Source of the DNA: an uncultured Cellvibrionales bacterium
GTDB taxonomy: Bacteria; Pseudomonadota; Gammaproteobacteria; Pseudomonadales; UBA7239
Reading direction: 5' to 3'
DNA length: 41,226 nt
Assembly: GCA_937864065.1 (NCBI GenBank)
Contig: CALMIC010000276.1
Span: 1 to 41,226, forward strand
Part shown: positions 1-41,226 of the stretch, piece by piece
Layout of the letters: every line of letters begins with the position of its first letter
Position numbering within the stretch: the first letter of the stretch is position 1
Made by a program: the position numbers and the translations under genes
The notes under the pieces: model-generated
Database searches by the model: none
What the model was told of the DNA's origin: nothing
Seen by the model: the letters and a program-made list of their open reading frames with translations, nothing else

Positions 1-196
1 AACGGTAGAACTCTCTTTCCAGCTGGCCGCGCTGTACAGCAGGCATATCCCTGAAAACACGTTCAAGATTCTGCCTGACCGTCTTGCGGCGATAGCGCAC
101 GACACGAAACAGCAGGAATGCCAGCAGCCCTGACAATGCATACAGCACACGCTCAGGCAATCGCGCCAACAGGCCGAGCAATGGTAAAACCCACAT
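1..196 (-). CDS. Lipid A biosynthesis acyltransferase (LpxL/HtrB family), N-terminal fragment
   Basis: The frame is open from the ATG at 196 to the window edge, giving about 65 residues, so the catalytic part lies outside the window. The visible part has a hydrophobic N-terminal segment (about residues 3-31), then VVRYRRKTVRQNLERVF and a QLEREFYR motif. These match the typical start of late acyltransferases of the LpxL/LpxM family (membrane anchor, then RYR..v..NL). Members transfer a second acyl chain to Kdo-lipid IVA at the inner face of the inner membrane. The HxxxxD active site cannot be checked here. The ATG follows the stop of the upstream gene by 2 bases, so it is the last visible member of the qmcA-nfeD run. 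The paralogue (LpxL, LpxM or a related acyltransferase) cannot be decided. Confidence 0.78.
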   Translation of the reverse strand, partial: MWVLPLLGLLARLPERVLYALSGLLAFLLFRVVRYRRKTVRQNLERVFRDMPAVQRGQLEREFYR

Positions 197-198
197 GG

Positions 199-1083
199 TC
201 AATCCACGATTTCCCTGAAGCCGCGCTTGATGCCGCGCCCCAGATCCTGGAATCCTTCCTTGACCTGCTTGGCAGCCTTTTTCACCCGGTTTTCCTCTTT
301 CTGTACTGCTGCATTGTCACCATCATCACCAGATGCCGGGTCGCCACCTCTTGCCGCACGGGCATCGGCCTCGCGCCTCAGCTCTATAACGCCCTGCAAA
401 ATCGCCTGCCGTTGTATCTCGTCAACCAGTTTTCGACTGGCCTGATCGAGGATTTCCGCCGCTGTCATGCCATTTTCGTTGGCACCCATATTCGCAAACT
501 CAATCGCTGCAACAGAAAATCTCCTGGATTTTTGCGGATCTTCCAGGCTTTGGGCATTGATGGTGATGTCCTGCAGCAGCATGCGCCTGACGACAAACAA
601 TTGCCTTGTCATCTTGTCGCCCTCGCGCACATTGAGGCGGTCGCGCAATGACTCGCTAGCGGCAACAGACAATTGCTGGCGCAACAGGCGCAAGTTGCCT
701 CCGGCCGTATCAACGTCATATGACAGTTCAATATTGGCTGCCACAACTGCATCAAGCGCAAGCACTTCCGGCATCATCGTCGTGCCTGCCGGCTCGGGCA
801 TGAATGTAACGGGCAACTGGAGGTCCAGCCGACCGACCCGGGCAACAGGAAAGCCTGTGGCGGCATAATCACCAACCGGAAATAGATCAATACCGGAAAA
901 ACTGGCGTGCCTGTTTTCCCAGGCAATAGCCGAATCCCGCACAGTCATGGCAGAACCCACCATGGCAGCACCATGCACACGCAGCATGTCCGCGAGGAAA
1001 ACGGGCAGCCCACGCGTCACGCCAAACCATAGTATGCCCAGGGCAATCAGTGCCGCCAGCAGCAAACGGAACAAGAACTTCAT
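199..1083 (-). CDS. Membrane-anchored periplasmic protein of unknown function
   Basis: This 294-residue protein is not recognised as a named family. Residues 1-27 form one hydrophobic segment (signal anchor or uncleaved signal). The middle part (about 40-200) is rich in beta-type hydrophobic alternation and resembles AsmA/DUF748-like periplasmic proteins in style only. Residues 210-294 are charged and helical, with a low-complexity Asp/Gly/Ala stretch near 245-260 and a Lys/Arg-rich amphipathic tail. It lies 25 bases downstream of the nfeD-like gene and 2 bases before the acyltransferase start, so it is probably co-transcribed with both. Its place before a lipid A acyltransferase suggests an envelope role, which is inference from position only. 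Confidence 0.6.
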   Translation of the reverse strand: MKFLFRLLLAALIALGILWFGVTRGLPVFLADMLRVHGAAMVGSAMTVRDSAIAWENRHASFSGIDLFPVGDYAATGFPVARVGRLDLQLPVTFMPEPAGTTMMPEVLALDAVVAANIELSYDVDTAGGNLRLLRQQLSVAASESLRDRLNVREGDKMTRQLFVVRRMLLQDITINAQSLEDPQKSRRFSVAAIEFANMGANENGMTAAEILDQASRKLVDEIQRQAILQGVIELRREADARAARGGDPASGDDGDNAAVQKEENRVKKAAKQVKEGFQDLGRGIKRGFREIVD

Positions 1084-1108
1084 AAAATGGCAGCCAGCCT
1101 GTTTGCTG

Positions 1109-1558
1109 TCAGCATTTTTTCACGCGGAATATCTGGTCGTGCTCAAGGGCAACGACCTTGACGCGGGAACCTGCAGGCATGTCCTCGTGAGCGGCAACTT
1201 CCCAGAAACTGTCATCGACGCGGATCTTGCCACGGCCATTTTCGATAGGATCACTGAGCGTGAATATCCGCCCGATGTACTGTGCACTGCGTTTGTTCAG
1301 CAAGGGCTCATCAACAACAGGCGGTCTCGCCTGATGATATTTCCACCAGAGGATGGCAGAAGCCACACTGGTGACCGAGAAAATCACCAGTTGCCACTGC
1401 CAGGCCAGTTCCGGCACCAGCAGTAACACCATCCCGGTAATACCGGCAGCAATACCGATCCATAACAGGTAGCCTCCTGTACCCGCCATTTCGGCCATCA
1501 GCAACACCAGTCCCAGTGCGAACCAGTGCCAGCTGGATATTTCAGCGAACCAGGACAT
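1109..1558 (-). CDS. NfeD-like membrane protein (YbbJ type)
   Basis: The ATG at 1558 has a purine-rich AAGGGG stretch upstream and sits 4 bases after the qmcA stop, giving 149 residues, the usual size of short NfeD proteins. The first half contains three hydrophobic helices (about 12-32, 34-52 and 57-72). The second half carries the C-terminal OB-fold: RIFTLSDPIENGRGKIRVDD, a tryptophan, then a small basic beta region. Short NfeD proteins pair with stomatin/SPFH proteins in membrane microdomains, and the adjacent qmcA supplies that partner. An upstream in-frame codon at 1624 would extend the protein into the qmcA coding region and is not preferred. Confidence 0.88.
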   Translation of the reverse strand: MSWFAEISSWHWFALGLVLLMAEMAGTGGYLLWIGIAAGITGMVLLLVPELAWQWQLVIFSVTSVASAILWWKYHQARPPVVDEPLLNKRSAQYIGRIFTLSDPIENGRGKIRVDDSFWEVAAHEDMPAGSRVKVVALEHDQIFRVKKC

Positions 1559-1562
1559 CGGG

Positions 1563-2495
1563 TCAACCCCTTGTTTTTTCTGCCGGCGCCCGGACGCCTT
1601 TGAAGATCTCACTGATCCCGGCAACCGAGCCGATTACCTGCGACGCCTCCAGCGGCATCAGGATGACCTTGTTATTGTTGGCCGCCGCAAGCTTGCCAAG
1701 GGCATCAATGTATTTTTGTGCCACAAAGTAATTGACGGCCTGGATATCCCCCTTGGCAATAGCCTGCGACACCATATGGGTCGCCTTGGCTTCGGCTTCC
1801 GCTTCGCGCTCCCGCGCCTCTGCCTGCAGGAAGGCGGCCTGCCGCTCACCTTCAGCCTTGAGGATCTGGGCTTGCTTGAGGCCATCGGCCTCCAGGATCT
1901 CCGCCTGTTTCTTGCCTTCAGCCTCGAGTACGAGCGCCCGCTTTTCACGCTCGGCCTTCATCTGGTTGGCCATGGCGTCCACCAGGTCACGAGGTGGCGT
2001 TATATCCTTGATTTCAATACGGGTAACCTTGATCCCCCAGGGATTGGTAGCCTGGTCGACCGTGCGCAAAAGCCGCTCATTGATTTCGTCACGCCGCGAC
2101 AACATCTCGTCCAGCTCCATCGAGCCAAGCACCGTACGGATGTTGGTCATGGTCAGGTTGCGGATCGCGAGTTCTAGGTCCGCGATCTCATAAGAAGCCT
2201 TGGCGGCATTGATCACCTGGTAAAAACAGACTGCATCGATCTTGACCATGGCATTGTCAGCACTGATGACTTCCTGGGGCGGGATGTCCAGCACCTGCTC
2301 CATCATGATCACCCGCTGGCCTATGCGATCTATAAAGGGAATGATGAAATTGAGGCCCGGACTGAGCGTCAAGGTATAGCGCCCGAAGCGTTCGACGGTC
2401 CATTCATACCCCTGGGGTACAAAACGGATACCCTGCTTGACCAGATAGAGCGCAAAGGCACCCAGCAACCATGGCACCAATTGGGAAATTGTCAT
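1563..2495 (-). CDS. qmcA: SPFH/Band 7 (stomatin-like) membrane protein QmcA
   Basis: 310 residues. A short N-terminal membrane anchor (about 5-22) is followed by the Band 7/SPFH domain (about 25-190, including [28 protein letters not shown] and [17 protein letters not shown]). A long Ala/Glu/Lys/Gln coiled-coil region (about 195-250) and a short C-terminal tail complete it. SPFH proteins oligomerise in the inner membrane and scaffold microdomains or modulate FtsH-type proteases. The ATG at 2495 follows an AGGAG motif at normal spacing. It is the first gene of the minus-strand run qmcA-nfeD-unknown-acyltransferase and is divergent from rpsP across a 200-base gap. Confidence 0.93.
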
Positions 2496-2587
2496 CTGTA
2501 AGGCTCCTAATACAATCCAGACCGGTATTTGAGTCCGTCTGGAATACTAGCAGCTTTGGGGAGCCATGGCAGTTGCTGTCACGGGTG

Positions 2588-2616
2588 TTCCAAATTGAGC
2601 CCGCCTGGCATACAAT
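2588..2616 (+). promoter_or_regulatory. Candidate promoter of the rpsP operon
   Basis: TACAAT at 2611-2616 is a good -10 hexamer. TTCCAA at 2588-2593 lies 17 bases upstream as a weak -35. Transcription would start near 2623 and give a leader of about 70 bases containing a GC-rich hairpin (CGCCC/GGGCG around 2634-2646). The divergent qmcA promoter must also lie in 2496-2695, but I cannot place it. Confidence 0.4.
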
Positions 2617-2695
2617 GCTCGCCCTTTCTGTCGCGCCCAGCGGGCGAGGCCAGGAGCACAGGCGTCTGGCGCCAGTTTTTTGAGAGTGAAAACAT

Positions 2696-2938
2696 ATGGT
2701 TACGATCCGTTTGTCACGCGGGGGCTCCAAGAAGCGCCCGTTCTACCACCTGGCAGTCACCGACTCGCGCAACGCGCGTGACGGCAGCTTCATCGAACAC
2801 GTGGGCTTTTTCAACCCGATCGCCCGCGGACAGGAAGAGCGCCTGCGCCTTGACCGCGAACGCATTGCATTCTGGGTCAGCCGCGGCGCCCAGCTGTCTG
2901 ACCGGGTAGCCCAGCTCGTGCGCGAAAAAGCAGCCTGA
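2696..2938 (+). CDS. rpsP: 30S ribosomal protein S16
   Basis: 80 residues starting [20 protein letters not shown], the conserved S16 N-terminus, followed by the [19 protein letters not shown] signature. S16 binds 16S rRNA early in 30S assembly. It is the first gene of the classical rpsP-rimM-trmD-rplS operon. The ATG follows a purine-rich GAGAGTGAAAA leader. Length and motifs are normal for gammaproteobacteria. Confidence 0.98.
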
Positions 2939-2958
2939 GTCCAGCTGCTGTCGCCGGC

Positions 2959-3504
2959 ATGGGTGTCCACAAAACTATTGCGGGCAAACTGGCCGGCGTT
3001 TACGGCATCAAGGGCTGGGTGAAAGTTCACTCGTATACAGAGCCTGCCGAAAACATTTTCCGTTACCAGCCATGGTATCTGGCTGATCGGGACGGCAATC
3101 TGACAGGGAATATCCTGGAAGTTGACGAATTTCGTGCCCATGGCAAAGGCCTGGTGGCGCATATAAAGGGTATTGACGATCGCGACGAAGCCGGCCTGTT
3201 GTGCCAGCGCCTGGTAGCGGTCGAGATGGATGCCCTGCCCCCGCTGCCCGAGGGAGAATACTACTGGCAGCAATTGGTGGGTATGGCTGTCTGGAGCCAG
3301 TTCGACCAGCACCGTGATAAGCCGGTCTTGTTGGGGCAAATCAGGGAGCTGATGGAAACCGGAGCCAACGATGTACTGTTGGTCGCCCCTTGTGAAGGCA
3401 GTATTGACCAGCGCGAAAGGCTGCTCCCTTATGTGGATGCCTGCGTACTGGGAGTGGATCTGGCTGCTGGCACGATGCTGGTGGACTGGGATCCGGAATT
3501 CTAG
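2959..3504 (+). CDS. rimM: Ribosome maturation factor RimM
   Basis: 181 residues. The N-terminal RimM beta-barrel begins with [23 protein letters not shown] and the C-terminal half is a PRC-barrel domain ending DPEF. RimM binds S19 and helps the 30S head mature. It lies 20 bases after rpsP and 8 bases before trmD. The [12 protein letters not shown] segment linking the domains is the family hallmark. Nothing is unusual about it. Confidence 0.97.
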
Positions 3505-3512
3505 GCGAGGGC

Positions 3513-4253
3513 ATGCTGGTGAAACTGGGTGTAGTGACACTGTTTCCCGAGATGTTCAGCGCCGTGAAGGATTATGGTATCAGCAGCCGCGCTTTCGGGA
3601 GCGGGCTGGTGACACTGGAATGCTGGAACCCGCGGACATTCACGCAGGACCGGCATCAAACCGTGGACAGCCGCCCTTATGGCGGCGGCCCCGGAATGGT
3701 GATGATGGTAGAGCCATTGCGAGCTGCGCTGCAGGCTGCGCGCACATCCCTGCCTAAAGCCAGGGTGCTCTACCTCTCGCCGCAAGGCAAGCCATTCAAC
3801 CAGGCTGCCGCCTGTGAGATGGCGCAGCAGGAAGAACTGGTTCTGCTTTGCGGCCGCTATGAAGGCATCGACGAACGGCTGCTGCAGCTGGAAGTCGATG
3901 AGGAGTGGTCGATTGGCGACTACGTGCTGTCCGGCGGTGAATTGCCGGCCATGGTGCTGATCGATGCAGTGGTTCGGCTGCTGCCCGGCGCACTCGGGCA
4001 CGACCAGTCGGCCGCCCAGGACTCGTTCAGTAACGGGCTGCTCGACTGTCCCCACTATGCGAGGCCGGAGATTTATGAAGGCATGGCTGTCCCACCGGTT
4101 CTACTCAGTGGGCACCATGAGGCAATACGCCGCTGGCGCCTGCAGCAAGCACTGCTGCGCACCCGCCAGCGACGACCCGATTTACTGGCGGGTAGGGAAC
4201 TGGGCAAGGAAGAGGCCCGGTTACTGCAGCTGGCAGATCAACAGAAAAACTAG
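3513..4253 (+). CDS. trmD: tRNA (guanine-N1)-methyltransferase TrmD
   Basis: 246 residues. It methylates N1 of G37 in tRNAs with G at position 36, using S-adenosylmethionine through a SPOUT trefoil knot. Visible motifs are [11 protein letters not shown] at the start, the [11 protein letters not shown] loop, [13 protein letters not shown], and [13 protein letters not shown] forming the knot. It starts 8 bases after the rimM stop with a GAGG motif just upstream. The length agrees with the family. Confidence 0.98.
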
Positions 4254-4332
4254 CCCGCATCGCTTGCAGGCTGCCAGAAGAAGATTGACAATTTGCGCCC
4301 GCGTGAGCGGCCATATCCCCAGGAGCACTGAC

Positions 4333-4686
4333 ATGAGCAACAGCAAGATTATCGCCGCCATTGAGGCAGAACAGATGACCCGGGCTTTGCCCACGTTTGC
4401 CCAGGGCGACACAGTGGTCGTTAACGTCAAGGTCAAGGAAGGCAACCGCGAGCGCGTCCAGGCCTTTGAAGGCGTCGTCATCGCCAAGCGCAACCGCGGG
4501 CTGCACTCGGCCTTCACAGTGCGCAAGATTTCCCATGGCGTCGGCGTGGAGCGTACCTTCCAGAGCCACAGCCCACTGATTGCCAGCGTGGATGTGAAGC
4601 GCCGCGGTGATGTCCGCCAGGCCAAGCTCTACTACCTGCGCAACCTCAGCGGCAAGGCTGCCCGTATCAAGGAAAAGCTGAACTAA
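4333..4686 (+). CDS. rplS: 50S ribosomal protein L19
   Basis: 117 residues with the L19 signatures [41 protein letters not shown] and a Lys-rich C-terminus. L19 sits at the 30S/50S interface. The start at 4333 is set by AGGAG at 4321-4325, 7 bases upstream. The frame is open further upstream through trmD, but that extension has no homology to L19. It is the last gene of the operon and is followed at once by a terminator. The 79-base gap after trmD contains no convincing extra promoter. Confidence 0.97.
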
Positions 4687-4692
4687 GGCCAC

Positions 4693-4716
4693 AAGGCGAC
4701 TCCGGTCGCCTTTTTT
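4693..4716 (+). terminator. Rho-independent terminator after rplS
   Basis: AAGGCGAC (4693-4700), loop TCCG, GTCGCCTT (4705-4712), running into TTTTTT. This perfect 8-bp stem with a tetraloop and U-tract ends the ribosomal protein operon. xerD begins 14 bases later, so xerD must have its own start signals or depend on read-through. Confidence 0.93.
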
Positions 4717-4729
4717 GTTTCCGGGCACC

Positions 4730-5632
4730 ATGCCAGCCAACGCCAGGGAATTTCCCCTTGTCCAGGCCTACCTTGAGAATGCCTGGCTGGAAAAGGGCCT
4801 GGGCAAACTGACCCTGGCGTCTTACGGCAGTGACCTGTCGCTGTTTGCCCGTTGGCTGGCACAAGATGGCCTATCGCTCGAGCAGGCCACCCGTATAGAA
4901 ATCCAGTCCTACCTGGCCCATTTGCTGGCCAGCGGCGGCAAGGCCAGCTCTACCGCACGCTTCCTGTCCTGCGCACGCGGCTTCTACCGCTTCCTCTTGC
5001 ACGAGAAGCTGGTCAGCCAAGATCCCACTCTCGATATTGATCGACCTCGCCTGGGCAGGCCGCTGCCGAAATTCCTCACCGAAAGCGAAGTGGAAAGACT
5101 GCTGGCGGCACCAGACCCGGAAAATCCCGTAGGCCTGCGTGATCGCGCGATGCTCGAACTCCTGTATGCCTGTGGCCTGCGTATTTCCGAACTCACCAGC
5201 CTGACTATCGGCACCCTGAACCTGCGCCAGGGCGTGGTTCGCGTGATGGGCAAGGGCAGCAAGGAACGCCTGATCCCGATGGGCGAAGAAGCCCTGGCAT
5301 GGCTGACCCGATACAACGCGGAGGCTCGCCCGGTTCTACTGGATTACCAGCCCGCTGAAATCCTCTTTCCCAGCACCCGCGGGCAGATGATGACACGCCA
5401 GACCTTCTGGCACCGGGTCAAGCTGTACGCAAAGCAGGCGGACATCCGCACACCGATCTCGCCCCACACCCTGCGCCATGCCTTTGCCACCCACCTGCTG
5501 AATCGCGGCGCGGATCTGCGTGTGGTGCAGTTACTGCTGGGGCACAGTGACTTGTCCACCACCCAGATTTATACTCATATTGCTAGGGCACGCATGCAGG
5601 CGCTGCATGCACAACACCATCCGCGCGGATAA
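4730..5632 (+). CDS. xerD: Tyrosine recombinase XerD
   Basis: 300 residues, close to the usual 298. The N-terminal SAM-like core-binding domain (about 7-95) is followed by the catalytic domain (about 115-295). All six catalytic positions are visible: R151 (ACGLRISEL), K175 (GKGSKER), H246 and R249 (SPHTLRHAFATHLL), H272 (LLGHSDLSTT) and nucleophile Y281 (QIYTH). XerD works with XerC at dif to resolve chromosome dimers. The ATG at 4730 is chosen; an in-frame TTG at 4715 lies inside the terminator U-tract and is unlikely. XerD rather than XerC is supported by the LLGHSDLSTTQIYTHIA motif and by dsbC directly downstream, an order also found in Pseudomonas. Confidence 0.95.
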   Translation: MPANAREFPLVQAYLENAWLEKGLGKLTLASYGSDLSLFARWLAQDGLSLEQATRIEIQSYLAHLLASGGKASSTARFLSCARGFYRFLLHEKLVSQDPTLDIDRPRLGRPLPKFLTESEVERLLAAPDPENPVGLRDRAMLELLYACGLRISELTSLTIGTLNLRQGVVRVMGKGSKERLIPMGEEALAWLTRYNAEARPVLLDYQPAEILFPSTRGQMMTRQTFWHRVKLYAKQADIRTPISPHTLRHAFATHLLNRGADLRVVQLLLGHSDLSTTQIYTHIARARMQALHAQHHPRG

Positions 5633-5709
5633 TTTCCGGGAACTTGTGCTGCCTCTCGCAGCCAAACACACCAGCGATACTCGCAGAACAAACATCAAAA
5701 GGTGAATCC

Positions 5710-6474
5710 ATGAAAAAATTGATTGCTGCACTGCTCTCCGCCAGCGCCCTGCTTGCCTCGATCTATGCACAAGCTGCGCCAGTAGATCCACAGCAGGCGG
5801 CCACCCTGCGTACGGCCCTGCAAAAAGCCAGACCCGGCCTCAGTGTCGGCGAGATCCGCGCCAGCAATGTCGCAGGATTGTTTGAGGTAGAGCTGGGCGG
5901 CAAGGACACTGTCTATATGTCAGCCGATGGCCAATACCTGATCAGCGGCACCATGTATCGTGTGGAGCAGAACCGTTTTGTGAATATTGCCGACGAACGC
6001 CTGCAACCACTGCGCGCGCAGAAGCTGGCCGCAGTCAAGAAAGAGGAGATGATCATTTTCTCACCCGCAGGCAAGGCAAAATCCTATGTCACTGTGTTTA
6101 CCGATGTTGATTGTGGCTTCTGCCGCAAGCTGCACAAGGAAATCCCGGAGCTCAACGCGATGGGCATTGAAGTGCGCTACCTCGCTTTCCCGCGCGCCGG
6201 CGTGCCTTCGCCCTCGGCCGATAAACTCTCCACCGCCTGGTGTGCCGATGACCCACGCGATGTGCTGACCAAACTGAAAAACAATGTCGCCGTCCCGACC
6301 AAAACCTGTGCGAACAGCCCGGTGGCTGCGCAGTACAAGCTTGGCAACGAGCTGGGCGTGAACGGCACACCGGCACTGTTCAAGCCGAACGGCGAATTGC
6401 TGCCAGGCTATATGCCTGCACGGGAACTGGCCGCTGCGCTGGGTGTTGCTCCTGAATCCGCTCCAGGCCAATAA
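5710..6474 (+). CDS. dsbC: Periplasmic thiol:disulfide interchange protein DsbC
   Basis: 254 residues. A Sec signal peptide (about 1-22, ending AQA) is followed by the DsbC dimerisation domain (about 25-90) and a thioredoxin fold. The active site is C135-G-F-C138, where E. coli has CGYC, and the cis-Pro loop is NGTPALF near the C-terminus. A second cysteine pair (C-ADD in TAWCADD and TKTCANS) matches the structural disulfide of the family. DsbC isomerises wrong disulfides in the periplasm. An AAGGTGA motif precedes the ATG at 5710, which excludes the longer open frame starting at 5644. Confidence 0.95.
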   Translation: MKKLIAALLSASALLASIYAQAAPVDPQQAATLRTALQKARPGLSVGEIRASNVAGLFEVELGGKDTVYMSADGQYLISGTMYRVEQNRFVNIADERLQPLRAQKLAAVKKEEMIIFSPAGKAKSYVTVFTDVDCGFCRKLHKEIPELNAMGIEVRYLAFPRAGVPSPSADKLSTAWCADDPRDVLTKLKNNVAVPTKTCANSPVAAQYKLGNELGVNGTPALFKPNGELLPGYMPARELAAALGVAPESAPGQ

Positions 6475-6494
6475 ACAGGCAACTGGCAAGCAGC

Positions 6495-8006
6495 ATGAAA
6501 GCGCTGAAGTGGCTTGGCTTGGCACTCGCCGGCTTTTTGGCGCTACTCCTGCTCGTTTTAGCCATCGCGATTGCTCTCGTCAATCCTGATGACTACAAAC
6601 CCCGACTCGAAGAGACCGCTCGCCAGAATGGCGTCACCCTGAAAATCGGCGGATCGCTGCAATGGTCACTGTTGCCGCTCGGCTTTTCCACCTCAGACCT
6701 GTTGCTGCAGATGCCACAAGAGCCTGGCAAAGAGCTGCAACAGATCCGTATAGGCAAGATAGCTTTGTCACTGGGCATGCTGTCATTGTTGCGCGGCAAT
6801 CTGGATATCCAGGCCTTTGATATTGATGACCTGCGCTTTTTCACAGCAGAAACGCAGACTTTGCAATTCCGCGAAGCACGCCTGAAAGTCGATGATGCCA
6901 ACAACCGCGGTGAGCTGTTCCCGGTTGACCTGCGCATTGATGACACACGCGTCACAGGTTCACTCGCCATCAGCATGGTGAATCAGGCCCTGCAACTACA
7001 AGTTGACCTGCATGGCGACCAGATTGACCTTGATCGTTATGCTCCCGCCGAAACGGCCGACGCCAACAGTCCGCCTGACAGCAAACAGCCCGACGCGCCG
7101 GGAAAGAAAAAGGATAAAAAACAAAAAAAAGAAGAGCCGATAGCGTTTGCGAGCCTGTTGCAGGCCCAAGGCAGTTACCGGATCCGCTTCGACCGGATGG
7201 TCAGCAACCAGCTGCAACTGGCCAATGTCGTATTTGATGCCCGCGTTGAACCGGAACAGATCATCCTCAATGCATTTGATGCAGACTTGTACGAAGGCAA
7301 GATCAGCCACCGCGGCACCATTGCCATTCCACCGGGCAAGCAGCCTGTGCTCCAGCTTGAGATGCGCATCGAGAAAGTCCAGCTGTCACCAATGTTGGCC
7401 GACCTGACGCAAGAAACACCTAGCATAACCGCCGGCATCATCGATTTGCAGGCGAACGTACGAGGCAACGGCGCCACCGAACGCAAGATCATGCGCTCGC
7501 TGTCTGGCGTGGCGACACTCGATGTCAACAACCTGGTGATTCGCGACCTGAATATCGAGAAATCTGCCTGTGATGCGGCAGCGGCTGCACAAAAGAAGGA
7601 ATTGGCAGTCAGGCAGTGGCCACGCGATACCTTGCTGCACAACCTGCACGCACAAGGCGACATCATCAATGGCATAGTTTTTATCAAGCCCGTCACGGCG
7701 CGACTGGATACACTGGGCCTCAGCGGCAGCGGGCCAGTGAACCTGCTCAATGAAACACTGGACCTGAAGTTGGATCTTACCGTTCGCGAAGGCGCGCAGT
7801 CAGCCAACGACTGCGATGCCATCAGCCCCGCCGTGCGCGATGTCGCTTGGCCTTTGCGCTGCGAGGGCAGTTATCGCGGCGCGCTGGACGACTTGTGCGG
7901 CATTGACAAGTCGCGACTCGGCAAACTGATTGCACAGCTCGCCACCAAGAATATCAAGGAAGGTGGCGGCTCGCTGAAAGACACCCTGCGCGACCTGTTC
8001 AACTGA
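6495..8006 (+). CDS. AsmA family protein
   Basis: 503 residues. An N-terminal membrane anchor (about 6-32) leads into [24 protein letters not shown], the typical opening of AsmA proteins. The AsmA domain covers most of the chain, and the C-terminal repeat region includes [19 protein letters not shown], characteristic of the family. AsmA-like proteins are anchored in the inner membrane, extend into the periplasm and are linked to phospholipid transport to the outer membrane. An unusual Lys-rich linker (about residues 197-216) is encoded by two A-runs, six As at 7116-7121 and eight at 7123-7130, separated by one C. It sits 4 bases before mutY, as in Pseudomonas. Confidence 0.9.
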
Positions 8007-8010
8007 ACTG

Positions 8011-9066
8011 ATGGCCGCCCGCTTTTCCTTTTCCGCCGCCGTGCTGGCATGGTTTGATCGCGCCGGGCGCAAGCACCTGCCCTGGCAGCAGGACATCACG
8101 CCGTATCGCGTCTGGGTGTCGGAAATCATGCTGCAGCAGACGCAGGTCAGCACCGTGATTCCCTACTTCCAGCGTTTCATGGAACGCTTTCCCGATGTGC
8201 AGGCGCTCGCCGCTGCACCGGTGAATGATGTACTGGCGCTCTGGACCGGCCTTGGCTATTACTCGCGCGCCCGCAACCTGCATCGCACGGCCATCATCAT
8301 CTGCGAGCAATATGACGGCATTTTCCCAGCCGCAGTCGATACCCTTGCTTCCCTGCCAGGTATCGGCCGGTCTACTGCTGCGGCGATTGTTTCTATTGCC
8401 CACGGCACGCCGGCCGCGATCCTCGACGGCAACGTCAAGCGCGTGCTGGCGCGTTTCCACGCCGTGCCCGGCTGGCCCGGGGACAGCCCTGTCGCGAAGG
8501 CGTTATGGCAATACGCTGAACAGCACACACCCTCCCGGCGCGCTGCCGAATACACGCAAGCAATGATGGACCTGGGTGCGATAGTCTGCACTCGCAGCAA
8601 GCCCCGCTGCGACGCCTGTCCTCTGCAAGCGCACTGCCTTGCCCGGCAGCAAGACAGCATCGCGCAGTATCCTGGCAAGAAAACGCGCAAGGCGCTGCCG
8701 GTGCGCGCCGTGCAGATGCTGATGATCCGCAACCCGGCGGGTGAGCTGCTGTTGCAACAACGGCCGCCTGCCGGCTTGTGGGGCGGACTATGGTGCCTGC
8801 CGGAGATCCCGGCCGATGCCGACGCTGCCGCCGGCTGCCAGGCACTGTGCGGCCAACGGCCGCAACGGATTACCGTCTGGCCGGGCTGGCGCCACAGCTT
8901 CAGCCACTACCACCTCGAAATCACCCCGGTCTTGCTGCAACTGGCGCGCGCACCGCGCCGCATCGCCGAAGAAGGTTCACGCTGGGTGGCACCGGGCAGT
9001 GCCAGTGCACTGGGATTGCCAGCTCCGCTGGTACGCCTACTGGCGGAGCTGTCTGCAGGCGACTGA
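8011..9066 (+). CDS. mutY: A/G-specific adenine glycosylase MutY
   Basis: 351 residues. It removes adenine mispaired with 8-oxoguanine. Visible elements are the catalytic E38 ([10 protein letters not shown]), the helix-hairpin-helix LPGIGRSTA (about 115-123), catalytic D139 (AILDGNVKR), and the 4Fe-4S cysteines C193, C200, C203 and C209. A C-terminal Nudix-like 8-oxoG recognition domain (about 232-345) follows. The ATG comes 4 bases after the asmA-like stop. mutY followed by yggX is a conserved pair in gammaproteobacteria, both tied to oxidative stress. Confidence 0.97.
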
Positions 9067-9121
9067 AGCTGCAACGTCACGTGCTAGAATCGCCCGCCAG
9101 CGAACCACACCGGATCTCCCC

Positions 9122-9394
9122 ATGTCACGCACCGTTTTCTGCCGCAAGTACCAGCGCGAAATGGAAGGCCTGGACAAGCCGCCTTTCCCGGGCCCGAAAG
9201 GCCAGGAACTGTTCGAGCACATCTCCAGGCAAGCCTGGCAGGAATGGATCGCCCACCAGACGATGCTGATCAATGAGAAGAAGCTCAACATGATGGACAT
9301 GACGGCCCGCACCTACCTGACCGAGCAGCGCGACCGTTTCCTCAGCGGCCAGAGCGTTGACCAGGCCGAGGGCTATGTGCCGCCGTCTCCCTGA
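9122..9394 (+). CDS. yggX: Probable Fe(2+)-trafficking protein YggX
   Basis: 90 residues beginning [17 protein letters not shown], with the conserved C7, then [16 protein letters not shown] and [19 protein letters not shown]. YggX protects Fe-S enzymes from oxidants and may carry Fe(II). The start at 9122 gives the family length. The longer upstream frame overlaps mutY and is not homologous. The gap to mutY is 55 bases. Confidence 0.96.
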
Positions 9395-9406
9395 GCAGGA
9401 TCCGGC

Positions 9407-9435
9407 TTGACTCCCCACCACCCAGCGGGTTTAAT
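9407..9435 (+). promoter_or_regulatory. Promoter of tRNA-Phe
   Basis: TTGACT (9407-9412), a 17-base spacer, then TTTAAT (9430-9435). Each hexamer differs from consensus at one position. Transcription would start near 9442, about 12 bases before the mature tRNA 5' end. It lies between the yggX stop and the tRNA, so the tRNA can be made independently of yggX. Confidence 0.75.
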
Positions 9436-9453
9436 ACGCCTCCTTCCGAATAC

Positions 9454-9529
9454 GGCCAGATAGCTCAGTCGGTAGAGCAAGGGACTGAAAATCCCTGTGT
9501 CGACAGTTCGATTCTGTCTCTGGCCACCA
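9454..9529 (+). tRNA. tRNA-Phe (anticodon GAA)
   Basis: A 76-base cloverleaf. The acceptor GGCCAGA pairs with TCTGGCC. The D-arm is GCTC...GAGC. The anticodon arm is AGGGA-CTGAAAA-TCCCT with GAA at 9487-9489. The T-arm is GACAG-TTCGATT-CTGTC. The discriminator A is followed by an encoded CCA end. Placement just after yggX matches Pseudomonas-type genomes. Confidence 0.98.
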
Positions 9530-9587
9530 TTTTCCCGGCATTGTTTGCCAATATTGTTCGACGGGCGCTGTCGTTATACGATTAGGC

Positions 9588-9606
9588 CCTGATTAGGTTG
9601 ATCAGG
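9588..9606 (+). promoter_or_regulatory. Hairpin competing with the terminator stem in the argD leader
   Basis: CCTGAT (9588-9593) can pair with ATCAGG (9601-9606) across a 7-base loop. Its right arm uses the first four bases of the terminator stem at 9603-9610, so the two structures exclude each other. This is the arrangement of an attenuator or antiterminator, but a 6-bp hairpin can arise by chance. Confidence 0.35.
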
Positions 9607-9626
9607 CAGCGCGAGCTGCCTGTTTT
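9603..9626 (+). terminator. Rho-independent terminator between tRNA-Phe and argD
   Basis: CAGGCAGC (9603-9610), loop GCGA, GCTGCCTG (9615-9622), then TTTT and a further T-rich stretch to 9632. The perfect 8-bp stem most simply ends tRNA-Phe transcription. It lies 37 bases before argD. If argD is transcribed from upstream of it, it would act as an attenuator instead. Confidence 0.85.
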
Positions 9627-9635
9627 CGTTTTGGA

Positions 9636-9652
9636 TCCCGCACTTTGCGGGA
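9636..9652 (+). other. Short hairpin just before the argD ribosome-binding site
   Basis: TCCCGC (9636-9641) and GCGGGA (9647-9652) form a 6-bp GC-rich stem with a 5-base loop. It ends one base before the AGGTGA motif (9654-9659) of argD, so it could affect ribosome access. Function is unproven. Confidence 0.4.
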
Positions 9653-9662
9653 CAGGTGACAG

Positions 9663-10835
9663 ATGATGTCAAACGCACTGATGAACACATATGGCACCCG
9701 CGCGCTGACCTTTGTGCGCGGCGAGGGCTCCTGGCTGTTTGATGCGGCGGGCAAACGCTACCTTGACGCCATCAGCGGCATTGCGGTCTGCGGCCTTGGC
9801 CATGCACACCCTGCCGTGGCTGCCACGCTGGCCCAACAGGCAGCCACGCTGGTGCACACCTCGAACCTGTACAACATCCCGCAGCAGGAAAAACTTGGTG
9901 AGACCCTGTGCCGGCTGTCTGGCATGGACAAGGTGTTCTTCGGCAATTCCGGCGCCGAGGCGAACGAGTGCGCAATCAAGCTGGCGCGGCTTTACGGCCA
10001 CCGGCGGGAAATCGAGAACCCCGTCATCATCGTGATGGAGAGTTCGTTCCACGGCCGGACACTGGCCACGCTGACGGCCACCGGCAACCGCAAGGTGCAG
10101 GCCGGCTTCGAGCCGCTGGTGCAGGGCTTCGTGCGGGCGCCGTACGGTGATGTCGATGCGGTCAGGACCATTGCTGCCAACAATGCCAACGTGGTGGCGA
10201 TCCTCGTCGAGCCGGTGCAGGGCGAGGGTGGCGTCAACATCCCGGCCGGCAATTACCTGGATGAACTGCGTGCGCTGTGTGACCAGCACCAGTGGCTGCT
10301 GATGCTGGATGAAGTGCAGACCGGCAACGGACGCACCGGCAAGTATTTCGCCTACCAGCACAATGGCATCCTGCCCGACGTAGTAACCACCGCCAAAGGA
10401 CTCGGCAACGGCTTCCCGATCGGCGCCTGCCTCGCCAAAGGCGCAGCCGCCGAGTTGTTCCAGCCGGGCAACCACGGCTCCACCTACGGCGGCAGCCCGC
10501 TCGCCTGTGCTACCGCGCAGACGGTTGTCGACACACTGGTGCAGGAAAAGCTCATCGACCGCGCTGCTGCGCTGGGAGAAAAACTGCTGGCTGATTTCCG
10601 CGCTGCGCTCGACGGTTGCGAACAGGTGGCCGCCATCCGGGGCAAGGGCCTGATGCTAGGCATCGAACTGAAAAAGGATTGTCCGGAGCTGGTGGCAAAA
10701 GCCGCCGACCAGGGCTTGCTGGTCAGCGTCACCGCCGGCAAGGTGATCCGCCTGCTGCCAGCGCTGGTGATGACCGACGACGAAGCTGCCCTGCTGGTCA
10801 GCACGCTCAGCGCACTGGTGCGCGAGCTGGCATGA
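9663..10835 (+). CDS. argD: Acetylornithine aminotransferase ArgD
   Basis: 390 residues, a class-III PLP aminotransferase. Visible motifs are the PLP lysine K245 ([14 protein letters not shown]), the PLP-nitrogen aspartate D216 ([13 protein letters not shown]), the phosphate-binding [13 protein letters not shown] and the [11 protein letters not shown] strand. It makes N-acetylornithine from the semialdehyde, and often also serves in lysine synthesis (DapC). Two start codons lie in tandem (9663 and 9666). AGGTGA at 9654-9659 is spaced 3 bases from the first and 6 from the second, so 9666 is at least as likely. It is followed by argF after 10 bases. Confidence 0.96.
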
Positions 10836-10845
10836 GGCTGCCGCG

Positions 10846-11760
10846 ATGACCACGCGCCACTTCCTAACCCTGCTCGACTTTTCCCCGGCAGAATTGCGCG
10901 CCGTGATCGAGCGCTCGGTCGCGATGAAAGCCGACCACTATGCCGGCCGCGACGAGCAGGTCTTCCGCAACAAGGTGTTGGGGATGATTTTCGAGAAATC
11001 ATCCACGCGGACGCGGGTGTCCTTCGAAGCGGGCATGGCCCAGCTCGGCGGCCACGCGATGTTCCTCTCGCCGCGCGACACGCAACTAGGCCGCGGCGAG
11101 CCGGTGGAAGACTCCGCGCGAGTATTGTCGCGCATGGTCGACATCATCATGATCCGCACCTTCGCCCATGATGTCGTCGAGCGCTTCGCCGAGTATTCGC
11201 GGGTGCCGGTTATCAATGCACTGACCGATGATTTCCATCCGTGCCAGGTGCTCGCGGACATCCAGACCTATGTCGAGCAGCGCGGCGAGATCAGCGGCAA
11301 GACTGTGGCCTGGGTCGGCGACGGCAACAACATGTGCCAAACCTGGATCCATGCCGCAGCGCAGTTCGGCTTCCGGCTGCACATTGCCTGCCCACCGGGT
11401 TTCGAGCCAAACCATATCCTGTTGCAGCAGTATGGCCAGCATGTGACGTTGGGCCATGACATCCGCGCCGCCGTGCGCGACGCCGACCTCGTCACCACCG
11501 ACGTGTGGGCCTCGATGGGCCAGGAAGACGAACAGCGTGAACGCGCACAGCGTTTCCGCGGTTACCAGGTGAGCCCGGCGCTCATGGACCTGGCCAAACC
11601 CGATGCCCTGTTCATGCATTGCCTGCCCGCGCATCGCGGCGAGGAAGTCAGCGAAGACATGCTCGACGACCCGCGCTCGGTGGTGTGGGACGAAGCGGAA
11701 AACCGCCTGCATGTGCAGAAAGCGTTGATGGTGTTCCTGCTCGAGAACAGCAAGCGCTAG
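10846..11760 (+). CDS. argF: Ornithine carbamoyltransferase ArgF
   Basis: 304 residues. It converts ornithine and carbamoyl phosphate to citrulline. The carbamoyl-phosphate motif S53-T-R-T-R57 and the ornithine/transition-state motif [11 protein letters not shown] are intact, as is the [11 protein letters not shown] loop. It forms an operon with argD (10-base gap). Its TAG stop at 11758-11760 overlaps the stop of the convergent MocA-like gene in the palindrome CTAG (11757-11760). The short 304-residue form fits the anabolic rather than the larger catabolic enzyme, which is inferred from size only. Confidence 0.96.
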
Positions 11761-12335
11761 CAGCAATCCATATCGCGCAGGATACCCGCGTCCTGCACGG
11801 GCACTTCCCGCAAGGCATCACTGTGCTCCACCAGGATACTGCGCGCACCGCTATCACCCCGCAACTGTTGTAGCCGCGGGAAAAACGCGCGGGCAAACAG
11901 CACCGGGTGCCCGCGCTGCCCGCCCTCTCCCAGCACTGGCAGCACAACGCTTCCCACCCGCCCGGCAGCCACGACTGAACTGGCTGTCGCAGCTTGCAGG
12001 TACGGCAAGTCCGCCAGCATCACCAGCACACCGTCACAGCCAGCCGGCAGGGTCGCCACTGCCCGCGCCAGGTTACTGCCCATGCCAAGTCCGGGCTGGT
12101 CTAGCAGCAGTGCCTGAACGCGACTGTCAGCCAGGAATGGTCCTAGCAAGGCGGGCAGCTGCCTGGCATCACTGTCGCGCAAGACAACATGCACTGCCGC
12201 CACACTGTCAATCACGGCAGCAATGGCACGTTGCAACATTGGTACACCATCCACCGGAAACAGTCGCTTGTCGCTGCCAAAGCGCACGCTGGCACCGGCA
12301 GCCAGCACCACAGCATCAACGCGCTTTAACGGCAT
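11757..12335 (-). CDS. MocA/MobA-like molybdenum cofactor nucleotidyltransferase
   Basis: 192 residues. The N-terminal nucleotide-binding motif [22 protein letters not shown] (key residues A12-A-G, R18, F19, G20, K23) marks the MobA-like NTP transferase fold. The MLADLPYLQ motif (D near residue 102) and the [12 protein letters not shown] segment are typical of MocA, which joins CMP to molybdopterin to make the MCD cofactor. The start overlaps the end of xdhC by 10 bases, implying coupling. It is probably the dedicated cytidylyltransferase for the IorAB-type enzyme upstream. A MobA (GTP) role is less likely because this enzyme class uses MCD. Confidence 0.85.
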
Positions 12336-13297
12336 TTACCGGCACGCACGGCCGTGAGCTGCGCCATGACCGACACCGCAATTTCCATCGGCGTCTTGCT
12401 GCCGGTATCGAGGCCGATCGGCGCATGCAGCCGCAACAATTGCTGCTCCGTGACATCCAGCAACTGCAGTCGCTCGCGGCGTTTCTGTGAGGTGCGCAGC
12501 GAACCCATGGCGCCGATATAGAAGGCCCTGGTGTTGAACGCTTCCATCAGACCCATATCGTCGAGGCGCGGATCGTGGGTCAGCGCCAGGATCGCGCAGT
12601 GGCTGTCATCGGCATGTTCGCGCACGGCATCGTCCGGCAGCTGGGCGAGCAAGGTCACGTCTGGCACATCCCAGCGCTCACGTGCGTCGCGACGAGGATC
12701 ACAGACCATGACGTCATAGTCGAGCAACAAGCCCAGTTGCGCCACGGCACGCGATACCTCACTGACGCCGATGAGCAGCAGGCGGTATTGCGGCCCGAGA
12801 CAATGGCAGATCGCTGTGAGTTCACCGGCATGGTTCTCGCGCACTGCCAGCAGCGGCGTGTCGGCTGCCGCGTCGCCGAGCGCGAAATAGCCATCAGGAT
12901 AGTGGCGATCCCAGACGATACGCTGACGCCGGTCCAGTGCTTTCGCGATCGCTGCCACCGTATTGCGCGAGACGGGCAGCGGCTCGATTTTCTCGATAGC
13001 AATATCGAGGATGCCACCGCAAGGCAACTGCAGGCGCTCAGCCTCTTCCGCAGTGGCGCCGTACCGCAGCCGCGTCACCGGCGCCGTGAACTCGCCCGCC
13101 GCGATACGCGCGATCAGGTCATCCTCGACACAGCCACCCGACAGCGAGCCGGCAAATTCACCAGCATCGTTGCATACCAGCAACGAGCCACGCGGCCGTG
13201 GCGACGACCCCCAGGTCTGCAGTACCGTGCACAACCACACCGTGCGTGACTGTGCCAGCCACTGAACGAGCTGGTGAAAAATCTCGACGTCGCGCAC
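12326..13297 (-). CDS. XdhC/CoxI family molybdenum enzyme maturation factor
   Basis: 323 residues starting at a GTG. The N-terminal XdhC-CoxI domain (about 8-110) contains TVLQTWGSSPRPRGS, GSLSGGCVEDDLI and LQLPCGGILDIAIE, the Cys-containing motifs of the family. The C-terminal Rossmann domain (about 155-300) contains LLLIGVSEVSRAVAQLG and YIGAMGSLRTSQKRRERL. XdhC-type proteins bind the molybdenum cofactor, support its sulfuration and insert it into the apoenzyme, as PaoD does for PaoABC. It lies 20 bases after the large-subunit stop, so it is clearly part of the same transcription unit. Confidence 0.93.
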   Translation of the reverse strand: MRDVEIFHQLVQWLAQSRTVWLCTVLQTWGSSPRPRGSLLVCNDAGEFAGSLSGGCVEDDLIARIAAGEFTAPVTRLRYGATAEEAERLQLPCGGILDIAIEKIEPLPVSRNTVAAIAKALDRRQRIVWDRHYPDGYFALGDAAADTPLLAVRENHAGELTAICHCLGPQYRLLLIGVSEVSRAVAQLGLLLDYDVMVCDPRRDARERWDVPDVTLLAQLPDDAVREHADDSHCAILALTHDPRLDDMGLMEAFNTRAFYIGAMGSLRTSQKRRERLQLLDVTEQQLLRLHAPIGLDTGSKTPMEIAVSVMAQLTAVRAGKCR

Positions 13298-13317
13298 CGG
13301 CGTTACCGCACCAGCAT

Positions 13318-15510
13318 TCAGAGTGCCAGCGGCAGGTCCCGCAACCGCTTGCCGGTGGCGACAAACAGCGCATTGGCCACTGCTGGCGCCACTGGCGGCA
13401 CGGCGACTTCACCGATGCCGCCCGGCTTGGCCGTGCCCGGCACAATATACGCCTCGATCGCCGGCGACTCGTTGATGCGCAATACCGGCAAGTCATGGAA
13501 GTTGCTCTGCGCACAGGCACCGTCACGGATCTCGACACCGTTGTTCAGCACGGCGGTGAGGCCGTAGATCGCCCCGCCCTCCATCTGCGCAATGACCTGG
13601 TCCGGGTTGATGACGAAGCCGCATTCGACCGCAATGACGAGGCGCGTGACGCGAAAGGTGTTCCCGGTGACCAGCACGTCAGCAACCATCGCCACCACCG
13701 ACCCAAACGATTCATGCACGGCAATCCCGCGCCCGAAACCGGCAATGCGTGGCTGCACGGCCCAGCGGGATTTTTCCACCGCCAGCTCCAGCGCAGCGAG
13801 ATGGCGCGGCTGGCCCTTCAGGTATTCGCGGCGGAACTCGACCGGATCTTTCTTCGCCGCGTGCGCGACTTCATCGATAAAACCTTCGACAGCAAACGCG
13901 GTGAATGAATGCGCCACCGAGCGCCAGAAGCCGGTCGGCACGCCGACATCATGGTGAACCAGACCAACCTTGCGGTTCGGGATCGCATAAGGAATTTTTG
14001 TGCCTTCCGCCATCGAGACATCGTACGGCGGGATGAAATCCACCACACCACGCCCCATGCCGCGCGCCAGCTTCTCCGGCAGCCAGGTCGGCAACATCGC
14101 GTGCATCAGGTCGACGCCAAAACCGGTCAGCACGCTGTTGCTGACAAAATTATGCTCCCAGCCGACCACGTTGCCGCTGTTGTCCAGTGCAGCGCGCAGC
14201 TTGTGTAGCGATGGCGGGCGGTAGTAGTCGTGCTGCATATCATCCTCGCGCGACCACATCAGCTTGACCGGCACACCTGGCTGCTGCACGGCGATTGCCG
14301 CTGCCTCACCGGCAAAGTCGACATAGCCGCGCCGACCGAACCCGCCGCCGAGGAACGTGCTCTCGACCGTGATGCGTTCCTGTCCAATGCCGGTGAAATG
14401 CGATGCGACCGCGCGCGCCATATCAGCGGTTTGCGTCGGCGCCCACAAGGTCAGCTGGCCATCAGCAAACAGCGCGGTACAGTTCTGCGGCTCCATCGGG
14501 CTGTGATGAAAAAAACCGGCCGAGTATTCCGCCTCGACTTGCTGTACAGGCGCGGCAAATGCCGCTGCCACATCACCTTCATCCAGCGCGGCAAACGGTT
14601 TCTCTGCCGTGTCGAGTGCGTTGCGCAGGCCCTGCATGATTGTCGCGTTGTCCAGGCCGGCCAGTGGCCCCTTGTCCCACTGCACGGCGAGCTGTGCGGC
14701 AGCCTTGCGCGCCGGCCAGTAACCGTCGGCGACAATGGCCACACCGCTGTGGATCGGGAACACTGCACGCACGCCCGGCAAGCCCGCGACGGAATCCTTG
14801 TCGAACGACTGCAGCTTGCCACCGAAATGCGGGCATCGCACGACGACGGCCACTTTCATACCCGGCTTGATCACATCGACACCGAATTGCGCCTCCCCCT
14901 TCACTTTTGCCGCACTGTCGAACCGCTTCAGCGACTGGCCGAGCCAGCGGAACTGTGCGGCGTCTTTCAGTGGCACATCCCCCGGCGCTTTCTGCTGGGC
15001 CGCTGCCGTGGCGAGCTCGCCATAGGACGCGCGCTGCTGGCCGTCAGGATGCAGCACGACGCCGTTGTCTGTCTTGCACGCAGCGGCATCGACACCCCAC
15101 TGCTGCGCTGCGGCGGCAACCAGCATGGCGCGCGCGGTAGCGCCGGCATAGCGCAATGGCTCCCAGCCCGTAGGTATCGCCGTGCTGCCACCGGTGATCT
15201 GCACGCCCATCGCCGGGTTCTTGAAGGCGGGATGCGCACCGGCGAATTCGATGGTCATGTTTGCCGGATCAAAATCCAGTTCCTCGCCGATGATCGCTGA
15301 CAGCGACGTCATGACGCCCTGCCCCATCTCGGCCTTGTCGAGCTGGAAAATCACCTCGCCCTGTGGCGTGACCTGCAACCAGGCATTCGGCTGGAAACTG
15401 CCGGCACGCGTGTGCGGGATCGGTGCTGCATCGCGCAGCGAGACGCCGAGCAGCAGGCCTCCACCGACCACACCGGAACCGACCAGGAACTTCCGTCGCG
15501 TCAGTTTCAT
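13318..15510 (-). CDS. Tat-exported molybdenum hydroxylase large subunit (IorB type)
   Basis: 730 residues of the xanthine dehydrogenase/aldehyde oxidase superfamily, isoquinoline 1-oxidoreductase beta-subunit branch. A twin-arginine signal is visible (TRRKFLVG, R5-R6, then a glycine-rich hydrophobic stretch to about 25), so the folded holoenzyme should be periplasmic. Family motifs include FHHSPMEPQNCTA, GGGFGRRGYVDF and the C-terminal PGGIGEVAVPP with the putative catalytic glutamate near E701. These enzymes hydroxylate N-heteroaromatics or oxidise aldehydes using an MCD cofactor. The ATG overlaps the stop of the 2Fe-2S subunit (ATGA). No cytochrome c subunit follows it. The substrate cannot be read from sequence. 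Confidence 0.92.
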   Translation of the reverse strand: MKLTRRKFLVGSGVVGGGLLLGVSLRDAAPIPHTRAGSFQPNAWLQVTPQGEVIFQLDKAEMGQGVMTSLSAIIGEELDFDPANMTIEFAGAHPAFKNPAMGVQITGGSTAIPTGWEPLRYAGATARAMLVAAAAQQWGVDAAACKTDNGVVLHPDGQQRASYGELATAAAQQKAPGDVPLKDAAQFRWLGQSLKRFDSAAKVKGEAQFGVDVIKPGMKVAVVVRCPHFGGKLQSFDKDSVAGLPGVRAVFPIHSGVAIVADGYWPARKAAAQLAVQWDKGPLAGLDNATIMQGLRNALDTAEKPFAALDEGDVAAAFAAPVQQVEAEYSAGFFHHSPMEPQNCTALFADGQLTLWAPTQTADMARAVASHFTGIGQERITVESTFLGGGFGRRGYVDFAGEAAAIAVQQPGVPVKLMWSREDDMQHDYYRPPSLHKLRAALDNSGNVVGWEHNFVSNSVLTGFGVDLMHAMLPTWLPEKLARGMGRGVVDFIPPYDVSMAEGTKIPYAIPNRKVGLVHHDVGVPTGFWRSVAHSFTAFAVEGFIDEVAHAAKKDPVEFRREYLKGQPRHLAALELAVEKSRWAVQPRIAGFGRGIAVHESFGSVVAMVADVLVTGNTFRVTRLVIAVECGFVINPDQVIAQMEGGAIYGLTAVLNNGVEIRDGACAQSNFHDLPVLRINESPAIEAYIVPGTAKPGGIGEVAVPPVAPAVANALFVATGKRLRDLPLAL

Positions 15511-16013
15511 GCTTCACCTCCGTGACGGACTGCGGGGTCGAAAATGGCAACACCGCCTGCGCCCTGCTGCAACGTTTTTGCCGCCACCTTGATCGCCTTG
15601 ACGATGCGCGGGTAGGTGCCGCAACGGCAGATATTGCCGGTCATCGCATTGAGGATGTCGTCGTCAGTCGGATCCGGGTTCTGTGCCAGCAAGCCGACCG
15701 CCGTCATGATCTGGCCGGGCTGGCAATAACCGCACTGCGAGACGTTTTCATCGAGCCAGGCGCGCTGTACCACATGCTCGCCGCCCAGGCCTTCGATCGT
15801 GGTGACCTGCTGGCCGGCGATGCTCGCGACCGGCAGCACACAGCTGCGTGTCGGGCTGCCATTCACCAGCACGGTGCAGGCGCCACACAGGCCCTGGCCG
15901 CAGCCGAACTTGGTGCCGGTTTTCTGCAAGCCGTCGCGCAAGGCCCATAACAAGGGCGTATCCGCCTCGATATCCAGCGCCACCGGCTGGCCATTCAGGA
16001 CAAACTCGATCAT
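15507..16013 (-). CDS. 2Fe-2S subunit of IorAB-type oxidoreductase
   Basis: 168 residues. The N-terminal plant-ferredoxin-type cluster is formed by C38, C43, C46 and C58 (GCGQGLCGACTV). The C-terminal cluster uses C94, C97, C129 and C131 (QCGYCQPGQIM and GNICRCGTY). All eight cysteines are present. It passes electrons from the Mo centre of the large subunit. It has no signal peptide, so export would be by hitch-hiking on the Tat signal of its partner. The ATG at 16013 has GGAG 8 bases upstream. It lies one base after the stop of the TonB-dependent receptor gene, an unusually close link. Confidence 0.93.
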   Translation of the reverse strand: MIEFVLNGQPVALDIEADTPLLWALRDGLQKTGTKFGCGQGLCGACTVLVNGSPTRSCVLPVASIAGQQVTTIEGLGGEHVVQRAWLDENVSQCGYCQPGQIMTAVGLLAQNPDPTDDDILNAMTGNICRCGTYPRIVKAIKVAAKTLQQGAGGVAIFDPAVRHGGEA

Positions 16014-16014
16014 G

Positions 16015-18009
16015 TCAGTAACTCCACTCGAAACCGAGAAACAGGGAACGCGGCAGGCCGACGAAATAGCGCGGCTCGACCAGCGGGAAACTGGTGACAT
16101 CGGCCCGCTCGGCGTACTCGCGGTCCATGATATTCATCAGTCGGGCAAACACCATCCATTCCTTTGACAAGCGCAGGTTAGCGCGCAAGTTGAACAGGTC
16201 ATGGCCTTCGTAGGCAAAGGTGTCCTCCGGGTTCAGGTAATAATCACCCACATGCACCCACTCCAGCTCCACGCGCTTGCCGGTTCGCTGCCAACCGAGC
16301 TGCAGCGAACCGAAAGTGCGCGGGGCGGTATCCATGATGTTGCTGTCGACACTGTCGGAGCGGTCGAATACGTCGCTGTCATAGCGGTGTTCGGCATAGG
16401 TGGCGGTGATGCCGGCAAACCAGCCGGCCGACCAGTCCTGACGGGCGCTGACCTCGACACCGCGATGGCGGGTCTTCGCATCATCCGACAGCACATTGCT
16501 CGGGTTGCGGATGATGACATTGTCCTTGTGCATGTCGAACAGGACGATATTCCAGGCAGTCTTGTCGCCGGCTGCGTTCTTCTGGTTGCCGCGCCAGCCC
16601 ACCTCGCCGCCATCAGCCACCACTTCGCCGATATCGGCCACTTGCTGGTCGCCCTGCAGGCGATACAGCTCCCCCGTCTGCGGCGCACGGTTACCGGTAG
16701 CCGCGCTGGCGTACCACTCGTTGTCATATCTGTCCGTGTAAACGAGGCCGACACGCGGTGACAACAGGCTGAAACCATCTTCGCGGTCGGCCGGGCGCAT
16801 GAACTTGCCTGCCGGGCCGTCTGTCGTGCGGTTGTCATAATCGTAGAGCACGCGGTCGGCGCGCACGCCGAATTGCGCATCCAGGCGATCCGCCAGCTGC
16901 CAGGTGATTTCCTGCCAGATGGCGGCGCTGCGCATGCCGACCTCGTAATCGTAGTGGATGCCGCGCGGGGAGGATGGCGTGGACGGCGCCTCCTGCCATT
17001 CTTTCGTCCACGCATCAGCGAGCTCACCTTCGACACCGGCCTGCCAGCTGCCCCAGCTGAAATTGTCGCGCCGCACCAGCCACTGCACGCCACCGCTGTG
17101 GTGGCCGTTTTCCTCCAGCGCTTCCGGAAAGACAAAGTGCAGGCTGAAATCCATCGCACTGCGGCGGAAGTAGGGTTTCAGGCTGTAACGGTAGTCACCG
17201 GACTGCCAGTCCCACGACTGCACATAGCGCAGCGCATCGACATCGCGCCACGAATCCGGCTTGCTGTTGTTGCGCTGCCGCTCGTCATCGCGGTACGCAT
17301 CCTCGCCGATGAGATAGCCGGTGCTCTGCTGGTCGAGGTGTGCGACGGTCAGGTAATGCGTCAGTGCGACACCGGAGAATTCCTGGCGCCGTTTCCACGA
17401 GACTTTCTGCTGGTCGTAACCGCTGCTGTCGACATAGCCGCCATCGTGGGTGCCGGTCACGGCGAGATAACCGTTGGGGTCACCCTCCTGCCACATGGCA
17501 CGCGCATAATCGTAAGGCCCTCCCTCGATACGCAGTGAGTGACGCTCCTTCAGCGGCAGGCTCAGTACATTGATGACACCGTGCACGGCATTGGCACCGT
17601 AGAAGGCGCCACCCTGCACGCCGCGCAGGATTTCCATGCCACCGGATTGCTCGTTGTGGATCTCGACCATCTGGTTGACATTGCAGAAACCACTCGGCCG
17701 CACCGGCACCCCATCTTCCGCATACAGCAATTCGCCACAGGCGCCGGGACCGGTCCACACCGGCGAGCGCAGGGCCGTGAGGTGTTCCTGGCCGCCGCCG
17801 CGACTGACCCACATGCCCGGCGCGCGCACAGCCTGTTCGGCCGGGTGGGTGGCACCGGTGTCGCGCACTTCCTTTTCCTTCACCACCGCCACCTTGCCCG
17901 GCACATTCTGCGGGCTCGCAGCCTTGACCTGGATCGTTTCCAACACCGGCTCGGTCGCCAGGCAAAGACCCGGCAGCAGGGAAAAGACTACGTACGGCCA
18001 GTAGCGCAT
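16015..18009 (-). CDS. TonB-dependent outer membrane receptor of unknown substrate
   Basis: 664 residues. A signal peptide (about 1-18) is followed by a TonB-box-like LETIQVKA segment, then the plug domain (about 35-155; GMEILRGVQGGAFYGANAVHGVINV) and a beta-barrel with alternating aromatic strands ending FLGFEWSY, with a terminal aromatic residue. The plug has two cysteines (GPGACGELLY and SGFCNVNQM) that may form a disulfide over the binding face. It is shorter than the siderophore receptors nearby and lacks their IPQSV/TPQSV opening, so it may carry a non-siderophore ligand. It lies 20 bases after the NTF2-like gene and 1 base before the 2Fe-2S subunit. Link to that enzyme's substrate is inference. 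Confidence 0.9.
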   Translation of the reverse strand: MRYWPYVVFSLLPGLCLATEPVLETIQVKAASPQNVPGKVAVVKEKEVRDTGATHPAEQAVRAPGMWVSRGGGQEHLTALRSPVWTGPGACGELLYAEDGVPVRPSGFCNVNQMVEIHNEQSGGMEILRGVQGGAFYGANAVHGVINVLSLPLKERHSLRIEGGPYDYARAMWQEGDPNGYLAVTGTHDGGYVDSSGYDQQKVSWKRRQEFSGVALTHYLTVAHLDQQSTGYLIGEDAYRDDERQRNNSKPDSWRDVDALRYVQSWDWQSGDYRYSLKPYFRRSAMDFSLHFVFPEALEENGHHSGGVQWLVRRDNFSWGSWQAGVEGELADAWTKEWQEAPSTPSSPRGIHYDYEVGMRSAAIWQEITWQLADRLDAQFGVRADRVLYDYDNRTTDGPAGKFMRPADREDGFSLLSPRVGLVYTDRYDNEWYASAATGNRAPQTGELYRLQGDQQVADIGEVVADGGEVGWRGNQKNAAGDKTAWNIVLFDMHKDNVIIRNPSNVLSDDAKTRHRGVEVSARQDWSAGWFAGITATYAEHRYDSDVFDRSDSVDSNIMDTAPRTFGSLQLGWQRTGKRVELEWVHVGDYYLNPEDTFAYEGHDLFNLRANLRLSKEWMVFARLMNIMDREYAERADVTSFPLVEPRYFVGLPRSLFLGFEWSY

Positions 18010-18029
18010 AAGCTGGCAGCTGCGTTGGG

Positions 18030-18536
18030 TCAGTCGAAATCGCCGAGGAAGCGACTCTTGTACTCGACCAGCTGGCCATTGGCGCGGGCCACGGTCTCCT
18101 CGTAAACGCGCTTGTAGCCGATGGCGGCGATGCGCCAGCCGTCCACCGTCTTCACGTAGCGCTCGTCATAGAACGCGGTGCCGGCAATGAGAAAGTGCTT
18201 GGCCGGATCGCGGCTCACCGTGTTGATGACGGCGTCGGTGAGGTACCAGATGCCGCGGGCTTCGGTCATCGCCTCATTGAAGGTGATCTCGGGATGATGC
18301 ACCTGGTGCTTGGTCACCACCCGCTTGTGGCTGAGGGAACCCGACAGGAAGGCCATGACCGCCTCGCGGCCGTTGTAACTGTGCTTGCCATCGGAGTAGG
18401 TACTCACCACATCCGGCGTGAACAAGGCTGCGACGGCATCCCACTCCTTCAGGTCGAGATGGCGCAGGTAGGCATACTTGAGCTGCTTGATGGCCTCGAT
18501 AGCCAGCAGCGTCGCGAATTGTTTATCGGCATTCAT
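18030..18536 (-). CDS. NTF2-like (SnoaL-type) protein
   Basis: 168 residues with the cone-shaped alpha/beta NTF2 fold pattern: helix AIEAIKQLKYAYLRHLDLKEWDAVAALFTPDVV, then YNGREAVMAFL, TKHQVHHPEITF, ARGIWYLTDAV and a final DERYVKTVDGWRIA strand pair. This resembles the SnoaL_4 group, which includes isomerases, dehydratases and ring-hydroxylase beta-like subunits acting on small hydrophobic compounds. There is no signal peptide, so it should be cytoplasmic. The ATG overlaps the stop of the lytic transglycosylase (ATGA, 18533-18536) with an AAGGGG motif upstream. Catalytic residues cannot be assigned. It may be an enzyme or a binding protein. Confidence 0.85.
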   Translation of the reverse strand: MNADKQFATLLAIEAIKQLKYAYLRHLDLKEWDAVAALFTPDVVSTYSDGKHSYNGREAVMAFLSGSLSHKRVVTKHQVHHPEITFNEAMTEARGIWYLTDAVINTVSRDPAKHFLIAGTAFYDERYVKTVDGWRIAAIGYKRVYEETVARANGQLVEYKSRFLGDFD

Positions 18537-20059
18537 GGCACAGCCCCTTCTCTGGTTGTGCCCGCATCATACCCATCCCGCCGCGCTTCCGCCTTCAGCA
18601 CTTCGCGCAGGTTGGCACCCTCGTCCAGCCGGCGGTAGCTGATGTAGTACTTGTAGATATTGCTGACGTACTGCGTGGTCTCCCTGCCCAGCTTGCGCGC
18701 CGCCACGACCTCGACATGCTGGAACCAGCGGTTCGGGTCCAGCCCCTGCTGCTCCGCCAGCTCGCGCAAGCGCTGGATGCGCGCCGGCCCGGCGTTGTAG
18801 GCGGCAAACGCGAACAGGTGCCGGTCCAGCTCGCTGATGTCGCGACTGGTGAAGTAGCGATCGGTAAGGAAGCGCAGGTACTTGATGCCGGCGTGGATGT
18901 TGTTTTCCAGACGGTCGACCTGACGGATATTGATCGGGTCACCCGCAGCCGTCGATGGCAACACCTGCATGACACCGACCGCACCCGACGGGTTGCGCGC
19001 CGACTGCTCCAGCCCCGATTCCTGGTAGGCCTGTGCCATCACCAGCAGCCAGTTGAAACCGTACTGCGCCGCGTAGCGCTGGAACAGGCCAGCCATCTGG
19101 CCGAAGCGCGCCTGCTCGTCATTGCGCAATACATTTTTCACGGCACGCGGATTCCCGTAATAGCGCGCCACCACATCGTTGCCAACAGCGGTGCCGGCAC
19201 GGTGGTCGCGCATGAAGGCATTGACCGAGGTGAGCAGTTGCGGCGCCTCCTTCCGCACTGCCCAGGCAATGCGGTTGCCGGTCGCGACAGCGATATCCTC
19301 ATGCAGCTGCAGTGACGGATATACCTGCGCCCAGAGGCGGCCGACATGCAAGTCGATGATGGCCGTGTCATACACGCCCGCATCGAGCAGTTCCAACACA
19401 TCATCATCTTCCAGCTGCTCGTCCACTTCGGTGATGGCAACCGGCGCCAACCCCTTGTCCTCCAGCTGCTCGTTGAGGCGCTGCAAGCTACCGTAATAAC
19501 TGGATGAGCGGCGCACGGCCACCGCGCGGCCGGCGAGATCCTCGATGCGGGTGAGCGGTGGCGCATCGCGGCGCGTGATGACAACTTCACTCGCATTGTC
19601 GATAAATGGCTCGGAAAAATCCGCCAGTTCCAGCCGCCCGGGTGTGATGGTGAGGTTGGCAATCGCGATATCGCCACGGCCTTCTTCCAGCCACAACAAC
19701 AGGCGGTCACGCGTGGTCGGCACAAACACCAGTTGCAAGCGCCGGCCGCTGACAGCGAAATGCCGGTTCAGGAACGCTTCGTACTGCTTGCCGAGTTCCC
19801 AGGCCACGCCGCGCGTCTCGCCGCGGTCGAGAAAATAGTTGGTGCGATTGAATGCGACCAGCACGCGCAGCACGCCGCGCTGCGCAATGGCGTCGAGATC
19901 GCCGCGCCAGGGTTCGAGCGCATGGCGCACCAGCTCGTCATCGGGCGATTCGTCCTGCAACCAGGATTCCGGCTCAAGGGTGTTGTAGTGGTAAAGCAGG
20001 CCACTGCCCAGCAGGGTGAGCAGCAACAACAGGATGGCAACAACCAGCGGGCGCGACAT
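18533..20059 (-). CDS. MltF-type lytic transglycosylase (solute-binding domain plus SLT domain)
   Basis: 508 residues. An N-terminal membrane anchor or lipid-free signal (about 5-23) is followed by a periplasmic solute-binding protein family 3 domain (about 62-300; LRVLVAFNRTNYF, GDIAIANLTITPGR, FSEPFID) and a lytic transglycosylase SLT domain (about 325-470) with putative catalytic E347 in AQAYQESGL, then NPSGAVGVMQVLPSTA and AYNAGPARI. MltF cleaves peptidoglycan to 1,6-anhydro products, and the SBP-like domain regulates it through muropeptides. The start at 20059 is fixed by a perfect AGGAGG. It is oddly placed between PiuC (48 bases upstream) and a translationally coupled NTF2-like gene. 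Confidence 0.92.
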   Translation of the reverse strand: MSRPLVVAILLLLLTLLGSGLLYHYNTLEPESWLQDESPDDELVRHALEPWRGDLDAIAQRGVLRVLVAFNRTNYFLDRGETRGVAWELGKQYEAFLNRHFAVSGRRLQLVFVPTTRDRLLLWLEEGRGDIAIANLTITPGRLELADFSEPFIDNASEVVITRRDAPPLTRIEDLAGRAVAVRRSSSYYGSLQRLNEQLEDKGLAPVAITEVDEQLEDDDVLELLDAGVYDTAIIDLHVGRLWAQVYPSLQLHEDIAVATGNRIAWAVRKEAPQLLTSVNAFMRDHRAGTAVGNDVVARYYGNPRAVKNVLRNDEQARFGQMAGLFQRYAAQYGFNWLLVMAQAYQESGLEQSARNPSGAVGVMQVLPSTAAGDPINIRQVDRLENNIHAGIKYLRFLTDRYFTSRDISELDRHLFAFAAYNAGPARIQRLRELAEQQGLDPNRWFQHVEVVAARKLGRETTQYVSNIYKYYISYRRLDEGANLREVLKAEARRDGYDAGTTREGAVP

Positions 20060-20065
20060 GGCAAT

Positions 20066-20071
20066 CCTCCT
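20066..20071 (-). promoter_or_regulatory. Strong ribosome-binding site of the MltF-like gene
   Basis: AGGAGG on the minus strand, 6 bases before the ATG at 20059. It decides the start in favour of MSRPLVV over an in-frame ATG at 20080 that lies upstream of the motif. Confidence 0.85.
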
Positions 20072-20107
20072 GCGCCGCATGGTAGCAGAGGACTTGCCGG
20101 GTTGCGC

Positions 20108-20791
20108 TCAGCTGTCTGCCCACATGCGCAGCAGGTTGTGGTAGGTGTTGGTGAGGCGGATGCTGGTATCGCTGTCGCCCTGTTGCTGGCGCAGGTCCAT
20201 GATCGCCATGTCCAGCTCGAACAAGAGCCGGCGCTGGGCATTGTCGCGCACCATGCTCTCCAGCCACATGAACGAGGCGATGCGCGCGCCGCGCGTGACC
20301 GGTTCGACGCGATGGATACTCGAAGACGGATAGAGGATCAGGTCGCCGGCCGGCAACTTGACGCGCTGCTCACCGAAAGTGTCCTCGATGACCAGCTCGC
20401 CGCCGTCATATTCTCCCGGCGCCGACAGGAACAGGGTTGCCGACAGGTCCGAGCGCACGCGGTAGCCGGTGGCAACGTGCGTGCGCATCGCATTATCGGC
20501 ATGGCTGCCAAAAAAATTGCTGCTGCCGCTGTAGCAGTTGAACAGCGGCGGGAAGATCTTTTTCGGCAACGCCGCCGCGTAGAACAGCGCATGACGCAAC
20601 AGCGCATCGAGTACGATTTGCTGCAGGCGCTGTGCCACCGGTGACTGCTCCGGCAGCTGCCGGTTGTTCTTCACCTGCGCCGACTGGCTGCCGGCCGTGG
20701 CACTACCATCAACCCACTCGGCTGTAGCGAGCAGTTCGCGGCAATGCGCGACCTGCTCACTATCCAGCACACACGGCACCTGCAGCAGCAT
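20108..20791 (-). CDS. piuC: PKHD-type Fe(II)/2-oxoglutarate hydroxylase PiuC/YbiX
   Basis: 227 residues. The PKHD motif is intact: H97 and D99 (GSHADNAM), H160 ([10 protein letters not shown]) and R170 (RGARIASF) for 2-oxoglutarate. Upstream signatures [16 protein letters not shown] and [15 protein letters not shown] are typical of the YbiX/PiuC family. The gene is 12 bases after the Fiu-like receptor, as in the E. coli fiu-ybiX pair and the Pseudomonas piuA-piuC pair. The role in siderophore use is known by association, and its substrate is not known. GGAGG precedes the ATG. Expression is probably iron-repressed through the Fur boxes upstream of the receptor. Confidence 0.95.
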
Positions 20792-20803
20792 GGCATTCCT
20801 CCG

Positions 20804-23068
20804 TCAGAACTTGTAATCGACCTTGAGCTGCATCGTGCGCGGCGCACCCGGCAGCACATGGCCACTGTAGACGCTGTCGTAATACTCCTCGTCCAGCAGG
20901 TTGAACAGGCTGAGCTTCACGGCATAGCCCTTCTGGCTGTACTCGACCATCGCATCCCAGCGCGTGTATGAAGGCACAGCTGCCGTATTGGCCTGGTTGT
21001 TGTACCGTTCACCGACACCATCATAACCGAGGCCAGCGCGCCAGCCGCGACCGAAATCCCAGGTATTCCAGATGCTGAAGGTGTAGTGCGGTGTATTGAC
21101 CGGCTCATAACCCTCGTCCGACGTTTTGACACCAGACGCACTGGTATTCGAGTGCTCGTCGATCTCCGCTTCCATATACGCCGTCGCGGCATAGATTTCC
21201 CATTGCGGCAATGGCCGGCCGACAATTTCCAACTCCAGTGCATCGGTATGGCGCCGTCCGGACAGCACGGCGACATCCACTGCCAGGTCGGTGTTGCGCT
21301 CGTTGGTTTTCTCCGAACGCGACAGCGATGTGCGCAATGACAGGTCGCCATCGAGCAATTCCCATTTCGCTCCGATCTCGGTGTTCAGGCTTTTTTCCGG
21401 CGGCACATCGGAGGTGCGGTCGTCCAGCTGGTACAGCTCGGCTGAAGGGTTGAACGAACTGCCGCGCGAGACGTAGTAAGTGCTGTGTGCATCCGGTTGG
21501 TACAGCAGGCCCAGGCGCCAGCTGTTGACGATGTCCTTGCGCTGCAGGTCGCCGTCCGGCGCCGGACGCTGGTAATCATTTTCCGAATGGTCCCAGCGCG
21601 CACCGGTGAGCAGTTTCCACTGTTCATTGAGGCCAATCACATCCTGGAAGTAGAACGCATAACTGTCACCGGTGTAGTAGTTGTAGATGTCCTTGCCCTT
21701 GTACAGGTAACCATCCGGCAAAGCAGGATTGGTATCCGGGCTCCACCACGGTTCAGCATTCGGGTTGGCCACCCCGGCTGGCAGCGGATTGCTCCAGCGC
21801 CGCGCTTTTTCACGCAGGATCTCGTTGCCGAGCAATAACTGGTGCTCGAACGGACCGGTGCTGAACTGTGTGGTGAAATCGGTCTGGCTGGTGATGGTCT
21901 GCTCTTCACCACCGCGACCCTGGTGGCCACGGCGCACCGCCACGATATTGCTGTAGTCCACCGGGTCGGCCACCGATGCCGGTTGGTCAAGGATCAGGCG
22001 CGGCGCCACCGCCCACAGGTCGCGCTTGTAATCCGCTGCGCGCAGTTTTGTCGTCAACTCGGTGTCTTCGCTGAAACGGTGTGTGTAGGTGGCGGTGGTG
22101 ATGTCCGTGTCGTTGCGCTCGTAATCGATGGCGCTCATGCCGTAGTAGGTATCGCGGTCGACCTTCAGCGGCTCACCCTTGAATTCACCCAGCACATCAC
22201 TGCCATTGGCAGCCCGTGTGGCACCATCCGGATCCAGCAGCGGGATGCCCATGTCCGGGATATTGTCTTCCTGCAGGTGGAAATGCGACAGCGTCAGTTC
22301 ATTGTCAGTTCCGATACCGAAGCTGATCGACGGCGCCACACCCGAGCGCTCGCCATGCACCTCATCACGGAAGCTGTCGGTGTCGGTGTACATGCCGTTG
22401 ATGCGAATCGCGGTGGTTTCGCCAATCTGCTGGTTGATGTCAGCTGTGTAACGCTGGTAGCCGTAGCTGCCCTGTGTGGTGCTGACCGTGTTGCGGTCGG
22501 CCAGCAGCGGCTGCTTGCTGACCTGGTTGATCACGCCACCGGTCGAGCCGCGCCCGAACAGCATCGATGATGACCCGCGCAGCACATCGATCTGTTCCAG
22601 GTTGAAGGTTTCGCGATTGTACTGCGCCATGTCGCGCATGCCATCGAGGTAGAGATCGCCGACAGCCGAGTAACCACGAATGGTGATGTTGTCGCCGATG
22701 CGGCCGCCTTCGCCGGCATTGAAGGTAAGGCCAGCGACATTGCGCAGGGCCTCCTTGAAGGTATCGGCATTGCGATCCGCCATCAGCTTGTTGGTGATGA
22801 CCGTGACCGACTGCGGAATGTCCTTGGGTAGCTGGTCGATCTTGCCGACTTTCGTCTTGCCGCCTTGGTAGCTCACCTCGGCCGGCGTGCGGTCAGCCGT
22901 GTCGCGCACATGCACGGTTTCCAGTGTGCTGCTGTCGTCTTCTGCTGCTGAGGCCGGTTCGGCCGGCACTTGCTGCGCCTGCAGCAGCTGGCCGAAAGTC
23001 AGGCCACACAACATGGCACCGAGGGGGAGGATTTTGTGATCATTGAACTTGCGATTGACGGATTTCAT
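20804..23068 (-). CDS. Fiu/PiuA-like catecholate siderophore TonB-dependent receptor
   Basis: 754 residues. A signal peptide (about 1-31) is followed by TLETVHVRD as a TonB-box-like segment. The plug (about 70-190) carries LPKDIPQSVTVITNKLM, NITIRGYSAVGDLYLDGMRDMAQYNRE and EQIDVLRGSSSMLFGRGSTGGVINQVSKQP, the signature of the Fiu/PiuA catecholate group. The 22-strand barrel ends MQLKVDYKF. The start at 23068 is chosen because GGAG at 23075-23078 lies 6 bases upstream; the earlier TTG at 23080 would include that motif. It is divergent from a small gene across a region with three Fur boxes, and is followed by piuC. Confidence 0.93.
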   Translation of the reverse strand: MKSVNRKFNDHKILPLGAMLCGLTFGQLLQAQQVPAEPASAAEDDSSTLETVHVRDTADRTPAEVSYQGGKTKVGKIDQLPKDIPQSVTVITNKLMADRNADTFKEALRNVAGLTFNAGEGGRIGDNITIRGYSAVGDLYLDGMRDMAQYNRETFNLEQIDVLRGSSSMLFGRGSTGGVINQVSKQPLLADRNTVSTTQGSYGYQRYTADINQQIGETTAIRINGMYTDTDSFRDEVHGERSGVAPSISFGIGTDNELTLSHFHLQEDNIPDMGIPLLDPDGATRAANGSDVLGEFKGEPLKVDRDTYYGMSAIDYERNDTDITTATYTHRFSEDTELTTKLRAADYKRDLWAVAPRLILDQPASVADPVDYSNIVAVRRGHQGRGGEEQTITSQTDFTTQFSTGPFEHQLLLGNEILREKARRWSNPLPAGVANPNAEPWWSPDTNPALPDGYLYKGKDIYNYYTGDSYAFYFQDVIGLNEQWKLLTGARWDHSENDYQRPAPDGDLQRKDIVNSWRLGLLYQPDAHSTYYVSRGSSFNPSAELYQLDDRTSDVPPEKSLNTEIGAKWELLDGDLSLRTSLSRSEKTNERNTDLAVDVAVLSGRRHTDALELEIVGRPLPQWEIYAATAYMEAEIDEHSNTSASGVKTSDEGYEPVNTPHYTFSIWNTWDFGRGWRAGLGYDGVGERYNNQANTAAVPSYTRWDAMVEYSQKGYAVKLSLFNLLDEEYYDSVYSGHVLPGAPRTMQLKVDYKF

Positions 23069-23151
23069 TGATGGCTCCAACCATAAAAAAACGGGGTGTA
23101 TGGCTGGCTACTCCCGGCATGGCGCGGGCTGGCTGGCTGGCTTTATTGGGC

Positions 23152-23170
23152 GACAATGATAACTATTATT
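23152..23170. promoter_or_regulatory. Fur box 1 (Fiu-side)
   Basis: GACAATGATAACTATTATT matches 15 of 19 positions of the Fur consensus GATAATGATAATCATTATC. It lies 83 bases upstream of the Fiu-like start and probably covers that promoter. Confidence 0.8.
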
Positions 23171-23181
23171 ATTTAATTTTC

Positions 23182-23200
23182 AATAATGAGATTCATTATT
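23182..23200. promoter_or_regulatory. Fur box 2 (central)
   Basis: AATAATGAGATTCATTATT matches 15 of 19 consensus positions and is itself a near-perfect inverted repeat (AATAATGA/TTCATTATT). It lies between boxes 1 and 3 in the divergent promoter region. Confidence 0.8.
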
Positions 23201-23221
23201 ATTTACAGGTGCGGGTTAGTT

Positions 23222-23240
23222 ATATATGATAATCATTCAC
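23222..23240. promoter_or_regulatory. Fur box 3 (side of the small divergent gene)
   Basis: The core TGATAATCATT is exact, and 13 of 19 positions match overall. It ends 29 bases before the ATG of the plus-strand gene at 23270, where a repressor would block its promoter. Confidence 0.7.
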
Positions 23241-23269
23241 ATTTGAGATATCCCCACGAGGCCTTGTCC

Positions 23270-23815
23270 ATGCACACACCCGATACCCAGCCTTATCCCG
23301 TTGACACCACCGTCCATGAACTCGGCGCCAGCGAACGGCTGATGCTGATGACCTTGCGCCTGTGGGCCATGCCCCATCATAGCCCGCACAAGCAGTGCCC
23401 GGATTGGCGCACCGGTCTGTACCAGTGTGGCGCAGGCGATCAGGCATGTGTCGCGATGGACGCACTGATGAACATCCTGCTCTCCTACAGCGAGCGCCTG
23501 ATGGATGTTCGCTGCACCTGCAATACCCGCCTGGGAATCGATGAAGGCTGCTTCCTGCAAATGCTGGCAATGTTGCAGGACAATCGGCATCAGGCAGCGC
23601 AGGCCATTCTGGCCGACTGGGTGCCACTGCCGGTGCAGGGCATGGCCGTACTCTGCGCCATCCATCTGGCAGAAGCACTGCGCAGGGCAGAGGTACTGAT
23701 CCCACTGTTTTCGCGCCAGCCGGCGCAGGTGTTCCGGTTCGAGGAATTCCGGTTCAGGCGCCTGCAGCAGGCCGACGACGCTTGCGCGACCAGATCAGGA
23801 CACCGGTTGCACTGA
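23270..23815 (+). CDS. Cys/His-rich protein of unknown function under Fur boxes
   Basis: 181 residues, not recognised as a known family. No signal peptide or membrane segment is seen, so it is probably cytoplasmic and helical. Residues 36-60 contain PHHSPHKQC and a spaced set of cysteines (C43, C53, C60). Another set follows at C82, C84 and C94 (VRCTCNTRLGIDEGC). Together with H36, H37 and H40 these could bind metal or a cluster. The ATG at 23270 lies just after three Fur boxes, so iron repression is likely. The 3' end overlaps the convergent PepSY gene by 62 bases. Its position between siderophore genes suggests a part in iron use or signalling, which is inference. Confidence 0.75.
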   Translation: MHTPDTQPYPVDTTVHELGASERLMLMTLRLWAMPHHSPHKQCPDWRTGLYQCGAGDQACVAMDALMNILLSYSERLMDVRCTCNTRLGIDEGCFLQMLAMLQDNRHQAAQAILADWVPLPVQGMAVLCAIHLAEALRRAEVLIPLFSRQPAQVFRFEEFRFRRLQQADDACATRSGHRLH

Positions 23816-24929
23816 AACCGGCCACCGCCAATCCCAGCAGCGAAACGAGAATCCTGCCGGGCAGGCCGGCGATGCGCCCGGAATGCAGCGGGAACTGCGC
23901 CTGCAGGAAGATATCGCCGGCACTGCCCTGTCCTGGCACGGCATCCCCGAGTAAACGGCCATCCTGGCCATCAAGATAAAGCCACGGATGGCCGAGTCCC
24001 GCGCCATGCTCGTCGCCGGCCTCATGGAAACCGACCCCATACAGCCCGAACTCCACTGAATAGAACAGCGCACCGGGGGGCGCCGTCCAGCCCCGCTGCT
24101 GGGCTTCCACTTGCGCCAGCCTGACAGCCTCTTCGCGTGGAATGCGAGGCAAGATCGGGTTTTCTGTTGCGTTCGGCGTTCGCGAAGCAAACGGGCTGGG
24201 TGTGAGATCTGACACCAGCGCGACCAGAGGCCGCGTAACCCGCTGTTCCAGATTCATCGACACCGACGTCACTGCCAACATAAGCAACAGCAACCACAAC
24301 CACACGCCGCCGGAGCGGTGCAGATCAAAGATCACAACGTTGCGCCCCTTGTGCCAGCGGAACGCAAAGGATTTGCGCCAACTGCGACGACGTGGAAACG
24401 AGATCGACAGGGCGATGCCACTGTCGATGAGCCACACGATTGCCACAATGCCCATAAACAGCACGCCTAGCTCGATGCCAAAACCGTCAGGCATGTGCAG
24501 GCTGTAATGCAGCTTATAGAGAAATGGCAACAAGTTTTCGCGCGACAGGGAAACGGCTCCCCACTCACGCGAAGCCTGGACCGCACCGGTCACAGGATTC
24601 AATGCAAGCTGGTTGAAGCCCGTGTCGTACAGCATGCCTGTTGCAGGATTGACCATACGGTCGACAAACACCGTCAACGCATGGCCTTCCTCGTGGTGCA
24701 ACGGCAGGAAACTAATTTGCAGACGCGGATCCGTTGCTTCCAACTGGTTAGCCAGTGCCAGCGGCGACATGCGCTCACCGGGCGTCTCCGAATCGAACAG
24801 TTGCGGATTCAGCCATTCATCCAGCTCGTGATCCCACGAGATCACGGCACCGGTCAGCCCGGCAATAAAAAGAAACACGGCGGTAAACAATCCCAGCCAG
24901 CGATGCAACAACACCAAGACCTGACGCAT
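23754..24929 (-). CDS. PepSY-domain membrane protein, putative siderophore-iron reductase
   Basis: 391 residues with four predicted membrane helices (about 8-32, 145-180, 205-232 and 355-382) and two periplasmic PepSY-type regions. The opening LVLLHRWLGLFTAVFLFIAGLTGAVISWDHELD is the PepSY-associated TM signature. H9, the LHYSLHM segment and FDLHRSGG supply histidines in or near helices, as in the haem-binding reductase FoxB/PiuB group that reduces ferric siderophores after uptake. It lies 10 bases downstream of the FhuE-like receptor. The C-terminus is Arg-rich and cytoplasmic. The reductase role is inferred from family and neighbour. Confidence 0.88.
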   Translation of the reverse strand: MRQVLVLLHRWLGLFTAVFLFIAGLTGAVISWDHELDEWLNPQLFDSETPGERMSPLALANQLEATDPRLQISFLPLHHEEGHALTVFVDRMVNPATGMLYDTGFNQLALNPVTGAVQASREWGAVSLSRENLLPFLYKLHYSLHMPDGFGIELGVLFMGIVAIVWLIDSGIALSISFPRRRSWRKSFAFRWHKGRNVVIFDLHRSGGVWLWLLLLMLAVTSVSMNLEQRVTRPLVALVSDLTPSPFASRTPNATENPILPRIPREEAVRLAQVEAQQRGWTAPPGALFYSVEFGLYGVGFHEAGDEHGAGLGHPWLYLDGQDGRLLGDAVPGQGSAGDIFLQAQFPLHSGRIAGLPGRILVSLLGLAVAGFSATGVLIWSRKRRRPAAGA

Positions 24930-24939
24930 ACAGCGCTGC

Positions 24940-27072
24940 TCAATATTTCCAGGTCAGTGACGCCATCACATTGCGCGGCTCACCATAATATGCCTGGCTC
25001 CAGTTGAGGCTGTTGAGATATTTCTCGTTGGTCAGGTTGTTCAGGTTCAGCGATACATTCAGGCTTTTTGTGATGTCATATGAGACAAACGCATCCACCA
25101 GCAGGTAACTGTCCTGCCCGTACAGATCATCCGGCCCCTTGACGGTATCTTGCCAATCGAAGCTCGCGCCTACTTTCACCACCTCCAGTTGCGGCAAACG
25201 ATAGCTGAACGCACTGCGCAACATGCGTTTCGGGATATAGGCACGGACGTCAGGGCCTGCGCCGGCATCATCGATATCGAGTTGCGTATAGCCGATAGTC
25301 GCTTCCAGCCCCGGCAACAGCTCACCCGCCAGCTCGGCTTCAAAACCCTGGCTGAAAAAATCATCCGCGGAATACACGGCCTCTGGCGCGCCACTCTCGT
25401 TCGCGACATAGGTATCCCATTCGGCCAGACCGAGATACTTCGCATCGAAAACCGCAAAACTGGCATTGAGGCGATCTTCAAACCAGGCCGCTTTTAGGCC
25501 GATTTCCTTGCTGTCACCCTCTGTGGGTGCCAAGCGTTGCAGATTCCTGTTGCGCTCACCTTGCGGCATGAAGGTCTCGGTGTAACTCGCATAGGCCGAC
25601 CAGGTATCGTTGATGTCGTAGACCAGACCGGCATACGGGATCACGCGGCCGGTTTCTTTCGCCGATTGCGGCACACCGTAGCTATCGCCATCACTTTGCC
25701 AGTTGACCACGCGCGCGCCGGCCATCAGCGCCAGCGGATCAGCAAGGCGGAAACGGCCGGCAAGATACGCGCCAGTTTCCTCGTCCGTGAAATCGGAACC
25801 ATCGCCCGGTGTGGCAAAATTCGGCCGCACAACGTTGCCTTTCCAGTGATTGAAATTGCCAATGGCGGGAAAGCCATAGCCTGGGTCCGTGAATTCATCC
25901 TGCTGCAAATCCGATTGTGCATGGCTCACTCCGGCTACCACCTCGTGTTCCTGGCCGCCCAAGGTGAATTTGCCGATGGTGTACAGATCAAACATATTCT
26001 GTTCTAGTGCAGTCTCGTAGCGGCCCGGCCAGCCGAACATGCCCTGCCCTGTCGACATATCGACAGCACCGAACTGGTAAAAAAGTTCAGATGTATCGTC
26101 ATTATTGACATGACGATAGACAGTCATGAGCTTCCAGTCTTCATTGAAATCATGCACCAGTTCGACAAACAGATTGTCCTCGGTGGTATCCCAGAACGAC
26201 CAGTCAGCCGATGTGCTCATCGATTCATCAAAATCCGTCTGCACACCGTTGCTGTACGTCATTGGCAACGCGCCCCACATCGGGCTGTTTGAGCGCGTGT
26301 CCTCGCGGCTCGCACCCAGCGTTAGCACCGTGTTGTCGGTCATTCTGAAATCGGTCACACCGTACAACACGGTCTTGTCCTGGCCGTAATTATCGAGGTA
26401 AGAACCCTTGGTCTGCTGCACCAGCACGGCGCGACCACCCCAACGGTCGGTGATCGCGCCTGACACATCGCCTTCCAGCCGGTAGTTATCCCACGATCCC
26501 ACTGAAGTCGTTGCAGAAACCTGGAAGGTATCGGTCGGCCGCTTGCGCACCATGTTGACCGTAGCCGATGGATTGCCAGCGCCGGACATCAGGCCCGATG
26601 CGCCACGCACCACTTCCACGCGATCATAGAGCGCCGTGTCGGCATTACCGTAATCGATCGTGTAAGTCAGTGGCACACCGAGCCTGTCCTGCTGGAAATT
26701 GGTGATCTCGAATCCGCGAGCGGTGTAGTACACACGATCCGTCTCGATCTGCTCCACCGTTACACCGGTGGTGCCTTCCAGTACATCGTTGATGCCGGTC
26801 AGCCGGAAATCATCCATGTGAGTACGCGTCACCACCGACACCGATTGCGGCGTCTCGCGCACGGACAGATCCATCTTCGTCGCGGTCTTCATTTCGCCGG
26901 TGGTGTACGACTGCGTCTGCTCAGTTGTTTCGCCAAGGCCGGTCGCAGTGACCGTCACGACCTCCAACTGACGGACTGCCGCATCATCGGCAGCCTGCGC
27001 TTGGACAGCGCAGATTGCCAACGCCAGTGCACTGGCAGGAAACAGGAAATTCTGGCGAAAAAAAACATTCAT
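24940..27072 (-). CDS. FhuE/FoxA-like ferric siderophore TonB-dependent receptor
   Basis: 710 residues. A signal peptide (about 1-27, ending AQA) is followed by QLEVVTVTA as a TonB-box-like start. The plug (about 60-180) shows LSVRETPQSVSVVTRTHMDDF, ARGFEITNFQQDRLGVP and [30 protein letters not shown], typical of the FhuE/FpvA/FoxA hydroxamate-type group. The barrel ends VMASLTWKY with terminal aromatics. GAGGTG stands ahead of the ATG at 27072. The 132-base gap to hemP upstream contains no convincing Fur box, so expression may depend on read-through from tonB. The next gene is the PepSY reductase. Confidence 0.93.
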   Translation of the reverse strand: MNVFFRQNFLFPASALALAICAVQAQAADDAAVRQLEVVTVTATGLGETTEQTQSYTTGEMKTATKMDLSVRETPQSVSVVTRTHMDDFRLTGINDVLEGTTGVTVEQIETDRVYYTARGFEITNFQQDRLGVPLTYTIDYGNADTALYDRVEVVRGASGLMSGAGNPSATVNMVRKRPTDTFQVSATTSVGSWDNYRLEGDVSGAITDRWGGRAVLVQQTKGSYLDNYGQDKTVLYGVTDFRMTDNTVLTLGASREDTRSNSPMWGALPMTYSNGVQTDFDESMSTSADWSFWDTTEDNLFVELVHDFNEDWKLMTVYRHVNNDDTSELFYQFGAVDMSTGQGMFGWPGRYETALEQNMFDLYTIGKFTLGGQEHEVVAGVSHAQSDLQQDEFTDPGYGFPAIGNFNHWKGNVVRPNFATPGDGSDFTDEETGAYLAGRFRLADPLALMAGARVVNWQSDGDSYGVPQSAKETGRVIPYAGLVYDINDTWSAYASYTETFMPQGERNRNLQRLAPTEGDSKEIGLKAAWFEDRLNASFAVFDAKYLGLAEWDTYVANESGAPEAVYSADDFFSQGFEAELAGELLPGLEATIGYTQLDIDDAGAGPDVRAYIPKRMLRSAFSYRLPQLEVVKVGASFDWQDTVKGPDDLYGQDSYLLVDAFVSYDITKSLNVSLNLNNLTNEKYLNSLNWSQAYYGEPRNVMASLTWKY

Positions 27073-27204
27073 GGCGCAACACCTCGGCAGTCAGATCTTG
27101 TATGAAAGATGGCTGGCTGCCTGGCGCTGCAACAATGGCAGGGAAGCTAGGTGGCTTGCGGTTGTTCAAACATCCTTATCGGCTTGTCCTGCAAAGCAAT
27201 TAAA

Positions 27205-27363
27205 TTATTTAGTGAGAATCAGCTTGTTCTCGCGCGTGATGCGCAGCAGGTAGCGCTGGCCTGCGTGTTCGATACAGAGCGTGCGCGCCCCACGGAACAA
27301 CTGTTCCGAGGTCACACTGAGCATGGCATCGGCAGCCACAGGCGGCAGTTTGTCACTGGCCAT
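27205..27363 (-). CDS. hemP: Hemin uptake protein HemP/HmuP
   Basis: 52 residues. The C-terminal half SEQLFRGARTLCIEHAGQRY followed by LLRITRENKLILTK is the complete HemP signature (LF.G...I.H.G..Y.LR.T...KLILTK). The ATG at 27363 lies inside the 3' end of exbD, overlapping by 11 bases, with GGGAG 6 bases upstream. HemP proteins accompany haem uptake genes, and in some bacteria HmuP regulates the haem receptor. Here no haem receptor is visible in the window, and the neighbours are tonB-exbBD and a hydroxamate-type receptor. Confidence 0.9.
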   Translation of the reverse strand: MASDKLPPVAADAMLSVTSEQLFRGARTLCIEHAGQRYLLRITRENKLILTK

Positions 27364-27799
27364 CGGCAACTCCCGCAGCCTGCACGCCACCGCCGGGCAA
27401 CATGACAAAGCCCATCTTGCTGACTCCGGCCTGTTTCACTTCGGCCATCACCTGCGCCACGCGCTCGTAGCGCACATCCTTGTCCGCCATCAGGTGCAGT
27501 TCCGGCTGCGGCTGGCGCGCTGCAATCTCGGCCAGCCGCAACTGCAGGCTATCGTCAGCCATGCTTTCTGTGTTCCAGCTCAATCGCCCATCGGCGGCAA
27601 TGGCGAGGCTCACCACCTCCGGTTTCTGCTCCGTCACACTACCTGCCGCTTTCGGAAGGTTAACCGTAACCGATTGCGTGATCAGTGGCGCACAGACGAT
27701 GAAGATAATCAGCAACACCAGCATCACATCGACCAGCGGCGTCATGTTGATTTCCGCCATCGGCTGCGCATTACCCTGTTCAAAACTGCCGAAAGCCAT
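27353..27799 (-). CDS. exbD: Biopolymer transport protein ExbD
   Basis: 148 residues. A short cytoplasmic N-terminus leads to a single membrane helix with the essential aspartate D24 in EINMTPLVDVMLVLLIIFIV. A periplasmic domain with the ELHLMADKDVRYERVAQVM motif follows. ExbD and ExbB form the proton channel that energises TonB. The start overlaps the exbB stop by one base (TGATG). The C-terminal extension after VMLPGG (about 12 residues) overlaps hemP. Confidence 0.96.
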   Translation of the reverse strand: MAFGSFEQGNAQPMAEINMTPLVDVMLVLLIIFIVCAPLITQSVTVNLPKAAGSVTEQKPEVVSLAIAADGRLSWNTESMADDSLQLRLAEIAARQPQPELHLMADKDVRYERVAQVMAEVKQAGVSKMGFVMLPGGGVQAAGVADGQ

Positions 27800-28512
27800 C
27801 AGCGCTTCTCCACCGCTTTCAGCGCCGGCTGGGGCTGCGAGGAACCCAATGTGAAATACATCAGCAGGTCGTGCGCAAAGCCGTCCAGGTCGGCCACCAC
27901 CAGCCGCTGCACACGGTTGAACGCGTTGTAACCCAGCACGGCAGGAATGGCGACGAACAGCCCAATCGCCGTCATGATCAATGCCTCACCGACCGGGCCA
28001 GCCACCTTGTCCAGCGTAGCCTGGCCGGTCATGCCGATCGCCGCCAGTGCGTGGTAAATCCCCCACACCGTGCCGAACAGGCCCACGAACGGCGACACCG
28101 ACCCGATCGAGGCGAGGAACACCTGGCCGCGCTCGAGATCCGCCGAGGCGCGGTTGAGCGCCTGGCGCAAGGCGCGGGTGACGATTTCGGTGAGCGACAG
28201 CTGCGAATCGAGATGCGCCTGCATGCCGGAGCGGTGGCTCTGGTAGTGCTCCACGGCATTGCGGCCGTGTTCCACCAGCAGGCGAAATGGTAGCATTCGC
28301 GCCAGCTCTTGCAGGCCGGCGTCAAGATCCTGCGCCTGCCAGAAGCGGTCGAGCGCACCGCTGTTGCCATGCTGCCACCATGCCATCTGCACGCTTTTGG
28401 CGAGGATGATCGCCCAGCTCACCACCGACATCGCCAGCAGCAGGATCAGCACCGCGTGCGACACCGCATCACCCTGCTGCCAGAAAGTGACCAGATCCAG
28501 ATTGAATGTCAT
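27799..28512 (-). CDS. exbB: TonB-system proton channel subunit ExbB
   Basis: 237 residues with the MotA/TolQ/ExbB domain. Three membrane helices (about 15-38, 125-150 and 168-195) contain SIGSVSPFVGLFGTVWGIYHALAAIG and GPVGEALIMTAIGLFVAIPAVLGYN, the family's core. The ATG at 28512 has GAGGT 9 bases upstream. The longer open frame to 28653 runs through the tonB 3' end and has no homology. It lies 16 bases after tonB and overlaps exbD by one base. Confidence 0.96.
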   Translation of the reverse strand: MTFNLDLVTFWQQGDAVSHAVLILLLAMSVVSWAIILAKSVQMAWWQHGNSGALDRFWQAQDLDAGLQELARMLPFRLLVEHGRNAVEHYQSHRSGMQAHLDSQLSLTEIVTRALRQALNRASADLERGQVFLASIGSVSPFVGLFGTVWGIYHALAAIGMTGQATLDKVAGPVGEALIMTAIGLFVAIPAVLGYNAFNRVQRLVVADLDGFAHDLLMYFTLGSSQPQPALKAVEKR

Positions 28513-28528
28513 TGCCTGTTTACCTCGT

Positions 28529-29239
28529 TCATTCCTGCAGGCTGAACTGGATCGGTACTTCCACCCAGCTCGCCACCGCTGTCTCACCCTGCCGGGCGGG
28601 GACAAAACGCCATTCTGCCGCTGCCTTGCTGGCAGCCTCGTCCAGCCGCGCAAAGCCGGACGACTTCTTCACCTCGACGGCCAACGGCTTGCCGTCGGCC
28701 GACACCTGCACCCGCAACAGTACCTTGCCCTGTTCCCCGAGCCGGCGCGACAGTGGCGGGTAACCCGGCGCTGGGTTGTTCAGGTAAGCCGCGTCGTAGC
28801 GGGCTGCCGTGACCGGTGCCGGCGCCGGTGGTGCGGCAGACGGCGCTGCCGCACTGGCTGCCGGGGCTGGCGCTGCGGGCGCCTGCTCGACCTGGGGCTT
28901 CGTGACCGGCTTCGGCGGTTGCACCTTCTTCGGCGGTTTCTTCACCACCTTGTGCTGCTCGGCCATCTCATCAGGGCGCAAGGACTCAGGCTGCGGCGGC
29001 TCAGGTGGTGGCGGCACTGCCATCGCTGGTTGCTGCACCTGCTCACCGGCCGGCGGTGCAAGCGTCAGCAGATCCACCGTCACCGTTTGCTCTACCCCCA
29101 ACACCAGCGGCACGGGCGCGGGGCGAGACAGCCACCAGACCAGTGCGCCAGCATGCAGGCCAGCCGACAACAGCACTCCGACCAGCACAGCCAACTGGCT
29201 GCGGGTGGCGGGCGACCTGTCAACCGGAAAACCTTGCAA
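28529..29239 (-). CDS. tonB: Energy transducer TonB
   Basis: 236 residues. A single membrane helix (about 15-38) carries the functional histidine H29 (SAGLHAGALVWW). Periplasmic Pro-rich (about 61-85) and Pro/Lys-rich (about 97-125) spacers follow. The C-terminal TonB domain (about 155-234) has NPAPGYPPLSRRLGEQGKV, GFARLDEAA and AEWRFVPAR. The start is a TTG at 29239 with GAGGT 9 bases upstream, and no ATG precedes the membrane helix in frame. A strong Fur box lies 28 bases upstream of this start. It heads the tonB-exbB-exbD-hemP operon. Confidence 0.95.
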   Translation of the reverse strand: MQGFPVDRSPATRSQLAVLVGVLLSAGLHAGALVWWLSRPAPVPLVLGVEQTVTVDLLTLAPPAGEQVQQPAMAVPPPPEPPQPESLRPDEMAEQHKVVKKPPKKVQPPKPVTKPQVEQAPAAPAPAASAAAPSAAPPAPAPVTAARYDAAYLNNPAPGYPPLSRRLGEQGKVLLRVQVSADGKPLAVEVKKSSGFARLDEAASKAAAEWRFVPARQGETAVASWVEVPIQFSLQE

Positions 29240-29266
29240 AACAACTGAACCTCAATCAATAAGAAC

Positions 29267-29285
29267 GATAATAATTATCATTAGC
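29267..29285. promoter_or_regulatory. Fur box upstream of tonB
   Basis: GATAATAATTATCATTAGC matches 16 of 19 positions of the Fur consensus, the best in the window. It fills much of the 53-base gap between the Nudix/ThiE stop and tonB, so tonB-exbB-exbD-hemP should be iron-repressed independently of the secA-argJ-Nudix run. Confidence 0.88.
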
Positions 29286-29292
29286 GAAAAAA

Positions 29293-30231
29293 TCAAGCAT
29301 CCCACCACGCCGAGATGGCGGCGACACCAAATCCGCCATGCACCTTGACGGCGGCGAGGTCAGTATCCGACAGCCCGCCCAAGGCATACACCGGCACCGG
29401 GCAATGCTGCAACAGGGCATGCAGGTCGTCCCAGCCCAGCACCGGTTCGCCGGGGTGGCTGGCCGTCGGCAACACCGGCGACAGGGTCACATAGTCCACC
29501 CCGAGGCCCAAGGCATGGTCAATCTCCTGCCGGTTGTGGCAGGAAGCACCAAACAGCCGACCGTCCGACACCGGCCGTTCGCGGCATTGCAGCAATCGGC
29601 CGGAAGTGAGGTGCAAACCGTCGGCCGCGCCGAGCGCCTGGCCTGCCGGGGCATTCAACAGCAACAGCGCGCCATGGGCGGAGCATACAGGCTGCAAGGC
29701 GGCGGCACAGGCGACAAATTGTCGCTCCGCCAAGCCGTGCGCCCGCAGCAATACGCCGCCGATCGCGTGCACGGCCAGTGCCCGGCTGACCCGCTGCACA
29801 CAGTCATCCACCGAGGCAAAGTCCCCAGTGACCAGCAGGCGCTCCGGCAGGCGCAAGGCGGTAATGATCGCGCGGTTGGCTGCGGGGAAGTCGTAGCTGC
29901 CGAGTGCCGCAAGCGGCACCCAGCGCAGCGGCTGGCCCTCGCAGCCCTGCGGCGTGCCGGCAAACGCAGTGACGCGCCAGACGTCGAGCAACACCTGCTT
30001 GTCGGGATACTGGAAAGGGATCTGCAACAGGGGTTCGGCTGCCTGCACGTCAAGCGCGATCTCCTCACGGATCTCGCGCTGCAGGGCCTGCATGACGGTT
30101 TCACCGGCCTCGACCTTGCCGCCGGGAAACTCCCACAGGCCGCCCTGGTGCTGGTGCTCGGCACGGCGCGCGACCAGCACCTCGCCGCGGTCATTCTCGA
30201 TGACAGCAACGGCGACGTGGACGCGTTTCAT
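29293..30231 (-). CDS. MutT-type Nudix hydrolase fused to a ThiE-like domain
   Basis: 312 residues. The N-terminal Nudix domain (about 1-128) has an intact Nudix box from GGKVEAGE to REIREEIAL, and FQYPDKQVLLDVWRV, as in MutT (8-oxo-dGTPase). The C-terminal domain (about 135-310) resembles thiamine-phosphate synthase: ALLLLNAPAGQALGAADGLHL, GASCHNRQEIDHALGLGVDYVTLSPV and YALGGLSDTDLAAVKVHG. This fusion is known next to argJ and secA in gammaproteobacteria. Whether the ThiE part is catalytic is unclear. It follows argJ by 12 bases. Confidence 0.93.
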   Translation of the reverse strand: MKRVHVAVAVIENDRGEVLVARRAEHQHQGGLWEFPGGKVEAGETVMQALQREIREEIALDVQAAEPLLQIPFQYPDKQVLLDVWRVTAFAGTPQGCEGQPLRWVPLAALGSYDFPAANRAIITALRLPERLLVTGDFASVDDCVQRVSRALAVHAIGGVLLRAHGLAERQFVACAAALQPVCSAHGALLLLNAPAGQALGAADGLHLTSGRLLQCRERPVSDGRLFGASCHNRQEIDHALGLGVDYVTLSPVLPTASHPGEPVLGWDDLHALLQHCPVPVYALGGLSDTDLAAVKVHGGFGVAAISAWWDA

Positions 30232-30243
30232 GAGGCGGGGATG

Positions 30244-31458
30244 TCAGGTACGGTATTCAGCGTTGATGGTGACGTAGTCGTGCGAGAAATCGCAGGTCCA
30301 CACGGTCTCGCTCGCCTCACCGCGCGCCAGCTCGACGCGGATGGTGATCTCCTCCGGCGCCATCGCCTGCTGGCCCTGCGCCTCGGTATAGGCTGCGGCA
30401 CGGCCACCGCGTTCAACGATCTGCACGCCGTTAAGGAAGATGTCGATGCGCGATGTATCGAGTGCCGGGATACCGCTGCGGCCGATCGCCGCGAGCAGGC
30501 GACCCCAGTTCGGGTCGGAGGCGAACAGCGCGGTCTTGACCAGCGGGGATTCAGCAATCGCATAGGCAGCGCGCAGGCATTCATCGCTGTTGCCGCCACC
30601 ATGGATTTGCACGGTCACGAATTTGGTCGCACCTTCACCGTCGCGCACAATCGCCTGCGCCAGCTCAACGAACAGTTCGCGCACGGCTTGCGCAAATGCC
30701 GGCCAATGCGGCGAGGCCGGTGACAGCACACAGCCGGACTGGCCCGTAGCGGCCAGCATACAGGCATCGTTGGTCGATGTGTCGCCATCCACCGTGATGC
30801 GGTTGAACGACTGGTCAGCGACGAGACTGAGCAGATCCTGCAAATCACTTTGTGCGACCCGGGCATCGGTGGCGGCAAAGCCGAGCATCGTCGCCATGTT
30901 CGGCTTGATCATGCCGGCTCCCTTGCTGATGCCGGTGATCGTCACGGCCTTGCCGTCGATGAGCAGTTGCCGCGATGCACCTTTCGGACGCGTGTCGGTG
31001 GTCATGATGCCTTCGGCCGCCCGCAACCAGTGGTCGGCTGCGAGGTCGGCGATAGCTGCCGGCATGCCAGCAGTCAGGCGCTCCATCGGCAGCAATTCAC
31101 CGATGACGCCGGTCGAGAATGGCAGTACGGCACTGGCAGGTACGCTGGCCAGCTGCGCCAGCGACGCACAGCTCTGGCGCGCATCAACCATGCCCTGCTC
31201 GCCAGTGCCGGCATTGGCACAGCCGGTATTGACCAGCCAGTATCGGCAAGTCGCTGCAGCCAGGTGTTCGCGCGCAACATGCACCGGCGCAGCACAGAAC
31301 GCATTGGTGGTGAACACGGCGGCCACGCTGCTGCCTTCGGCCAGTTCGAAAACGACGAGGTCCTTGCGGTTGGCCTTGCGGATGCCGGCTTCAGCCACGC
31401 CGATACGCACGCCGGCAACCGGCAACAATGCGGAGGTAATGCCCTTGCCTACTGCCAT
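30244..31458 (-). CDS. argJ: Bifunctional ornithine acetyltransferase/N-acetylglutamate synthase ArgJ
   Basis: 404 residues. ArgJ recycles the acetyl group from N-acetylornithine to glutamate and is processed by self-cleavage. The cleavage site KPNMAT190-ML is intact, with T190 as the new N-terminal nucleophile of the beta chain. Other motifs are [26 protein letters not shown] and [16 protein letters not shown]. It lies 12 bases after secA and 12 before the Nudix gene. Together with argD and argF in this window it covers several arginine synthesis steps. Mono- or bifunctionality cannot be told from sequence. Confidence 0.96.
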
Positions 31459-31470
31459 GACGTCAACGCC

Positions 31471-34185
<2,715 letters not shown>

Positions 34186-34227
34186 GGTCGCGTCACACTA
34201 CATAGGGGTCGCGGAATATCGCATAAT

Positions 34228-35952
34228 TCAATGTTCCACGCCACCGCAGAGCAGCTCTCCACGGCGCAGCAACACCAGCCCGGCAGGCTCTGCCGCCATG
34301 CGCGCCACGCCATAGGCGTTGTCGCTGTCTCGCAACAGGCCGCTGGCCCGCGGCAGCAGGCTGTGGCGCACCGGCTGCAGCAGGCCGCGCACGATGCCAT
34401 CGCCGTCGACGAGCAGCCCGGCATCCCAGCCTGGCTCCTGCACATCGGCCTGCCAGCGCCAGCCCACGACCTGCTGCGGGCTCCCCAGCGGCAACTGCCA
34501 GGCCTCTGTCCCTGCTATGGAGCGGACGTCGAGCAGGTCAGCGGCCCGCACCGGTTGCTGGCCCAGCAATGCCCAGTGGCAGGCAGGCAAGCCGGCCAGC
34601 GACGGCACCGGCTTGCCCAGGTAACTGACCGCGCCGTCGGCATAGATATTCAGCTGATGCTCGCGCAGGTAGTCGAGCATCGGGAACAGGTGCACCAGCT
34701 TGTTCTGCCAGTTCCAGTGCAGCGCGCGCTCCGCATCCTCCGCTACCGGCAGGTAGACGCGGTAGGCCAGCAAGGCGTTGTCGACCCGGGTGCGATACTC
34801 GGCCAGCCGCGCGCCCCAGTCGAGCTGCGACGGCAACGCCAGCAGCGGGAACAGCAGGAACAGCGCACACCAACGGCGGGCAGCAGCCGGCGCGGCGCGG
34901 CGGAACAGCAACAGCGCGACACCGAGCCAGGCCAGCAGGCCCCAGACCTGGAACCGGTCAACGGCCGGATCCAGCACACCTTCCACCCGCGTCAGTGCCA
35001 GCATCACACTGGTGCCATAGCCCGTCAGCACCAGCGCCACGGCAAGGGCATCGAGCCGGTCGGCCGGTGGCCGCTGCCGCAGGCGTTGCCACAGCAAACC
35101 GCTGGCGACGGCCGTCACCAGCAGGCCGAAGCCCGTCATCAACCCCTGCAAGGCCGCTTCCGGCAGCACCCGCCACGACCGCAGCAGGTGGTACAGCGGG
35201 CCGCCGGCCACCTCAAGCGGGAACTGCACGATATGCCAACCGTTGAACTGCAGGGTGGCCCCGACGGCACTGCCACCAGGCAGCAACAGGTACAGCAGCA
35301 GGAACAACAAGGCGCCGCCGGCAAAGGTGGCCATGAAAGGCGATGGCGCGCGCCACAGCCACAAGCTGAGCAGGCACACAGGCCAGACCAGGATGCCGTT
35401 GCCGAAACTGAACGTGGCCAGGCCGGCCAGCGCAAATGCCAATGCGGTGTCACGCACGCGATGCATAGGCTCATGCACGGCGCGATGCAACACCACTACC
35501 GCCAGCAGGCTGTTGACGATCGACAGGTAGTTGTTGATGCCGTTGAAACCCCAGCCCAGCAAGGCGATGTTGAGCAACCAGCACAACAACAGGATGACCC
35601 AGCCAACGAGCAGGGTGCGGGACTGTGACCGGGGCAGGCAGCTGCGCACCTGCGTGACAATGATGGCGATGAAAGCAAGGTTCAGCAGCCAGTCGACGGC
35701 GATGAGGAAATGGTTCTTCCCGCCGAAGTGGTGCAGATCAATGTCATACAACAGGAAGGCCAGCAGGTGGCGATGGCCCGACACGGTGGTGGTCGAGGTG
35801 CGCCAGAGTCCCTGCTCGACCAGCGCGTGCAGCATGTGCCACTGGTCGCGCGACAGCGGCGAGACATGGTGAAAGACAATGTAGTAGGCGGTGATCGCCA
35901 GGAACAGCGCACTGGCAAGCCACCAGCCGGCGATGGCGAAAGGGTGCCTCAT
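34228..35952 (-). CDS. Polytopic membrane protein of unknown function
   Basis: 574 residues, not recognised as a named family. About ten hydrophobic segments fill residues 8-390 (for example FAIAGWWLASALFLAITAYYIVF, LLVGWVILLLCWLLNIALLGW and ALLFLLLYLLLPGG), followed by a soluble C-terminal domain of about 170 residues. An early luminal loop contains SPLSRDQWHML, and conserved-looking His/Asp residues follow (HRHLLAFLLYDIDLHHFGG). The layout resembles GT-C type glycosyltransferases, but no confident motif is seen. The ATG at 35952 overlaps the epimerase stop (ATGA), so the two are coupled; a TTG further upstream is less likely. A role in glycan or lipid modification is inferred only. Confidence 0.7.
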   Translation of the reverse strand: MRHPFAIAGWWLASALFLAITAYYIVFHHVSPLSRDQWHMLHALVEQGLWRTSTTTVSGHRHLLAFLLYDIDLHHFGGKNHFLIAVDWLLNLAFIAIIVTQVRSCLPRSQSRTLLVGWVILLLCWLLNIALLGWGFNGINNYLSIVNSLLAVVVLHRAVHEPMHRVRDTALAFALAGLATFSFGNGILVWPVCLLSLWLWRAPSPFMATFAGGALLFLLLYLLLPGGSAVGATLQFNGWHIVQFPLEVAGGPLYHLLRSWRVLPEAALQGLMTGFGLLVTAVASGLLWQRLRQRPPADRLDALAVALVLTGYGTSVMLALTRVEGVLDPAVDRFQVWGLLAWLGVALLLFRRAAPAAARRWCALFLLFPLLALPSQLDWGARLAEYRTRVDNALLAYRVYLPVAEDAERALHWNWQNKLVHLFPMLDYLREHQLNIYADGAVSYLGKPVPSLAGLPACHWALLGQQPVRAADLLDVRSIAGTEAWQLPLGSPQQVVGWRWQADVQEPGWDAGLLVDGDGIVRGLLQPVRHSLLPRASGLLRDSDNAYGVARMAAEPAGLVLLRRGELLCGGVEH

Positions 35953-36971
35953 TCGCGACTGAACCAGTTCAGTGACTTGCGCCAACTGCCGAGCAGCGCG
36001 TTTTCCGGGATGATGGCGACCATGTCGCGCAAGGCGTCGTCAAGATCCCCGCCCTGGACATGCAGTTGCGCCTTGGTTGCCGCGCTATCGATGAAAATCT
36101 CTCGGAACAGCAGCTCGGCCATACCGTTCAGCTCGATGCCGACCTGCTTGCCGAACAGTACCCCGACGAAATGCCCCAGCGCGGTGATATCGCGGAAGAC
36201 ACCGTCACTGACTGGCAGCACGCGGCAATCCTTGCGCCCCACAATGGGACACAGGCGCTGCATCAGTTGCACGTAGGTGAGGTTCTCATCGCCGACCGGC
36301 AGCGACACACTGTGCTGCGGATAACGCAAGGCACCGACCACAGCCTGCGCCAGCGCCTGCACCGACAGCATGCTGGCGCCGCCGCGGATGCACATCAGCG
36401 GCGTGCCGGCACGCACGTAGTTCACCAGCGCGGACCATTGCGACTCGCGGTGCGGTGCCGCACCGAACACCCATGGCACATGCAGGGTCACCAGCACGGT
36501 GTCGCTGTTGCTCACGGCAGCGTGTGAGACGCGATCCTGTTCGACCCGCGAACGGATGTACGGGTGCCGCTTGGCCAGGGCCAGCGCGGGCTCCTCACGG
36601 TCGAGCCAGGCAAAGATCGAGTTCAGCAGCACGGCACGGCGCACGCCCGCTTCGGCCGCTGCGGCAAACAACGCCGCACAAGGACTGACATTGGCCTCAT
36701 GGAAAAACGTGTCGGCATCGCCGCGCACCTCGCTGCGCTCGTCGGCACCGGCGGCAAACACCACGCCATCCACACCGCGCAACAGTCCGGCGTAATCAGC
36801 CGCTTGCAACTGGCCGACGTCACCGGCCAGCGCCTCGACGCCGTCCCCGAACAGTTCGCCAACGCCAGCTGTATCCCGGCATAGCACGGCGACATCGTCA
36901 CCCTGTGCCTGCAATGCCCGCACGATGTGATAGCCGATAAAACCGGTGCCGCCGATGACCAGTACGCGCAT
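35949..36971 (-). CDS. NAD(P)-dependent epimerase/dehydratase family protein (extended SDR)
   Basis: 340 residues. The N-terminal Rossmann motif GGTGFIG (7-13) and DVGQLQAADY (51-60) fit an extended short-chain dehydrogenase acting on nucleotide sugars or similar. At the usual active-site position the sequence is Y138-IRS-R142 rather than YxxxK, so the catalytic lysine may be replaced and the enzyme could be an atypical or non-catalytic member. The ATG follows a short AGGCGA stretch. Its 3' end is coupled to the membrane protein gene by a 4-base overlap. The substrate is unknown. Confidence 0.8.
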   Translation of the reverse strand: MRVLVIGGTGFIGYHIVRALQAQGDDVAVLCRDTAGVGELFGDGVEALAGDVGQLQAADYAGLLRGVDGVVFAAGADERSEVRGDADTFFHEANVSPCAALFAAAAEAGVRRAVLLNSIFAWLDREEPALALAKRHPYIRSRVEQDRVSHAAVSNSDTVLVTLHVPWVFGAAPHRESQWSALVNYVRAGTPLMCIRGGASMLSVQALAQAVVGALRYPQHSVSLPVGDENLTYVQLMQRLCPIVGRKDCRVLPVSDGVFRDITALGHFVGVLFGKQVGIELNGMAELLFREIFIDSAATKAQLHVQGGDLDDALRDMVAIIPENALLGSWRKSLNWFSRE

Positions 36972-37081
36972 GATTCGCCTGCCCCAATGATGGCGGCAGT
37001 ATAAGCGATGCCCCCGGTTGCACGGCCGGCAACGGCACGGAAGAATGGCAGCTTCACCGTCACCCCACCGGAAGCCCCCCT

Positions 37082-37876
37082 GTGATTTTCCTGCTCTACC
37101 TGCTGGTCGGCGTCATTGCCGGCGTCCTGGCCGGCCTGTTCGGCGTCGGTGGCGGCACCATCATCGTGCCGGCGCTGCTGCTGTGCTTCCAGTGGCAGGC
37201 CGTACCGGCCGGATTGCAGACCCACCTCGCCATCGGCACCTCGCTGGCGACAATCGTCATCACCTCCGTCAGCTCGACACTGGCGCACCACCGCGCCGGT
37301 GCCGTGCGCTGGCCCGTGGCACTCTGGCTCACACCCGGCATCGCCGCCGGCGTGTGGGCCGGCGCGTTTGTGGCTGCCGCGCTACCCGGGGAACAGCTGC
37401 AGCGGCTGTTCGGTCTGTTCGCCTGGCTGATCGCCATGCAGATGTGGTTTGGCTGGCAACCCGCCGGCCATAGCGAGGTACCGGGCAAGGGCGGCCTGAC
37501 GCTGGCCGGCGCGGTGATCGGCGGCGTGTCGGCGCTGTTCGGCATCGGTGGCGGCTCACTGACCGTGCCGTTCCTCAGCTGGTGCCGCGTGCGCATGCAG
37601 GAAGCCGTCGCCACTGCCGCGGCCTGCGGCTTTCCCATCGCGCTGGTCGGCGCACTGGGCTACGCCTACCAGGGCTGGTCACAGGCCGGGCTGCCACCGC
37701 ACTCGGCAGGGTTCGTCTACCTGCCGGCCCTGCTGGGCATCGCCATCACCAGCCTGCCCTGCGCACGCGTCGGGGCACGCCTGGCACACCGCTGGCCAGC
37801 GGCCACACTGAAAAAAGTCTTTGCCGGGTTCCTGCTGCTGATCGGCGCACTGCTGCTGGCGGGTATCGGGCATTGA
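37082..37876 (+). CDS. TauE/SafE family permease
   Basis: 264 residues and about eight membrane helices in two inverted halves. Each half opens with the family signature: GLFGVGGGTIIVPALL (about 18-33) and ALFGIGGGSLTVPFLS (about 152-167). Members move sulfite, sulfonates or other organic anions across the inner membrane. The start is a GTG at 37082 with GGAAG upstream, divergent from the epimerase across 110 bases. No sulfur-metabolism gene is nearby, so the substrate is open. Confidence 0.9.
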   Translation: MIFLLYLLVGVIAGVLAGLFGVGGGTIIVPALLLCFQWQAVPAGLQTHLAIGTSLATIVITSVSSTLAHHRAGAVRWPVALWLTPGIAAGVWAGAFVAAALPGEQLQRLFGLFAWLIAMQMWFGWQPAGHSEVPGKGGLTLAGAVIGGVSALFGIGGGSLTVPFLSWCRVRMQEAVATAAACGFPIALVGALGYAYQGWSQAGLPPHSAGFVYLPALLGIAITSLPCARVGARLAHRWPAATLKKVFAGFLLLIGALLLAGIGH

Positions 37877-37961
37877 CAGCAAGTCTTTGACTTTTGTCCT
37901 GTGCAGATGCGCTCTGAACAGCCACAATGGAATAACAATATCTACCAGGAGCACACCTGCC

Positions 37962-38357
37962 ATGACCGCATCAATCACCCGCAAGCCATACCTCGCCGCG
38001 GCAATAACGATCACCCTGGGGCTGGCGGGCTGCGCGTCTGATGTCAAACCGCAATATGTCTCGCCAGCGCAATACCAGTCCTTCAGCTGCGACCAGCTGC
38101 ACAGCGAGTATGACCGCATCACCCGCTACATCGAGGGCGGTGTCAGCACACCGTCGTCCACCAGTGTCGGCGTCGGTGTCGGCGGCGGTATCAGCAGTGG
38201 CGGCTGGGGCTTCGGGCCCAGTGTGTCGATCGGTGTCGGCCAGGCGCGCCGCGCCAGGCAGGCGGAACTGGCCCGTGTGCTAGGCGAACAGGAAGCTATT
38301 GCCATCGCGGCCGGGAACAAGGGCTGCCCGATCGCCGCTGCGCGCAAGCCGCGCTGA
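37962..38357 (+). CDS. Small glycine-rich lipoprotein
   Basis: 131 residues. The lipoprotein signal ends LGLAGC with lipidated C24. After the lipobox come YVSPAQYQSFSCDQLHSEYDRI (helical, one cysteine), a glycine/serine/valine-rich stretch (about 62-92, VGVGVGGGISSGGWGFGP) and a helical Ala/Arg-rich tail with a further cysteine (NKGCPIAA). AGGAG lies about 10 bases upstream of the ATG at 37962. The glycine stretch resembles glycine-zipper segments of envelope proteins. The family is not recognised. Confidence 0.8.
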   Translation: MTASITRKPYLAAAITITLGLAGCASDVKPQYVSPAQYQSFSCDQLHSEYDRITRYIEGGVSTPSSTSVGVGVGGGISSGGWGFGPSVSIGVGQARRARQAELARVLGEQEAIAIAAGNKGCPIAAARKPR

Positions 38358-38389
38358 ACCCGGCACATCAACAGACCGGGGTGCCCGCC

Positions 38390-39931
38390 ATGAAAAACGC
38401 CATTGCTATTGCCAGCTTATGCCTGTTGCCGGGCATCGTGCTCGGCAGCACTGCCAACCTGCGCAGTGACTTCAACGCCGACGGCCAGGCTGACCAGCTG
38501 TGGCACAACACTATCAACGGCAAGAGCCAGGTCTGGTTGTCAGGCAAGGCCGGCAAGAAGTTGCCAGTAGCGCCGATGGCTGACCTGGACTGGTTCGTCG
38601 CCGGTTATGGCGACTTCAACGGTGACAACACGGCCGACATCCTCTGGCGCAATATCAGCACGGGCGCAAACACGATCTGGTTGTCTGTCAACAGCGAAAC
38701 CCCGCAAGCCGTCACGACACTCGCCGGTGACAACTGGACGGTAGCAGGTATCGCTGATTTCAATGGCGATGGCAGTGACGACATCCTGTGGCACAACACG
38801 TCAAACAACAGCAGCGTGATCTGGCTCGCAGCAGACTCAGCCGCGACACAGTCCTTGGACGATATGCCATCCAGCGACTGGCATATCGTCGGCATTGGCG
38901 ACTACAACGGCGACGGCAAGGCCGACGTGCTGTGGCGCAACATGGCGAGTGGCGAGAACATCGTGTGGTATAGCGCGGACTCCGCCACGCCACTCACATT
39001 GTCCGCGCTCCCCGACCAGCACTGGCAAGTGGCGGCCAGTGCCGACTTCAATGGCGACGGCGCTGACGACATCCTCTGGTACAACAACGCCACTGGCGAA
39101 ACGGTGCTGTGGCCGTCAGCGAACCCGGCCAATGCCATCACCCTGACGACGCAAACGGACCTGGCCTGGGTCATTGCCAATGCCGCGGATTACGACGGCG
39201 ACAGCAAGGCCGACATCCTCTGGCGCAACCGGCAGAGCGGCAAGAACCTGCTGTGGTTGTCCGGTGACAGCAACACACCACTGAAACTGGCGGCGCGCTC
39301 TGCCAAAAAATGGGAAGCGAGCAGTGTGCAGAAAGTCCACCTGACCACCGCCGGCGAAATCACCTGTACCGTGAGCAAACCCTGCACACCGCAGTTGTGG
39401 CTGCACACCTGGGGTGGCTTGCCGCCCTACCATTACCAGCACGACACCTTCCGCAACGGCACCACACCCCCCGGCACCGTGATCGGTCTCGACGGGCACC
39501 TCGCCGGCACGCCGACACGCACGGGCAAATACACTTTCGGCCTCTGCGCGGTTGACCTCGGCGGCAACTTTGACTGCCAGCCAGTGCGGGTGATTGTGAA
39601 ACCGGTGCAGCTGGTGAAGATCCAGATCTATACCGACATCAAGCCGTACAACTCGATGCTCGTCACTTTCGACGACAAGGTGATCCGCGAAACCACCAGC
39701 ATAGGGGCAAACAGCACACAGGCGATACAATCGGTTGTTATCAGCACCACCGTTGGCGAGCACACGATGTGTTTCACGCCCACCGCCGACAACTATTACT
39801 GCGATACCTACTTCAACAACTGGCTGCCTTCGAAATACCACAGAGTCACACCATCGGACGTCTGCTACGGGCTCGACATCGCCTGGCAAACCGGCGTGAA
39901 GCAGTGCTGGCCTGTGACCGTGCAGCCGTAA
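38390..39931 (+). CDS. Secreted FG-GAP/VCBS-type repeat protein
   Basis: 513 residues. A signal peptide (about 1-20) is followed by six tandem repeats of exactly 48 residues, each starting at a calcium-loop motif D-[FY]-N/D-x-D-G/N-x-x-D (D27, D75, D123, D171, D219, D267) and continuing DILWRN...G...WLS, as in FG-GAP/VCBS blades. From about 330 an Ig-like region (GGLPPYHYQHDTF, LDGHLAGTPTRTGKYTFGL) resembles He_PIG putative Ig domains. The last 100 residues are unknown and hold four cysteines. Six blades could close a propeller. It is probably a secreted or surface Ca-dependent binding protein. The ATG at 38390 is preferred over a GTG at 38381. Confidence 0.85.
   Translation: MKNAIAIASLCLLPGIVLGSTANLRSDFNADGQADQLWHNTINGKSQVWLSGKAGKKLPVAPMADLDWFVAGYGDFNGDNTADILWRNISTGANTIWLSVNSETPQAVTTLAGDNWTVAGIADFNGDGSDDILWHNTSNNSSVIWLAADSAATQSLDDMPSSDWHIVGIGDYNGDGKADVLWRNMASGENIVWYSADSATPLTLSALPDQHWQVAASADFNGDGADDILWYNNATGETVLWPSANPANAITLTTQTDLAWVIANAADYDGDSKADILWRNRQSGKNLLWLSGDSNTPLKLAARSAKKWEASSVQKVHLTTAGEITCTVSKPCTPQLWLHTWGGLPPYHYQHDTFRNGTTPPGTVIGLDGHLAGTPTRTGKYTFGLCAVDLGGNFDCQPVRVIVKPVQLVKIQIYTDIKPYNSMLVTFDDKVIRETTSIGANSTQAIQSVVISTTVGEHTMCFTPTADNYYCDTYFNNWLPSKYHRVTPSDVCYGLDIAWQTGVKQCWPVTVQP
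38468..39331 (+). repeat. Six in-frame 144-bp tandem coding repeats
   Basis: The Asp codon opening each calcium loop falls at 38468, 38612, 38756, 38900, 39044 and 39188, an exact 144-base period with no insertion or deletion. The units have diverged in sequence, so they are old duplications kept in phase by structure. Confidence 0.9.
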
Positions 39932-39943
39932 GCGGCGGAGCGT

Positions 39944-41226
39944 TTACTGCACACCGACCTGCAATTCGAGTTCGACGGTCTTGCCGCCGGCAACATTGTC
40001 CTCGCCGGCGATCTGGCGGCTTTCGCCGGTCAGCTTGAGCCCACGCGCTTTCGCATCGGCATGCAATTGCGCAAACGCGAGCGCGACACCGTCCGGTGAG
40101 CCCTGGTACTGGCGCACAGCGCACTTGAAGCCCTTGTCACGCACCAGCTGGTAACGGCCAGACGGCGGCGGGTTGCCGGTGACCGGGAAGCCGAAACGCA
40201 CGCGGATTTTTTCTGCGCCCTGCTCCAGCGGCTCCGGAAAGATGATGTGCATCGGGCCGCTGATCTTGCCGCCGTTCTTCACAATGGTGATGCCTAGCCT
40301 TGTTGCCAGGCCGACCATCTGGCTCGACATTTCGTCTGCCGTGAGCTTGTAGTCCCCCAGGTACAGCTGGCGGGATTCGGTGGTCTTGATCTCCAGCGCC
40401 GCCGACGGGTTGCCCTGGATATTCGCCAGTGCGGCCGTATCAAGCGCAGCGCTGGCCGGCGCCGACTCCACTGCCGCCGGCTGCGGCGATCCCGAATCTT
40501 CCGCCGGCACCGCAGCAGCGACCTCTTGTTCAGTTTCCGTTTCGGCTGCACCGGCATCCGCAGGCGCTGTGCTGCGCTGGCTGTCCGGCATCGCCGCCGC
40601 AAAGATCGAGCTGGTACCCGCAGAGGAGCACGGCCCGGCCACGCCGGCTTTCTCGCGCTCGGTGGCCGGCTCCGCTTTCATGAAAGCCAGCCATTGCGCG
40701 GCATCGCCGGCCCCGCCGACCAGCGTCGCATTGATGAAGGAGCGGCGCGCGAGTTCATTGTCGCCGAGCTTGAGCTGGCTGATGCCGAGCAGCAGGTTCG
40801 CGCGCGCCACCAGGCGATCGGGCAGGCCGGCCTCACAGGCATCCAGCACCAGCTGCTGCATCGGTTGCCACTGCTGCTTTTCCATCTGCAACTGCGCCAG
40901 GTGCAGCTGCAATTCGACATCGTTGCTGCCACTGGCAGCCTTGGCCAGTGCCGCTTCAGCTTTCTCGCGCTCACCCGCCTGCATCCACAGGCGGAACAGG
41001 CGGTCATTGATCTTGCTACCCGATTTCAGCCGGCCACTGGCAATGGCCTCTTCCAGCACCCGCGCACCACGGCCGGGAATATTGTTGACGGAATAGAGAT
41101 CGCTCAGCAGCAGGATGTCCTGTTCGCGGAACGGGATCCCCTTTTCCCAAGCCAGCGCCATCACATCCAGTGCCTGTGCATGCTTGCCGCCTTTCAGGTA
41201 CAGCGACACCCACTGCTGCCACAATT
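39944..41226 (-). CDS. TonB2-type TPR protein with C-terminal GyrI-like domain (N-terminus outside window)
   Basis: At least 427 residues are visible; the frame runs off the window edge, so the start is missing. The first 190 residues are TPR-like helices (WVSLYLKGGKHAQALDVMALAWEKG, DLYSVNNIPGRGARVLEEAIASG, WMQAGEREKAEAALAKAA, LLLGISQLKLGDNELARRSF) close in pattern to the tetratricopeptide protein that follows TonB2-ExbB-ExbD in many marine gammaproteobacteria. A low-complexity Ala/Glu/Ser/Pro linker (about 195-260) leads to a C-terminal domain (about 265-426) resembling GyrI/SOUL-like folds (FPEPLEQGAEKIRVRFGFPVTG, RQYQGSPDGVALAFAQLHADA). It converges on the repeat-protein gene with a 12-base gap. 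Confidence 0.75.
   Translation of the reverse strand, partial: LWQQWVSLYLKGGKHAQALDVMALAWEKGIPFREQDILLLSDLYSVNNIPGRGARVLEEAIASGRLKSGSKINDRLFRLWMQAGEREKAEAALAKAASGSNDVELQLHLAQLQMEKQQWQPMQQLVLDACEAGLPDRLVARANLLLGISQLKLGDNELARRSFINATLVGGAGDAAQWLAFMKAEPATEREKAGVAGPCSSAGTSSIFAAAMPDSQRSTAPADAGAAETETEQEVAAAVPAEDSGSPQPAAVESAPASAALDTAALANIQGNPSAALEIKTTESRQLYLGDYKLTADEMSSQMVGLATRLGITIVKNGGKISGPMHIIFPEPLEQGAEKIRVRFGFPVTGNPPPSGRYQLVRDKGFKCAVRQYQGSPDGVALAFAQLHADAKARGLKLTGESRQIAGEDNVAGGKTVELELQVGVQ

Follow-up and report, generated by a model that had tools for sequence, protein, structure and literature searches.

The question raised by this locus is what a small protein of no recognised family does among genes for iron uptake. 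Within the window (the whole stretch analysed, 41,226 nucleotides from an uncultured Cellvibrionales bacterium), its gene lies at 23270..23815 on the forward strand (+); the ORF listing, the alignment and AlphaFold together describe a family gene for an all-helical predicted protein of 181 residues. The reading frame starts with ATG, has ACGAGG 9-14 bases 5' of it and shows GC contents of 0.66/0.45/0.75 at the three codon positions, the pattern of a genuine coding gene. All of the cysteines and histidines listed for it beforehand are in place (C43, C53, C60, C82, C84, C94, H36, H37 and H40), and the protein has, besides these, C129, C172, H2, H16, H107, H132, H178 and H181, the last being its final residue. 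Its cysteine content is 4.4% against a family median of 2.3%, with 71 of 76 sequences (itself counted) equal or lower. By eye, no signal peptide can be made out, in agreement with the preliminary description, and the protein is presumably cytosolic.

The gene sits in an iron island. Across a common intergenic gap of 189 bases, it diverges from a gene for a Fiu-like TonB-dependent siderophore receptor (20804..23080, -; PRK09840, 334.7 bits, short of the 686 cut-off), and a convergent gene for a PepSY-associated TM protein (23754..24929, -) overlaps its final 62 bases. The PepSY assignment comes from a family-model search, as do those of a YbiX/PiuC-type PKHD Fe(II) dioxygenase (20108..20791, -) and of a second TonB-dependent siderophore receptor, FauA/FhuE-like (24940..27072, -). 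Further along are hemP (27205..27408, -; PF10636, 67.4 bits) and, at 27353-29239, ORFs that we take to encode ExbB, ExbD and TonB-like proteins. The island also includes an MltF-like protein with solute-binding and lytic transglycosylase domains (18533-20080, -).

Iron control had been proposed from a Fur-like site 29 bases upstream of the start codon. That site exists (23222-23240, +, 13/19 to the strict E. coli consensus) and overlaps another on the opposite strand (23228-23246, -), the two together spanning 23222..23246, both at 13/19 strict. Further upstream are two better-scoring sites, GACAATGATAACTATTATT at 23152..23170 (+) and AATAATGAGATTCATTATT at 23182..23200 (+), each matching 15/19 strict and 16/19 degenerate. 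The region that holds them is 32% GC, and the best Fur-consensus match in 40 dinucleotide shuffles of it was 13, never exceeded.

Does the protein stand alone? A first scan of genome contigs with the single protein retrieved no relative; searched with one sequence, the 390 genomes of the order yielded a single strong relative (31% identity, E 8.6e-17) beside several weak ones. Profile searches recovered relatives in 7 of these 390 genomes, in 32 of 388 from the phylum and in 59 of 230 from the Alphaproteobacteria, the last being about a quarter. Among 81 genomes searched, all 45 of genus g627 (identified as Azospirillum) carried at least one copy; a genome scan found the family in 14 Azospirillum records, and tblastn located relatives on plasmids of Azospirillum, Paraburkholderia, Mycetohabitans and a Rhodobacteraceae strain. 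Family counts exclude ORFs below 60 bits (86 distinct ORFs in one set, 76 in the alignment), and weak matches that contained stops or were very short (L002, L003, L008, L009, L011) were left out. Judged from these sequences, the window protein belongs to a family of small, predicted helical proteins that is scattered across many Proteobacteria. Tandem or divergent pairs of family genes occur in four loci (L117, L124, L131, L145). Two copies on Mycetohabitans megaplasmids (L030, L082) have a frame that is short or runs into unrelated sequence by uvrA, as if decaying, and in genomes that we assume from sequence type to be Bradyrhizobium-like (L063-L066) another family-like ORF, very weak at 21-27 bits, lies directly 3', near L063:5520-5999. 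The tree gave 0.94 for a group of 12 that includes Azospirillum, Paraburkholderia and others; support for placing the window protein was weak, its two nearest nodes having values of 0.48 and 0.44, and gene transfer is not claimed for it.

The earlier statement that the protein fits no known family held up, as Pfam, NCBIfam, PHROGs, PADLOC and PDB sequence searches with it gave nothing weighty. No Pfam or NCBIfam family model matched the 48 members compared (the window protein and 47 relatives), the only stray Pfam match being TYW2_N in one member (E 0.009), and the family profile reached a best E of 0.1 against PDB. Neither PF04324 (Bfd, Fer2_BFD) nor PF00210 (Ferritin-like) matched the window protein or the other 47, and curated FhuF or FeoC models in Pfam and NCBIfam were likewise unmatched by all 48. 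In the literature searched, we recognised no paper as describing the family: the available part of a source on Caulobacter lists hypothetical Fur-repressed genes, none that we could tie to the family (PMC3751524), and the available parts of two others (PMC9368920, PMC4344238) offered no help regarding it. So far as these libraries and this literature go, the protein family appears to be new and its regulon already known. Few bacterial circuits have been studied as well as Fur regulons, yet this widespread family has no Pfam or NCBIfam model (48 members), and for the window protein there is also no PHROGs or PADLOC model and no solved relative was found.

The regulatory signal recurs across the family. 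Using a degenerate 19-mer, whose design drew in part on sites already seen, we found a Fur-like box (≥16/19) upstream of 47 of 76 family genes as against 13 of 1109 control genes, i.e., other genes of the same loci, and a scan with the strict E. coli consensus (≥13) marked 36/76 and 22/1109, respectively. In the held-out loci L113-L152, whose promoters were unseen when the motif was set, a box precedes 31 of 43 family genes and 8 of 651 controls. The named Azospirillum loci (L153-L166) have one in 13 of 14 cases, and in the sole boxless locus the contig end leaves 6 bases upstream. A box in the promoter, as is characteristic of a Fur regulon, is found both in the window gene (15/19) and in the family (47/76). 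These counts lend strong family-wide support to the iron control that had been read from a single promoter, and the window gene itself is probably repressed by Fur. No box at ≥16/19 precedes 29 of the 76 genes. Five boxless Rhodobacterales-type copies (L073, L074, L076, L081, L148) start in the stop codon of hemP with an ATGA overlap and may therefore use the hemP promoter; Irr/ICE-like boxes before boxless copies were nowhere convincing, the best in L063-L066 reaching 10/14.

Which parts of the protein are kept? In the alignment of 76 members, R30 and E92 are present in all 76, D91 in 67 and W32 in 63. Of the Cys/His cluster noted in the preliminary description, what recurs is the loop of C82 and C84 (VRCTCNTRLGIDE, residues 80-92; 23507..23545, +), in which at least one Cys occurs in 66/76 members and at least two in 47/76; over the 13 residues ending at E92, 10 members have no Cys, 19 have one, 39 two and 8 three. 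The remainder is not conserved: the columns of C43, C53, C60 and C94 each have Cys in at most 5 of 76 members, and neither H36 (His in 8/76), H37 (4/76) nor H40 is maintained. An invariant Cys, as in a Cys-ligated metal or Fe-S protein, is not found, 10/76 members having no loop Cys at all, and ligands other than Cys are possible.

The protein ends in R-L-H (23804..23812, +), within the low-confidence tail of both structural models, and relatives share a hydrophobic-His terminus. A C-terminal His is found in 51 of 76 members, compared with an overall His frequency of 3.2%, and it is preceded by L, V, I, M or F in 50 of the 51. Going by the alignment, this His, absent from the original list, makes a stronger candidate than H36, H37 or H40. 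It is also linked to the loop: 49 of 66 members with a loop Cys end in His as against 2 of 10 without (p 0.0016), and among 59 representatives at <50% identity the figures are 34/50 and 2/9 (p 0.021), an association only partly corrected for relatedness. Since some of the Cys-less sequences are mutual relatives in sister comparisons, independent events must be fewer than the counts. Cys elsewhere in the protein shows no association with the terminal His (p 0.39). The linkage suggests that Cys loop and terminal His might form one site. However, given that 10/76 members have no loop Cys and 25/76 no terminal His, there is no single universal metal site, and because both features are lost in some lineages, we do not call this a proven metal site. 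A second Azospirillum group (L135, L192, L193, L195, L196) has an AAE terminus instead of His, mostly with Fur-like boxes.

The AlphaFold model of the window protein (48 sequences; pLDDT 89.1, pTM 0.78) has predicted helices at 20-37, 47-52, 56-73, 90-103, 107-115, 120-139 and 151-177, with low confidence after 150. In it, helices 56-73 and 90-103 flank the Cys loop, and E92 opens the second of them. The model of a short Burkholderia-like member, L061 (pLDDT 87.1, last residues at 54), has a much alike helix order. The best Foldseek E against PDB was 0.92 for the window model and 0.68 for the L061 model, and a fold search of a viral library reached a best E of 0.29. With VIA, the best Z of the two models were 3.9 (86 aligned, 4.1 A) and 4.9 (106 aligned, 3.8 A), and the ferritin four-helix fold appeared only in weak rows, e.g., Dps 2yjk (Z 2.4, 82 aligned, 3.8 A). 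Matches of this kind are within the ordinary range of the tool, so that we claim no known fold, and no new one either.

In 89 loci, a set that includes near-duplicates (e.g., L028 and L029, and several Azospirillum), the markers found no more than 3 kb from the family gene were bfr in 8, hemP in 7, bfd in 6, peroxiredoxin in 6, imelysin in 3, TonB receptor in 3, ExbB in 2, PiuC in 2 and PepSY in 1. Five of the seven nearby hemP genes overlap the start of the family gene. At least one of bfr, hemP, bfd, peroxiredoxin, imelysin, TonB receptor and ExbB occurs within 3 kb in 23 of 89 loci, and none of these seven in the other 66. In more distant places of the same loci, the same seeds gave bfr 2, bfd 2, hemP 1, peroxiredoxin 1, TonB receptor 2, ExbB 1 and imelysin 7; as the seeds were drawn from these loci themselves, the numbers for TonB receptors and other diverse families are minima. 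With FAM denoting the family gene, the clear arrangements are FAM-bfd-bfr in L126 (13-base gap), bfd-bfr-FAM in L122, bfr-bfr-FAM in L128, FAM-FAM-bfd in L145 and hemP-FAM-irpA-bfd-bfr in L076; in L149, FAM is divergent to bfd-bfr. Two studies of Rhodobacter sphaeroides describe a hemP-irpA-bfd-bfr operon that low iron induces and IscR represses (PMC4176601, PMC4618611).

When the Pfam matches of 130 + 110 neighbours were set beside those of 127 distal genes (21/261 near and 18/145 distal ORFs omitted by hand; near-duplicates or broken copies L028, L064, L065, L066, L030, L082, L025 and L026 omitted from the neighbour lists), the neighbours gave, among the matches listed, Ferritin 3 + 3, imelysin 3, Fer2_BFD 2, AhpC-TSA 3, Plug 4 and NAS 2. 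A fixed neighbour partner was considered and dropped, no family being constant among the matches listed (top 25 Pfam families). The adjacency to Fiu-like or PepSY genes that had been raised at the outset is a feature of the window only, with PepSY in 1/89 loci. The two neighbour genes that match NAS (nicotianamine synthase) suggest metallophore genes near some copies. In two related genomes, the gene divergent to the family gene encodes another small protein without a name (L014:11712-11993, -, and L016:1185-1625, +); the two are alike by eye, have no weighty Pfam or NCBIfam match, and in both genomes a peroxiredoxin gene is nearby. In the window's own assembly (91% complete), neither bfd nor a ferritin-like gene was detected with models that found matches in 7/14 and 14/14 control genomes, respectively, and the window protein may accordingly not need them.

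Taken as a whole, we consider it about an even chance that these proteins form a hitherto undescribed family, small, cytosolic, all-helical and produced under iron scarcity, that acts on intracellular iron, which is the best explanation at hand. Fur-type control, together with a tie to intracellular iron genes and not to one transporter, favours a cytosolic iron-handling or adaptor protein; given that an iron-starvation switch is usual and that iron-storage or heme-iron genes often adjoin, the protein probably helps cells to handle scarce iron. When iron is plentiful, Fe-Fur on the tandem boxes of the 189-base gap would silence both the window gene and the Fiu-like receptor gene; as iron falls, both proteins would be produced, the receptor importing ferric siderophore and the window protein acting intracellularly on iron redistribution or mobilisation. 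Its compact domain bears the Cys loop beside the invariant Glu, and its flexible tail ends in hydrophobic-His; loop and tail probably cooperate, either to ligate Fe(II), heme or an Fe-S cluster or to offer a patch for partner docking. We postulate only tentatively, and with more doubt than belief, that throughout this widespread Fur-repressed family the Cys loop and the hydrophobic-His tail make a joint iron, heme or partner-docking site for iron redistribution in starvation. If that were true, there would be a step between uptake and storage without a known player of such type. The operons with hemP, bfd and bfr make a possible missing intracellular iron-handling step directly testable in laboratory strains.

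Other roles would fit parts of this evidence. The neighbours in some loci bring to mind a partner of bacterioferritin that aids release of stored iron with Bfd, or the loading of Bfr, with the hydrophobic-His tail docking on Bfr: bfr and bfd lie within 3 kb in 8/89 and 6/89 loci, the genes are consecutive on the same strand in L126, L122, L128 and L076, and in R. sphaeroides low iron induces bfd itself (PMC4176601, PMC4618611). However, 81/89 loci have no bfr within 3 kb and the window assembly (91% complete) has no detected ferritin-like or bfd gene, and we hold this role to be unlikely. To a similar degree, we doubt that the protein senses Fe-S, heme or Fe(II) and tunes other iron genes from within the regulon; the recurrent Cys loop (66/76), the linked terminal His and the box evidence for Fur control would suit such a regulator, but Pfam finds no DNA-binding domain, there is no close fold match and the Cys is not universal.

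Two further roles seem more remote still. A peroxiredoxin gene within 3 kb in 6/89 loci, the nearest at 21 bases, would agree with a factor that protects iron-starved cells against peroxide or redox stress by means of a redox-active Cys loop, yet two or more loop Cys are present in only 47/76 members and none in 10, making this quite improbable. Equally hard to credit is the release of siderophore iron in concert with the Fiu-like receptor and the PepSY protein, one of the options offered by the preliminary description; the window gene is indeed divergent from the one and convergent with the other, but PepSY adjoins in 1/89 loci and a TonB receptor is found within 3 kb in 3/89 with the seeds used.

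With an intracellular iron-handling protein as the preferred reading, four known systems invite comparison. FhuF, the siderophore-iron reductase, is Fur-regulated and cytosolic and has cysteines that matter; the present family has no Pfam match and its C-terminus has His rather than a Cys cluster. FeoC is a small cytosolic iron-related protein whose cysteines have a debated role, and from it, too, the family differs in having no Pfam match. HemP (PF10636) has no sequence match to the family, and the HemP ORFs in these loci are about 55-97 aa; it is nonetheless also the product of an iron-starvation gene; that gene is part of the same island of the window and, in five Rhodobacterales-type loci, shares bases with the family gene. 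Bfd (Fer2_BFD, PF04324) is set apart in that none of the 48 members matches its model and that the family proteins are larger and, in prediction, all-helical, Bfd ORFs having about 60-100 aa; like them, however, Bfd is a small low-iron protein, and its gene adjoins the family gene in several genomes.
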